DNA of 48,319 nt, taken from NCBI RefSeq assembly GCF_000786105.1, contig NZ_JTEV01000030.1, forward strand, positions 1 to 48,319, in the 5' to 3' direction. This document shows, piece after piece, positions 1 through 48,319 of this stretch (its first letter is position 1; each line of letters begins with the position of its first letter). This stretch comes from Bdellovibrio sp. ArHS. Its GTDB lineage: Bacteria > Bdellovibrionota > Bdellovibrionia > Bdellovibrionales > Bdellovibrionaceae. The position numbers were made by a program, and so were the translations under genes. The notes under the pieces are model-generated. The model was not told where the DNA came from, ran no database searches, and was given only the letters and a program-made list of their open reading frames with translations.

Positions 1-795
1 GGTTTGACCGCCTACTGTTATACTGGCGGGTATGATTGTCCGCCCAAAACTTTGACGGGCTCTGTGCGCGATGATCTGATTTATATTCCGGAAGTCATTG
101 GGGTGGGCGAGTTGGCGATCGCGGATCGTCGGGCTCCAGAACCCGAGATCAAAGATTTGGCCAAAGCCTGCATTGATTCATACGTCGGTGGCATGTTGGC
201 AAATAAACCAGGGGTTGCGCACATCCATGTCGGCGACGGCGCTCGTCGCATGCAATCGTTGCGAGATCTGATGGAAAAACACGTTGTGCTGCCTGGAAAT
301 TTTCATATCACCCACATCGGACGCAGCGAGGCCTTGATTAAAGAAGCAGTGGAAATGGCCCGACAGGGCTGTTATGTCGATCTGGATTTGTGGGATCGCG
401 ACTTTAGCTATTGGTATCAGGTGTACAAAGAACTGAAAGGTCCGTTGGATCAGTTGACAGTATCCTCCGATGCAAGCAAGGGACCACCGGCAGATCTTTG
501 GTACGAAATAAAAGCCTGTGTTTTACAACACGGATTTAAACTTGAGGAGCTACTAAAACACTTTACTAGCAACACCGCACGGGCCTTAAAGCTCAGTCGT
601 AAAGGGCACCTGGCCGTGGGGTGTGATGCGGACGTTGCGGTCTTCGACAAGAACACCTTTGAGATGAAACATGTAATATCTCGGGGACAGATTCTGATGA
701 AAGATGGAAAATTAAATTTCATTAACAGACCTCCTGACTCAAGAAGGGAATTTGATGTTTATGGAATCCGTAAAGAAGAAGATTCGAAGATCTGA
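1..795 (+). CDS. iadA: Isoaspartyl (beta-aspartyl) dipeptidase, 3' part
   Basis: This zinc amidohydrolase cleaves beta-linked aspartyl dipeptides. The reading frame is open from base 1, so the N-terminal part with the first metal-binding histidines lies outside the window; the TTG at 4 is not a real start. Visible family features are TGSVRDDLIYIPEVIGVGE, the metal-histidine segment HIHVGDG, FHITHIG, the catalytic-aspartate segment TVSSDAS, and the C-terminal amidohydrolase strand GHLAVGCDADVAVFD. At the position where E. coli IadA has the bridging carbamylated lysine (VIGVK), this protein reads VIGVGE, so a glutamate may bridge the metals. It overlaps cyanophycinase by 41 bases. Cyanophycinase releases beta-Asp-Arg, the natural substrate for this enzyme, so the pair probably forms a cyanophycin breakdown pathway. 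Identification is firm; substrate follows from context. Confidence 0.9.
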   Translation, partial: GLTAYCYTGGYDCPPKTLTGSVRDDLIYIPEVIGVGELAIADRRAPEPEIKDLAKACIDSYVGGMLANKPGVAHIHVGDGARRMQSLRDLMEKHVVLPGNFHITHIGRSEALIKEAVEMARQGCYVDLDLWDRDFSYWYQVYKELKGPLDQLTVSSDASKGPPADLWYEIKACVLQHGFKLEELLKHFTSNTARALKLSRKGHLAVGCDADVAVFDKNTFEMKHVISRGQILMKDGKLNFINRPPDSRREFDVYGIRKEEDSKI

Positions 796-1621
796 AGCCC
801 GGCATGTCAAAGTGCTTCATCCCCAGGGGACGCTGATCATTATCGGTGGCCGCGAGGATAAAACGGGTGAAAAAAGAATACTCAAAGAAATCGCCGCCCG
901 GGTTCATGGAGGAAAGCTCATCATTATCACGGCCGCCAGTGAAGTCCCGCACGAAGTGTGGCCCGAATACCGGGAAATTTTCAAAAAATTAGGCGTCAAA
1001 AAAATCGAGCACTTCCATTGCAATCAACCCGAAGAAGTTCGCACCATGGATTTACAAAAACTTTTTGATAAAGCCAAAGTGGTTTTTTTTACTGGCGGTG
1101 ATCAACTCAAGTTGACGAGCAAGCTGGGAGGAACTTTGGTTATGGACTATATCATCGAAGTTTTTAAAAAAGGGGGCACCTTGGCGGGAACTTCCGCCGG
1201 GGCCAGTGTCATGGGTGAAATCATGCTTGTCGGTGGGGAAAATGCCGAATCTCACAAAGTGGGAAACTGGATGATGGCTCCAGGTATGCGTTTCGTGGAA
1301 AGTCTGATTATCGATCAACATTTTGCCCAGCGCGGACGCATCGGCCGATTGTTAGGGGCTGTGGCTCTGAACCCCGGCGTTTTGGGAATTGGGATTGATG
1401 AGGGCACGGCGATCATTGTCGAACAGGAACAGTTTCGCATCATGGGCGAAAATGCCGTCTACGTACTTGATGGCCGGGGCGTGACATACACCAATATTTC
1501 AGAGGCGTCTGCGGACCAGACGATGTCTATTCATGATGTCAGACTGCATGTGTTGTCGGAACCCGAAGTTTTTGATTTGAAAAAGCGCACCGCCTTATCC
1601 ATGTCTTCGGGCAATGGATAG
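755..1621 (+). CDS. cphB: Cyanophycinase
   Basis: A serine exopeptidase of peptidase family S51 that cuts cyanophycin (multi-L-arginyl-poly-L-aspartate) into beta-Asp-Arg dipeptides. The 288-residue length fits the family. Seen in order are GTLIIIGGREDK near the N-terminus, the TGGDQLKL segment, and the nucleophile elbow GTSAGAS with Ser147, followed by a histidine-containing segment (IDQHFAQRGR) and GIGIDEGTAI, all typical of cyanophycinase. Start: ATG at 755 lies seven bases after AGAAGGG; a TTG at 752 and an ATG at 761 are in the same frame. There is no export signal, so it should act in the cytoplasm on stored or ingested cyanophycin. It overlaps iadA and is very likely translationally coupled. 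No cyanophycin synthetase is visible in the window. Confidence 0.92.
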   Translation: MFMESVKKKIRRSEARHVKVLHPQGTLIIIGGREDKTGEKRILKEIAARVHGGKLIIITAASEVPHEVWPEYREIFKKLGVKKIEHFHCNQPEEVRTMDLQKLFDKAKVVFFTGGDQLKLTSKLGGTLVMDYIIEVFKKGGTLAGTSAGASVMGEIMLVGGENAESHKVGNWMMAPGMRFVESLIIDQHFAQRGRIGRLLGAVALNPGVLGIGIDEGTAIIVEQEQFRIMGENAVYVLDGRGVTYTNISEASADQTMSIHDVRLHVLSEPEVFDLKKRTALSMSSGNG

Positions 1622-1685
1622 TGTCCCTCACTTGCCTTCTTTGCTGAGCGGTTGAATATTATAAAATTTGAAAAGCGAGGAAACT

Positions 1686-2228
1686 ATGCTCATTTACGAT
1701 GCTCTCCGTAAGGATCATGATGAAGTCAAAGAACTGTTAGCGCGTCTTATCGAACTTGAGGAAACTCAAACAGCTTCGCCTCAGCGAACGAAGTTGATCG
1801 AGCAAATTGTGGAGACATTGATTCCACACGCTCGAGCGGAAGAAGCCGTGCTTTATAATTCACTGCGGATGTTGAAAGACTCTAAAGACGATGCCATGCA
1901 CGCGTATCGCGAGCACATGGAGGCCGAGGCGCTTCTGCGTGTTTTGCAGGTGCAGGATAAAGCAAATATGGCTTGGAAAACCACGGCCAGAAAACTTCAA
2001 TCGTCCCTGGAACACCACATTCAAGAGGAAGAAAATCATTTATTCATGGTGGCTCAAGGGCTTTTTACCGATGAAGAAGCCGAAGCAATGACTGACGAGT
2101 TCAATGATATGAAGATGGAAGTCAGCGAGAAAGGTTTTATGGGGACCACCTTGGATATGATCACTAATTTGATGCCCCCGGCGATGTCGGATGCTCTTCG
2201 AAGCAATAATAATCGCCACGTTCAATAA
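1686..2228 (+). CDS. Hemerythrin-like HHE domain protein
   Basis: A 180-residue four-helix-bundle protein of the hemerythrin HHE cation-binding family. Such domains bind a di-iron centre through histidines and acidic residues and serve in oxygen, nitric oxide or iron sensing and damage repair. Candidate ligands visible are His in LRKDHDEV, HARAEEAVLY, EHMEAE, and HHIQEEENHLF. Start: ATG at 1686 with GCGAGGA upstream; the upstream in-frame TTG at 1668 lacks a site. It follows cphB by 64 bases on the same strand and may be a separate unit. Its 3' end overlaps the converging JmjC gene by seven bases. A second HHE protein lies at 14634-15161. The exact role cannot be told from the sequence. Confidence 0.85.
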   Translation: MLIYDALRKDHDEVKELLARLIELEETQTASPQRTKLIEQIVETLIPHARAEEAVLYNSLRMLKDSKDDAMHAYREHMEAEALLRVLQVQDKANMAWKTTARKLQSSLEHHIQEEENHLFMVAQGLFTDEEAEAMTDEFNDMKMEVSEKGFMGTTLDMITNLMPPAMSDALRSNNNRHVQ

Positions 2229-2896
2229 GGACTTGAGCTGCTTTTTCCCCTCAGGACCCCCACAGAAATATGGTAAGAGTCGGTCAGGGCTAGGGCTTTA
2301 TGCCAGTAGCCCGCCGGAATATAAAGCCAATCACCGGGCTTCAAATAGCAGCGAATTTCCGCGCGATTGGTTTCTTTACGAAGATCCTCGGCCTGAGACT
2401 CTTTGCGAAGCGAAGCTCCGGGATTGACAGAGTTCTTGCGAAGACGGAATTCTTTTTCGCCATGGCTTTGGATGACGAACACATCTTCATAGTCGTAATG
2501 CCAGTCAAATCCTTCCTGCCCCTCAGGAGTGCAGTAAAGCTGCACATCGATGGGCGCCTTAAAAAGGCGGTAGAAGTCGCGAGCGATCGCCGCAAAAACG
2601 GGATGTGCTTGTTCCGCGTGACGAACTAGGACTGTGCGCCCCTCGATAAAACCTTTTCTGGCCTGACTAAAAGTCAATTGACCGGTGTTGAGGTTTTCAT
2701 CCGTGGGCAGTTGACCCTGTCGCGGAAGCCAACAGTTTTTGTGACCCGTAAAAAGAATCTCATCCAAGGTATTCCAGGAAAGGCTCTTGCGAAGAAAGGC
2801 CGCTTTTTCCGGCGCAGCGTAAGGCTCGCGATATAAGTGATTCGTCGAAAAATCTGATAGGGTCATGGGTGCAAGAAGCTGTTCGAGTATCGACAT
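2222..2896 (-). CDS. JmjC/cupin-like 2-oxoglutarate oxygenase
   Basis: A 224-residue protein with the iron-binding facial triad of cupin-type JmjC oxygenases: His133 and Asp135 in WHYDYED, and His199 in GYWHKA. The segment GDWLYIPAGYWH is characteristic of the ROXA/MINA-like branch, which hydroxylates ribosomal proteins, although members that act on other targets are common and this one is shorter than the roughly 370-residue ROXA enzymes because it lacks the winged-helix tail. Start ATG has AAGGACC upstream. It converges on the hemerythrin gene with a seven-base overlap, so the two are expressed from opposite ends. No partner suggests the substrate. Confidence 0.8.
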   Translation of the reverse strand: MSILEQLLAPMTLSDFSTNHLYREPYAAPEKAAFLRKSLSWNTLDEILFTGHKNCWLPRQGQLPTDENLNTGQLTFSQARKGFIEGRTVLVRHAEQAHPVFAAIARDFYRLFKAPIDVQLYCTPEGQEGFDWHYDYEDVFVIQSHGEKEFRLRKNSVNPGASLRKESQAEDLRKETNRAEIRCYLKPGDWLYIPAGYWHKALALTDSYHISVGVLRGKSSSSPY

Positions 2897-3018
2897 GATC
2901 GGGTCCTTGTGGGATGAGGCTAAATGACTGAATAATATGGCGCGAAGACGACCACAAGTTACGATTGATTACATTTTGGACGATCTATGGAAGAACTTCA
3001 TGTGCAAGGGAAGTAGTG

Positions 3019-3046
3019 TTTGATTGCATATCAGTCGCTGTATAAT
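3019..3046 (+). promoter_or_regulatory. Candidate sigma-70-type promoter
   Basis: TTTGAT at 3019-3024 and a perfect TATAAT at 3041-3046 are separated by 16 bases. Transcription would begin near 3052, a few bases before the hairpin at 3058, and would lead into the DUF1254/DUF1214 gene. The region is otherwise a gap of about 200 bases between divergent genes. Confidence 0.5.
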
Positions 3047-3057
3047 TTCAGTATGAA

Positions 3058-3086
3058 GAGGAGTCCTTGGACTCCTCTTTTTTTTT
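3058..3086 (+). terminator. Strong hairpin followed by nine T (terminator-like)
   Basis: GAGGAGTCC at 3058-3066 pairs perfectly with GGACTCCTC at 3069-3077, and nine T follow (3078-3086). It has the form of an intrinsic terminator for the plus strand, yet there is no plus-strand gene directly upstream and it begins only about six bases after the expected start of the promoter at 3019-3046. It may stop read-through from the cphB/hemerythrin side, or act as a 5' leader element of the next gene. Confidence 0.7.
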
Positions 3087-3099
3087 GCCGCTAGGATGA

Positions 3100-4497
3100 A
3101 TGTTGGTGGGGGTGGCAATGCGGCTGTTAATTTTGGTGTTAATGGTCCCAAGTATTTTGTGGGGCCAAACGGAGGACACCCGAGCTCGTCAATTGGAAGT
3201 GTTGGCAAAGAAAGCCACAATCTATGCCTATCCGCTTGTCGAGAACGCGCGGGCTATTTACGAGCAGTTCTACAACCGTGATTCCAAAGCTTTTAAGGCC
3301 CCAGTCAACACCCTTCGGACCGTGGCAACTCTTCCAGACGCCAGTTTTAAAACCCCGTCGATGAATCTAGATGTCGCTTATGGCTACCTGTTAATGGATT
3401 TACGAGCAGAGCCTTTTGTAATTTCACTGCCCAAAATCACTAAAGACCGTTACCACTCCGTTCAGATCATGGATCTTTATACGCACAACGTGGACTATCT
3501 GGGTACTCGCAAAGATGGCCGGGAAGAGGGGCCGTTCCTGATCGTCGGTCCTACCTGGACGGGAAGTGCAGCAGGTTTTCGGCGAATTATTAAAGTTGAA
3601 ACCGAGTTCGCGCTGGCTCTTTTTAGAATGCAGATCTTTGACGAACCCGACCTGGTGAATGTGCAGGCTTTGCAGTCGCAATATAAGGTGATGCCTTTAA
3701 GCGTTTTGCAAAAAGGGACCGCCGTGCAAAAACCTGCCTTGATATTTCCGCCTGTTCTGGATGTGAATGATGTGGATTCCTACTTTGCCACTTTCAATTT
3801 TGTTCTAGGATTGTCGCCGGTTTTAAAAAGTGAAAAGGCCTTGCGTGCGGACTTTGAATCTTTAGGACTTGCCCCAGGCCAACCATTTGAGTTGGCGCGC
3901 TTGAATCCTGAGCAAAGAGCCGCCCTTCGCAAAGGATACGCAGAGGGGCTGCAAGAAATTCGCGAAGTGGCGCAGAATACTGGAGATACCCGTCACCTTT
4001 ATGGAACGCGGGAGTTCTTCAAAGAAAATTATCTGAACCGCGCCGTGGGCGCTTTTTTGGGGCTTTATGGTAGTTCGAAAGAAGAAGCTGTGACCGTGGC
4101 CTGGCGTGTGGATGAGATCAATGAAGGCGAAAAGCTGGATGGTTCCAAGTACAACTATATGTTGCGATTCACAAAGAACAACTTGCCACCGGTGCGCGCC
4201 TTTTGGTCGTTAACGATGTATGATGCCGGTTTGAATTTGGTTAAAAATCCCATCAGCCGCTATCACATCAGCTCGCACAATTTATCAAAGTTGAAACGTG
4301 ATGGTGATGGTGGCTTAACCATTCACTTGCAAAGAACTTCACCGGGACCCACGAAAGAGACCAACTGGCTGCCGACTCCCGCGGGGCCCTTTGTCGCCGT
4401 CTTAAGAATGTATGCGCCTATGAAAGAAGTCAGAGAAGGTCAGTGGAAGAAGCCAGCAATGACCGCAGTAAATCCGTCCGCTCTTTCGAAGAAGTAG
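3100..4497 (+). CDS. Secreted DUF1254/DUF1214 protein (copy 1)
   Basis: A 465-residue exported protein with an N-terminal hydrophobic signal (RLLILVLMVPSILWGQ), a DUF1254 domain (about residues 30-200, starting TIYAYPLVENARAIYEQF) and a C-terminal DUF1214 domain (about 340-455, with RAFWSLTMYDAGLNLV and GPFVAVLRMYAP). This two-domain architecture is widespread in bacteria and its biochemical role is not established. The start is uncertain: ATG at 3100 has only TAGGA close by, while ATG at 3118 has a G-rich stretch and gives a tidier signal peptide. A second, more divergent copy lies at 20495-21904. It sits just downstream of the promoter and hairpin at 3019-3086. Confidence 0.82.
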   Translation: MLVGVAMRLLILVLMVPSILWGQTEDTRARQLEVLAKKATIYAYPLVENARAIYEQFYNRDSKAFKAPVNTLRTVATLPDASFKTPSMNLDVAYGYLLMDLRAEPFVISLPKITKDRYHSVQIMDLYTHNVDYLGTRKDGREEGPFLIVGPTWTGSAAGFRRIIKVETEFALALFRMQIFDEPDLVNVQALQSQYKVMPLSVLQKGTAVQKPALIFPPVLDVNDVDSYFATFNFVLGLSPVLKSEKALRADFESLGLAPGQPFELARLNPEQRAALRKGYAEGLQEIREVAQNTGDTRHLYGTREFFKENYLNRAVGAFLGLYGSSKEEAVTVAWRVDEINEGEKLDGSKYNYMLRFTKNNLPPVRAFWSLTMYDAGLNLVKNPISRYHISSHNLSKLKRDGDGGLTIHLQRTSPGPTKETNWLPTPAGPFVAVLRMYAPMKEVREGQWKKPAMTAVNPSALSKK

Positions 4498-4542
4498 CGA
4501 TTGTGTTGACCTCAATAGAATCGCAAAGAATAATAAGAGTAC

Positions 4543-6411
4543 ATGTACTTAAATGAACTCCGGAAATACATTGTTGCGTTCATACTCTTTTTTGCCACGA
4601 ACGCAATTGCTAGTCTGCAAATGCAGTTATCCACCGGGGTGAGTTCCCCTCAGGCCACAAACCCCAGCGAAGTTATTTTTGCAGATCAGAGCGCGCCGGA
4701 TCTGGCAATGGGCTATAGTGCAGAGGATTTATGGATTCGAGTCACACTTTTTAATGACTCGGACTCAGTGGAAAAGAAAATTCTTTACTTGGATTCTCCC
4801 TTAGCAGGGCGTCTTTCACTGTATGGTGCAGACGGAATTGAACAGATTTCAGGACCGGGGGTTCCTTTACAGGACCGTCTTTATCATTCTCGATTAGGTG
4901 CTTTTCCGCTGGAACTTAAACCACGCTCTGAAGAAGTTTTGTACCTAAAAAGGGACTCCCATCATGCCCTCAGCGGGCGAGTGGTGATTGAGGACGAAAG
5001 TACTTTTTTAAAAAATGAGATGACCGCCAAAGCGATTTTCTTTTTTTACATCGGCGGAATTCTTTCTTTAGTTATCTATAATTTTTTTGTGGGTCTTTCG
5101 ACGTCACAGAAAGATCATCTTAGTTACGCGGTGTTTGCTTTCAGCTTTGGTGTCACCGCGATGGTTCTGCACGGAGTCTTCGACACCTATCTTTTTCCTC
5201 AGGGACATTTCGTTTTTTCGAACTATTTGATGTTCTTTTCCTCGTTGACTCTTTTGTCAGCGACCCTCTTTGTGCGACGCTTTTTGAATATCGGCAGAAG
5301 TTTTTGGGTCGGTTATTACGGTACGATTCTGTTTTGTGGCTTGGCCCTCGTCACCGTGTTCGTCAGTTTTTTTGCGCCCAAGCATCGCGAACTTTTTGTG
5401 TTCGGCTACTGGATTGATCTTTCTATTGCCGGTGCGATTCTGTTCTTTATTTTTTGCGGGTTCTATTCGCTGATAAAACTGAAAAACCGACTGGCTCTTT
5501 ACTTTTTAGCCAGTTGGTTGGTTGTTTTGGTTGGTACGTTCTTTTGGATCGCGTCTTTGCATGGCCTCGTCAGATCGACCAGCTTTACCCAATACTCGTT
5601 GCTCTTTGCAAATCTGGGAGAAATGTTGGTTTTGTCCTTGGGACTTGCTTATAAGCTGAAAACATTGGATCGGGAGAAGCGTCTGGCGCAACAGGCCGCG
5701 GGCGACAAAGAACGTTATCATCGTCTGGTGCGGGTGTTGTCCCACGACGTTGCCAATACAGTGTCGGGGCTCATGTATCATTCCGAGATGTTGGAAGAAT
5801 TAGCCCAGGAACCGCAGATTCGCGAACATGCGCGAAAAATAGGTCTTTCCATTCAGCGTCTGGATAAAATTCTTCATGCTGTCCGTAACGAAGAAGTGGT
5901 CTATTCATTAAAATCAAAAAGCCCACTGCAGACGGTGGATCTGGGGGCCGCCTGTGACGAGGCGATTCAACATTGCAGCTGGCAACTTGAAAATAAAAAT
6001 ATCCAAATAATAATCGACGTGCCACCAGGCAAAGTCGTCAAAGCGGACCCTTCCGCCCTCGTAAATCAGGTTTTGCTGAATCTGCTTTCGAATGCGATTA
6101 AGTTTTCCCAGCCCGGTCAGTGCATCACCATTGATTATATCGAGAAGCCAGAACATCTGGGATTAAGGGTGAAGGATCAGGGGGTCGGCATCCCCGCCGA
6201 GGACCTGGAATATATCTTTAAAGGGAAAAAACTTTTTTCGCGACGGGGAACCGCCAACGAAAGCGGGACCGGACTGGGCACCACATTGGTCAGCGACTAT
6301 ATGCACCTTTTTGGCGGGGTGATCGAGGTGGAGTCCACGCAATCCTTGCGGGGTGAGGGTTCTGGGACGACCGTCATTCTTCTTTTTCCTAAACGCCCTT
6401 CGGCGACATAG
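4543..6411 (+). CDS. 7TM-DISM sensor histidine kinase
   Basis: A 622-residue membrane sensor kinase. An N-terminal signal or anchor precedes a periplasmic beta-rich DISMED2-type domain (about residues 25-160, with ADQSAPDLAMGYSAEDLWIRV), then seven hydrophobic helices of the 7TM-DISM type (about 165-375), a coiled linker, and a kinase core. His401 in the H-box LSHDVANTVSG is the likely phosphorylation site. The ATPase region shows the N-box NQVLLNLLSNAIKF, VKDQGVGIP and GTGLGTTLV. DISMED2 domains are thought to bind carbohydrates or other small ligands. No response regulator is adjacent; the nearest is the single-domain receiver at 16105-16467, which is not evidently linked. The start is the first ATG, after a weak AAGAG. 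Confidence 0.9.
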   Translation: MYLNELRKYIVAFILFFATNAIASLQMQLSTGVSSPQATNPSEVIFADQSAPDLAMGYSAEDLWIRVTLFNDSDSVEKKILYLDSPLAGRLSLYGADGIEQISGPGVPLQDRLYHSRLGAFPLELKPRSEEVLYLKRDSHHALSGRVVIEDESTFLKNEMTAKAIFFFYIGGILSLVIYNFFVGLSTSQKDHLSYAVFAFSFGVTAMVLHGVFDTYLFPQGHFVFSNYLMFFSSLTLLSATLFVRRFLNIGRSFWVGYYGTILFCGLALVTVFVSFFAPKHRELFVFGYWIDLSIAGAILFFIFCGFYSLIKLKNRLALYFLASWLVVLVGTFFWIASLHGLVRSTSFTQYSLLFANLGEMLVLSLGLAYKLKTLDREKRLAQQAAGDKERYHRLVRVLSHDVANTVSGLMYHSEMLEELAQEPQIREHARKIGLSIQRLDKILHAVRNEEVVYSLKSKSPLQTVDLGAACDEAIQHCSWQLENKNIQIIIDVPPGKVVKADPSALVNQVLLNLLSNAIKFSQPGQCITIDYIEKPEHLGLRVKDQGVGIPAEDLEYIFKGKKLFSRRGTANESGTGLGTTLVSDYMHLFGGVIEVESTQSLRGEGSGTTVILLFPKRPSAT

Positions 6412-6583
6412 CTGTCTGAATAAAGTTTCGACAAAAAATGAAACTTCGAAAAATCCTTTTTAAAGCGTCAAATCTTTAGAGAGTCTACATAGTCATGATG
6501 ATCCACGGACTTTAAAAAAGTTGAGAGAGCCAGTGAATGGGTTGAGAATTTAAACATAATAATTACCAACCCAGGAGTTTTCC

Positions 6584-9325
6584 ATGAACAAAGGGATGCG
6601 ATTAGCTGCAACAGGATTGTTGTTACTGTTGGTGGGGTGTCAGAAGGCTCAGGAGAATAGTGAAGTGATGGATCTTTCCAGCTCCACATTGACCTGCAAA
6701 CCCGGCTCGCAAAAGATCAGCACGTCCGACCTTAAGATCGAAGGCGAGTCTGTCGGTCAGACCAACGAGTCGATCCGCTATAAGCTGAACGAGCAACTGT
6801 CCTGTGATAGCACTCAGGAAGTCGTGTGGAAATCTGCCGGTGGTACGGCACGAACTGCCAGCAGCGTCACTTCAGTATATAAAAAGGCCGGAACGTACAT
6901 CATGACGGCCAAGGTTCAAGACATGAGTGGCGTCACTTCGCAAGAAGTGTCCTTTAAAACCGTGGTGGTTGCTGGCGAACCTGTGATGTTGGCGCCGACA
7001 GTGGGAGTAGCTGGACAGCCCGTGACTTTCGACGTGGGTATTCCTGAGACGATGACTCTTTTAGATGCTTATTGGACTTTCGGTGACGGCACGCCGTCCG
7101 TCAGCTCGATGGAAGCGATTCAACACACCTACGCTAATCCCGGAACTTACACTGTGAAAGTTCTTGTTGTTGGAAATCCTGGTGGTGAGAAAATGCTTTC
7201 TCAAACTATTGTGATTTCTGAAGAAGAGGATCAGGTGGTTTGTACGGCGGCCGCCGCGATTTCGGGTCCTTCTGAAGCGAAGGTGGGATCTCCGGTTAGT
7301 TTGTCTCTTTATATGCCACAATGTTTGGCTGATCAGGTGGGCGCCATTCGTTGGGCCTTTGGTGATGGTGGCTCGGCATCGGGTCAAAATGTTCAGCATA
7401 CCTATACCGCAGAAGGCACATTTGAGGTCAGCGCGGTGTTGCTCAAAGGTGATTCCAGTCAGGTGCTTTTCAATTTGAAACATATCATCACCGTGACTGC
7501 GGCCTCTCAAGAACCTGATCCAGAACCAACGCCCGAGCCGGAGGTTCCAGGTTCCTGCACCGTGAAAGATCAAACTCGTGAATCTCAAGGTGACATCTAT
7601 TCAGAGACAATGGCTTGTGGCTTGAATGGTTCTAAAGAAATCTCTTATCGTGATGTGATCAAAGAACAATGTCAGTTGGTCAACGAGAAGTTAAGTTGGG
7701 TGGAAACCTCTCGAGTGAAAGAAGTAACCAATGAGGGTTCTTGTGAGGGGCAGTCATGCCGCTTGCCTGATGGAAGTGTTCTGCCGCATGGTGGATCGAA
7801 GGTGTTATACTCGACCAGTTCGCCTGTCGGCTCGTGTGCTAGTGTTTCCCAGGAAAGAGTGTGTAACAACGGAGTGCTTTCAGGCTCTGATTCTTACAAC
7901 CAAAACTCTTGCCACAATGGCTGCGGTGATTTCGGTTCGCACGGTACCGTGAAGACAGAAGTCGTTACAGGCGAAGTGAAAGTGTCCTTGACTTGTGCCT
8001 TCGGAGAAACCGGATTCTTTGACATCTTTAACGAGGTTGCAGACCAAAAATGTCAAGACGGTCAAATTATCAGTTCGAATACTCGTCAGGGTTCGATTAA
8101 AACGGCCGGCGTATGTCCCACATATAAATATGTACCCACAGAAAACTACACAGCTTGTACGGCGGATTGTGGTGGTAAACAGGCGCGCATCTTCGTTTGC
8201 GTGGATGACAAAGGAACGCAAGTTAGTAATGAGCGTTGCGTAGGTCAGGTTTACCCGGTGGAAGAACGAGTTTGTGATGGCAATCCTGAAGCCGTTCGTC
8301 GCCAGGAAACCGCAACCTCTGTTGAAGAAGCGAATAGTTCACAAAAATGTCCTTCGAATCAAATTGGTGTGATCGTCAATAAACGTAATGTGACGACTGT
8401 CAGCACTTACGCGTGTATTGATCATCAGGTGCAGTTAGCAGGAACGGAAACTCAATACAGCGCTTGGGTGGCTGAAAGCTACTGCCGTGACTATGTGGCC
8501 CGACGTTGTTCGCAAGACAGCTTGAGTAACTCGCAAGCGCAGGGTCGCTATGAATGGATGGTGAAGTGTCAGGATCAATTGCCTCTAATTAAAGAGTTCC
8601 TGACTCAGTTTGAAGATGTGAAGGCAAAATCGGGCAAGACATCGGTAGCTTTGAACTCGAACGGACAGCACTTGTATCCGACATTCATGAATCGGGCTTA
8701 CAGCCCCGAAAAACCTTGGATTGCACCGACTTCGAAAACTGCCGCATGTAGCATGCCTTCGACGGTCTATGTGGCCACGGTGTGTGTGTCTTCATGTGCG
8801 ACGCCGGAACAGTTGATTCTGGCTCAGGAAGCGGGCAACACAGAAATGAAGTATGTGCCTTTCATTGAAGCGTTGACGAAGAACTATGCCTTTGTCGCCT
8901 CTTTGCAAAGCGCGCAAAGCATGGGCAGCAAAGCGATCCAAAAAACAAAAGTCGATCAGTGGATCACAGAGCTTATGGAGACAGAACACGATATCCTCCA
9001 GTTCCGTATGAAATCGGGTCGCACCCTTAAAGTCACTCCGAACCATCCATTGGTGGCGGCAAATGGCTTTATGCAGTCCGCGCAGGATTTCAAAGTCGGC
9101 GAGGATTTAGTGCAACTGGGTGGTGTGTTGGATGAGATCGTTTCGATCACACCGATGAAATATACAGGAAAGGTTTACAACATCTTCGTTCAGTCGACGG
9201 CGATTCATCACAATATCCTGGTTCTAAATGGATACTTGAACGGTTCGGCGTACTTCCAAAACGACGGAGCTAAAGAGTTGAACAGATCCTTATTCAGAAA
9301 AACTCTGACTCGAGGAGCATTCTAG
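6584..9325 (+). CDS. Surface lipoprotein with PKD-like, TSP1-like and C-terminal Hint domains
   Basis: A 913-residue lipoprotein (lipobox LLVGC, Cys19). PKD-like beta-sandwich domains occupy about residues 40-310 (WTFGDGTPSV with HTYANPGTYTV, and WAFGDGGSAS with HTYTAEGTF). A Pro/Glu linker near 312-325 leads to a cysteine-rich region; residues about 521-570 resemble a thrombospondin type 1 repeat (CTADCGGKQARIFVC ... RVC). The C-terminus resembles a Hint/intein autoprocessing domain: Cys738 in CVSSCATPEQLILA, T818-P-N-H821, VYNIFVQS, and a terminal HHNILVLNG with Asn882. Gly follows that Asn, so cleavage or transfer to another nucleophile is more likely than true protein splicing. It should sit on the outer membrane or in the periplasm. 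The next gene starts two bases after its stop. I find the Hint assignment likely, the TSP1 match moderate. Confidence 0.85.
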   Translation: MNKGMRLAATGLLLLLVGCQKAQENSEVMDLSSSTLTCKPGSQKISTSDLKIEGESVGQTNESIRYKLNEQLSCDSTQEVVWKSAGGTARTASSVTSVYKKAGTYIMTAKVQDMSGVTSQEVSFKTVVVAGEPVMLAPTVGVAGQPVTFDVGIPETMTLLDAYWTFGDGTPSVSSMEAIQHTYANPGTYTVKVLVVGNPGGEKMLSQTIVISEEEDQVVCTAAAAISGPSEAKVGSPVSLSLYMPQCLADQVGAIRWAFGDGGSASGQNVQHTYTAEGTFEVSAVLLKGDSSQVLFNLKHIITVTAASQEPDPEPTPEPEVPGSCTVKDQTRESQGDIYSETMACGLNGSKEISYRDVIKEQCQLVNEKLSWVETSRVKEVTNEGSCEGQSCRLPDGSVLPHGGSKVLYSTSSPVGSCASVSQERVCNNGVLSGSDSYNQNSCHNGCGDFGSHGTVKTEVVTGEVKVSLTCAFGETGFFDIFNEVADQKCQDGQIISSNTRQGSIKTAGVCPTYKYVPTENYTACTADCGGKQARIFVCVDDKGTQVSNERCVGQVYPVEERVCDGNPEAVRRQETATSVEEANSSQKCPSNQIGVIVNKRNVTTVSTYACIDHQVQLAGTETQYSAWVAESYCRDYVARRCSQDSLSNSQAQGRYEWMVKCQDQLPLIKEFLTQFEDVKAKSGKTSVALNSNGQHLYPTFMNRAYSPEKPWIAPTSKTAACSMPSTVYVATVCVSSCATPEQLILAQEAGNTEMKYVPFIEALTKNYAFVASLQSAQSMGSKAIQKTKVDQWITELMETEHDILQFRMKSGRTLKVTPNHPLVAANGFMQSAQDFKVGEDLVQLGGVLDEIVSITPMKYTGKVYNIFVQSTAIHHNILVLNGYLNGSAYFQNDGAKELNRSLFRKTLTRGAF

Positions 9326-9326
9326 A

Positions 9327-10043
9327 ATGACCAAAAAACAGCGGGCCCTTACGGGGGTGGCAGTTGCAGTCGGAGGAGTCATGCTGGTCATGACTTCTCT
9401 TTCTGTTAAAAAGGACTCGGTTCATGAAAATATACAGGCCGTGCCAAAGGCTGTCGATTCTGTTTCTGTTCCAGAGGCGGCGAAATCGGCACAGGTTCAT
9501 AGTGATCTGCCACTTGCTAAGATGGCGAATGTTCCGGTGGCGGAAAGTGCGCCTATCTGGAAAAACTATCCCTACAAAAAAGAACTCAGTGCCTTTCATC
9601 GTGTGCACAGAAAGGTCTTCTTGAACGAGGACGAAAAGAAAATGCGCCAAGAACTGCTAAAAGATCCACGAATGATTTCTTCATTAGGTGAGCTTTTGCA
9701 GACCCCTGCGTTGACGGTGGATGAAGTGATTTTGCAAAATGTGGCGTTGGATCTTCTTTTGGAATCACTGCGGGAGGTTCCGGCAGGTGAAGCCGTGGGC
9801 GTCCTTAAGGACATTGTCAATAATGGATACATAGAAGATAGTACGAAAAGTTTAGAGTCGCGAAAGTCCTTGGGCGAGGTGAAAGCAGAGATTTTGTATC
9901 AGTGGTCCTCGTTGCAGCCGCAAAAAAAATCCGAAATTGAAAGGCTGCTCCCGGGGCCGGTCAGTCGAAAAATTTGGGAAAATGTCCGCTACCAGCAGGA
10001 AAACAATTTGGCGGAATCTGCTTTAGAACAAAAAGGCCAATAA
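9327..10043 (+). CDS. Membrane-anchored protein of unknown function, partner of the Hint lipoprotein
   Basis: A 238-residue protein I do not recognise. It has an N-terminal positively charged start and one hydrophobic segment (ALTGVAVAVGGVMLVMTSL, about residues 7-25), then a low-complexity Val/Ala/Pro/Ser stretch to about 75, then a helical domain rich in Glu, Lys and Leu. Topology is probably a single inner-membrane anchor with the helical part in the periplasm. The ATG lies one base after the stop of the Hint lipoprotein, with GAGGAGC inside the end of that gene as ribosome site, so the two are almost certainly co-translated. Its role may concern folding, export or processing of the lipoprotein; this is inference from position only. 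Confidence 0.75.
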   Translation: MTKKQRALTGVAVAVGGVMLVMTSLSVKKDSVHENIQAVPKAVDSVSVPEAAKSAQVHSDLPLAKMANVPVAESAPIWKNYPYKKELSAFHRVHRKVFLNEDEKKMRQELLKDPRMISSLGELLQTPALTVDEVILQNVALDLLLESLREVPAGEAVGVLKDIVNNGYIEDSTKSLESRKSLGEVKAEILYQWSSLQPQKKSEIERLLPGPVSRKIWENVRYQQENNLAESALEQKGQ

Positions 10044-10237
10044 ACTTTCGCGTCCTTTTTGTCGAAACACATTTTCATTTCTGTCAGAACACATGCTTTG
10101 TCCTAGCTATTAAAGTTCCTCTCGAAATCGGCCCCAGCCTTGGTCCGAATCTTTATCCTTCCGTAACGAATTTTTCTATCGCGTAATCTTTCTCCTTTAA
10201 GGTTTGTTCATGCACATCAAACAACTTTGGAGGTTGA

Positions 10238-10987
10238 ATGCAAGTGACTGTTAACAAATCTTTCTATTCCCGTTTTACAGCGACTCTATTGGTAGCTTCT
10301 TTTATGATCCTGGCAGCTTGCGCGGGAAATGGTGGTGGAGATACAGCCGCTCTTCCCGATGACACTACAGAGGAACAAATTGTTGGCAATCCGGGAGCCA
10401 GCGCTTCAGTACCCCGAGATGCCTCGGAAAGTCTTTCAGACTCGCAACGCGAGGGCATTTTACAAAAATACAACTACGTCGATCCGACGCGCATGGTTCG
10501 CACGGAGGCTTTAGCTAAGGCCTTGGTGTATTTTGATGCTAATAAAAACAACCTGAAGAATCAGGATTTTGTTTCGGTGATTGATTTTGGCAAAAATTCT
10601 TCAGAGGCGCGCTTCTACATTGTGAGCATGAAGACCGGAGCTGTCTGGGCGATTCGTGTCGCGCATGGAAAAGGCTCTGATGCCAACCATGACGGCTTTG
10701 CCGAGAAGTTCAGCAATACTTCAGGGGCCCATGCGAGCTCTATCGGTTTCTATCGCACGGCCGAAACCTATCAGGGCGGTCACGGCTTGTCGCTCCGCCT
10801 GGATGGCCTGTCGACAACGAATTCCAATGCCCGGGCACGCGCAGTTGTCATTCATGGCGCGGATTACGTTCAAGACACCAATATCAAGCAGGGGCGAAGC
10901 TGGGGATGTCCCGCGGTCTCAATGCAGAATCTTAAAAATGTCGTGAACTATCTTAAAGGCGGCAGTTTGATTTACGCGGTTAAATAA
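10238..10987 (+). CDS. Murein L,D-transpeptidase catalytic-domain lipoprotein
   Basis: A 249-residue lipoprotein (lipobox ILAAC) with the catalytic domain of the YkuD_2-type L,D-transpeptidase family. The active-site region reads HGADYV followed by GRSWGCPAVS, which carries the nucleophilic cysteine and the preceding histidine expected in these cysteine transpeptidases. They form or exchange 3-3 crosslinks or attach proteins to peptidoglycan in the periplasm. Bdellovibrio genomes encode many such enzymes, some used on prey wall, but nothing here shows whether this one acts on self or prey wall. Start ATG has TTTGGAGG upstream. A strong bidirectional hairpin terminator follows 25 bases after the stop. 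The 194-base gap upstream holds no clear feature. Confidence 0.87.
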   Translation: MQVTVNKSFYSRFTATLLVASFMILAACAGNGGGDTAALPDDTTEEQIVGNPGASASVPRDASESLSDSQREGILQKYNYVDPTRMVRTEALAKALVYFDANKNNLKNQDFVSVIDFGKNSSEARFYIVSMKTGAVWAIRVAHGKGSDANHDGFAEKFSNTSGAHASSIGFYRTAETYQGGHGLSLRLDGLSTTNSNARARAVVIHGADYVQDTNIKQGRSWGCPAVSMQNLKNVVNYLKGGSLIYAVK

Positions 10988-11012
10988 CCTCGTCGAGTTT
11001 AGAAAAAGAAAG

Positions 11013-11042
11013 AAAAAATCGGAGATGACTCTCCGATTTTTT
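11013..11042. terminator. Bidirectional intrinsic terminator
   Basis: A 13-base perfect stem (A6-TCGGAGA with TCTCCGA-T6) closes a TGAC loop. It has T runs on both strands and lies between the stop codons of the converging L,D-transpeptidase and TonB-receptor genes, so it can end both transcripts. Confidence 0.92.
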
Positions 11043-11053
11043 CTTTTTCCGAA

Positions 11054-12871
11054 TTAGAACCAGTACTCGCCACCCACAGAGGTGTTAAAGCCTTCGGAAT
11101 AATAGCTATAGGTCTCTTCGTAACGATGATCCGCCAGATTATTTAGACGTGTGTAAAGAGTGAGCTTGTCATTGACGGTATAAGAATACGCAGCATTGGC
11201 TGTGACATAACCCGGGATGCTAATCACGTCCGTTGCACCATTATCCAAACGAGTTCCCGCAGCAATAAATTCTAAAGAGGCGGAATGTTTGTTATCCCAG
11301 CCTTGAATATATCGCAGGCTTCCATTCACCAAGGGGCGACGTAACAACCAGCGATCGTTTTCAAAGTCGCGAGGTTCTTGATAGCCATAGGTAGCGACAA
11401 TGCTGGACGCTGTGTTCGGTCGGATTGTATAGGCCACGTCAACGCCACGAGTTTCTGATTTCGCGACATTGTTGTATTTGAAATTTCCGGGGGTTCCCGT
11501 AATTAAGAGTAAATTGGAAAACTCAGAATAGAAAAGGGTCACAGAAACATTTTGAATGTCGCTGATAATCCATTCTTGCATCAAACTGTATTGGTTGGCA
11601 TTTTCGGCTTTCAAATCCGGATTTCCATAACTGGAGTAAAGCTGGAACAAAGACGGAATTTTATACCCCGAGGTTGCTTCAAGCTTGGTATTTTCAAAAA
11701 GCGTTAAACCCACCTGATAGGTGCCGACAGGGTCCTGGTCACCCCAGTTTTCCACGCGGCCACCGAGAGCCAACGAATAATTTTTATTCCAGACATAATC
11801 CGCTTTTAGAAAAAGACCGCGCTGTTCTGAAAGGGTGTTGATTTGTTCAGCGCCTTTTTTTCTATAAACGAAGTCCTCGTAAATATAACTCAATCCCCCT
11901 GTGAGCGTAAGTTCGTCTCCTTTGAACGGGGTGAAGTCCAGGCGTACGGAGCGCAAATTGGCGCCGTAATCATCTTCAGTGCCCGACGGATTGTCGGGGC
12001 CAAGAACCGGCCAGTCGTAGCTGCGCAAGCTGTTTTGCGTGCTGATGGCTAAGCGAGGCTCCCACGGAGTCTGCGTGAATCTTAGGTTGGACGAAGCGCC
12101 GATTTGTCGGGTGTACTGCTCGAAGTTTTCAGTGTCATACAGAGCATTGTTAGCACGACTGGAAGCGGGCGAGGCATTCAGATCCTGAAGAAAATGAGCC
12201 TTGATATTTCCTTCAATGTTTCCCTTCCACGCATAGGTGCCCTCTGCATTCCAATTATTGCGAATGTATGTTTTCGCAGAGCCTAAGACTGGTGATTCTG
12301 CATCTTTCCACGCTCCGTGGCCACGCATGATAAACGCATTGTTTTCATCAAGTGCTTCGGTGTGCACGGCCGTGATGTCGCGAAAGTTCTGTGTGCCGAT
12401 CTGCGCCTGCAGGCCTGTTTTGGTTTTAAACTCGGCAGGAATTGTATCAATCTTAATAACGCCACTTAAAGCCTGACCGCCGTAAAGCACCGTTTGACCA
12501 CCCTTGATGATCTCAATACGGCGCACCGATTTGATATCCAGAGAATTGAGATTGAAGGTGCGTTGAATCGTTGAGGCATCATAAAAGGGCACGCCATCCA
12601 CAAGAATCATCACGTGGCTTGCATCGCCGCCGCGAATGAAGATGGAATTAGGCTGATAGGGCGTGCTAGTTACCGTGATATTGGCCTGGCTGGACAGCAA
12701 AGTCGTGATGTTCGGTGCGCGCGATTCGCGAATGGTTTCTTCATCGATCACGATTTTGTTCGAGGTGTTAAAGATGACGTCTTCAACAACGGTTTCGAAG
12801 GAGGGAATGCTTTCCTGTGCTTGGGCAGAAAGTCCCATCAACAATGACAATAACAGGCTTGAGTATTTCAC
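11054..12871 (-). CDS. TonB-dependent outer-membrane receptor (BtuB-like)
   Basis: A 605-residue outer-membrane receptor. It has a signal peptide ending AQAQE, a plug domain (about residues 30-140; IFIRGGDASHVMILVDGVPFY and RRIEIIKGGQTVLYGGQALSGVI), and a beta-barrel ending in an aromatic residue (GGEYWF). The plug resembles the BtuB/cobalamin-receptor branch, but substrate cannot be assigned: no cobalamin riboswitch is seen in the 116 bases upstream of the operon. A tonB gene ends 24 bases upstream of its start, giving a two-gene operon read on the minus strand. The downstream end is the shared terminator at 11013-11042. No ExbB, ExbD or periplasmic binding protein genes are nearby. Confidence 0.9.
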   Translation of the reverse strand: MKYSSLLLSLLMGLSAQAQESIPSFETVVEDVIFNTSNKIVIDEETIRESRAPNITTLLSSQANITVTSTPYQPNSIFIRGGDASHVMILVDGVPFYDASTIQRTFNLNSLDIKSVRRIEIIKGGQTVLYGGQALSGVIKIDTIPAEFKTKTGLQAQIGTQNFRDITAVHTEALDENNAFIMRGHGAWKDAESPVLGSAKTYIRNNWNAEGTYAWKGNIEGNIKAHFLQDLNASPASSRANNALYDTENFEQYTRQIGASSNLRFTQTPWEPRLAISTQNSLRSYDWPVLGPDNPSGTEDDYGANLRSVRLDFTPFKGDELTLTGGLSYIYEDFVYRKKGAEQINTLSEQRGLFLKADYVWNKNYSLALGGRVENWGDQDPVGTYQVGLTLFENTKLEATSGYKIPSLFQLYSSYGNPDLKAENANQYSLMQEWIISDIQNVSVTLFYSEFSNLLLITGTPGNFKYNNVAKSETRGVDVAYTIRPNTASSIVATYGYQEPRDFENDRWLLRRPLVNGSLRYIQGWDNKHSASLEFIAAGTRLDNGATDVISIPGYVTANAAYSYTVNDKLTLYTRLNNLADHRYEETYSYYSEGFNTSVGGEYWF

Positions 12872-12895
12872 GGACTTTTCCTTTGCGCTAAGGTC

Positions 12896-13498
12896 CTAGT
12901 TAACTTCCAATTTAAATCTATAGGTGTAGCGAATCTTAACGGCAACAGATTCTTCGCCTTTGAAAGCAGGTTGAAACTCGAATTTTCGCAAAGCCTCAAT
13001 CGCCGACTCGTTCAGGCCATGGCCGGGACCGCTCACTAATTTCACATCGCGCACTTGACCCGCTTTGTCGATGATAATCTCTAAAACCACGGGACCATCG
13101 ACGCCGGCTTTTTTCGCCTCTTCCGGGTACTGGGCCTTGATTTCTTTTTTTACCTTCGGAAAGCGCGTGATTTCGCCGTACGAGGCCGTGCCACCGGAAA
13201 ACTCACTGCCGGCGGTGGATGTTGGCGAGGAATCCGCTTCTAGCGCAGAAGGTGTCGCCACCGCGGGCTTTGTTGGCTCATCCGTAGAAGAGGTCTGGGG
13301 CGTCGGCGAAGGGGGGCGAGGAGTCGGCGTTAAAGGCGTGACTTCCTTTGGCGTTGCTCCCGCGCCTGGCAAGTCCATGACTGTAAGATCAACAATCTCA
13401 ACGGGCTCGGCAGGCATTGAGGTCGCACCCCAGTGCAAAGCCGTTACAGCCAGTAAATGCAAGACAAGTGATAAAATAATCCAATACGCTAGTTTCAA
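12896..13498 (-). CDS. tonB: TonB energy transducer
   Basis: A 200-residue TonB-family protein. One N-terminal membrane helix (AYWIILSLVLHLLAVTAL, about residues 4-21) is followed by a Pro/Thr/Ser-rich spacer (about 45-100) and a C-terminal TonB domain (about 115-200) with YPEEAKKAGVDGPVVLEI and ESVAVKIRYTYRF. It bridges the periplasm to drive the receptor encoded immediately downstream. Dedicated tonB genes paired with a receptor, as here, usually borrow ExbB/ExbD from elsewhere in the genome. Start ATG at 13498 (complement) is the only good candidate. Confidence 0.88.
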   Translation of the reverse strand: MKLAYWIILSLVLHLLAVTALHWGATSMPAEPVEIVDLTVMDLPGAGATPKEVTPLTPTPRPPSPTPQTSSTDEPTKPAVATPSALEADSSPTSTAGSEFSGGTASYGEITRFPKVKKEIKAQYPEEAKKAGVDGPVVLEIIIDKAGQVRDVKLVSGPGHGLNESAIEALRKFEFQPAFKGEESVAVKIRYTYRFKLEVN

Positions 13499-13614
13499 TC
13501 CTTTGAACTTCTCACAAAAAAGTTTGAAGTCAAATGCGGAGTGCTTTTCGAAAGTTCTTTTTTTGCAGAAATACGAGATTGAAGTCGGCGCCCATTAAAG
13601 GCAGGATTTGAAGC

Positions 13615-14565
13615 ATGAATTCTCAAAAAATCGCTCGTATTCTTTTTCCTTTTGCCGCCGTACTTTGCTTTCATCCGGCTGTTTCTTCCGCCTTAGCGCT
13701 GATTGCTGGGATGGTCTTAGCTTTGACTCTGGGCAATCCTTATCAAGAGCGCACGAAGGTTTGGACGTCGCAATTGCTTAGCCTTGCGGTGGTTGGATTG
13801 GGCGCCGGCATGAACTTGATCACCGTAGGACAAGTTGGAGCCCGGGGCATCGGCTATACCGTCGTCGGAATTGCCGTCGGTCTTTTATTGGGCACTTTGA
13901 TGGGCCGTTTATTGAAGGTGGAAAAGAACACCTCCACTTTGATTACTGTGGGAACCACCATCTGCGGAGGCAGCGCCATCGCCGCCGTGGCGCCGGTGAT
14001 TCGCGCGCGTCCACCGGAAGTTTCGGTGGCTTTAGGAACGGTGTTTTTGCTGAATGCTTTAGCCCTGTTTATTTTTCCTCAGATTGGTCATCATTTTAAT
14101 TTGAGTGAAACCCAATTCGGTCTGTGGAGTGCGTTGGCTATTCATGATACCAGCTCTGTCGTTGGCGCCAGTCTGCAATACGGTCCTCACGCTTTGGAAG
14201 TGGGAACGACCGTCAAGCTGGCTCGGGCTTTGTGGATTGTGCCGATCGCGTTGGGTATCGGACTGCTATATAAAAATCAGGGACAACAGGCTGGCGAAGC
14301 GAAAGCCAAACGGCCATGGTTTATTCTGGGATTCTTAATCATGGCGGGAATTATGACTTGGGTGCCTGCATTGCAGCCGGTGGGTCATGGAGTTGAATGG
14401 GTGGCGAAAAGACTTCTGGTTCTGACTCTTTTTCTGATCGGCGGAAACCTTACTCGGCAAACGGTCAAAAGTGTTGGTATCAAGCCATTTATTATGGGCG
14501 TGGCACTTTGGATTGTGATGGCCACTGGATCTTTAGCCGCAATTCTTGAGGGTTGGGTCCACTAA
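13615..14565 (+). CDS. YeiH/UPF0324 family putative sulfate exporter
   Basis: A 316-residue integral membrane protein with about nine or ten hydrophobic helices, belonging to the YeiH (UPF0324, Cons_hypoth698) family. Typical segments are VGLGAGMNL, TTICGGSAIAAVAPVI and ALAIHDTSSVVGASLQYG. Members are annotated as putative sulfate exporters; the transported substrate is weakly established. The start ATG follows GGCAGGATTTGAAGC. It is divergent from tonB with about 116 bases between, and has no same-strand partner, so it is probably a single-gene unit. Confidence 0.85.
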   Translation: MNSQKIARILFPFAAVLCFHPAVSSALALIAGMVLALTLGNPYQERTKVWTSQLLSLAVVGLGAGMNLITVGQVGARGIGYTVVGIAVGLLLGTLMGRLLKVEKNTSTLITVGTTICGGSAIAAVAPVIRARPPEVSVALGTVFLLNALALFIFPQIGHHFNLSETQFGLWSALAIHDTSSVVGASLQYGPHALEVGTTVKLARALWIVPIALGIGLLYKNQGQQAGEAKAKRPWFILGFLIMAGIMTWVPALQPVGHGVEWVAKRLLVLTLFLIGGNLTRQTVKSVGIKPFIMGVALWIVMATGSLAAILEGWVH

Positions 14566-14581
14566 CTGCATGTCGATGATT

Positions 14582-14608
14582 AAAAGAGCCATCGCATAGC
14601 GACGGCTC
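14582..14608 (-). terminator. Intrinsic terminator for the second hemerythrin gene
   Basis: Read on the minus strand, GAGCCGTCG pairs with CGATGGCTC through one G-U wobble, with loop CTATG, and TTTT follows. On the plus strand the same position is an A-C mismatch and there is no T run, so it serves the minus-strand gene at 14634-15161. Confidence 0.65.
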
Positions 14609-14633
14609 ACATCGTCGGGTCTCATAAATTAGG

Positions 14634-15161
14634 TTAGTGACGAGCGTGAGTTTCTCGTTCATGCGGGGCATCCATGCCTCCGCGCTCAAGCAGGCGTGTT
14701 TTCAGATCCAGGAAAAGTTGCCCGAGCTTTTCGCGGTCACTTGTCTCGGAATGTTTCTTGAAATCTGGAAGTAGTTCGTCTTCTTCCTCTTCAATATGAT
14801 GCTCGACCAATTCCGCTAGGACTTTGACCCGCGCGCTCCAGACATCTTCATCTTCCGTGCGCAGAATTTCTTCGACCATTTGATCTGCCAACTGATGTTC
14901 GACATCTCCCTCAAAACCACCTTCGCGCAGTTCTTCATCGCTTTTCATATAGCGATAAAGGGATTGTTCTTCTGGTTTAGCGTGGCTGATAAGAAGAGGA
15001 GCGAACTGGGCAAAAGCCTCTTGTCGTTCCTCAAGACCTTTTTCAGAATCTTTCATCACCTCGATCAACTCTTTCAAAGGTTTATGGTCTTCCAGTATCA
15101 TGTTGATGATGTCGAGTTCCGCATTTTTTCCAGAGGAGATTTTGGTCTGCTTTTTACTCAT
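14634..15161 (-). CDS. Hemerythrin-like HHE domain protein (second copy)
   Basis: A 175-residue acidic helical protein of the HHE family. Putative iron ligands are in LEDHKPLKEL, SHAKPEEQSLY and EHHIEEEEDELLP. It is only loosely similar to the HHE protein at 1686-2228, apart from the ligand segments. The start has AGGGAGGACTC directly upstream. It is a single-gene unit with its own terminator downstream. Function may be in oxygen, nitric oxide or iron stress; nothing nearby decides. Confidence 0.85.
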   Translation of the reverse strand: MSKKQTKISSGKNAELDIINMILEDHKPLKELIEVMKDSEKGLEERQEAFAQFAPLLISHAKPEEQSLYRYMKSDEELREGGFEGDVEHQLADQMVEEILRTEDEDVWSARVKVLAELVEHHIEEEEDELLPDFKKHSETSDREKLGQLFLDLKTRLLERGGMDAPHERETHARH

Positions 15162-15291
15162 GAGTCCTCCCTTAGTATAGGAATTAATTAGAGCAAGGAG
15201 GATGCCAGGAAGGGCCTATTGTAAACTCATTAAGACCGCGATGTTTTCAATCTCGGGGATTTTTTTCTTCTGACCCTGGGAAATATATCCC

Positions 15292-16063
15292 TTACAATTC
15301 ACAATCTAAAAAACCGTAGGCGATGTGCGTGAACCCTTCGTCTAGAAGTTTCTGCGCCAATTTTTGATAAGCCCGTTCGACGGCAGAGGCATCTTGCGTG
15401 ACCACATACTGTGACTTCGCCAGATGTTCCAACATCGAAGATATAGGGGCCGGATTGGGTAAATCCGGTGCATCGTAATCATGCTGTTCCAGGCACCACT
15501 GAATTTTGGCGGCAGGGAAAATTTTTTGACACAGTCGAGGAACTTCCCATTCGTTGTTTTCTTGTGTGCCCAAAGTCCACGTCAAAAAACACGCACGGAT
15601 CGGAACTGCATTTTGTTCCGCAAATTTTTTAACCAGTTGGAAAGAGGCGATCTGCAAATCCGCACCGTGTTCGCCGCCTCCCCGCCGCAGGATCGATCAC
15701 CCATTCGGCCCAGTGTTGCAGCTTATTTCGCTCGCAATATTTCAGCAGAACTAAAGCTTCATCTGGATCAGGAAAAACTCGCATCGGCGTCGGCATCCAA
15801 GCGCCGTCAGTTATAAAAAGGCGAGACGCGATGCGGTTGATCTTAACTTGCAATTGCTGATTCTGAATGAAAGCTAAACTTCGTAAAATGGGAAAGCGCG
15901 GATCTTCCGCCACGACAAAGGGAAGGCGGGGGTCAGAGCTCCACCATTTTTGATAAAGCTCGTCCTGATAAAGCTGTGCGAGCTCATGGTGGACATTCTT
16001 TTTTAGTGTCTGATCTTTGGAGATCGTCAGCCAGATCCTATTGAGTTCTTCCGTTGCAAGCAT
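15292..16063 (-). pseudogene. Frameshifted gene, possible SAM methyltransferase-like protein
   Basis: Two overlapping reading frames (16063 down to 15629, then continuing to 15292) make one protein of about 256 residues if one G is removed from the GGGG run at complement of 15680-15683. The joined text then reads VIDPAAGGGEHGADLQIASF, a smooth junction whose D-P-A-A-G-G-G resembles motif I of class I S-adenosylmethionine methyltransferases. I do not recognise the family otherwise. The first frame alone gives 144 residues with a nonsense tail (RRRTRCGFADRLF). The cause may be a real one-base insertion or a sequencing error in a homopolymer. It lies 41 bases downstream of a response regulator on the same strand, and a perfect hairpin covers its ribosome site. 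The 130-base gap towards the hemerythrin gene shows nothing clear. Confidence 0.65.
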
Positions 16064-16065
16064 GC

Positions 16066-16090
16066 CTTCATTATGTCGAGGATAATGAAG
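16066..16090 (-). promoter_or_regulatory. Hairpin covering a ribosome-binding site
   Basis: CTTCATTAT and ATAATGAAG form a perfect nine-base stem with a seven-base loop in the short gap between the response regulator and the frameshifted gene. On the minus-strand transcript the GAAG of the likely ribosome site (GAAGG, three to seven bases before the ATG at 16063) lies in the stem. No T run follows, so it is not a normal terminator; it may limit translation of the downstream gene. Confidence 0.5.
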
Positions 16091-16104
16091 CGCTTAAAGA
16101 TGTT

Positions 16105-16467
16105 TCATGGCAAATGAGTTGTCACAGCTTTCGCCATGGTGGCGCGCTCAACCGGCTTGCGCAGCCCCTCCTGCGCATTAAACACATCCACCCATGTTTT
16201 AAGATCATCGCGACCGCTGATAAGAATTTTTTTGACTTGATCGAGGTGAGACAATGCGGTGAATTTTTCACAGAAGTCCATGGTCGACATGTCTGGAAAA
16301 GTGAGATCCATCAGGATGAGGTCGGGAGTGTTTTTCTCTAGGTACTGAAGAGCTTGATGGGCCGAAGAGGCTGTTGCGATCTCGTAATCGGTGTTCTGCA
16401 AAAATCGCGTGTAGAGCAGCAACAGGTCCTTAGCATCTTCGATGATAAGTATTTTCTTTGCATTCAT
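16105..16467 (-). CDS. Single-domain response regulator
   Basis: A 120-residue CheY-like receiver with no output domain. Acidic pair Glu10/Asp11 (LIIEDA), phosphoryl acceptor Asp54 (LILMDLTFPDM), the Ser/Thr switch in ILISGRDD and the lysine in LRKPV are all present. The start is the ATG at 16467 after GGGAGGACTTAGC; upstream in-frame codons back to 16560 lack a ribosome site. A receiver alone acts through protein contact or phosphorelay. It is followed after 41 bases by the frameshifted gene at 15292-16063 and is divergent from the nucleosidase gene, with a 208-base gap in which I see no clear promoter. Confidence 0.88.
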   Translation of the reverse strand: MNAKKILIIEDAKDLLLLYTRFLQNTDYEIATASSAHQALQYLEKNTPDLILMDLTFPDMSTMDFCEKFTALSHLDQVKKILISGRDDLKTWVDVFNAQEGLRKPVERATMAKAVTTHLP

Positions 16468-16675
16468 GCTAAGTCCTCCCGGGGACGATTTCTGACGTAT
16501 TGGAAATGTTTGCCAGCGAACAAATAAGAAGGGAAGGTTTCCTTCCGGATTTTCATTCATGTAATTGCTTATGACATATGTGCTAAACGATCTTTTGTGC
16601 GCTTTTTAACACGAATCGAATGACGCGCGACGATGAGGTGAGGAATTGCGGCGATTATTTGTTAAATTTCTTTTT

Positions 16676-17422
16676 ATGAAAAAGCATCTCATTATAGCGG
16701 CAATGGACAGTGAATTCAGTGAATTGGTTAAGGCGGACGGTTTTACCTGTCGCACGTTGCCGCAAACGGATGTAGTCTTATGGGAAAGATCCAGGGGCCG
16801 CAGTAAAATCACTGTGGCCAAAACGGGGGTAGGGCCCATCAGTGCCGCGATGATCTTAACCCAAATCCTGTCGGAAGCGACCTACACAGATGTTCTTCTT
16901 CTGGGCTTGGGAGGAGGACTGGATTCACGCCTGACCGTGGGCGATGTGGTGATCGCAGATCGAGTTATACAGCATGATGCTATTTGCACTTTTGACGATC
17001 GCACCGAAATCATGGCTTGTGGCGACCTTCATCTATCCCTGGCTCCTGAAAAGCGGAAAAGTATTTTTATGATGCCGGATCAGAGCCTGAATATAAAATA
17101 TCACGAGCATTTATCTGAGCAGTCCTTTCAGGTGTTTCAAGGAGACCTGCTGTCAGGAAGTGAGTTTGTTGGCGCCTTGGAAAGAAAAAATAATTTGAAG
17201 AGTCGTTTTCCCACGGCCACTCTGGTTGACATGGAAGCTTGTGCCGTTGCCTATATCTGCACCCACAGAAAAATTCCCTTTGCGGTTGTGAAAACAGTGG
17301 CCGACACACTTCATCCTCAAGCTTCCCGACAGTATCTTGATTATGTTCAATCCAGCGCGCAGAAATGTGTGGAGCTTATTTCCTTTTTGGAAAATTCAAA
17401 GAACGCTGAAAGCGCGCAGTGA
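16676..17422 (+). CDS. MTA/SAH nucleosidase-like (Pfs/MTAN family)
   Basis: A 248-residue nucleoside phosphorylase-fold enzyme. Family marks are IIAAMDSEFSEL at the N-terminus, AKTGVGPISAAM, a glycine-rich GLGGGLDSRLTVGDVVIAD, and DMEACAVAYIC, where the glutamate contacts the ribose, with VVKTVADT near the end carrying the base-binding aspartate. Most likely it cleaves 5'-methylthioadenosine or S-adenosylhomocysteine; futalosine hydrolase is an alternative in the same fold. The ATG at 16676 gives the usual family N-terminus but lacks a ribosome site, whereas TTG at 16646 has GAGGTG five bases upstream and would add ten residues. It converges with the EEP gene, 22 bases away. Confidence 0.78.
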   Translation: MKKHLIIAAMDSEFSELVKADGFTCRTLPQTDVVLWERSRGRSKITVAKTGVGPISAAMILTQILSEATYTDVLLLGLGGGLDSRLTVGDVVIADRVIQHDAICTFDDRTEIMACGDLHLSLAPEKRKSIFMMPDQSLNIKYHEHLSEQSFQVFQGDLLSGSEFVGALERKNNLKSRFPTATLVDMEACAVAYICTHRKIPFAVVKTVADTLHPQASRQYLDYVQSSAQKCVELISFLENSKNAESAQ

Positions 17423-17444
17423 TTTCTCTGGCGTCGGGTGTATT

Positions 17445-18140
17445 TCAATAAAGTTTAATCTCTGCCATCAACGGGTAATGGTCGGAAAAATATTTGACGT
17501 TTTTGGCTTTCAAAACTTCTGAGCTTTGTACTAAAATCGCGGGACGACACCACATGCGATCCAGGCGGAGGAACGGGGCGCGAGTGGGAAATGTGGGACC
17601 CGAGGGAATGGGATGTAAAACCGTATTTAGTTTTTTCAGGGCGCCCGAATAAGTCTGCCACTCATTGATATCACCACCCACGATCAGTGGAATTTCGCTT
17701 TTGCGGGTCAGTAATTCATTCAGTTTTTTCATCTGTTGATTTCGTTCAGAAGGTTTTAGACCTTTGTGGGTGTTGAGTATATGCAAAGGGCCCTTGGGGG
17801 TCGCCAAAAAGACTTCCAGAATATTTCGTGGTTCGCGCCCCGGGGCGCTGATGTCGATGATGTTGTAATTTATTATGGGAAAGCGAGATAAAAGGGCGTT
17901 GCCGTACCAACCCAAAGTGTTTTGCATAGTCGGGGCCGAGATAAATGTTTTAAAGTGGTCCGTCTTAAGTTCCTCAATATCCGTGACCGAGTCTCGATCA
18001 GCGAAGCGGGTGTCCATTTCCTGAATTAAGGCGACATCGATATTCTGATGCTTTAAAAAAAGTCCGATCCGCAAATAGTCTCTTTTGCCGTCAATCCCTC
18101 GAGCACCGTGAATATTATAGGTGACGACTCTAAGAATCAT
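17445..18140 (-). CDS. Endonuclease/exonuclease/phosphatase (EEP) family hydrolase
   Basis: A 231-residue metal-dependent hydrolase of the EEP superfamily. The signature steps are VVTYNIHGARGIDG (Asn), LIQEMDTR (catalytic Glu), NTHKGLKPSERNQQM, GGDINEWQTYSG (Asp-x-Asn), and the final FSDHYPLMAEI (Asp-His). No signal peptide is seen. It overlaps the end of the phospholipase D/VTT gene by 11 bases and is translated after it. In E. coli the EEP protein YbhP is likewise encoded beside cardiolipin synthase B (YbhO), so a shared lipid or phosphodiester role is likely, although its substrate is unknown. Confidence 0.88.
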   Translation of the reverse strand: MILRVVTYNIHGARGIDGKRDYLRIGLFLKHQNIDVALIQEMDTRFADRDSVTDIEELKTDHFKTFISAPTMQNTLGWYGNALLSRFPIINYNIIDISAPGREPRNILEVFLATPKGPLHILNTHKGLKPSERNQQMKKLNELLTRKSEIPLIVGGDINEWQTYSGALKKLNTVLHPIPSGPTFPTRAPFLRLDRMWCRPAILVQSSEVLKAKNVKYFSDHYPLMAEIKLY

Positions 18141-20280
18141 ACTGCTTCCTGCGGCGCCACCAGCGAGTTAGAAAATACGAAGCGACGACCAACAGCATCC
18201 ATAAGACGATCCCCAAAATCAACATGCCGACAGTTCGCGGTGTCGGGTGCAGGAATATCTGCGTGATGGAATCTCCCACCAAGCCTTTCACGATGAAGGC
18301 AGGAAGAAAGCCAAAAAAACTTCCTAAAAGAAAATCAGAGAAGCGCAGCGAAGAGATGCCCGCAGCCACGTTGACGATGCTAAAGGGGGCCACGGGAATC
18401 ATTCTTAAAACCGTGACGCCAAGAACGCCGGCCTCTCGGAACTGATGATCGATTTTGCGCAGGCGGTTGCCCAGAAAACCGTTGAGTCCGCGTCGCCCCA
18501 TCCACCGACCCAGATAAAACATCACCGTGGCACTGATCAGAGCGCCGGACATTCCATAAAGCGGCCCTAAGATTGAGCCAAACACAGCGGCGGTTATCAA
18601 AGACATCAGCGTCACAGGAAAAAGAATAAAACCACCAACAATATATGCACCCCAGACGAGTAACAACGCCCAGGGTGATTGGCGCGCCGTCTTTAAAAAA
18701 CTTTCGACAGATTGGGGACTGAACCACGCCATATGTTCATTGATAAACCAGACCAAACCACTGACGGCGAAAATGAAAAGCAAAGCGATAGGAACCATGT
18801 ATTTACTGGGGTTGCGAAAAATAAAAAGAGCTTTTTCTTCTCCCACTTGGGGATCCGCTACCTTGTTGGCGATGGACTTAAAGTTCTGTGTGGTGAACTG
18901 GGCATCGTCGATCTCGAAAAGGCAATAGGCGCCCGATATGCAGGGACTCATCAGTGCTTTGAACGGCTGAGGCTCGTGCATGACTCGGTCAATTTCTTCC
19001 ACCGTCCGACCGGCGTGCTCGGCGATCAAGTCGTTGCGAAGATGAACGATATGACGGCGCTCTTCGCTATGGCGTCCTTGGACCACGAAGTCACACTCGG
19101 TGTCGAAGGTCATCGAACGATTGGTCAGATTCGAGGACCCCACCACGAAAAAATTGTCGTCGATCACCATCACTTTGGAATGAATGCGCTTATGCACTAC
19201 TTTGTTCTTTTCATTTAGAACACCGGAGCAGGCAAACTGCACCCGGTCTTTCGCAACACCGTCTTCCACGCTTCGTTTGAAGTCGATGCGACTGGCCCAC
19301 ATGCCTTCGGATTCAAAGACTCCTTGAGGATCATATGAGCTGACCAGCAACGCACGCAGATTTTTTTCGCGACGTAGGCGATCGTTCAGTGCCACGGCAA
19401 TTTCCTGCGACGTGAGGAATTGATTTTCGATATAGATGAAGTCTTTGGCCTGATGAATGAGATCTAAATACATATGAAAGACTTCCCGTGAACCGCGGTC
19501 GTCTTCCGTAGCGGGAAGGGTGCGCGCGATGGCGCCCACCATGTCCGAATATGCGACTTCAAATTGGCGGGGCCAGACGGCCGGCAGATCCTCGGGAAAA
19601 GACGGGCTCGCATTGACGGGAAGAGCTTCATATCCTGCGGCTTGCAACCAACGTTGTCGGGCCAGTTCGGCGAAGTGTTTGACAATCGGTCCATCTACCA
19701 GAATTTGCACGTCATGGTAAGGGCCGTAGGGGCCATTGGCATCGGTGCGCTCGGGATCATAGATATGATGAGCACGTTCATCCCAACGCTGACGTGCGAT
19801 ATCCATGCCGCCGGAAAAAGCGATTTCATCATCCACTAAAATAATCTTCTGATGGTGGCTGCCGCCTAAAGGAATTGTCTGATCCAGACAGAAATGAATA
19901 TTTTCAAGCCCCTTATTGATCCAGATGTATTCGCCCATGAATTCGCGCTCGCCCAGAAAGACAATTGAAGAATCCCAGGGTAGGATGTAGATTTGCAGAG
20001 CGGGATTTTCCTGCGCTTTTTGCGTCAATAAATCTACCACAATGGATGGTCGGGACGCCTTCATCTCTTCGTCTTTCCTAAGAAGACGGATGTTGCTGTC
20101 GATCTCCCACCCGATAATGAAGACAGATTTTTGTGCTTTACTGAAAGCGTAGTGCAAGGCGCGATAAAAATCCGCACAGTCAATAAGAACTCGGCCATGG
20201 TGAAAGTGATCCACACGCCAGCAATTACGGCCGGGAATGAAAATAGATCTCTCTGACGATTTAAGAAGATCGCCTCTCAT
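18130..20280 (-). CDS. Phospholipase D-like / VTT (TVP38-DedA) fusion protein
   Basis: A 716-residue two-part protein. Residues about 20-480 form a phospholipase D/cardiolipin-synthase-like domain with both HKD motifs, HHQKIILVDDEIAFSGG and HSKVMVIDDNFFVVGSSN. Residues about 500-705 are membrane spanning and match the VTT/SNARE-associated (TVP38/TMEM64, DedA-related) domain, with LYGMSGALISATVMFYLGR and LRMIPVAPFSIVNVAAGIS. VTT proteins are linked to lipid scrambling or flipping, so a fused phosphatidyl-transferase and lipid mover is plausible. It is first in an operon with the overlapping EEP gene. The start is at 20280 (complement), lacking a strong ribosome site. Such fusions are known in several phyla. 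Confidence 0.88.
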   Translation of the reverse strand: MRGDLLKSSERSIFIPGRNCWRVDHFHHGRVLIDCADFYRALHYAFSKAQKSVFIIGWEIDSNIRLLRKDEEMKASRPSIVVDLLTQKAQENPALQIYILPWDSSIVFLGEREFMGEYIWINKGLENIHFCLDQTIPLGGSHHQKIILVDDEIAFSGGMDIARQRWDERAHHIYDPERTDANGPYGPYHDVQILVDGPIVKHFAELARQRWLQAAGYEALPVNASPSFPEDLPAVWPRQFEVAYSDMVGAIARTLPATEDDRGSREVFHMYLDLIHQAKDFIYIENQFLTSQEIAVALNDRLRREKNLRALLVSSYDPQGVFESEGMWASRIDFKRSVEDGVAKDRVQFACSGVLNEKNKVVHKRIHSKVMVIDDNFFVVGSSNLTNRSMTFDTECDFVVQGRHSEERRHIVHLRNDLIAEHAGRTVEEIDRVMHEPQPFKALMSPCISGAYCLFEIDDAQFTTQNFKSIANKVADPQVGEEKALFIFRNPSKYMVPIALLFIFAVSGLVWFINEHMAWFSPQSVESFLKTARQSPWALLLVWGAYIVGGFILFPVTLMSLITAAVFGSILGPLYGMSGALISATVMFYLGRWMGRRGLNGFLGNRLRKIDHQFREAGVLGVTVLRMIPVAPFSIVNVAAGISSLRFSDFLLGSFFGFLPAFIVKGLVGDSITQIFLHPTPRTVGMLILGIVLWMLLVVASYFLTRWWRRRKQYDS

Positions 20281-20494
20281 CGGATTCCTTTTTTTTGATT
20301 CTCGATCATATCAAGGGATTGGCCTCAACGCGGCCGAGTATTTTAACAGAACTTCGGCACGAGGGCTTTTAAGTCAGAAGTTTGTTAAATACCACGCAAG
20401 AAAAGAGGCGGGTTGCTTCTCGTCACGGCCTGAGTGCGGTGCTTGCTCTTGCGGAACTTCCTTCTGATTCTGATTGTATTCAGGAGGACGTCCT

Positions 20495-21904
20495 ATGCAG
20501 TTCATTTTTGCCACGATGATACTTTTCGCCTCTTTAGGTGTCGCCGCGCCTGAGCGTCCTAAGGACATGAATTCTGCCACCGACTTATATCGTTTCTGGT
20601 ACCCCACTGTATCCATGGAGGCCTTCATGGAGGGTTTGCGAAAGCAGGGGGTGCAAGAGGGGGTAAATATCTTCAGTGCCATGCCCGATGCTCCCCTGAC
20701 GAAATTGACGACGGATCCGAATTTGCCTTTTGTGGCGGCGGTGGTGGATCTTTTGCAAAGTGCTTATGCTGTCGAAGTCCCCGCAGGGGCTTTCTTGGGA
20801 TTTATCAATGATCATCATCAGCGTTGGATCATGGATCTAGGCTTGATGGGGAAGGACGCGGGTAACGGCGGAAAGTATGTGATTATTCCGTCTGAATACA
20901 AAGAGCCGATTCCCCCGGGTTCTTACGTTGGAAAATCTGCGACCCGCAAAGTTCTGATCCTCGTCCAAGCCGTTCCTCAACCGGGACAAAGTCTGCATGC
21001 GGCCCAGGATAGTCTTGAAGAGATCCGTATTTACCCGCTGACATATTCAGAGCCTTCGAAAGCTCTGACTCTTGTTCGTTATAAGGGAAAGAAAGCAGAT
21101 ATGACTGCGGTGAAATGGGAAGACAATCTTCAGTATTGGCAAAAGTTGGCACAGGTGATTCAAGACGAGTCATTGCCTCAAAAGGATCAGGAAATGTACG
21201 ATCAGCTGAAGACGTTTGGTATTCAAAAAAATCAAATCTTTAAGCCGAACGAGTCGGCGAAAATTTTTTTGGCCGCAGCCGCCAAAGAAGGGAAAAAGCA
21301 ACTACTGAAGACGGCTTTTACCTCGGACCGACCCGACCGCGTGAATTGGGGCGATCGACGATGGGAGTGGGTGCTTTTAAGTACGGACCCATCCTGGGCT
21401 CTAGAACCGGAAAAGGACCCCGGAGCCCGTGACCGTTACTTCGTTCAATCGCTGGGCATTTCCGCTGCGCAGATGAAGCGCGACTCGGGGGTAGGCACTT
21501 TGACCTGGGGGGCGTATACAGATGGAAGTGGCCGAGCCTTTGACGGTAGTAAGAGCTATAAGCTCAGCATTCCTTTGCCGGTGCCGACAGAGTTTTTTTG
21601 GTCTGTCAGTCTTTATGATTCGGACACGCGAAGTTTTCTTCAGAATGGAACCAAAAAGTCATCGTTGCGCTCTTTGGAGGAATTGAAAGAGACCAAGGGA
21701 TTGAAATCCATCGATGTTTATTTTTCACCCAAGGCTCCCTTGGGAAAGCAAAAGGTATGGATTAAAACGATTCCTGGGAAAAAATGGTTTGCCTACTTTC
21801 GAATTTTTAGTCCTGGGAAGGCCGCCATCGAGGGACCCTGGAAGTTGGGGGATATCCTGGAGATGAAATCTGAAACCATAGCAAAGAAGTCAGGTCGACA
21901 TTAA
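20495..21904 (+). CDS. Secreted DUF1254/DUF1214 protein (copy 2)
   Basis: A 469-residue exported protein with signal peptide MQFIFATMILFASLGVAA. The N-terminal half resembles DUF1254 but is more diverged than copy 1 (TDLYRFWYPTVSMEAFMEGL; LPFVAAVVDLLQSAY), and the C-terminal part is a clear DUF1214 domain (FDGSKSYKLSIPLPVP, EFFWSVSLYDSDTRSF, WFAYFRIFSPGKAAI, GPWKLGDI). The start is the ATG at 20495 with AGGAGGA seven bases upstream. Role unknown; the paralogue at 3100-4497 shares architecture but little sequence. The 214-base gap before it contains no clear feature. Confidence 0.82.
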   Translation: MQFIFATMILFASLGVAAPERPKDMNSATDLYRFWYPTVSMEAFMEGLRKQGVQEGVNIFSAMPDAPLTKLTTDPNLPFVAAVVDLLQSAYAVEVPAGAFLGFINDHHQRWIMDLGLMGKDAGNGGKYVIIPSEYKEPIPPGSYVGKSATRKVLILVQAVPQPGQSLHAAQDSLEEIRIYPLTYSEPSKALTLVRYKGKKADMTAVKWEDNLQYWQKLAQVIQDESLPQKDQEMYDQLKTFGIQKNQIFKPNESAKIFLAAAAKEGKKQLLKTAFTSDRPDRVNWGDRRWEWVLLSTDPSWALEPEKDPGARDRYFVQSLGISAAQMKRDSGVGTLTWGAYTDGSGRAFDGSKSYKLSIPLPVPTEFFWSVSLYDSDTRSFLQNGTKKSSLRSLEELKETKGLKSIDVYFSPKAPLGKQKVWIKTIPGKKWFAYFRIFSPGKAAIEGPWKLGDILEMKSETIAKKSGRH

Positions 21905-21967
21905 ATTCCTTCAGCTGCAAATCTGAATCTTTCTTTATTTGATGGACTGCGGTGCTCATTGAATTAT

Positions 21968-21978
21968 ATTGTAACAAT
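21968..21978. promoter_or_regulatory. Small palindrome upstream of the OYE gene
   Basis: ATTGT-A-ACAAT, a 5-1-5 inverted repeat in the very AT-rich stretch before the old yellow enzyme gene, about 54 bases ahead of its start. It could be a regulator operator; no adjacent regulator supports it. Confidence 0.25.
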
Positions 21979-22031
21979 TATAGTTGCATTATATGATGGT
22001 CAGCAAAGTTTGCTTTTGCTGAGGAGTCTGC

Positions 22032-23087
22032 ATGTCAGTTCTATTTGAACCCTTAAAGTTGGGGCCCTTGAATTTAAAAAATCGTATTATCATGGCGCCT
22101 TTGACTCGATCCCGAGCGATCGGCGAGGGGCGTGTCCCCAATGACCTAATGGTAAAATACTACGAACAACGTGCGTCCGCAGGCCTGATTCTATCAGAAG
22201 CAACAGCGGTGACGCCGATGGGGGTCGGTTACGCCCACACACCGGGCATCTGGTCTAAAGAGCAAGTGAGCGCTTGGAAGAAAATTACTGACGCCGTCCA
22301 TGCCAAAGGGGGCGTTATTTTTATGCAGTTGTGGCATGTCGGTCGTATTTCTGATCCGATCCATTTAAATGGTGAATTGCCGGTAGCGCCTTCTGCCATC
22401 AAACCCAAGGGGCATGTCAGTCTGGTGCGCCCGGTGAAAGAATATGTGACCCCCAGAGCTTTAGAATTGCATGAAATCAAAGAGATCATTCAGGCCTACA
22501 AACAAGGCGCGCAAAATGCGAAAGAGGCTGGCTTTGACGGAGTTGAACTGCATGCGGCGAACGGGTATCTGATCGATCAATTTCTTCAAGATGGCACGAA
22601 CAAGCGCACTGACGAATATGGTGGATCAATTGAAAATCGCGCGCGATTTCTTTTAGAGATCACGGACGCGGTAATTGCTGTTTGGGGCGCAGAGCGTGTA
22701 GGAGTGCATCTGGCTCCTCGTCGGGATTCTCATGATATGGGGGATTCTACGCCCGCAGAAACCTTTGGCTATGTTGCCGAAGAACTGAATAAAAGACAGA
22801 TCGCATTTATTTTCACTCGCGAATACGAAGGCGCTGATGGTTTGACTCCTTTGATTCGCAAAAAATTCCATGGCGTTCTGATCGCAAATGAAAAGCTGTC
22901 TAAAGAAAGCGCTGAAAAGCTGCTTTTGAGTCAAGCTGCTGATGCGGTGGCTTTTGGTCGCTGGTTCATTGCCAATCCGGATTTGCCGCAACGTCTTTTG
23001 CTGAATGCCCCATTAAATGAATTGAATTTGCAGACGTTGTATTCTTCAGGCGCGGAAGGGTATACGGACTATCCTTTTCTGGCGTAA
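22032..23087 (+). CDS. Old yellow enzyme family alkene reductase
   Basis: A 351-residue FMN-dependent, NAD(P)H-using ene-reductase of the NemA/OYE family. Seen are LFEPLKLGPLNLKNRIIMAPLTRSRA (FMN-binding start), the LQLWH-type segment MQLWHVGRIS, the substrate-binding pair in VELHAANGYLIDQFL, and the end AVAFGRWFIANPDLP. Members reduce electrophilic alkenes, nitro-esters and nitroaromatics and often act in detoxification. The start has GCTGAGGAGTCTGC upstream. A strong terminator follows at 23100-23127, so it is a single-gene unit. Confidence 0.92.
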   Translation: MSVLFEPLKLGPLNLKNRIIMAPLTRSRAIGEGRVPNDLMVKYYEQRASAGLILSEATAVTPMGVGYAHTPGIWSKEQVSAWKKITDAVHAKGGVIFMQLWHVGRISDPIHLNGELPVAPSAIKPKGHVSLVRPVKEYVTPRALELHEIKEIIQAYKQGAQNAKEAGFDGVELHAANGYLIDQFLQDGTNKRTDEYGGSIENRARFLLEITDAVIAVWGAERVGVHLAPRRDSHDMGDSTPAETFGYVAEELNKRQIAFIFTREYEGADGLTPLIRKKFHGVLIANEKLSKESAEKLLLSQAADAVAFGRWFIANPDLPQRLLLNAPLNELNLQTLYSSGAEGYTDYPFLA

Positions 23088-23099
23088 GTTTTCTTCAAG

Positions 23100-23127
23100 A
23101 AAAACCTTTGCAAAGGCAAGGGTTTTT
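23100..23127 (+). terminator. Intrinsic terminator of the OYE gene
   Basis: AAAAACCTTTGC pairs with GCAAGGGTTTTT (one G-U pair) around an AAAG loop, 13 bases after the OYE stop codon. The A/T ends make it usable on both strands. Confidence 0.85.
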
Positions 23128-23276
23128 CCATCTGTCGATTCAGATCCTGTCGCAGAGAGTTTGGCGTCGACAAGCTTGCAAAAATAAAATGCTCAAACAT
23201 CATTCCTCCGCTGCTCGTGGCAAGTTTTTTGAAAGAAAATGCGGTAAAAGATCTTATCGATTTTAAAGGAGATGTT

Positions 23277-23606
23277 ATGAAGTCCGTGCTAGCCATTTTT
23301 GTTCTTCTTTTTTCCGTTTCGTCTTTTGCGGCTGATTCTTGCGAAAATCATGCGAAAGCCGCGGCGATTCGACTTTATAAAAAAGTCGCTGGGGCTGTTC
23401 AAGGTTCCGAGGGGATACACTATTGGTCTGCGAAGATCGATGGTTGGAACAATCCTTTTCTTTATAAAGTCACTATTGCCGACAGTAATGAAGACGGAGA
23501 TACTTGGCAAATTGACTACGAGGTCAAAATCGAAGATCGCGCCGGCCAATGCCAAACGCTTTCTGTCACAGAAGTGGACAGTCGCTATCGAACACCTTAT
23601 CTATAA
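23277..23606 (+). CDS. Small secreted protein of unknown function
   Basis: A 109-residue protein with signal peptide MKSVLAIFVLLFSVSSFA and a mature part of about 90 residues. It has two cysteines (in DSCENH near the mature N-terminus and in GQCQTL near the end) that could form one disulfide, and a beta-rich middle (FLYKVTIADSNEDGDTWQIDYEV). The start is the ATG at 23277 after AAAGGAGATGTT; an upstream in-frame codon at 23217 adds only a non-signal extension. I do not recognise a family. It is a small periplasmic or secreted protein between OYE and an alcohol dehydrogenase. Confidence 0.75.
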   Translation: MKSVLAIFVLLFSVSSFAADSCENHAKAAAIRLYKKVAGAVQGSEGIHYWSAKIDGWNNPFLYKVTIADSNEDGDTWQIDYEVKIEDRAGQCQTLSVTEVDSRYRTPYL

Positions 23607-23707
23607 AAGGCCCACACATACGACTAGTATTTTAACATTCTGTTTTGCACAGCTTTTGGTTTTCGGTTTTGAGAGCTAAATTAGAGTCCTCACTGAGGAG
23701 GACTCTC

Positions 23708-24712
23708 ATGTTTGCAGCCCGTTATGTTCCTGGCGAAAAAAAACTTTTACTCACGGATGTTCCAAAGCCTAAACCAGGCCCCCGAGATGTGCTTTTAAAG
23801 ATTCGGGCGGCAGGGATTTGTCATTCTGACTTGCATGTCCTGGCCGGGGAAGTTCCTTTTCCTAACTCTTTCACTATGGGGCACGAGGCCTGTGGCGAAG
23901 TCGTCGAGAAAGGAAGTGACGTGACTTCCGAAATTAAAACGGGCGTTCTTTATGCCGTTCATGGCCCGAATCCATGTGGTGATTGCACCTACTGTCGCAC
24001 AGGATTTGATAACCTGTGTAACGGACCGGGGCGAACATTTGTTGGCTTAGGTCAAGACGGCGCTTATGCAGACTATTTGGTCGTGCCTGCAAGAAATATC
24101 GTTGAGGTGCCTCCGGGTATTTCACCTGAGATCGCGGCGGTCGCCACGGATGCCGTTTTAACACCTTATCACGCAATAAAATCTTTGGGCGAAGTGAAGA
24201 CCAACTCCAAAGTATTGGTTATCGGTCTTGGCGGTCTAGGGATGAACGGCGTGCAAGTGGCTGTTGCCTTGGGTGCAAAAGTCACGGCGACTGATTTAAA
24301 ATCTTCGGCACTGGATCTGGCCAAAGAATTTGGCGCCAGTGAAGTCGTGAATTCAAAAGAGATGGACAATAAGCTAAAACCAGCTTCGTTCGACGTCGTC
24401 GTTGATTTTGTGGGAAGGGATTCTACTTTTACCCAAGCACAAACCTATGTCCGTCCCGGAGGAACCATTGTTTTGGTTGGATTGGGCTCGGCGCAGGTCC
24501 CGGTGCTGACAGCCCCCATGATCACTTATCAGGTCCGTGTGCAAGGGGCTTTCTGGGGAACACATCAAGAAATGCACGAAATTTTCCAATTGATTGCCGA
24601 GGGAAAAATCAAACCACAAGTCGAGACAGCCCCCATGAAAGACGTCAACCACTGGTTGGAAGAATTGGAAGCCGGTCGGGTGAAGTCCCGCATGGCTTTG
24701 TTGCCGTCATGA
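23708..24712 (+). CDS. Zinc-dependent alcohol dehydrogenase
   Basis: A 334-residue medium-chain dehydrogenase. Catalytic zinc ligands are in AAGICHSDLH and GHEACGEV; the structural zinc site has four cysteines in NPCGDCTYCRTGFDNLC; the NAD(P) site reads VIGLGGLGMNGVQVA. It should interconvert primary or aromatic alcohols and aldehydes in the cytoplasm. The start ATG at 23708 has GAGGAGG nine bases ahead. It stands alone, followed by a weak hairpin (24780-24805). A second enzyme of this family at 28145-29157 is frameshifted. Confidence 0.92.
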   Translation: MFAARYVPGEKKLLLTDVPKPKPGPRDVLLKIRAAGICHSDLHVLAGEVPFPNSFTMGHEACGEVVEKGSDVTSEIKTGVLYAVHGPNPCGDCTYCRTGFDNLCNGPGRTFVGLGQDGAYADYLVVPARNIVEVPPGISPEIAAVATDAVLTPYHAIKSLGEVKTNSKVLVIGLGGLGMNGVQVAVALGAKVTATDLKSSALDLAKEFGASEVVNSKEMDNKLKPASFDVVVDFVGRDSTFTQAQTYVRPGGTIVLVGLGSAQVPVLTAPMITYQVRVQGAFWGTHQEMHEIFQLIAEGKIKPQVETAPMKDVNHWLEELEAGRVKSRMALLPS

Positions 24713-24779
24713 GTTTTTCGTGAAATAAGTATGTCAGTCACTTCTTGGTCAGTAACTTGTCCGAAAGTGATCTAGAACT

Positions 24780-24805
24780 GACCGACGAAGGAAAAATCGT
24801 CGGTC
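24780..24805 (+). terminator. Possible weak terminator or leader hairpin
   Basis: GACCGACGA and TCGTCGGTC form a perfect nine-base stem with an eight-base A-rich loop; only TT follows. It lies 68 bases after the alcohol dehydrogenase stop and 16 bases before the next start codon, so it may end the first transcript or shape the leader of the second. Confidence 0.4.
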
Positions 24806-24821
24806 TTAATCGGGCCGTCGC

Positions 24822-25325
24822 ATGAAACCACCAATCGACAATCTTATGTGGATCGAAGAACTTTTGCCGCCAGGCTACGACTGTATGCCGAAGCAGGGTG
24901 GGATGGCTTACTACTTGGATATGAAGCTAGTCCTTATTTTGGTTGAACGACGGGGACTTTATGAGCATAAGGGCGTCCGTTATCCCTTTGAACTTTGGAA
25001 TGGCTGCATTATTCCTGTTGAAAAAAAAGCCCAGAACGCCTTCTTTCTTAAGTATCTGTTTTTGGAGAATCATCCGGCCAATAAGGACTGGCTTTATATT
25101 CCCGCCGAGTCCGAAAACTTCGAAGAAGAAGTGAAGTTACTGATACGTGAGATCGCGCGGGGCAATCCCTTGCTGGGTCTCGCCGTGAAACAGTCTGAAC
25201 TTTCGCGATCCGAAAAATCCAGTGAATTGCCGCCCAAGAAGGTTCGGAAGAAAGCCAGGACCGATAAGAAAGGTGAAAACGCCTTTCTTCTATCTGTCGC
25301 GAAGAAGCAGCGATCGTCAAGCTAA
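24822..25325 (+). CDS. Hypothetical protein with basic C-terminal tail
   Basis: A 167-residue cytoplasmic protein I do not recognise. The first about 110 residues look like a compact alpha/beta domain (GGMAYYLDMKLVLILVERR, YPFELWNGCIIPVEKK, NAFFLKYLFLENHP), with a faint likeness to the TfoX N-terminal/YjbR type fold that I cannot confirm. The last 45 residues are disordered and strongly basic (PPKKVRKKARTDKK), which could bind nucleic acid. There is no good ribosome site before ATG 24822; ATG 24846 is an alternative. It is separated from the ArsR gene by 78 bases with its own promoter. Confidence 0.65.
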   Translation: MKPPIDNLMWIEELLPPGYDCMPKQGGMAYYLDMKLVLILVERRGLYEHKGVRYPFELWNGCIIPVEKKAQNAFFLKYLFLENHPANKDWLYIPAESENFEEEVKLLIREIARGNPLLGLAVKQSELSRSEKSSELPPKKVRKKARTDKKGENAFLLSVAKKQRSSS

Positions 25326-25367
25326 GTCACTGAGTTTACAAAGCCTTTTCAGTTAGAAGCAGCGCTC

Positions 25368-25402
25368 TTGACTATTCAAGAACTCTATTGAATACTTGAA
25401 TA
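25368..25402 (+). promoter_or_regulatory. Promoter with ArsR-type operator, leaderless start
   Basis: TTGACT at 25368-25373 and AATACT at 25391-25396 are spaced by 17 bases. The spacer and -10 region hold inverted repeats TATTCAA (25373-25379), TTGAATA (25388-25394) and CTTGAATA (25395-25402), a typical layout for an ArsR-family repressor site. Transcription should begin at about 25403-25404, right at the ATG, and no ribosome site precedes the ATG, so the message is probably leaderless and autoregulated. Confidence 0.65.
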
Positions 25403-25403
25403 T

Positions 25404-26102
25404 ATGTCAAAACATGCAGTTTTTCTCAAGTCGTCCGCCCAAGCGAAAGAAGTTCGTAAAGAGATTTACGAGACTATCAGTCAGGTTGTATCGGCATTTG
25501 CGTCACCGGCGCGACTAAAAATCGTGCAGATTTTAGCTCAAGGTGAGTGCAGCGTCGAAGAACTGGCCCACGAAACTGGCGAGTCCGTCGCCAATGTTTC
25601 ACAGCATTTGCAAAGATTGGCGCGAATGAAGATCGTCCGCTGCGAACGGCGGGGATTAAGCCGCATTTACAGTATTGGCAGTTCTCAGGTTCTTCGACTG
25701 TGGGAAGGTTTTCAGGATCTTGCCCAGGAGGTCGACGAGGAACTAAGCAATAAGGAACGCCTTTTGACGGACGCAGAGCTTCTTGCTGGGGAAACGCCTG
25801 CGGAAGTTTTCAAGTTGGTGGCAAAGCGAAAAGCTGTTTTGGTCGATGCGCGGTCTTCTAAAGAATCGGCGATGACCAAAGTCCCCGGGGCCTTAGCTAT
25901 TCCTGCCGAGGATCTTGTTGATATAAAAAACTATCAGAATCTGGGATTATTAAAGTCGAAGCCGATTTATGTCTATTGTCGCGGACGATACTGTTCTTTA
26001 GCGAGCGAAGCTGTTCGTCATTTGCGTAGCCGGGGCTACAAAGCATTTCGCTTTCGCGAAAGTCCTTTCCAGCTTCAATTAATTCAAGGAGATAAAATAT
26101 GA
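25404..26102 (+). CDS. ArsR-family regulator fused to a rhodanese domain
   Basis: A 232-residue regulator. Residues about 25-105 are an ArsR winged helix (ASPARLKIVQILAQGE, recognition region VANVSQHLQRL), and about 120-225 a rhodanese domain with an active-site loop YCRGRYCS (Cys192 catalytic, Cys197 second). ArsR-rhodanese fusions may sense sulfane sulfur or persulfides through the rhodanese cysteine. It overlaps the DsbD-like gene by four bases (ATGA), showing a tight operon. An inverted-repeat operator lies in its own promoter. The combination points to control of a thiol-transfer membrane protein by sulfur or redox state. Confidence 0.88.
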   Translation: MSKHAVFLKSSAQAKEVRKEIYETISQVVSAFASPARLKIVQILAQGECSVEELAHETGESVANVSQHLQRLARMKIVRCERRGLSRIYSIGSSQVLRLWEGFQDLAQEVDEELSNKERLLTDAELLAGETPAEVFKLVAKRKAVLVDARSSKESAMTKVPGALAIPAEDLVDIKNYQNLGLLKSKPIYVYCRGRYCSLASEAVRHLRSRGYKAFRFRESPFQLQLIQGDKI

Positions 26103-27250
26103 CCCTCACCTGGTTAGGACTTTTTGTCGCAGGACTTGGAACCTTTATTTCTCCTTGTGTGCTGCCCATGGTCCCAGTGGTCGCGGCGAACTATATCATG
26201 ACGGAAGGTTCCTCGAAGTATGCGCGGGTGCGCGCGACATTGCTTTTTGCCTTTGGCTTTCTTTTGACGTTCACTTTGATGGGTTTAAGCCTGCCCTTCG
26301 TGACAGATTTTTTGGGTGAATCCAAAGTTTATCTTTTGACGATTTCGGGAATAATTCTTTTGCTGTACGGTTTAAAGATGTCGGGCTTGGTCTTGAAGAA
26401 CAGTGATCAATCCAAAATTTTTTCCTGGATGTCGCGTTCTGCTTTTTTGCCGGATTTAAAGAAGTACTTTCCTCAATCTCTTCATGGCTTTGTCTTTGGC
26501 GCCACATTCGGTTTAGCGTGGACGCCCTGTGTGGGACCTATTCTTGGGGGTGTGCTTGCTTACGTGGCGACTCAAGATAGATCGCTCACGGAAAGCGCCT
26601 TAATGATGCTAACGTTTGGAGCCGGTGTGGTGGCACCTTTTATCGCCCTCGCTTTTGGGGGAGAAATGGTTGCGGCAAAGTTAAAAGCTTTGCGCAAGCA
26701 CCTTCCCAAAATCGAAGAGGCGACGGGATATGGCTTGATGATCTTGGGTGTCTTGATTTTGACGCAAAGTAATTTACCAGCGATTTTTGAATCTGAAAAA
26801 GCGGTGACCGAGATCGAGTTTGTGACCTCTACCGGAGACGTCGTGACTTTAAACAGCCCGCGCTTGGCCCCGCACAAACTTCTGTTCTTTCACACCGACA
26901 CCTGTCCTATTTGTCATGCAATGGAGGCTTATCTTCCCGCCGTTGAAGCGGAATGCAATTCGCAGAATGTGCAAATTGTCCGCGTGAATGTGGGCCGTCC
27001 CGAAAATCAAAGAATTGCGGATTTGTTCAACGTTCGCGCGGTTCCTACAATCAGTCTGGTATCTCCGGATGGCAAAGAGTTGGCACATTCCGTGGGCTAC
27101 CAAAGTGAAACGAAGTTGCGTCAGGGTTTGGAAATGATTCCGCAAACATCTTGCAGACACAAACCTGACCTGCAACCTCACAAAAAGATACACCCGGAAT
27201 TTCCCGAAGGAAAAAGTTGTGCGGATGAGGGCCCAGGGCTGACCTGTTAG
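26099..27250 (+). CDS. CcdA/DsbD-like thiol transporter with C-terminal thioredoxin domain
   Basis: A 383-residue membrane protein. The first about 225 residues have about six hydrophobic helices with the two redox cysteine motifs of the CcdA/DsbD family, SPCVLPM and WTPCVGP. From about 240 a periplasmic thioredoxin-like domain follows, with active site CPIC (Cys269 and Cys272) and a cis-proline segment AVPTISLV. It should carry electrons from cytoplasmic thioredoxin to the periplasm. It lacks the N-terminal DsbD alpha domain. The tail has three extra cysteines and is rich in Pro, Lys and His. It is co-translated with the ArsR-rhodanese regulator upstream. Confidence 0.9.
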   Translation: MTLTWLGLFVAGLGTFISPCVLPMVPVVAANYIMTEGSSKYARVRATLLFAFGFLLTFTLMGLSLPFVTDFLGESKVYLLTISGIILLLYGLKMSGLVLKNSDQSKIFSWMSRSAFLPDLKKYFPQSLHGFVFGATFGLAWTPCVGPILGGVLAYVATQDRSLTESALMMLTFGAGVVAPFIALAFGGEMVAAKLKALRKHLPKIEEATGYGLMILGVLILTQSNLPAIFESEKAVTEIEFVTSTGDVVTLNSPRLAPHKLLFFHTDTCPICHAMEAYLPAVEAECNSQNVQIVRVNVGRPENQRIADLFNVRAVPTISLVSPDGKELAHSVGYQSETKLRQGLEMIPQTSCRHKPDLQPHKKIHPEFPEGKSCADEGPGLTC

Positions 27251-27372
27251 GACATTTTTCTTTGAAAATATGCAACATGGTCGTTGGCATCGTCTTCTTA
27301 ATTCAGTTCCCTAAAACGACGAGTTGAACCATTTTTAATAATGGAAACTTATTCGGGAAACGGGGAGGAGAC

Positions 27373-28143
27373 ATGTCCAGCCTTGCGTATAACTATTCCG
27401 GCAAAGTCGTTCTGGTGACGGGAGCTGGTTCAGGAATTGGTCGGGCGACGGCCTTAGCCTTTGCGCAGGAGGGGGCTTGGGTGGCGGTGTCAGACGTGAA
27501 TGAACAAAGCGGCATTGAGACGGTCAAATCCATTCTTGCCAATGGCGGAGACGCCACTTTTTTTCCTTGTGATGTTTCGCATCCCTCTTCCATACAGTCG
27601 ATGTTGGAACACGTCGAAAGGCATATGGGCGGGCTTAGTTGCGCCTTCAACAATGCCGGTATAGAAGGCGACTCGGCTTTGTTGGCAGAGGTTTCCGATG
27701 CCAATTGGGAACGTGTCATCGCCACCAATCTTCGCAGTGTCTGGTTGTGCATGAAATACGAAATTTCCAGTATGCTCAAAAATGGCGCGGGGGCGATTGT
27801 AAATTGCGCGTCCGTTGCGGGCCTTGTGGGATTTAAAGCCTCGTCGCCCTATGTGGCCAGCAAACATGGCGTGATCGGTCTGACTAAAAGTGCCTCTTTA
27901 GAATACGCACCACAAAATATCAGGATCAATGCGGTTTGCCCCGGGGTCATTCGCACGCCGATGGTGGATCGCTTTGCCCAAAACAACCCGCAGGCTTTGC
28001 AGGAATTGCAAAAGGCAACGCCACTGGGAAGACTCGGAACGCCCGATGAAATCGCCATGGCTGTTTTGTGGCTTTGTTCCGATCAGGCTTCGTTTGTAAC
28101 TGGTCATGCCCTGGCCGTGGATGGTGGCTGGACGGCGCAATAG
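27373..28143 (+). CDS. Short-chain dehydrogenase/reductase (SDR)
   Basis: A 256-residue classical SDR. The nucleotide-binding motif VTGAGSGIGRAT, the NNAG motif, and catalytic Ser-Tyr-Lys (NCASVAGL with PYVASKHG) are intact, and the end FVTGHALAVDGGWTAQ is typical of the family. The acidic Asp at the end of beta-2 (VSDVNEQ) favours NAD(H). Substrate unknown. ATG with GGGGAGGAG upstream. It converges with the frameshifted alcohol dehydrogenase, with stop codons one base apart. Confidence 0.9.
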   Translation: MSSLAYNYSGKVVLVTGAGSGIGRATALAFAQEGAWVAVSDVNEQSGIETVKSILANGGDATFFPCDVSHPSSIQSMLEHVERHMGGLSCAFNNAGIEGDSALLAEVSDANWERVIATNLRSVWLCMKYEISSMLKNGAGAIVNCASVAGLVGFKASSPYVASKHGVIGLTKSASLEYAPQNIRINAVCPGVIRTPMVDRFAQNNPQALQELQKATPLGRLGTPDEIAMAVLWLCSDQASFVTGHALAVDGGWTAQ

Positions 28144-28144
28144 T

Positions 28145-29157
28145 TTATGACGACGAGTCCTCCACGCGGAGAACGGCCGTGCCGTTGATGCGGTCAAGCT
28201 TCAAATCAAGAAGAGCTTGGTTGGCATCAGTGAAGTCATAGACGGTCACTTGCGGAATGATCTTATGGGTAAAAGCGAGCTGTAGAAACTCGACGCCATC
28301 TTTTCGTGTATTGGCGGTGACGGACCTTAAATCCCGTTCATAAAAAAGATGTTTTTCGTAATCGAGTTGCGGAATTTCGGAAAGATGAATTCCCGCAACA
28401 GCCAGAGTCCCCCGCGTTTTAGAGCTGATAAACTGTCTGGTACTAAATCTCCCGCAGGTGCAAAAAGAAGGGCGCTTTCTGCCGCCTCAGGAAGATCGGC
28501 AACCGTGGACCCCGCCCGGGAAGCTCCTAATTCCAAAGCCAGTTTCTGATGACTAAGAGCGCGGGTGACGACAGAGACGCGGCCTCCGAGTGCGAGAGCC
28601 AACTGCAACATAAGATGAGCCGAAGACCCAAAGCCAAGAATTAGAAGATGTTGGCCGGGTTGGAAGTTGCTGCGCTTTAACGCCCGGTATCCCACAATGC
28701 CCGCACACAAGAGGGGGGCCACGTGAACGGCGTCGAGATTTGCGGGTAGAGGATATACGAATTTCTCTGCCGCCACCATGTACTCGGCATAGCCCCCCTG
28801 AAGTTCATATCCGGTGAATTGAGGACGAAGACAAAGATTTTCTTTGTCTTCGCGACAGTACGAGCATTGACCACAAGTTCGCCCGAGCCAAGCCACACCG
28901 ACGCGATCGCCGACTTTCAGACTATCGCAACCAGGCCCCAGTTGGTGCACGACTCCCACAACTTGGTGTCCCGGAATAATGGGCATTGTCGACGAGGCAA
29001 GATCACCTTCTATGACATGAAGATCGGTTCTACAAACAGCGCAACAGATCACCTTGATAAGAACTTCACCCACAGAGGGTTGCGGAATGGCCGTTTCAAT
29101 CAGGGCAAGCGGACTTTGCTCTATCTTCGTATGCTTGTGTAAAATCAGGGCCTTCAC
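28145..29157 (-). pseudogene. Zinc-dependent alcohol dehydrogenase, frameshifted
   Basis: A medium-chain zinc dehydrogenase whose frame changes in the C5 run at 28409-28413 (G5 on the coding strand). Up to there it reads ICCAVCRTDLH, PGHQVVG, a structural zinc site CGQCSYCREDKENLC, and LILGFGSSAH. After the run the current frame gives a nonsense tail and stops at 28327, whereas one added G restores GTLAVAGIHLSEIPQLDYE through to VEDSSS and a stop at 28145. The true start is GTG at 29157 after GCAGGAGG. The total intact length is about 337 residues. The missing base is in a homopolymer, so it may be an assembly error rather than a decayed gene. Confidence 0.8.
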
Positions 29158-29279
29158 GAAAACCTCCTGCGAGTATGTTCCCTCAATCGGCATTCCCCGC
29201 AACATGCTTCTTCACATTTTCAGTGGCTTTTGTGTCCGGAGTTTTTTCGATTTGGACAATAATGGTCTTGGAGGCGGAT

Positions 29280-29891
29280 ATGCCAAGAAAGGACTTTCGA
29301 ATCGTTTTAACGGGAGGACCTGGCGGTGGGAAAACCACGGCCGTGGATTTGTACCGCCGAGAAATCGGTGACAAGGTTGTTGTGGTTCCCGAGTCCGCCA
29401 CTCTTTTGTATTCGGGTGGTTTTCCTCGCTCTGTCCGTTCCGAGGTGAAGAAAGTCGCACAAAAGGCCATTTACCAAATTCAAGTCTGCCTGGAAGACGC
29501 CCAAGCCGTCGAATATGAACATCGCCTTCTTCTGTGTGACCGCGGGACTATTGATGGCGCGGCTTACTGGCCCGGAGAACCCGCAGACTTTTTTGATGCG
29601 TTAGGAACGACCTTTGAAAAAGAACTAGCCCGTTATGATGCGGTTCTATTTTTTGAGACGGCCGCAGTCGGGGGAATTTCCATTGAAGGCGGAAATCCGA
29701 TTCGCATCGAATCTTTGGAGCTTGCTATTGAACTGAATCAAAAGTTGCGCGCGCTTTGGTCTCAGCATAGCAATTTTATTTTTATTGAGCATGACAAGTC
29801 TTTTCTTAAGAAAGTCTATAACGGCCTCTTCGAGCTGCAAAAGGTTGTTGGCGCCCATTTGTCCGCTAAGGCAGTCATTCAAGATGAGTAA
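29280..29891 (+). CDS. AAA-type ATP-binding protein (AAA_28-like)
   Basis: A 203-residue P-loop protein with Walker A GGPGGGKTT at the N-terminus, an ESATLL segment, and a DRG motif (LLLCDRGTIDGAAYW), the pattern of small AAA_28/thymidylate-kinase-like ATPases. The molecular role is not known. The start is the ATG at 29280 with GGAGGCGG before it, although an in-frame upstream codon at 29175 exists. Its end overlaps the pfkB-like gene by eight bases, so the two were an operon. It is divergent from the broken alcohol dehydrogenase. Confidence 0.8.
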   Translation: MPRKDFRIVLTGGPGGGKTTAVDLYRREIGDKVVVVPESATLLYSGGFPRSVRSEVKKVAQKAIYQIQVCLEDAQAVEYEHRLLLCDRGTIDGAAYWPGEPADFFDALGTTFEKELARYDAVLFFETAAVGGISIEGGNPIRIESLELAIELNQKLRALWSQHSNFIFIEHDKSFLKKVYNGLFELQKVVGAHLSAKAVIQDE

Positions 29892-30689
29892 GACTATGAA
29901 GGAAGCAATTCTTACCATCACTCCCAATCCCGCGTTGGATATCAGTGGATTTGTCAGAAAAATCAATGTGAACGAGAAAACCTACGTTCACGGAGAAAAA
30001 AGATCACCGGGAGGAAGCGCCATCAACGTGGCGCGCATTCTTCACCGTTTGCAGGTCCCGGTTCTGGCGTCGGGATTTTTAGGGGGAAGTATCGGGGAGG
30101 AAGTGCAAAAATTATTAGAGCTGGAAGGCGTGCAACAGCAGTTCATAAAAACAGAAGCTTCGACCAGGATTAATGTGACGATCGCGAATAAAAGTGATCA
30201 TCGACAAACCCGCTTCAGCTTTGCCGGTCCCGAAATAAAAAACACTGAGATCCGGGAACTGATGAAAATAGTTTCAAAGCATCGCGGCGCTAAGACGTTG
30301 GTGGTGGGCGGTTCATTGCCGCCTCATTTTCAAGTTCAGGATTTGAATCGACTCATTCAGCGGGCCCAACAGCAGAAGATGGATGTCGTGGTTGATTGTC
30401 CGGGGCTGATCCTGAAGGAAATAAGGGCCTCTGGATTGTTGCTGATCAAACCCAATCTCGATGAGTTTCGAATTATGACGGGAAGTCGGGTGACAACAGT
30501 TTCTCAGGTTTTGAAAAAAGCTGGTGGACTTTTGCAGACGGCCTCTTACATCTGTGTTTCTTCCGTCGAGGAGGGCGCATCCTGGAAATGAATGTTGGTG
30601 GGAAGAATCACCATTTTTCCTTTCCAATGGAAACCAAGATGACCAAAGCTGGCATCCTGAAGCAGGCGAAGACAGTCCGAGTGCGATAG
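29884..30689 (+). pseudogene. PfkB-family 1-phosphofructokinase-like kinase, decayed
   Basis: A ribokinase/PfkB-fold sugar kinase with the N-terminal ITPNPALDISGFV and the GGSAINVARIL segment, lacking its catalytic end. The frame reads to a stop at 30589-30591 (234 residues), well short of the usual about 310. Just before it a one-base deletion is apparent: the next frame continues EMNVGGKNHHFSFPMETKM to a stop at 30687. The GAGD catalytic motif is missing; only an AGEDS-like trace in another frame remains. The 3' end then meets the converging lipoprotein gene at 30728. So several lesions exist and the kinase is very likely inactive. It overlaps the ATPase upstream by eight bases. Confidence 0.75.
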
Positions 30690-30727
30690 AACTTTTAAGT
30701 GACTGTGATAGATACTCATCCCGACTC

Positions 30728-31204
30728 CTAGCGCAGCGTATTTCCCGGAATTTCATAATTACGCAGCTTTTCATATAGATTTTTTTTATCTTCGCCGTAC
30801 CCCACTATGCTTTGCAATTCCTCAAGGGCTGAAAACATAATATTCAGGCGTCGATTGTCGGCGGCAACGATGCGTTGAGTGAGTTCATTGATATCAGGAG
30901 AACTGAACTTATTGACGGCAGCTTCTTTGAATAGAAGGGATTTCATTTGTCCGATTTCTTTCCGAATTTGCCAAGATTGCGCGTATGTTCGTAAATAAAG
31001 AGTTTTCAATTTTTGTCTTTGCTCATCGGTTAAACCGGGAGCGGAAGAGAACACATCCGCAGCGCGCTGAACAATATCTTCTGGTGTATTGGCTTGCTGC
31101 TCGTCCTGAATTTTTCTATCCAGGGCTTGTTCATTGTCATAGGTCATGGTCTGACAACCTGCCAGAATTAGAAACGCGGTCGCCACAATGAGTGCTTTTT
31201 GCAT
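30728..31204 (-). CDS. Lipoprotein, Spy/CpxP-like helical
   Basis: A 158-residue lipoprotein (signal ending LILAGC, Cys20 or so) whose mature part is nearly all helical, with LTDEQRQKLKTLYLRTYAQ resembling the LTxxQ pattern of Spy/CpxP periplasmic proteins. Start at 31204 (complement) with AAGGAGTC upstream; a longer frame to 31309 has no signal. Periplasmic or outer-membrane stress role is a guess based on the fold. Its stop lies near the debris of the converging pfkB remnant. Confidence 0.7.
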   Translation of the reverse strand: MQKALIVATAFLILAGCQTMTYDNEQALDRKIQDEQQANTPEDIVQRAADVFSSAPGLTDEQRQKLKTLYLRTYAQSWQIRKEIGQMKSLLFKEAAVNKFSSPDINELTQRIVAADNRRLNIMFSALEELQSIVGYGEDKKNLYEKLRNYEIPGNTLR

Positions 31205-31325
31205 TTTTGACTCCTTACTGTCTGTAAAAGCAAATTGTGAGCCATGAAAGAAGCAAAATAGAGGCTCGGCATTTTCATCGTGCGACAGAATGTCGTAACG
31301 TTGAGACATTTTGGCAGAGGCTTTG

Positions 31326-32147
31326 TTAGCGTGGTATCAGATTTATATTCACGACTCTTTCGCCTGGCCCCGGAAGGGATTCGATGAGTCGATTGTTGAT
31401 AGAAAAGTTGAATTGGTATTTTTGCCGATTCACATCTTCGCCGGGGCGATACGTCTGATTCGCTTTCCCCGAATATTGATGGGCGAAGTTTTGTTCATAA
31501 CCATCGTCGCCAGCGCCGTTGTTTCCTTCTCTTAAAAAGAATAAAGACGCAAAAGGATATTTTTCTATTTCAATCTTGCTTAGATCCATGCTTCCGGTTT
31601 CAAGAAGCTCTCGCCGAAATTCTTCCCATTCCGAATAAAAGTAAATCGCCGACATCGGCAGATGCACGGTGAATGGTTTCGACGAAAACTCGAAGTGCAT
31701 GCGAATCGCATCTTTTATCGCCAGTGCATGACAGCCATTCATGGTGTCGGTACTGCCAAAGAATCCACCGACGATAGTAACCTCGTCGGCGCTCACGGGA
31801 AGATTGTGTTCACCGCCCTCAGAAAAAACTTCAAAATCAGGCGAGCGATCAGCGGTGTACCAGTGGTCCGAACCGAGAGGGCTGGGCTCACTGACCAAAT
31901 AGACGACGGGGCGTCCTGTCGTTTTGAATTCTTGAACCAGTTCGTCAATGCCTGCGGCGGCAGATTTCTTTTCATCGAACTGGGTCGAGGCATGCACAAC
32001 GATCAACATCGCCCGGTCTGATAACCGGTTTAAATTCTCTGAGCCCCACTTTGGCCGTATCAGGGCGTCCGAAGCAGGCTGACGGCTCGTCAGATGCTGG
32101 CAGCCAAGAATTGCAATAGAACAGAGAACTAGAGTCAGGAATTTCAT
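31326..32147 (-). CDS. Hypothetical lipoprotein
   Basis: A 273-residue lipoprotein (MKFLTLVLCSIAILGC) that I do not recognise. The mature part has an alpha/beta look (AMLIVVHAST, RPVVYLVSEPS, VTIVGGFFGST), with a long tail rich in Asn, Tyr and Pro. The start at 32147 has AAGGACGAGA upstream; an in-frame codon at 32189 lacks a site. It is divergent from the fibre operon starting at 32354, and the 206-base space between them carries a conserved promoter-like element and an inverted repeat (32282-32303). Confidence 0.7.
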   Translation of the reverse strand: MKFLTLVLCSIAILGCQHLTSRQPASDALIRPKWGSENLNRLSDRAMLIVVHASTQFDEKKSAAAGIDELVQEFKTTGRPVVYLVSEPSPLGSDHWYTADRSPDFEVFSEGGEHNLPVSADEVTIVGGFFGSTDTMNGCHALAIKDAIRMHFEFSSKPFTVHLPMSAIYFYSEWEEFRRELLETGSMDLSKIEIEKYPFASLFFLREGNNGAGDDGYEQNFAHQYSGKANQTYRPGEDVNRQKYQFNFSINNRLIESLPGPGERVVNINLIPR

Positions 32148-32237
32148 TCTCGTCCTTATCGGTATTTTCGCGTGCATCGTGAGTGGCACTCTGTCGAGTC
32201 AGATTTCATCGGAATTTCAAGAGTGTAAGGTCCAGTC

Positions 32238-32267
32238 GCTCTGACTCACTCTAGAGCAAATTATGCG
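32238..32267 (+). promoter_or_regulatory. Shared fibre-cluster promoter element, site A
   Basis: GCTCTGAC at 32238-32245 with AGAGC at 32253-32257 and TATGCG from 32262. The same GCTCTG(A/G)C, AGAGC half-site and TAT exactly 24 bases from the first G recur at 37796 and 40241, each before a unit of the fibre island. Probably an operator or unusual promoter for the lipoprotein-fibre-LamG operon. Confidence 0.5.
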
Positions 32268-32281
32268 GCCATGCGCTCGTT

Positions 32282-32303
32282 CTTGTTCAAAAAAGAGAAC
32301 AAG
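32282..32303 (+). repeat. Inverted repeat in leader of fibre operon 1
   Basis: CTTGTTC and GAACAAG are perfect arms around an eight-base A-rich loop, in the untranslated leader between site A and the start codon at 32354. No T run follows. Confidence 0.4.
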
Positions 32304-32353
32304 GGTACCGATAGCGTCTTTGTGAATGGAGTTCGTTTTTAATAAGGAAGTTT

Positions 32354-32677
32354 ATGGACGTGTTTCAAAAGCGAGCAAACAAAAGTGAAAATAGAACGGC
32401 GTGGAAGATGCTGTCGGCATTTTTCACAGCGTTCATCTTATCCTCGTGCTCTATGCAGGCCAGCATTGTGGATCTTATAAGTCATGAGGAAGTCGTGATT
32501 CCGCAAAAAGTATCTGGCAATAAGGAAGTCGTTCCCGTCAGTCAGCAGGGAGTGGTGACGTCTTCGGGATACCGAGTTCAGTCTTCCGTCAGTTATTACA
32601 AAGGGCCCTCAGAGGTGCAAACCTCGCAAGGCTATCACGTTCGAACCAGTGTTCAATCCACCTTATTCAGGGAGTAA
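32354..32677 (+). CDS. Small lipoprotein heading the fibre 1 operon
   Basis: A 107-residue lipoprotein with lipobox LSSC (Cys32 from the first ATG). Its second half has an imperfect repeat, TSSGYRVQSSVSY and TSQGYHVRTSVQS. The start at 32354 has AAGGAAG upstream; ATG 32408 would give a shorter, more usual lipoprotein signal. It ends six bases before the fibre gene, so is co-translated with it. A plausible job is to anchor or guide the fibre at the outer membrane, but this is by position only. Confidence 0.75.
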   Translation: MDVFQKRANKSENRTAWKMLSAFFTAFILSSCSMQASIVDLISHEEVVIPQKVSGNKEVVPVSQQGVVTSSGYRVQSSVSYYKGPSEVQTSQGYHVRTSVQSTLFRE

Positions 32678-32683
32678 GCATTC

Positions 32684-35600
32684 ATGATTAAACAATACTT
32701 ACTGTTTCTGTTGGGTCTATTGTTTCTTCCGATGTCTTCCTGGGCGGGAGCGGTGATTACCTACCATGGTCGAATTGTGGATGCCGCGGGAAGACCTGTG
32801 GAAAGTTCCAACGTCACATTTACGGTCAGAATTTATAGTCCCAACCCTGACAAATGTCTTCTTTATGAGGAATCTCGAACACTGTCCATGAGCGGCAGTG
32901 ACGGTGTTTTCGTGATTCCTATCGGCGATGGTTTCGGAGCCAGAACTGCGACCGACCCGGGCATTGTTATGGAGAAAGTCTTTTCAAACGACGGTTCTTA
33001 CACCTTCAATACGGTCAACACTCCAAAATTGATCTGTCATAGTGGGACGTCTTATACACCAAATGCGTTGGATCAACGTCAGCTTTACGTCTCTTTTTCT
33101 GTGGATAGTGGGCCGGCGCAGGTTCTGCCACTTATGGATATCAATTTTGTGCCCTTAGCGGTCAACTCCTATGACACACAGAATGTGGGTGGTACTCCGG
33201 CGAGTTCCGTGCTTCGTCTTAGCAGTGGCACAGCCACCCCTTTAAGTACCGCCAACTTCACTGAACTTTTGAACTTACTCAATGGAAGTTCCTCACACTT
33301 TGAAAAGGCGGGGGAACTGGGTGGGGTCGCAGTTCCGGTTCTGGCAAATGGGCAGGTTTTGGGATGGAACGGCGGATGGACTGGTGTAACTCCGTTGACG
33401 AGTTACACTGAGACAGATCCGATGGTTAAGCCTTTCGCCAAAGCGGATCTTCCGACGTGTACGGCGAACTCATTCTTAAAGGACGATGGAAATGGAAATC
33501 TGATCTGTGCTTCCGTGAATGGAGCCAACGGCGGGACTGTCACAAGTGTGACGGCAGGAACTGGATTAAAGAACGTGACAAGTTCTGGAAACCCTATCAC
33601 CGTTTCAGGAACCCTGGCCGTCGATGTGGGAACCGGTGCGAATCAGATTGTACAGTTGGATGGCGGTGGAAAATTGCCCGTGTTGGATGGTTCGCAGCTT
33701 TCCAATGTGACGGCTTCTGCCTTATCGAGTACGGCCAGTATTAACACCTCCGGCGCTATTGCCACCACGGGAAGTTTAAGCGGACAGCAGCTAACAACCA
33801 CAGGCGATGCCCTGATCGGTGGTAATATTCAGACAACGAAGGATATTACCGCAAAAAGAATTTTTCTTTATGATCATTCGGGAAGTGGCCCGGGTTCTAT
33901 TGGCGTTCAGGCCCCCAGTGATATCGCGGGCGCGGGTGGTACTAGTTATATTTTAACACTTCCCGAAAATAAAGGGACTGCAGGACAGGTGCTTGCAGCG
34001 AAGGACAGTAATGGTGTGTTAGAGTGGATTTCTCCAAATTCAGGTTCCGTCGCCAGTGTCACGGCGGCGGGAACAGCGGGGAATCCGCTTATCATTGGAG
34101 GTACGGCGACAGCACCGACTCTGGATATTCCTGTGGCCAACGGTACGACGAATGGATATTTGTCTTCTGCGGATTGGACGACCTTCAATAGTAAACAGGT
34201 CGCGGGAAGTTACATTACTTCGCTCAATGGTGATGTGACATCCAGTGGTTATTCCGCGGGATCCGTGACAGCTTCCATCACGAATAATGCTGTGACTTCT
34301 AGTAAAATTGCCGACGGTGCCGTAGGGCAAGTGACTAAAATCATTTCCAGTCCTGGTTCTGCCGGGACGAACAGATTGATTGCGACGGACACCACGACAG
34401 GCACAACTGTCATGGATTTCTATTGTTCCACCGTAGGTCATATTCTGAAGTGGACGGGAACGACAGGGTTTGGTTGTGCAGCGCTGAGTAGTGCAGATAT
34501 TCCTTCTTTGGATGCGGCCAAGATAACCAGTGGAACTTTTGATACGGCAAGACTCGGCACCGGCACGGCGGATAATACCAAGTATCTGCGCGGCGATGGA
34601 ACGTGGCAGACGTTGAGCACTTCTGATGCGACGAAGCTCCCTCTTGGGGGTGGGCAAATGTCGGGCGCTATCGATATGAACGGGAATAAGATCGTCAATG
34701 TCACGAACATTCCTTTCGTGGCTGCGGCACCAAGCTCAGGGCAGAACGGTCAATCACTGCGCTGGAACAATACCTCGTCTCAGTGGGAATGGTTCACAGC
34801 CGGCGAGTCCGGTGCGGGTGTTTTATCCGTGTCATCGGCGAATTCCGACATTTCTATAAGTGGCACAACGAATCCGATTTTAACTTTGAATTCTGGCACC
34901 TCGGGCGGAGCCGGTGATGCGAACAAAATTGCCAAGCTAGATGGCAGTGGAAAAATAAGTTCAGGCATGCTTCCAAGCATTGCCGCTTCGAACATCACAG
35001 GAACTATAGGTGTTGCTAACGGAGGCACGGGGCAAACCAGCTATGCGATTGGTGATCTGCTTTACGCTTCTTCCCCGACTTCCTTGTCTAAGTTGGCTGC
35101 GGGAACAAATGGATACTATTTAAAAAGCAATGGCCCTGGCGTTGCTCCCAGTTGGGAATCCATCAACTCAGGGACTGTGACCTCGGTGTCTGCCGCGGCA
35201 ACCGCAGGAAATCCTCTTGTCGTGGGCGGCACTTCAGCGGCTCCGACCTTGGATCTTCCGAAGGCGACCAGTTCTGCCAATGGATATTTGTCCTCCGCCG
35301 ATTGGACGACATTCAATTCCAAACAAGCCGCAGGAAACTATATCATGGCTTTGACCGGGGACGTGACGTCGTCGGGATTTTCCAGTGGCTCTGTGACCAC
35401 AACAATTGCCAATAATGCTGTGACTTCGTCGAAGATTGCCGACGGGGCCGTAGCGTCTCTTGCAAAAGTTGTTGCTTCACCCGGGTCGGCGGGAACGAAT
35501 AGATTGTTGGCCACGGATGCAACGACGGGAACGACCATCAATGATTTTTATTGTACCACCGTCGGTCATGTTCTGAAGTGGACGGGGACGACGGGTTTTG

Positions 35601-36907
35601 GTTGTGCTAGTTTGGTAAGTTCAGATATTGCGAACTTCAATGCGGATGTGGATGCGCGGATCACAGCACAAAAAGCCGCGGCAAATGGCATTGCCTCCTT
35701 AAATGCAAATTCACGGGTGCCCGTCGCTCAATTGGGATCAGGAACGGCGAACAACACGAAGGTTTTGTACGGTGATGGCACCTGGGGCGATTTACCCAGT
35801 GGCGGCACGGTGACAAGCGTGGGACTTAGCCTTCCCAGTATATTTTCTGTGACGAATTCTCCGGTCACAAACAGTGGGACGTTGACGGCGAGTCTGGCTT
35901 CGCAAGCGGCGAATACTTTTTTGGCGGCACCAGATGGAACCACCGGAGCCCCCACATTCAGAACGATTGCTTCTGCCGATTTACCGACAATTTCCATAGC
36001 TAAAGGCGGAACTGGTGCCACGACGGCAGCCGCGGCACGAACGAACTTAGAGTTAGGAACAGCAGCGACTGTGAACACTGGAAGTGCGGCGGGGAATATT
36101 CCTGTGTTGGGTACAGGTGGTCTGAGCGCCAATAAAATGTGTACGGCGGATGGAGCCGGCAGTGGAGTTATTTGTACCTCCAGCATCCCGACAGGATCTC
36201 AATGGGTGACGGCGGGAAGTGATATTTCCTACAGCACGGGTAACGTCGGAATTGGTATGACTGCCAATAGCTTTAATCGGCTCTCGGTGAACAATTCTGG
36301 AAGTAGCATAAAGACAGCAATTGGCGTTGCAAACCTGCAAACGCCCGGGGCCGTCGGATATGGAGCACGCTTAGGATTTATGCTAGCCACCTCGGGGAGT
36401 TCATGGAGCGGTTATACGTCGAGTATTGAAGCTGTGACGGAAGATGCCTCTGTAAGTACATTTTCGTCTTCGATGCGCTTTAATAACAGAGACGGGGGCG
36501 CGGATAGAGAAATCATGAGGCTGATGCCTGGAGGCAATGTCGGCATCGGAACCACGAATCCTACAGCGAAGCTGGATGTCGTTGGGCAAATGCGCACGCA
36601 GGTGGCCAATGCCGGTGCGCCGGCCGCCAATGCTCTGACGGTGAATTGGAACAACAGTAATATTCAGTATACTTCCGGTGATTGCGGCGGGGGCACAGCG
36701 GTGACCTATACCATGCAGAATCTGCTTGATGGTGGCGTTTACACACTGGTGATGACGGGCACCAATGGTGGCACCTGCACCTTCACCGATGGAACGAATA
36801 CCTATAAGTTTCCAGCGACCGGCAGCAGTGTGACCTCGGGAAAAATGGCCACGTTTAGTTTTCTTCGTGTTGGATCGAATGTCTTTATTTCTTGGACGGA
36901 ATACTAA
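32684..36907 (+). CDS. MAT-like giant fibre adhesin 1
   Basis: A 1407-residue exported fibre resembling phage tail fibres and the mosaic adhesive trimer (MAT) proteins of Bdellovibrio, which sit on the cell surface and help recognise prey. A signal peptide (ending SSWA) is followed by an N-terminal beta-domain (about 22-165; ITYHGRIVDAAGRPV) shared with fibre 2. The shaft (about 190-1180) is built of Gly/Ser/Thr-rich beta-repeats with tail-fibre phrases such as YLRGDGTW, IANGGTGATT-like and TSSKIADGAV. The tip ends in NVGIGTTNPTAKLDV and a C-terminal beta-domain (about 1310-1407, GGVYTLVMTG ... ISWTEY). An internal segment of about 154 residues is duplicated. The start ATG has AGGGAG upstream. 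It should trimerise; the tip determines target. Confidence 0.85.
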   Translation: MIKQYLLFLLGLLFLPMSSWAGAVITYHGRIVDAAGRPVESSNVTFTVRIYSPNPDKCLLYEESRTLSMSGSDGVFVIPIGDGFGARTATDPGIVMEKVFSNDGSYTFNTVNTPKLICHSGTSYTPNALDQRQLYVSFSVDSGPAQVLPLMDINFVPLAVNSYDTQNVGGTPASSVLRLSSGTATPLSTANFTELLNLLNGSSSHFEKAGELGGVAVPVLANGQVLGWNGGWTGVTPLTSYTETDPMVKPFAKADLPTCTANSFLKDDGNGNLICASVNGANGGTVTSVTAGTGLKNVTSSGNPITVSGTLAVDVGTGANQIVQLDGGGKLPVLDGSQLSNVTASALSSTASINTSGAIATTGSLSGQQLTTTGDALIGGNIQTTKDITAKRIFLYDHSGSGPGSIGVQAPSDIAGAGGTSYILTLPENKGTAGQVLAAKDSNGVLEWISPNSGSVASVTAAGTAGNPLIIGGTATAPTLDIPVANGTTNGYLSSADWTTFNSKQVAGSYITSLNGDVTSSGYSAGSVTASITNNAVTSSKIADGAVGQVTKIISSPGSAGTNRLIATDTTTGTTVMDFYCSTVGHILKWTGTTGFGCAALSSADIPSLDAAKITSGTFDTARLGTGTADNTKYLRGDGTWQTLSTSDATKLPLGGGQMSGAIDMNGNKIVNVTNIPFVAAAPSSGQNGQSLRWNNTSSQWEWFTAGESGAGVLSVSSANSDISISGTTNPILTLNSGTSGGAGDANKIAKLDGSGKISSGMLPSIAASNITGTIGVANGGTGQTSYAIGDLLYASSPTSLSKLAAGTNGYYLKSNGPGVAPSWESINSGTVTSVSAAATAGNPLVVGGTSAAPTLDLPKATSSANGYLSSADWTTFNSKQAAGNYIMALTGDVTSSGFSSGSVTTTIANNAVTSSKIADGAVASLAKVVASPGSAGTNRLLATDATTGTTINDFYCTTVGHVLKWTGTTGFGCASLVSSDIANFNADVDARITAQKAAANGIASLNANSRVPVAQLGSGTANNTKVLYGDGTWGDLPSGGTVTSVGLSLPSIFSVTNSPVTNSGTLTASLASQAANTFLAAPDGTTGAPTFRTIASADLPTISIAKGGTGATTAAAARTNLELGTAATVNTGSAAGNIPVLGTGGLSANKMCTADGAGSGVICTSSIPTGSQWVTAGSDISYSTGNVGIGMTANSFNRLSVNNSGSSIKTAIGVANLQTPGAVGYGARLGFMLATSGSSWSGYTSSIEAVTEDASVSTFSSSMRFNNRDGGADREIMRLMPGGNVGIGTTNPTAKLDVVGQMRTQVANAGAPAANALTVNWNNSNIQYTSGDCGGGTAVTYTMQNLLDGGVYTLVMTGTNGGTCTFTDGTNTYKFPATGSSVTSGKMATFSFLRVGSNVFISWTEY
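34039..34500 (+). repeat. Fibre 1 internal repeat, copy 1
   Basis: Encodes about 154 shaft residues (from SGSVASVTAAGTAGNP to GFGCAALSSADI) that recur at 35167-35629. Amino-acid identity is high with many synonymous differences. Confidence 0.75.
35167..35629 (+). repeat. Fibre 1 internal repeat, copy 2
   Basis: The second copy of the shaft segment at 34039-34500 (from SGTVTSVSAAATAGNP to GFGCASLVSSDI), offset by about 1128 bases. Confidence 0.75.
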
Positions 36908-36919
36908 AAGAGGAATGTC

Positions 36920-37705
36920 GTGAAAGAGCAATTGGTTCTAGGAAGATGTTTGCGGGATCTCTTTTGTGTTTTGATTTTTTTAGGAGCGACTTGGGGTGGT
37001 CATTCTGTGGTGGAAGCCAATCCCATGCAGATGCGTGTCTTTCATTCGACCAAGGGAGAGGATCCCTATTCGGGAAGTGTCGTGTTGGGATTGCACATGG
37101 ATGGAGCCAACGGTGGCTCCACCTTTACTGATGTCAAAGGCAAAACGATCACTCTGACGGGATCTCCCACCACCAGTACAGCGCAAGTGAAGTACGGCAC
37201 AGCCAGCGGACTGTTTGCGAAAGGTCATCGTCTGGTTTTGCCCACCAGTGCGGATTTCACATATAATGGAGATTTCACTATTGAGACCTGGGTCTATCCG
37301 ACGGTCCTGCAAACCGCGTGGGGAATTTTTGACGCCAGAACCAACGGAGGAACCGCGGCGATGTACTGTATGGGTTTGGTGAATGTTGGGGGTGTTTACC
37401 GTTTGGAATATTTTAATGGGACCTCTTATAAAGCCACTTCCACTTCTGTGGCCATCAATACCTGGAGCCATGTTGCTATTGTTCGAAGCGGATCGACATT
37501 GAGTTTTTATGTTAATGGAGTCAAGGATTCGACCACGGCGACAATTGCGGCCACTCAAACAGGTGGTACGTCTCCTGTAATAGGAACTAAAGACGACGGC
37601 TTGGCCGGTTACGGTATCGTGGGCTACTTAGACGATTTCAGAATCACTAAAGGTGTCGCGCGATATACTGCGAATTTTACCCCTCCCAGCAAAGCCTTTC
37701 CCTGA
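36920..37705 (+). CDS. Secreted LamG-like jellyroll protein
   Basis: A 261-residue exported protein. A signal-like N-terminus (LFCVLIFLGATWGGHSVVEA) is followed by a LamG/concanavalin-like domain (about 55-260) with FTIETWVYP, NTWSHVAIVRSG and FYVNGVKD. The last segment, YLDDFRITKGVARYTANF, is the phrase seen again and again in phage tail and virion LamG proteins, so the domain was likely acquired from a phage. GTG start with AAGAGGA upstream, 12 bases after the fibre stop. It may be a carbohydrate-binding accessory of the fibre. Confidence 0.83.
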   Translation: MKEQLVLGRCLRDLFCVLIFLGATWGGHSVVEANPMQMRVFHSTKGEDPYSGSVVLGLHMDGANGGSTFTDVKGKTITLTGSPTTSTAQVKYGTASGLFAKGHRLVLPTSADFTYNGDFTIETWVYPTVLQTAWGIFDARTNGGTAAMYCMGLVNVGGVYRLEYFNGTSYKATSTSVAINTWSHVAIVRSGSTLSFYVNGVKDSTTATIAATQTGGTSPVIGTKDDGLAGYGIVGYLDDFRITKGVARYTANFTPPSKAFP

Positions 37706-37795
37706 TTGATTTTGCGGTGGAAGGTTTCCTTTTGTTTTTTCTAAGGAATCGTTTTCCCGGGGATTCTACCGATGCCCATATTTCTTGCAACTAGT

Positions 37796-37825
37796 GCTCT
37801 GGCCGTGATAAGAGCGCTTTATATA
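37796..37825 (+). promoter_or_regulatory. Shared fibre-cluster promoter element, site B
   Basis: GCTCTGGC at 37796-37803 with AGAGC at 37811-37815 and TATATA from 37820, upstream of the TIGR02147 regulator. Same geometry as sites A and C (TAT 24 bases from the first G). A TTGCAA at 37785 may add a -35-like box. Confidence 0.5.
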
Positions 37826-37878
37826 TGCTTTTTAGCGTAGGATCTTTGAACGGCGAAATAACTGTTGGGTGGAATTGA

Positions 37879-38622
37879 ATGGATACTCCGGCTGATTTTC
37901 TTAAGTCCGTTTATCATGCAAGAAAGAGCAAGAATCATCGCTACTCTCTGAGAGCTTTTGCGGTGTCACTTGGGATTTCGTCAGGACGGCTGTCTGATAT
38001 TTTAAATGGCCGACAGCGCATCTCGAATAAGGCGGCCGCAGCCCTGGCTAGCAAGCTGGGAGTCGATCGGGACCAACAAGAACTCTTCATTCAAGTCAGT
38101 CGAGCCTATAACGAACGAACTGAATACGTCGGCGAGGACACGATTTCTTTGGATCTAGAACAATTCAGACTGATTTCCGATCCGGTTTACTTCTATATTC
38201 TTTCGCTGCTAAAAACGACGGTGGCCGAGATGGGGGTTGAGCGCATCGCCGAACGCCTGGGTTACTCCTCGGAGGTGATTGGAACCGCCTTGGAAAATCT
38301 TGAAAAGCTGGGTTTTTTGGCGCGAAACGGGGGACGGTTGATTCCCAAATCCGCCAGCATCATCACCCCCACCGATATTCCTTCCGAAATCATCCGCGAG
38401 TCTCACAAAAAAAGAATTACCAAAGCCATAGAATCTTTGACTGAATCCTCTGTCTCTGAAAGAGATATCACCTCGATGACGATGGCCATTGACGTTAAAA
38501 AAATTCCTGAAGCCAAAAAGATGATTCGTCAGTTCCGAAGAAAGTTAAGTAAATTTTTAGAGGAGGGGGAGGCCTCGGAAGTTTATGATCTCAATATTCA
38601 ACTTATCAAAATCAGTCGTTAA
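37879..38622 (+). CDS. TIGR02147-family transcriptional regulator
   Basis: A 247-residue protein of the TIGR02147 family, a paralogous group best known from Bdellovibrio and Fibrobacter. An N-terminal helix-turn-helix (about 20-75; SLRAFAVSLGISSGRLSDILNGRQRISNKAA) is followed by a winged-helix-like part (about 110-150; GVERIAERLGYSSEVIGTALENLEKLGFLA) and a helical C-terminus. It should bind DNA. It overlaps the secreted-protein gene by 38 bases and lies under site B, so autoregulation and control of the flanking fibre operons are reasonable but unproved. No good ribosome site is visible before ATG 37879 (GGGTGGAATTGA). Confidence 0.85.
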   Translation: MDTPADFLKSVYHARKSKNHRYSLRAFAVSLGISSGRLSDILNGRQRISNKAAAALASKLGVDRDQQELFIQVSRAYNERTEYVGEDTISLDLEQFRLISDPVYFYILSLLKTTVAEMGVERIAERLGYSSEVIGTALENLEKLGFLARNGGRLIPKSASIITPTDIPSEIIRESHKKRITKAIESLTESSVSERDITSMTMAIDVKKIPEAKKMIRQFRRKLSKFLEEGEASEVYDLNIQLIKISR

Positions 38623-39739
38623 GGTCGGTCTCTTTCTCTTGATTGCGAGTCACGCGAACGCCGGCTATGAAGTCGGCAATGGTGGTGACGCACTTTTGTG
38701 TGACGACCGCGTTGTTCTTTTGGATCTGGACGAAGCCGGGGGTGTTCACTCCTTTCAATTGGAATCCATAACAGATCCTTTCGAACGCACTCAGGAACTA
38801 TTAAAGGCTTGGCAGTTCCTAGATCCGCAACGATCAGCCCAATGGCTGCGAGAGCTGGAATACCTTAAGAATCATATTCGCTGGACTGCGGGCGGGGAAT
38901 CCCTTGCGAATATTTCCGATGAAGGCCCGGTTAAAGTTCCGGTTGAATGTGCTTTGAACCAGGCTGCGGTGCAAAGTCGCGATCCCATCAATGACAGCTA
39001 CACCTACGATTTCGATGCGCAAATCTGGAAGATGTTTGACGGGAACTCAAAGGCCGCTCTTTTAATTCACGAAGTCTTATTCAAGAATCTTTTAGACAGT
39101 CTGCCGGGGGCGCACTCCTATTTAATTCGTCCCATGGTTCGCGTGATCATGAGTGAAAACCCTCAGGACTATAATTTAGCACGTTATCTGAGTTTCTTAA
39201 GCAAGATTGGTTTTACTTACTATAATTACCAAGGCTGGCTTGTGGATTTGCACCAACCCTTTGTGGCCGACGACGGCGTCCTTCTGGAAGCCCAGGTCTT
39301 GCGGGACCTTAAACAAGAATGCTCTTGGAAATTGAAATACAATAAGGACAGAAATCTTACGACAGTCGTTGCGGGTGATTCTTGTCGAAGACCTTCATTC
39401 ACAACCGCCGTTACTTTGCAGTCGGGACTTTTTCTTGAAGGACATTTTGTTCAGGTGCAGTATAAAAATGAACAACTGTATTCCGCATTGTCCGTTTATG
39501 GTGGGTTCGACATTGCTGATAAGGACGGGTCGGTCGTTGGTTCGGTCAGTTCCTTAATACGAAACTATCAGGTGTCCGTCACAAATGAAGAAGGCCAACG
39601 TCGAACTCGCATTTATGTCTGGACTCAGAAAGAGACAACGTGTTCAGATCTTATCTTCGGTGACTGGCAGCAATATCTTTCCTGCGATGCCGGGAAAAGC
39701 AATGAGAACAGCCGAATCTTTACACTGGAAATGAAATAG
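38585..39739 (+). CDS. Secreted protein coupled to the TIGR02147 regulator
   Basis: A 384-residue exported protein with signal peptide ending HANAG and a mature N-terminus GYEVGNGGDALLCDD, a phrase I associate with a Bdellovibrionota-specific secreted family often encoded beside TIGR02147 genes. The middle has KAALLIHEVLFKNLLDSLPGAHSYL, with a HE pair, and the C-terminal half is beta-rich with six or so cysteines. Function unknown. Its ATG is inside the regulator gene (38-base overlap) with GGAAG before it, implying translational coupling and balanced amounts. Confidence 0.75.
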   Translation: MISIFNLSKSVVKVGLFLLIASHANAGYEVGNGGDALLCDDRVVLLDLDEAGGVHSFQLESITDPFERTQELLKAWQFLDPQRSAQWLRELEYLKNHIRWTAGGESLANISDEGPVKVPVECALNQAAVQSRDPINDSYTYDFDAQIWKMFDGNSKAALLIHEVLFKNLLDSLPGAHSYLIRPMVRVIMSENPQDYNLARYLSFLSKIGFTYYNYQGWLVDLHQPFVADDGVLLEAQVLRDLKQECSWKLKYNKDRNLTTVVAGDSCRRPSFTTAVTLQSGLFLEGHFVQVQYKNEQLYSALSVYGGFDIADKDGSVVGSVSSLIRNYQVSVTNEEGQRRTRIYVWTQKETTCSDLIFGDWQQYLSCDAGKSNENSRIFTLEMK

Positions 39740-39869
39740 GCGGTAACCATCTTTGGGCCTGTTCTTCTAAGTGAAAGAGCAGAACTTGGTTCGTCGGCGA
39801 GCGCGGGTTTCGAAATGGTTTGAATCAGAATTCTTGATCAGCTTACGATTTTGGTAAGAGGGAGAATTC

Positions 39870-40193
39870 ATGATTGTCATCAGAAAGACGAAAGCTCAAT
39901 CAGAGGCACCACAGATCACTGACGAAGAAAGAAGTCTGGAAGTGCGCGAGGAGATTCGTGTCATCCTTGAAGATTTAATCAAAAGGATGGTTATTCAGGC
40001 TGATTCCGTCGTTGTGAAGGCCGAGATCGGCGCCAAGACCACCGTCTATCGAGTAGACTGTTCAAAAGAATGTATTGGATATCTTATCGGTGTTCGTGGA
40101 CAAAACATCATGGCACTTCGCGGAGTCGTCAAAGCCCTGGCCGGCCGGCATAATATAAGGGCCATCATAGAAATTCCTTACTTCTCGCCATAG
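39870..40193 (+). CDS. KH-domain RNA-binding protein (KhpA-like)
   Basis: A 107-residue cytoplasmic protein with one KH domain in the C-terminal 75 residues; the GxxG loop is in GVRGQN (GYLIGVRGQNIMALRGVVKAL), which binds single-stranded RNA. It resembles KhpA (YlqC) with an extra charged N-terminal stretch of about 30 residues. KhpA normally works with KhpB in RNA handling and cell-length control. ATG with AGAGGGAGAATTC upstream. It sits between the regulator unit and fibre 2 and is probably not part of either. Confidence 0.82.
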   Translation: MIVIRKTKAQSEAPQITDEERSLEVREEIRVILEDLIKRMVIQADSVVVKAEIGAKTTVYRVDCSKECIGYLIGVRGQNIMALRGVVKALAGRHNIRAIIEIPYFSP

Positions 40194-40240
40194 TCCTACC
40201 CCGGTTTAAAAAAATTTTTAAAAGGTCGCAATGAATCCCC

Positions 40241-40270
40241 GCTCTGACGGACCGTCAGAGCGAATATTTC
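40241..40270 (+). promoter_or_regulatory. Shared fibre-cluster promoter element, site C
   Basis: A perfect 21-base palindrome (GCTCTGACGG-A-CCGTCAGAGC, 40241-40261) followed by TATTTC from 40265, upstream of fibre 2. It keeps the 24-base GCTCT-to-TAT distance of sites A and B and is the most symmetric of the three. Confidence 0.55.
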
Positions 40271-40360
40271 CTCGCATCGATTGAGCCACCAAAATAACTC
40301 TCCGAACAGTATGTGGATATTTTTCGAATTTATGGGGACGTATTAGTGAGAGGTCGAATT

Positions 40361-43300
40361 ATGAGCCCAAAAAAAGTTCTAATAGTTGCAGTGCTCGCGG
40401 TTCTTTTCGGTTCACTTGCATGGGCGACGCCCACCAATTTGACTTATCAGGGCCGCATCATTAAGTCGGATGGCCAGCCTTTAGAGTACGAAAACGTCAG
40501 CTTCGTTTTTCAGATCCTAAATCCCACGGGATCTTGTGTGATTTTTCAAGAGCAGGTTTACGGCTATAATATGGTGAACTCCAAAGGGGTTTTCGATGTT
40601 CCCATCGGTAAGGGGACTGTTCAGTATCCCTTAAGTGCCGGGGCCACGGCCTTAGCCGCTTTTAATAATAACGACCCATTCACCTGTGGCGTATGTTCTT
40701 CTTCCAGCGGTAGTTATAGTTGTAGTACGGGATCAGGAACTTACACACCGTTAACTGATGATGGACGCGTCCTGCGTGTGCATTTCTATGATGGGCAAGG
40801 ATGGAGAACGATTTCCCCAGACAACGTGATTCGCTCGGTGCCGTTTGCGGGTTATGCGATCTCTGCCCAAAAGCTGGGGTCCTATTCTTCCTCTGACTTC
40901 TTAACAAAAATCGGCATTCCTACCTGTAATAGCGGAGAGTATTTAAGCTGGAATGGCAGTGTCATGTCTTGCGTAGCCGTTAGCGGGGCCTCCGGAGGCA
41001 CCGTGACCAATGTGAGCAGCGCCAATAGTTATTTGACCGTCACAGACGCGGGCACCACTCCTGTTTTAACAGTCCATGTGGGAACCACGGCCAATACGGT
41101 GGCCGCCGGCAATGACTCGCGCTTTACCGATGCTCGAACTCCCACCGGTTCTGCCGGAGGAGATTTGGGAGGCAGCTACCCATCTCCGACCGTGGAAAAA
41201 ATCAAAGGGCAGTCGATCAGTGCAACCGCCAGCGGACCGGGGCAAGTTCTGCGCTTTGATGGCGGAAGCTGGACGCCGGCTGCTTTAAAACTTTCGGATC
41301 TGGCCGGCGTTGCCGGAACTGTCGGAAGTGCTTTCAGTGTTTCAAGTTGTAGTGCGCATGAAACCTTAAATTGGTCTTCACTAACGGATTCCTTCACCTG
41401 TCAGGCCATTAACGGCTTGGATGCGGCGAAGGTCACAAGTGGGACTTTTGCGACGGCTCGTTTAGGAACGGGAACGGCAGATACGACAAAATATCTTCGC
41501 GGCGATGGAACGTGGCAGACTTTAAACACCTCAGACTCGACAAAACTTCCCTTAAGCGGTGGCCAGATGTCAGGTGACATCGACATGAATGGGCATAAAA
41601 TCTTGAATGTCACCAACGTTCCGTTTGTGGCAGCGGCTCCCAGCTCGGGGCAAAATGGTCAGACTTTACGTTGGAACAATGTTTCGGGTGAGTGGGAATG
41701 GTTCACGGCGGGTGAATCCGGCGCCGGTGTTTTGTCGGTGTCTTCTGCTAATACAGATATAGGTGTCAGCGGTTCGGCGAATCCTATTTTAACTTTGAAC
41801 TCTGCCACCTCAGGGGGGGCGGGGGACGCCAATAAGATCGCAAAATTAGATGGCAACGGTCGTTTGACTTCAGCGATGCTGCCGACGATGACCGCGAATA
41901 AAGCTCTCGTCTCAAACTCGAGTGGTGTGATCACCAGCTCTGCAGTGTCTGATGCAGAGCTCGGTTATCTTTCCGGAGTCTCTTCTTCTTTGCAAACGCA
42001 GTTGAACTCTAAGTTGTCGGCGACTGTGGCGTCGCCATCGGCAGGACAGGTCCTTCGTCATGATGGCTCCAACTGGGTGAATGCGACTCTGGGCTTTGCA
42101 GATCTTTCCGGTCAACCGACCACCTTAAGCGGTTATGGTATTACGGACGCGTTGAGTTCCACTTTGAATGATGGAAGTATTTTTGTCGGCAACGGATCTA
42201 ATATCGCCACAGGCGTGACGATGTCGGGGGACGCCACTCTTAGCAATACCGGCGCTTTAACTTTAAAAAACACCGGAACCGCGGGAACCTACTATAAGGT
42301 GACGACGGATGCACAAGGCCGCGTGACGGCGGGGGCTGCATCCTTGGTGGCTGCGGATATTCCCTCTCTGGATTGGAGTAAAATCACGACGGGTAAACCC
42401 ACAACCTTGGGTGGTTATGGAATTACTGACAGTGTTGTGAATGGCGGCGGCGTTGGCAAAATTACCGCCGGCCTTGAGGGCGCAGCTCCCGCAGGAAGTG
42501 CCACCGGAGATCTTTTCGTCGCAACGGATTCGCAAAAAATTTACCGATACAATGGAGCGACCTGGGATTTGATCAGCTCCGCCAGTGGATCCGGCGGAAC
42601 GATCACAGGTGTGACCGCCGGCACAGGTCTTAGTGGCGGGGGCGCTAGTGGCGCCGTGACTTTGAACTTGGCCAACACGGCGGTGAGTGCGGGCTCGTAT
42701 GGTTCAGCGACTCAAGTGGCCACATTTTCTGTGGATGCCCAGGGACGCTTAACCAGCGCGGGCCATGTGACTATCACTGGTACGGTGCCTGGCGGTTCGG
42801 CTGGTGGAGACCTTGGTGGAACCTATCCAAATCCAGCGGTGAATAAAATCAAAGGACAGACCGTGAGTGCGACTGCCACAACTGCCGGGCAAGTCCTTCG
42901 TTATGATGGGGGCGATTGGACTCCGGCGGCTTTGAAGCTCGCGGATCTTGCGGGTGTGGCGGGAACTGTCGGCAGTGCGTTCAGTGTTTCCAGTTGTAGC
43001 GCGAATGAGACTTTGAATTGGTCTTCATTGACGGATTCTTTCACTTGTCAGGCTATCAACGGTTTGGATGCTGCAAAAGTAACAACCGGAACTTTGGCGG
43101 TTGCCCGTTTAGGAACAGGTACTGCGGATAACACCAAATATCTTCGCGGTGATGGGACATGGCAAACGATCAGCACCTCGGATGCGACGAAGCTGCCACT
43201 AGCTGGTGGCCAGATGTCGGGTGATATCGACATGAACGGAAATAAAATTTTAAATGCGGCGAAGAATGTTCCCTCTGTGGGGACCGTGCCAAGCTCGGGT

Positions 43301-44734
43301 CAGAACGGTCAGTCGTTGCGTTGGAACAACACTTCCGGCCAGTGGGAATGGTTCACCGCAGGCGAATCCGGCGCTGGCGTGTTGTCCGTTTCTTCCGCCA
43401 ATGCAGACATTTCTGTGAGCGGTTCCACGAGTCCTATTCTGACTTTGAATTCGGGCACAGCGGGTGGCGCGGGTGACGCCAATAAGATCGCCAAACTGGA
43501 TGCCAGTGGTAAGTTGGCTTCGACAATGCTTCCGAATATTGCGGCTTCGAATATCACGGGTGTTCTTCCCATCGCGCATGGTGGAACGAATTCCTCTGCG
43601 ACGTTGATTAACAATCGTATCATGGCCTCCAGTGGCGGAGCCATCATTGAAGCGGCCGCGATCACGGCGAACAAAGCTTTGATTTCTGACGGTAATGGTA
43701 TTCCGACTGCATCTTCTGTCAGCCACACAGAGCTGGGCTATTTGTCAGGAGTGACTTCGTCCGTGCAAACACAACTCGATACAAAATTGTCGGCCACGGT
43801 GACGTCGCCTGCAACGGGGCAGGTGCTTCGCTATAGCGGAAGTGCCTGGGTGAATGCGGCAGTTAATGCGGCAACGGACCTCACTGGAACTTTGGCGATT
43901 GCCAATGGTGGTACCGGTGCGACAACAGCGGCGGCGGCTCGAACGAACTTAGGTTTGGGAACCTCTGCGACAGTGAATACGGGAAATGCCGCGGGAAATA
44001 TTCCACTACTTGGTACCGGCGGATTGGTCGCGAATAAGATGTGTACCGCGGACTCGACTGGCAATGGTGTTATTTGTACCTCCACGATCCCGACTGGATC
44101 GCAATGGGTGACTGCGGGAAGTGATATATACTACAGCGCGGGACAGGTGGGCATTGGTCTTTCCAACCCCACAAATAAGCTTCAGGTTCACGAGGGGGAT
44201 GTTCAGATAACGACCACTACCACGGGCGCGACCCAAAATGACGGTTTTATTATGGGGTACAACGGCAATGATTTTCGCATGGTAAATCGCCAGGTGGCGG
44301 GTTCGATTCAGATGGGTACAAACGGAAATTTAGATCAATTCACACTTACCACGGCTCCAGAAGGGGGCCGCATTGGTCTTGGTACGACCACACCACAGGT
44401 GAAATTAGACGTGGTCGGTGGAGCTGTCGTTTCGCGCACGAATATTATTAATTCCGGATCTATCGTAAATCTAACTTTGGCAAATAATCATCTTTTAAAA
44501 TCCGTCGGCGGTGACGTTATCACGTTAGACAACATCGTGGATGGCGGAACTTATACTTTGGTTATATCCGACACCACGTCGCGCACCTACACTTTTTCAG
44601 GATGTACAAATTCCTATTTCAATCCTGCCAATGGCGCCACCGAAGCCGGCGCTCGTAGCACCTATACCATTTTAACTGTGCAAGATGGCGCCAACCTAGA
44701 TTGTTATATTTCTTGGATGAGTGGATTCCAATAG
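40361..44734 (+). CDS. MAT-like giant fibre adhesin 2
   Basis: A 1457-residue exported fibre, paralogous to fibre 1. Signal peptide (MSPKKVLIVAVLAVLFGSLAWA) and an N-terminal beta-domain (NLTYQGRIIKSDGQPLEYENVSF), then a long shaft with two copies of a block of about 245 residues (YLRGDGTWQTL, SGQNGQSLRWNN, ANKIAKLD) and two copies of an ELGYLSGV segment, and a tip with VGIGLSNPTNKLQV, LGTTTPQVKLDV and a C-terminal beta-domain ending CYISWMSGF. Surface adhesion to prey or substrate is the expected function from the MAT group. Start: ATG 40361 after GAGAGGTCG; an in-frame GTG at 40313 would add 16 non-signal residues. The propeller gene follows after 10 bases. Confidence 0.85.
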   Translation: MSPKKVLIVAVLAVLFGSLAWATPTNLTYQGRIIKSDGQPLEYENVSFVFQILNPTGSCVIFQEQVYGYNMVNSKGVFDVPIGKGTVQYPLSAGATALAAFNNNDPFTCGVCSSSSGSYSCSTGSGTYTPLTDDGRVLRVHFYDGQGWRTISPDNVIRSVPFAGYAISAQKLGSYSSSDFLTKIGIPTCNSGEYLSWNGSVMSCVAVSGASGGTVTNVSSANSYLTVTDAGTTPVLTVHVGTTANTVAAGNDSRFTDARTPTGSAGGDLGGSYPSPTVEKIKGQSISATASGPGQVLRFDGGSWTPAALKLSDLAGVAGTVGSAFSVSSCSAHETLNWSSLTDSFTCQAINGLDAAKVTSGTFATARLGTGTADTTKYLRGDGTWQTLNTSDSTKLPLSGGQMSGDIDMNGHKILNVTNVPFVAAAPSSGQNGQTLRWNNVSGEWEWFTAGESGAGVLSVSSANTDIGVSGSANPILTLNSATSGGAGDANKIAKLDGNGRLTSAMLPTMTANKALVSNSSGVITSSAVSDAELGYLSGVSSSLQTQLNSKLSATVASPSAGQVLRHDGSNWVNATLGFADLSGQPTTLSGYGITDALSSTLNDGSIFVGNGSNIATGVTMSGDATLSNTGALTLKNTGTAGTYYKVTTDAQGRVTAGAASLVAADIPSLDWSKITTGKPTTLGGYGITDSVVNGGGVGKITAGLEGAAPAGSATGDLFVATDSQKIYRYNGATWDLISSASGSGGTITGVTAGTGLSGGGASGAVTLNLANTAVSAGSYGSATQVATFSVDAQGRLTSAGHVTITGTVPGGSAGGDLGGTYPNPAVNKIKGQTVSATATTAGQVLRYDGGDWTPAALKLADLAGVAGTVGSAFSVSSCSANETLNWSSLTDSFTCQAINGLDAAKVTTGTLAVARLGTGTADNTKYLRGDGTWQTISTSDATKLPLAGGQMSGDIDMNGNKILNAAKNVPSVGTVPSSGQNGQSLRWNNTSGQWEWFTAGESGAGVLSVSSANADISVSGSTSPILTLNSGTAGGAGDANKIAKLDASGKLASTMLPNIAASNITGVLPIAHGGTNSSATLINNRIMASSGGAIIEAAAITANKALISDGNGIPTASSVSHTELGYLSGVTSSVQTQLDTKLSATVTSPATGQVLRYSGSAWVNAAVNAATDLTGTLAIANGGTGATTAAAARTNLGLGTSATVNTGNAAGNIPLLGTGGLVANKMCTADSTGNGVICTSTIPTGSQWVTAGSDIYYSAGQVGIGLSNPTNKLQVHEGDVQITTTTTGATQNDGFIMGYNGNDFRMVNRQVAGSIQMGTNGNLDQFTLTTAPEGGRIGLGTTTPQVKLDVVGGAVVSRTNIINSGSIVNLTLANNHLLKSVGGDVITLDNIVDGGTYTLVISDTTSRTYTFSGCTNSYFNPANGATEAGARSTYTILTVQDGANLDCYISWMSGFQ
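41150..41885 (+). repeat. Fibre 2 internal block, copy 1
   Basis: Encodes about 245 shaft residues (SAGGDLGGSYPSP to GRLTSAMLP) repeated at 42796-43535. Part of the block also matches fibre 1 at about 34550-34975. Confidence 0.75.
42796..43535 (+). repeat. Fibre 2 internal block, copy 2
   Basis: The second copy of the block at 41150-41885 (SAGGDLGGTYPNP to GKLASTMLP), offset by about 1650 bases. A shorter segment with ELGYLSGV follows each copy (about 41888-42095 and 43668-43870). Confidence 0.75.
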
Positions 44735-44744
44735 GAGCAGCAAC

Positions 44745-47700
44745 ATGAAGCAAGGCACGTTCTTCAAAGCCATTTTTTGTTTCGGCATTCTCGGTGCTCT
44801 TTTCTTTTCACCACAAATTTTTGGTCAGGCCGCTGGGTCGATGCCATTTGGTTTTTTTTCACAGAAAGGAATTTTGTGGGGGCAGCCAATTCCCGGGATG
44901 AAAGCAGAGTGTTTTGCTGGGGAAGTCGGGAATGTTCTAAAGCTCAGTGACAACAGAACTCTGTTGTATGGCGGGTTTTCTACGGCGGGTCCCTGCACAG
45001 GGTCGGGGGTCTCGTTGGATTCTGGGACGGCAGCGCCCGTCAGCGGATTCGATGCATCGACGATGGCTGTTGATGGGCCCGTGTGGCATAGCGTCTCTGA
45101 CGGAGCGGGCGGATGGTATATCGCCGGCGAATTTGAACACGTCGGTGGCATCCCTCGTAACGGGTTGGCGCATATCAATGGCAATGGCCAACTGGATCTG
45201 TCTTTTTTGCCACCTGCAAAAATTAGTGGATGGCAAATATATGCACTGGCTTTTGGTGGGGGACGCCTTTATGTCGGAGGCGTTGGCGACAAAGAAAGTC
45301 AGAATGGCGGCGTGCCCTTGAGTATGAGTGATGGCTTCTATATCAGACCGGAGTCTTCGTTTCAAAAGAGCGACTTCAATGGACATATCTACGCCGTCAT
45401 CTCAGATGGCAATGGCGGGTGGTTTGTCGGAGGAGACTTTACTTCCTTTCAAGATGTCGATTTAGCAGGAGGGCTTGCTCATCTTCATGCCGACGGAACT
45501 CTGGATGAGGGGTTTGCTCCTGGAGTGAATGGGTACGTGAACGCGCTTTATCTCAGCGGCAGTACACTTTATGTCGGTGGAGCCTTTACAACCATTGCGG
45601 GTGTTTCAAGAGCGAATCTTGCCTCATTAAGTGCCGTCACCGGAGTGGCAACTTCCTGGGCCCCAGAGTCCAACGATTGGATCAATACCATAGCGGTTTC
45701 TGGTGCAACGGCCTATGTGGGCGGATGGTTTACGACAGTGGGTGGGGCTGCAAGAAATTACATGGCCGCCTTGGATACGACGACGGGTCTTGCCACATCG
45801 TGGAATCCGGATGCTGACGGGATCGTTTTATCCATCGCCGTTTCGGGATCCACAGTCTATGCCGGTGGTTGGTTCGAGGCTATTGGTGGCAGTTCTCGAA
45901 ATCATATAGCCGCCCTTAATGCGACGACGGCCTTGGCGACCGCGTGGAATCCAAATGCCAATGACGGTGTTTCGTCCATCGCGGTTTCCGGTTCAACGGT
46001 CTATGTCGGCGGTTGGTTTAGCAGCATTGGTGGGGCCGCAAGAAATAGAATAGCCGCTTTAGATGTTACTACAGGCGTGGCGACTTCTTGGGACCCAGAT
46101 GCGAACAGCGAAATTTTATCACTGGCAGTTTCTGGTTCGACAGTTTACGTAGGAGGATACTTTACCTCCATCGGTGGTGCGGCAAGAGAATATCTGGCGG
46201 CACTAGATACGGCAACGGGGCTTGCGACAGCCTGGAACCCGAACGCGGACGGTGGTGTGTACTCTATCGCTGTTTCGGGTTCGACAGTCTATGTTGGCGG
46301 AGAATTTAGTACTGCCGGATCGGATCCAAGGGTCGGATTAGCCGCCCTTGATAGCGCCACCGGAGCTCTAACATCATGGACTCCCGATCCCAATGGAAAT
46401 ATCGAAACGATCGCAGTTTCTGGTTCGACAGTTTATGCCGGAGGTCAGTTTAACGCCATTGGTGGCGCTTCCCGAAATCACATAGCCGCTTTAAATGCGA
46501 CGACGGCCGTGGCGACAGCTTGGAATCCCAATCCTGATGGGACGACAGTGGATGTCATCACCGTCTCTGGTTCGACAGTTTATGTGGGCGGAAATTTTTC
46601 TACTATTGGTGGTGTTTTGCGACCGCTGTTAGCCGCTCTGGATACGACGACGGGTCTTGCCACTTCGTGGAATCCAGCGCCTAGTGGTCCCATTACCGAA
46701 ATTTCAGTTTCTGGTTCCACAATTTATGTCAGTGGATATTTCTCGGTCATCGGTGGAGCTTCAAGAAATAATCTAGCAGCTTTGGATGTCACCACGGGTG
46801 TTGCCACGGACTGGGACCCAAACCCAAATGATGGAATCTCGGCATTTGCTGTCTCTGGCTCAACGATTTATGTGATTGGGTATTTCACCAGCATTGGTGG
46901 TGCTTCCAGAAGTAAAATAGCTGCGATCGACGCGACCACGGGACTTGCGACATCCTGGAATCCCAAACCTGCGGACCGGGACATTGCGTGTATTGCGGCC
47001 TCGGGTTCGTCTGTATACGTGGGCGGGGAATTCACCGTCATCGGGTCCGGACTTTCACGCAGTGGACTGGCCGTCATCGAGTCCTCGACAGGATTGCTCA
47101 CAACCTGGAGCGCGCCCGATTTTTATAAAGTGGGCGATTACTTCTGGATCACCGATGTCGAAGTTCTTAGCTCTAAAATATTTGTCGGAGGATATTTTGA
47201 TGCCGTGGGTGGAACCGCCAGAAGTAATCTTGTGGCCTTAGATGGAGTCTCTGGAAAGGTGACGGCGTGGGATCCGAATCCAAACGGAGATATTTGGCAA
47301 ATGGAACGTCAGGGAAATACGCTTTATGTTCTGGGTGGTTTTAATACGATAGGCGGAGAAAACCGCTACACCTTAGCAGGAATTAATCTTGTTGGGGGAG
47401 GTATCACTGCTTGGGATCCTTCACCCAATGGACCGGCCGCAACAATGTTGGTTTCCGGATCAACTGTCTATGTGAGTGGATGGTTCACCAGTATGGGTGG
47501 GAGTTCGCGCAACTTATTGGCGTCTGTTGACGCGACCACCGGAGCCGTCTTGTCCTGGAACCCCGATCCGGATGGTGAGATTGCCCAAATGACTTTGGCG
47601 GCTTCGCAGATGTATGTAGTGGGCTCCTTTACCACCATTGGCGGGGTTTCAAGAAATGGGGTTGCGGCATTGGATGCCACGATGGGCTCGGGGGTCACGG

Positions 47701-48164
47701 GGTTCGATCCTGCATTGGATGCTGGAGAAATCAGGCAGGTTTGGGTGCAAGGATCTAAAATATACATCAGTTTCGACAGCGACGCTACGATGGTGGACGG
47801 GGTTCCGCGAAAGAATATGGCGTCGTTTGATACTGGCTCGGCGACTTTGAATTCTTGGGTGACACAGTTTAATTCCAGCTGTTCAGGATGCCGCTATGTT
47901 GTGGCTTCGACAGATTCTGCGATTTATCTGACAGGCCCATTTACCCAGGTGGGCGGTACTTACAGAAATGGCGTCGCGGCCGTTGATCCCGAGACGGGCG
48001 CTTTACTGCCTTGGAATGCGGATGTGAATGGGGCCTGGGGCATAAGCAGTATTAAATTGGTTGATGATCGTCTTTATCTTTTGGGGGCATTTACAACAAT
48101 CAACGGTCAAGTTCGCGGCGGCTTTGGTGTTGTCGATCCTGTGACGGGAGCTTTATTATGGTAG
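44745..48164 (+). CDS. Secreted 21-repeat beta-propeller protein
   Basis: A 1139-residue exported protein (signal peptide about residues 5-27, ending IFGQA). After about 100 residues it consists of 21 tandem units of about 48 residues on the pattern VSGSTVYVGGWFTSIGGASRNHIAALDATTGLATSWNPNPNG, related to the delta-60/Rax2-like propeller repeats. The first three and the last four are more diverged. Twenty-one is three times seven, which suits three seven-bladed propellers. There are no catalytic motifs; a binding or scaffold role is likely. Start ATG 44745 with TAGGAG upstream, 10 bases after the fibre 2 stop, and the next gene overlaps its stop by seven bases, so all three are one operon. Function with the fibre is inferred. 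Confidence 0.83.
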   Translation: MKQGTFFKAIFCFGILGALFFSPQIFGQAAGSMPFGFFSQKGILWGQPIPGMKAECFAGEVGNVLKLSDNRTLLYGGFSTAGPCTGSGVSLDSGTAAPVSGFDASTMAVDGPVWHSVSDGAGGWYIAGEFEHVGGIPRNGLAHINGNGQLDLSFLPPAKISGWQIYALAFGGGRLYVGGVGDKESQNGGVPLSMSDGFYIRPESSFQKSDFNGHIYAVISDGNGGWFVGGDFTSFQDVDLAGGLAHLHADGTLDEGFAPGVNGYVNALYLSGSTLYVGGAFTTIAGVSRANLASLSAVTGVATSWAPESNDWINTIAVSGATAYVGGWFTTVGGAARNYMAALDTTTGLATSWNPDADGIVLSIAVSGSTVYAGGWFEAIGGSSRNHIAALNATTALATAWNPNANDGVSSIAVSGSTVYVGGWFSSIGGAARNRIAALDVTTGVATSWDPDANSEILSLAVSGSTVYVGGYFTSIGGAAREYLAALDTATGLATAWNPNADGGVYSIAVSGSTVYVGGEFSTAGSDPRVGLAALDSATGALTSWTPDPNGNIETIAVSGSTVYAGGQFNAIGGASRNHIAALNATTAVATAWNPNPDGTTVDVITVSGSTVYVGGNFSTIGGVLRPLLAALDTTTGLATSWNPAPSGPITEISVSGSTIYVSGYFSVIGGASRNNLAALDVTTGVATDWDPNPNDGISAFAVSGSTIYVIGYFTSIGGASRSKIAAIDATTGLATSWNPKPADRDIACIAASGSSVYVGGEFTVIGSGLSRSGLAVIESSTGLLTTWSAPDFYKVGDYFWITDVEVLSSKIFVGGYFDAVGGTARSNLVALDGVSGKVTAWDPNPNGDIWQMERQGNTLYVLGGFNTIGGENRYTLAGINLVGGGITAWDPSPNGPAATMLVSGSTVYVSGWFTSMGGSSRNLLASVDATTGAVLSWNPDPDGEIAQMTLAASQMYVVGSFTTIGGVSRNGVAALDATMGSGVTGFDPALDAGEIRQVWVQGSKIYISFDSDATMVDGVPRKNMASFDTGSATLNSWVTQFNSSCSGCRYVVASTDSAIYLTGPFTQVGGTYRNGVAAVDPETGALLPWNADVNGAWGISSIKLVDDRLYLLGAFTTINGQVRGGFGVVDPVTGALLW
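45063..48161 (+). repeat. Tandem repeats of about 144 bases (21 units)
   Basis: Coding repeats of the propeller gene. Central units are similar even at DNA level (for instance GTTTCTGGTTCGACAGTTTA occurs near 46128, 46410 and 46563), which suggests recent expansion by unequal recombination. Confidence 0.8.
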
Positions 48165-48319
48165 AGAATATTAAAATACTAGTTAGAAGCTTCATGGTGA
48201 TGAGCTTCCTTTTCGCAGGCCCGTCGTCTTATGCAGAAAAAAAAGATTCTGCTTTTAAAAAACAGTCATCAATGAGATCTCAACAAAAACAAATCAAGCG
48301 TTCGCCTGAGTGTCAGCAG
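48158..48319 (+). CDS. Secreted protein, N-terminal part only
   Basis: The first 54 codons of a gene that runs off the window. The ATG at 48158 overlaps the propeller stop by seven bases (ATGGTAG), showing translational coupling. The visible part is a basic start, a hydrophobic signal segment (SFMVMSFLFAGPSSYA), and a Lys/Gln/Ser-rich start of the mature protein (KKDSAFKKQSSMRSQQ). Family unknown. It is the third gene of the fibre 2 operon. Confidence 0.65.
   Translation, partial: MVENIKILVRSFMVMSFLFAGPSSYAEKKDSAFKKQSSMRSQQKQIKRSPECQQ

Follow-up and report, generated by a model that had tools for sequence, protein, structure and literature searches.

The window considered here is the whole stretch of 48,319 nucleotides from Bdellovibrio sp. 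ArHS (contig NZ_JTEV01000030.1). The genes that concern us all lie on its forward strand and comprise two fibre units, a regulator and the genes between them.

32354-32677, + strand: small lipoprotein-like gene, first of the fibre 1 unit
32684-36907, + strand: MAT (mosaic adhesive trimer) fibre 1, Bdello_MAT_N
36920-37705, + strand: Laminin_G_3 (lectin-like) protein, downstream of fibre 1
37879-38622, + strand: TIGR02147/DUF4423 regulator, the proposed binding protein
38585-39739, + strand: secreted protein overlapping the regulator, a recurrent partner of TIGR02147 genes
39870-40193, + strand: KH-domain gene, KhpA/B-like
40361-44734, + strand: MAT fibre 2, Bdello_MAT_N; its open frame could start at GTG 40313

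Against the NCBIfam model Bdello_MAT_N, for which the curated cut-off is 60 bits, the two fibres score 117.1 and 205.7 bits. Directly after fibre 2 lies a long secreted repeat protein made of VSGSTVYVGG... units (44721-48164), which may join the fibre 2 unit.

The regulator scores 101.5 bits against TIGR02147 (cut-off 50) and 144.5 bits against DUF4423 (cut-off 30). Its predicted model (pLDDT 87) has an N-terminal XRE-type HTH, with weak PDB matches to HigA and lambda repressor, and a C-terminal winged-helix-like half, with weak matches to MarR/ArsR. There are 17 matches to this regulator family in the genome and up to ~30 TIGR02147 matches per genome in Bdellovibrio relatives, and no orthologue of the window's own regulator was found elsewhere at more than 42% identity. 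Together with the overlapping secreted protein and the KH gene, the regulator forms a recurrent cassette. Throughout the genus, TIGR02147 genes are repeatedly overlapped or followed by a gene for a secreted protein (38585-39739 in the window, 557-1810 in locus L006, 8904-9512 in locus L124), often accompanied by a KH gene; the window's example has no Pfam match. Within the loci fetched for holding MAT genes, the only ones counted, 6/79 MAT genes lie within 500 bp of a TIGR02147 gene, compared with 4/329 other large genes (p=0.005).

Four inverted repeats, one of them degenerate, stand upstream of these units.

32238-32257, + strand: operator-like inverted repeat 1, GCTCT-N10-AGAGC, preceding the fibre 1 unit
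37796-37815, + strand: operator-like inverted repeat 2, GCTCT-N10-AGAGC, preceding the regulator
39761-39780, + strand: degenerate repeat GTTCT-N10-AGAGC, one mismatch, 90 bp before the KH gene
40241-40261, + strand: operator-like inverted repeat 3, GCTCT-N11-AGAGC, preceding fibre 2

The original prediction had described a promoter-like element, composed of GCTCTG(A/G)C, AGAGC and TAT, at 32238, 37796 and 40241, and each site matches that description exactly (GCTCTGACTCACTCTAGAGCAAATTAT, GCTCTGGCCGTGATAAGAGCGCTTTAT and GCTCTGACGGACCGTCAGAGCGAATAT, respectively). What is robust in all three is the inverted repeat GCTCT-N10/11-AGAGC, which forms dyads of 20-21 bp, and site 3 is a perfect 10-1-10 palindrome, GCTCTGACGGACCGTCAGAGC. 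Agreement of this kind had been judged unlikely to arise by chance, and for the inverted repeat this judgement is upheld: GCTCT-N9-12-AGAGC is observed three times in the window against an expectation of 0.11, and an inverted repeat of this kind was shared in only 1/300,000 random triples drawn from real upstream regions of these genomes. The accompanying claim that the intervening KH gene is free of it is mistaken or, at the least, overstated, because the degenerate copy precedes that gene; the probability of such a copy arising by chance within 140 bp is 0.004.

Searching the complete 3.54-Mb genome for GCTCTG-N8-11-AGAGC returned 12 distinct sites, and the chance of three of these falling inside 8 kb is 0.003. 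When GCTCTG-N8/9-CAGAGC was allowed up to one mismatch, 14 sites were found, nine of them within unrelated genes and one spanning the convergent ends of two genes. Clear intergenic promoter sites number four, namely the window's three and one further clean copy at the head of another MAT fibre operon, on contig C27.

C27:13299-13318: fourth copy, from the genome-wide scan, reading GCTCTGCAGTCATTCAGAGCGGATATTTCA towards a lipoprotein gene

All four of these sites stand before the regulator or MAT units, an exclusive placement that is observed directly, and the genome's two perfect copies both head MAT units. The co-directional gene run behind the fourth copy encodes the lipoprotein, a 769-aa protein and a 1104-aa MAT fibre, which bears an S74 chaperone domain and passes the NCBIfam MAT_N model. 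Beyond the right arm, this copy and site 3 have CAGAGCG(A/G)ATATTTC in common. Looser matches, for example on contigs C4 and C10, are intergenic too; they lack the sixth arm base and have no fibre gene behind them. The repeat is found within 500 bp upstream of only 2/19 MAT genes of this genome, both in the window, and we rejected the idea of an operator ahead of all of the organism's fibres; the C27 copy, at the head of its gene run, lies further than 500 bp upstream of its MAT gene. A palindrome near a paralogous regulator on contig C19 was also rejected, being located within a coding gene.

The TIGR02147-fibre clusters of three other Bdellovibrio species share this layout and carry different palindromes: GAGCGC-N9-GCGCTC (genome G044), GTTCT-N9-AGAAC (G025) and GCTCC-N10-GGAGC (G048). 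The G044 cluster contains five, one preceding the KH gene, one the regulator, two the MAT gene, and one in the interval between two divergent genes; that whole genome has seven against none for the reversed control. In G025, GTTCT-N8/9-AGAAC, exact or with one mismatch, occurs before regulator genes, MAT genes and secreted-protein genes, and in the G048 fibre island GCTCC-N10-GGAGC stands ahead of both the regulator and KH, and also separates a MAT gene from a second regulator. We surveyed 100 loci for repeats in the 200 bp upstream of a gene that recur in non-coding sequence within ~20 kb, and these accompany 9/46 TIGR02147 genes compared with 53/1550 control genes. The excess persists when the window is left out (8/45, p=2e-4) and among independent loci (7/44, p=0.001), and the clear cases of recurrence are MAT clusters.

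Orthologous regulators report on what is conserved within a palindrome. The G056 orthologue of the G044 regulator (68% identical) has exact arms and the same N9 spacing 91 bp before its start, with a different spacer sequence, and the G025 orthologue keeps 10/12 arm bases. Conserved arms around a changed spacer are the mark expected from a dimeric DNA-binding protein. The recognition helix is nearly identical in the window regulator (SSGRL) and those of loci L128 (SSGRL) and L154 (SIGRL), and all three go with GCTC half-sites. A single operator serving all TIGR02147 regulators was nevertheless rejected, since the enrichment of G(T/C)TC(C/T) dyads upstream of regulators is no more than mild (8/72 vs 24/777). 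Elsewhere in the window's own genome, on contig C6 (locus L103; 9618, 13919, 16846 and 19215), TGTGT-N12-ACACA occurs four times around a different TIGR02147 gene and is possibly a second regulon. The original suggestion that the repeats tie the fibre island into a regulon gains support from the C27 MAT operon and from the cluster-specific palindromes that TIGR02147, KH and fibre units share in other genomes. The same layout around different palindromes suggests that each fibre island may have its own dedicated switch.

Attack-phase promoters of Bdellovibrio follow the FliA consensus TTAAG-N16-CCGATA (PMC3627812), and most MAT promoters in our set fit it. For MAT genes in loci L095-L194 (own genome, G025, G044, G048 and G056), with corrected starts, CCGATA is present in the 150 bp upstream of 53/97, as against 76/1366 controls (p~9e-35). 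In 28 of the 97 its position relative to the start codon is exactly -14 and a FliA -35 is correctly spaced from it, so that the mRNAs would have no leader or almost none; neither of the window's two fibres is arranged in this way.

To relate the repeats to such promoters, we made a sigma28 matrix from MAT promoters outside operator clusters and used it to scan downstream of 22 operator-bearing promoters. Among single offsets, the best places CCGATA at the repeat centre +50, and sigma28-type -10 elements follow the repeats at 49-51 or 59-61 bp. This phase set scores 47.8 compared with 34.3 +/- 2.0 for circular shifts, in a test that was designed after the pattern had been seen and that draws much of its strength from G025. 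Both the window and G044 have it as their best set; in G025 it ranks second, behind the neighbouring +48. Without the window the phase retains P=0.0003, and the window alone, at the phase learned elsewhere, gives P=0.006; with both the window and G025 left out, the fixed-phase P is 0.006 and the search-corrected P is 0.26. On 64 other regulator upstream regions the phase ranks 3 of 65, a modest held-out support. Strong sigma28 sites in general are not enriched for palindromes at +50/+60, which makes the arrangement a peculiarity of these clusters. The candidates in the window are as follows.

32285-32315, + strand: sigma28-like candidate of fibre 1; -10 CCGATA exact at 32308-32313, -35 TCAAA weak; repeat centre +61
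37830-37860, + strand: very weak sigma28-like match before the regulator, low confidence; in phase, repeat centre +48
40279-40309, + strand: weak sigma28-like candidate of fibre 2, TTGAG-N16-CCGAAC; repeat centre +51

When 96 offsets were compared for each fibre, the in-phase site scored best both for fibre 1 (CCGATA at 32308) and for fibre 2 (CCGAAC at 40302). The matches for the regulator and C27 are hardly above background, and C27 has no convincing sigma28 site. Transcription from sigma28 promoters starts 6-7 bases after the -10 hexamer, and relative to the start predicted in this way the dyad centre falls at about -62 or -72, in steps of one turn, which is a class I activator position. 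Three further features were seen around such promoters. A second dyad, TTGTTC-N8-GAACAA (32284-32303), lies over the fibre 1 candidate and may serve another regulator. The best-scoring FliA-type site in the window (32155-32185, - strand; score 18.2) belongs to the gene divergent to fibre 1, which has CCGATAAG 16 bases upstream of its likely ATG (32147). On contig C16 of the same genome (locus L095, 7415, + strand), another MAT gene closely follows a sigma28 -10, and 60 bp ahead of that -10 is the dyad GAGAACATTATGCTATTTTTGTTCTC, the same geometry with another palindrome.

We consider it probable that these operators are bound by the TIGR02147 protein, which would regulate its own gene and the fibre units and would probably do so as a class-I-like activator acting on weak sigma28-type promoters. 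The regulator encoded at 37879-38622 would bind the 20-21 bp dyads, most likely as a dimer, at its own gene, at the two neighbouring MAT-fibre units, weakly at KH and at the C27 MAT operon. With dyad centres ~62 or 72 bp upstream of the predicted start, it would most likely be a local activator, and the effect would be co-expression of one set of prey-recognition fibres through a private switch layered on the attack-phase sigma factor. What the analysis shows directly are the sites, where they stand in the genome, the layout common to several species and the phase to sigma28-type -10 elements. The regulon that we infer comprises the regulator itself with the fibre units on either side, the C27 MAT operon and, probably, KH; the binding, the dimerisation, the preference for activation over repression and the use of sigma28 are likewise proposed.

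Other readings of the repeats need to be weighed against this. On the + strand, none of the three sites has a match to the sigma70 -35/-10 hexamers, and the repeats keep a fixed phase upstream of sigma28-type -10s; for these reasons they look like operators, the name promoter-like is not supported, and they are best read as operators and not promoters. That the element is itself a promoter, with TAT within its -10 region, is barely credible to us. The constant 24-bp distance to TAT that had been pointed out, on which this idea draws, does stand in the three window copies, as a weak signal (P~0.01 for any shared trimer), but it becomes 23 in the C27 copy, palindromes in other clusters have no TAT at a fixed spacing, and the dyad symmetry would be left unexplained. 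It is also very improbable that the repeats are RNA hairpins (terminators or leader structures) or chance resemblances. Site 3 would form a 10-pair hairpin after KH that is weakly terminator-like, but sites 1 and 2 fold no better than shuffles, and a hairpin at all three sites was rejected because only site 3 is stable. There was no Rfam match to a riboswitch or other known RNA, the sites are found ahead of units, and the genome-wide placement together with the recurrence excludes chance.

If the repeats are real operators of a shared regulon, they could still be bound by a factor encoded elsewhere, with the TIGR02147 gene only a target, and the 17 family matches in the genome and the site on another contig would suit such a factor. 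We regard this as improbable given that the palindromes of several species accompany the local TIGR02147 gene, vary by cluster and follow orthologous regulators, and that near-identical recognition helices pair with GCTC half-sites. Harder to set aside, if unlikely, is a regulator that binds the same operators as a repressor and autorepressor, silencing the fibre set until a signal releases it. Many autoregulators of the XRE type repress from dyads in their own promoter region, the HTH half is similar to lambda repressor and HigA, and the repeats might overlap other promoters, the transcription starts being predicted only. Against this, the dyads lie far upstream of the sigma28-type elements (~-62/-72), the usual place for an activator, and do so repeatedly in one-turn steps. 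Activation by the TIGR02147 protein remains the reading that we prefer.

Extending this to the family is more tentative, and we offer it as a possibility only: TIGR02147 proteins may be lineage-specific, operator-selective activators of sigma28 promoters, each fibre island having its own regulator and a private palindrome at class I phase. An explicit operator, target set and geometry are now proposed for TIGR02147 regulators, which are numerous in these genomes; the literature searched does not mention TIGR02147 and gave no operators, sites or targets for these regulators, and DUF4423 was seen only as a table entry. The proposal also suggests that private regulator-operator pairs would leave fibre islands separately switchable. 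If this is the case, the predator would switch sets of prey-recognition fibres independently within its attack-phase programme, which bears on how Bdellovibrio picks among its many prey-recognition fibres.

Control of a gene by its own product through dyads is well known. The XRE autoregulators lambda CI/Cro and HigA have the same HTH type and a dyad before their own gene and targets, and here too a dyad precedes the regulator's gene and is common to the proposed target units. The present system differs from these in its second winged-helix-like half (DUF4423), in its predator fibre targets, and in dyads that lie upstream of the sigma28-type elements and not over them. Class I activators such as CRP have their dyad near -61.5 or one helical turn further, and the window-type dyad centre, ~62/72 bp upstream of the predicted start in one-turn steps, is alike; in contrast with CRP, the protein family is unrelated, the promoters are of sigma28 rather than sigma70 type, and activation is what we infer. 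The FliA attack-phase regulon of Bdellovibrio bacteriovorus (PMC3627812) is similar in having CCGATA-type -10s near fibre units, whereas the window promoters are weak matches with an extra palindrome, and no such operator was found in the sections of that report consulted. Both window fibres and the C27 fibre resemble the MAT fibres of PMC10769870 in passing MAT_N; promoters and operons gave no matches when the text of that paper was searched, and regulation is what the present analysis adds. Compared with the literature searched, what appears to be new is a set of private palindromes through which a TIGR02147 regulator would be linked to fibres for prey recognition, with a class-I-like spacing to sigma28-type elements.
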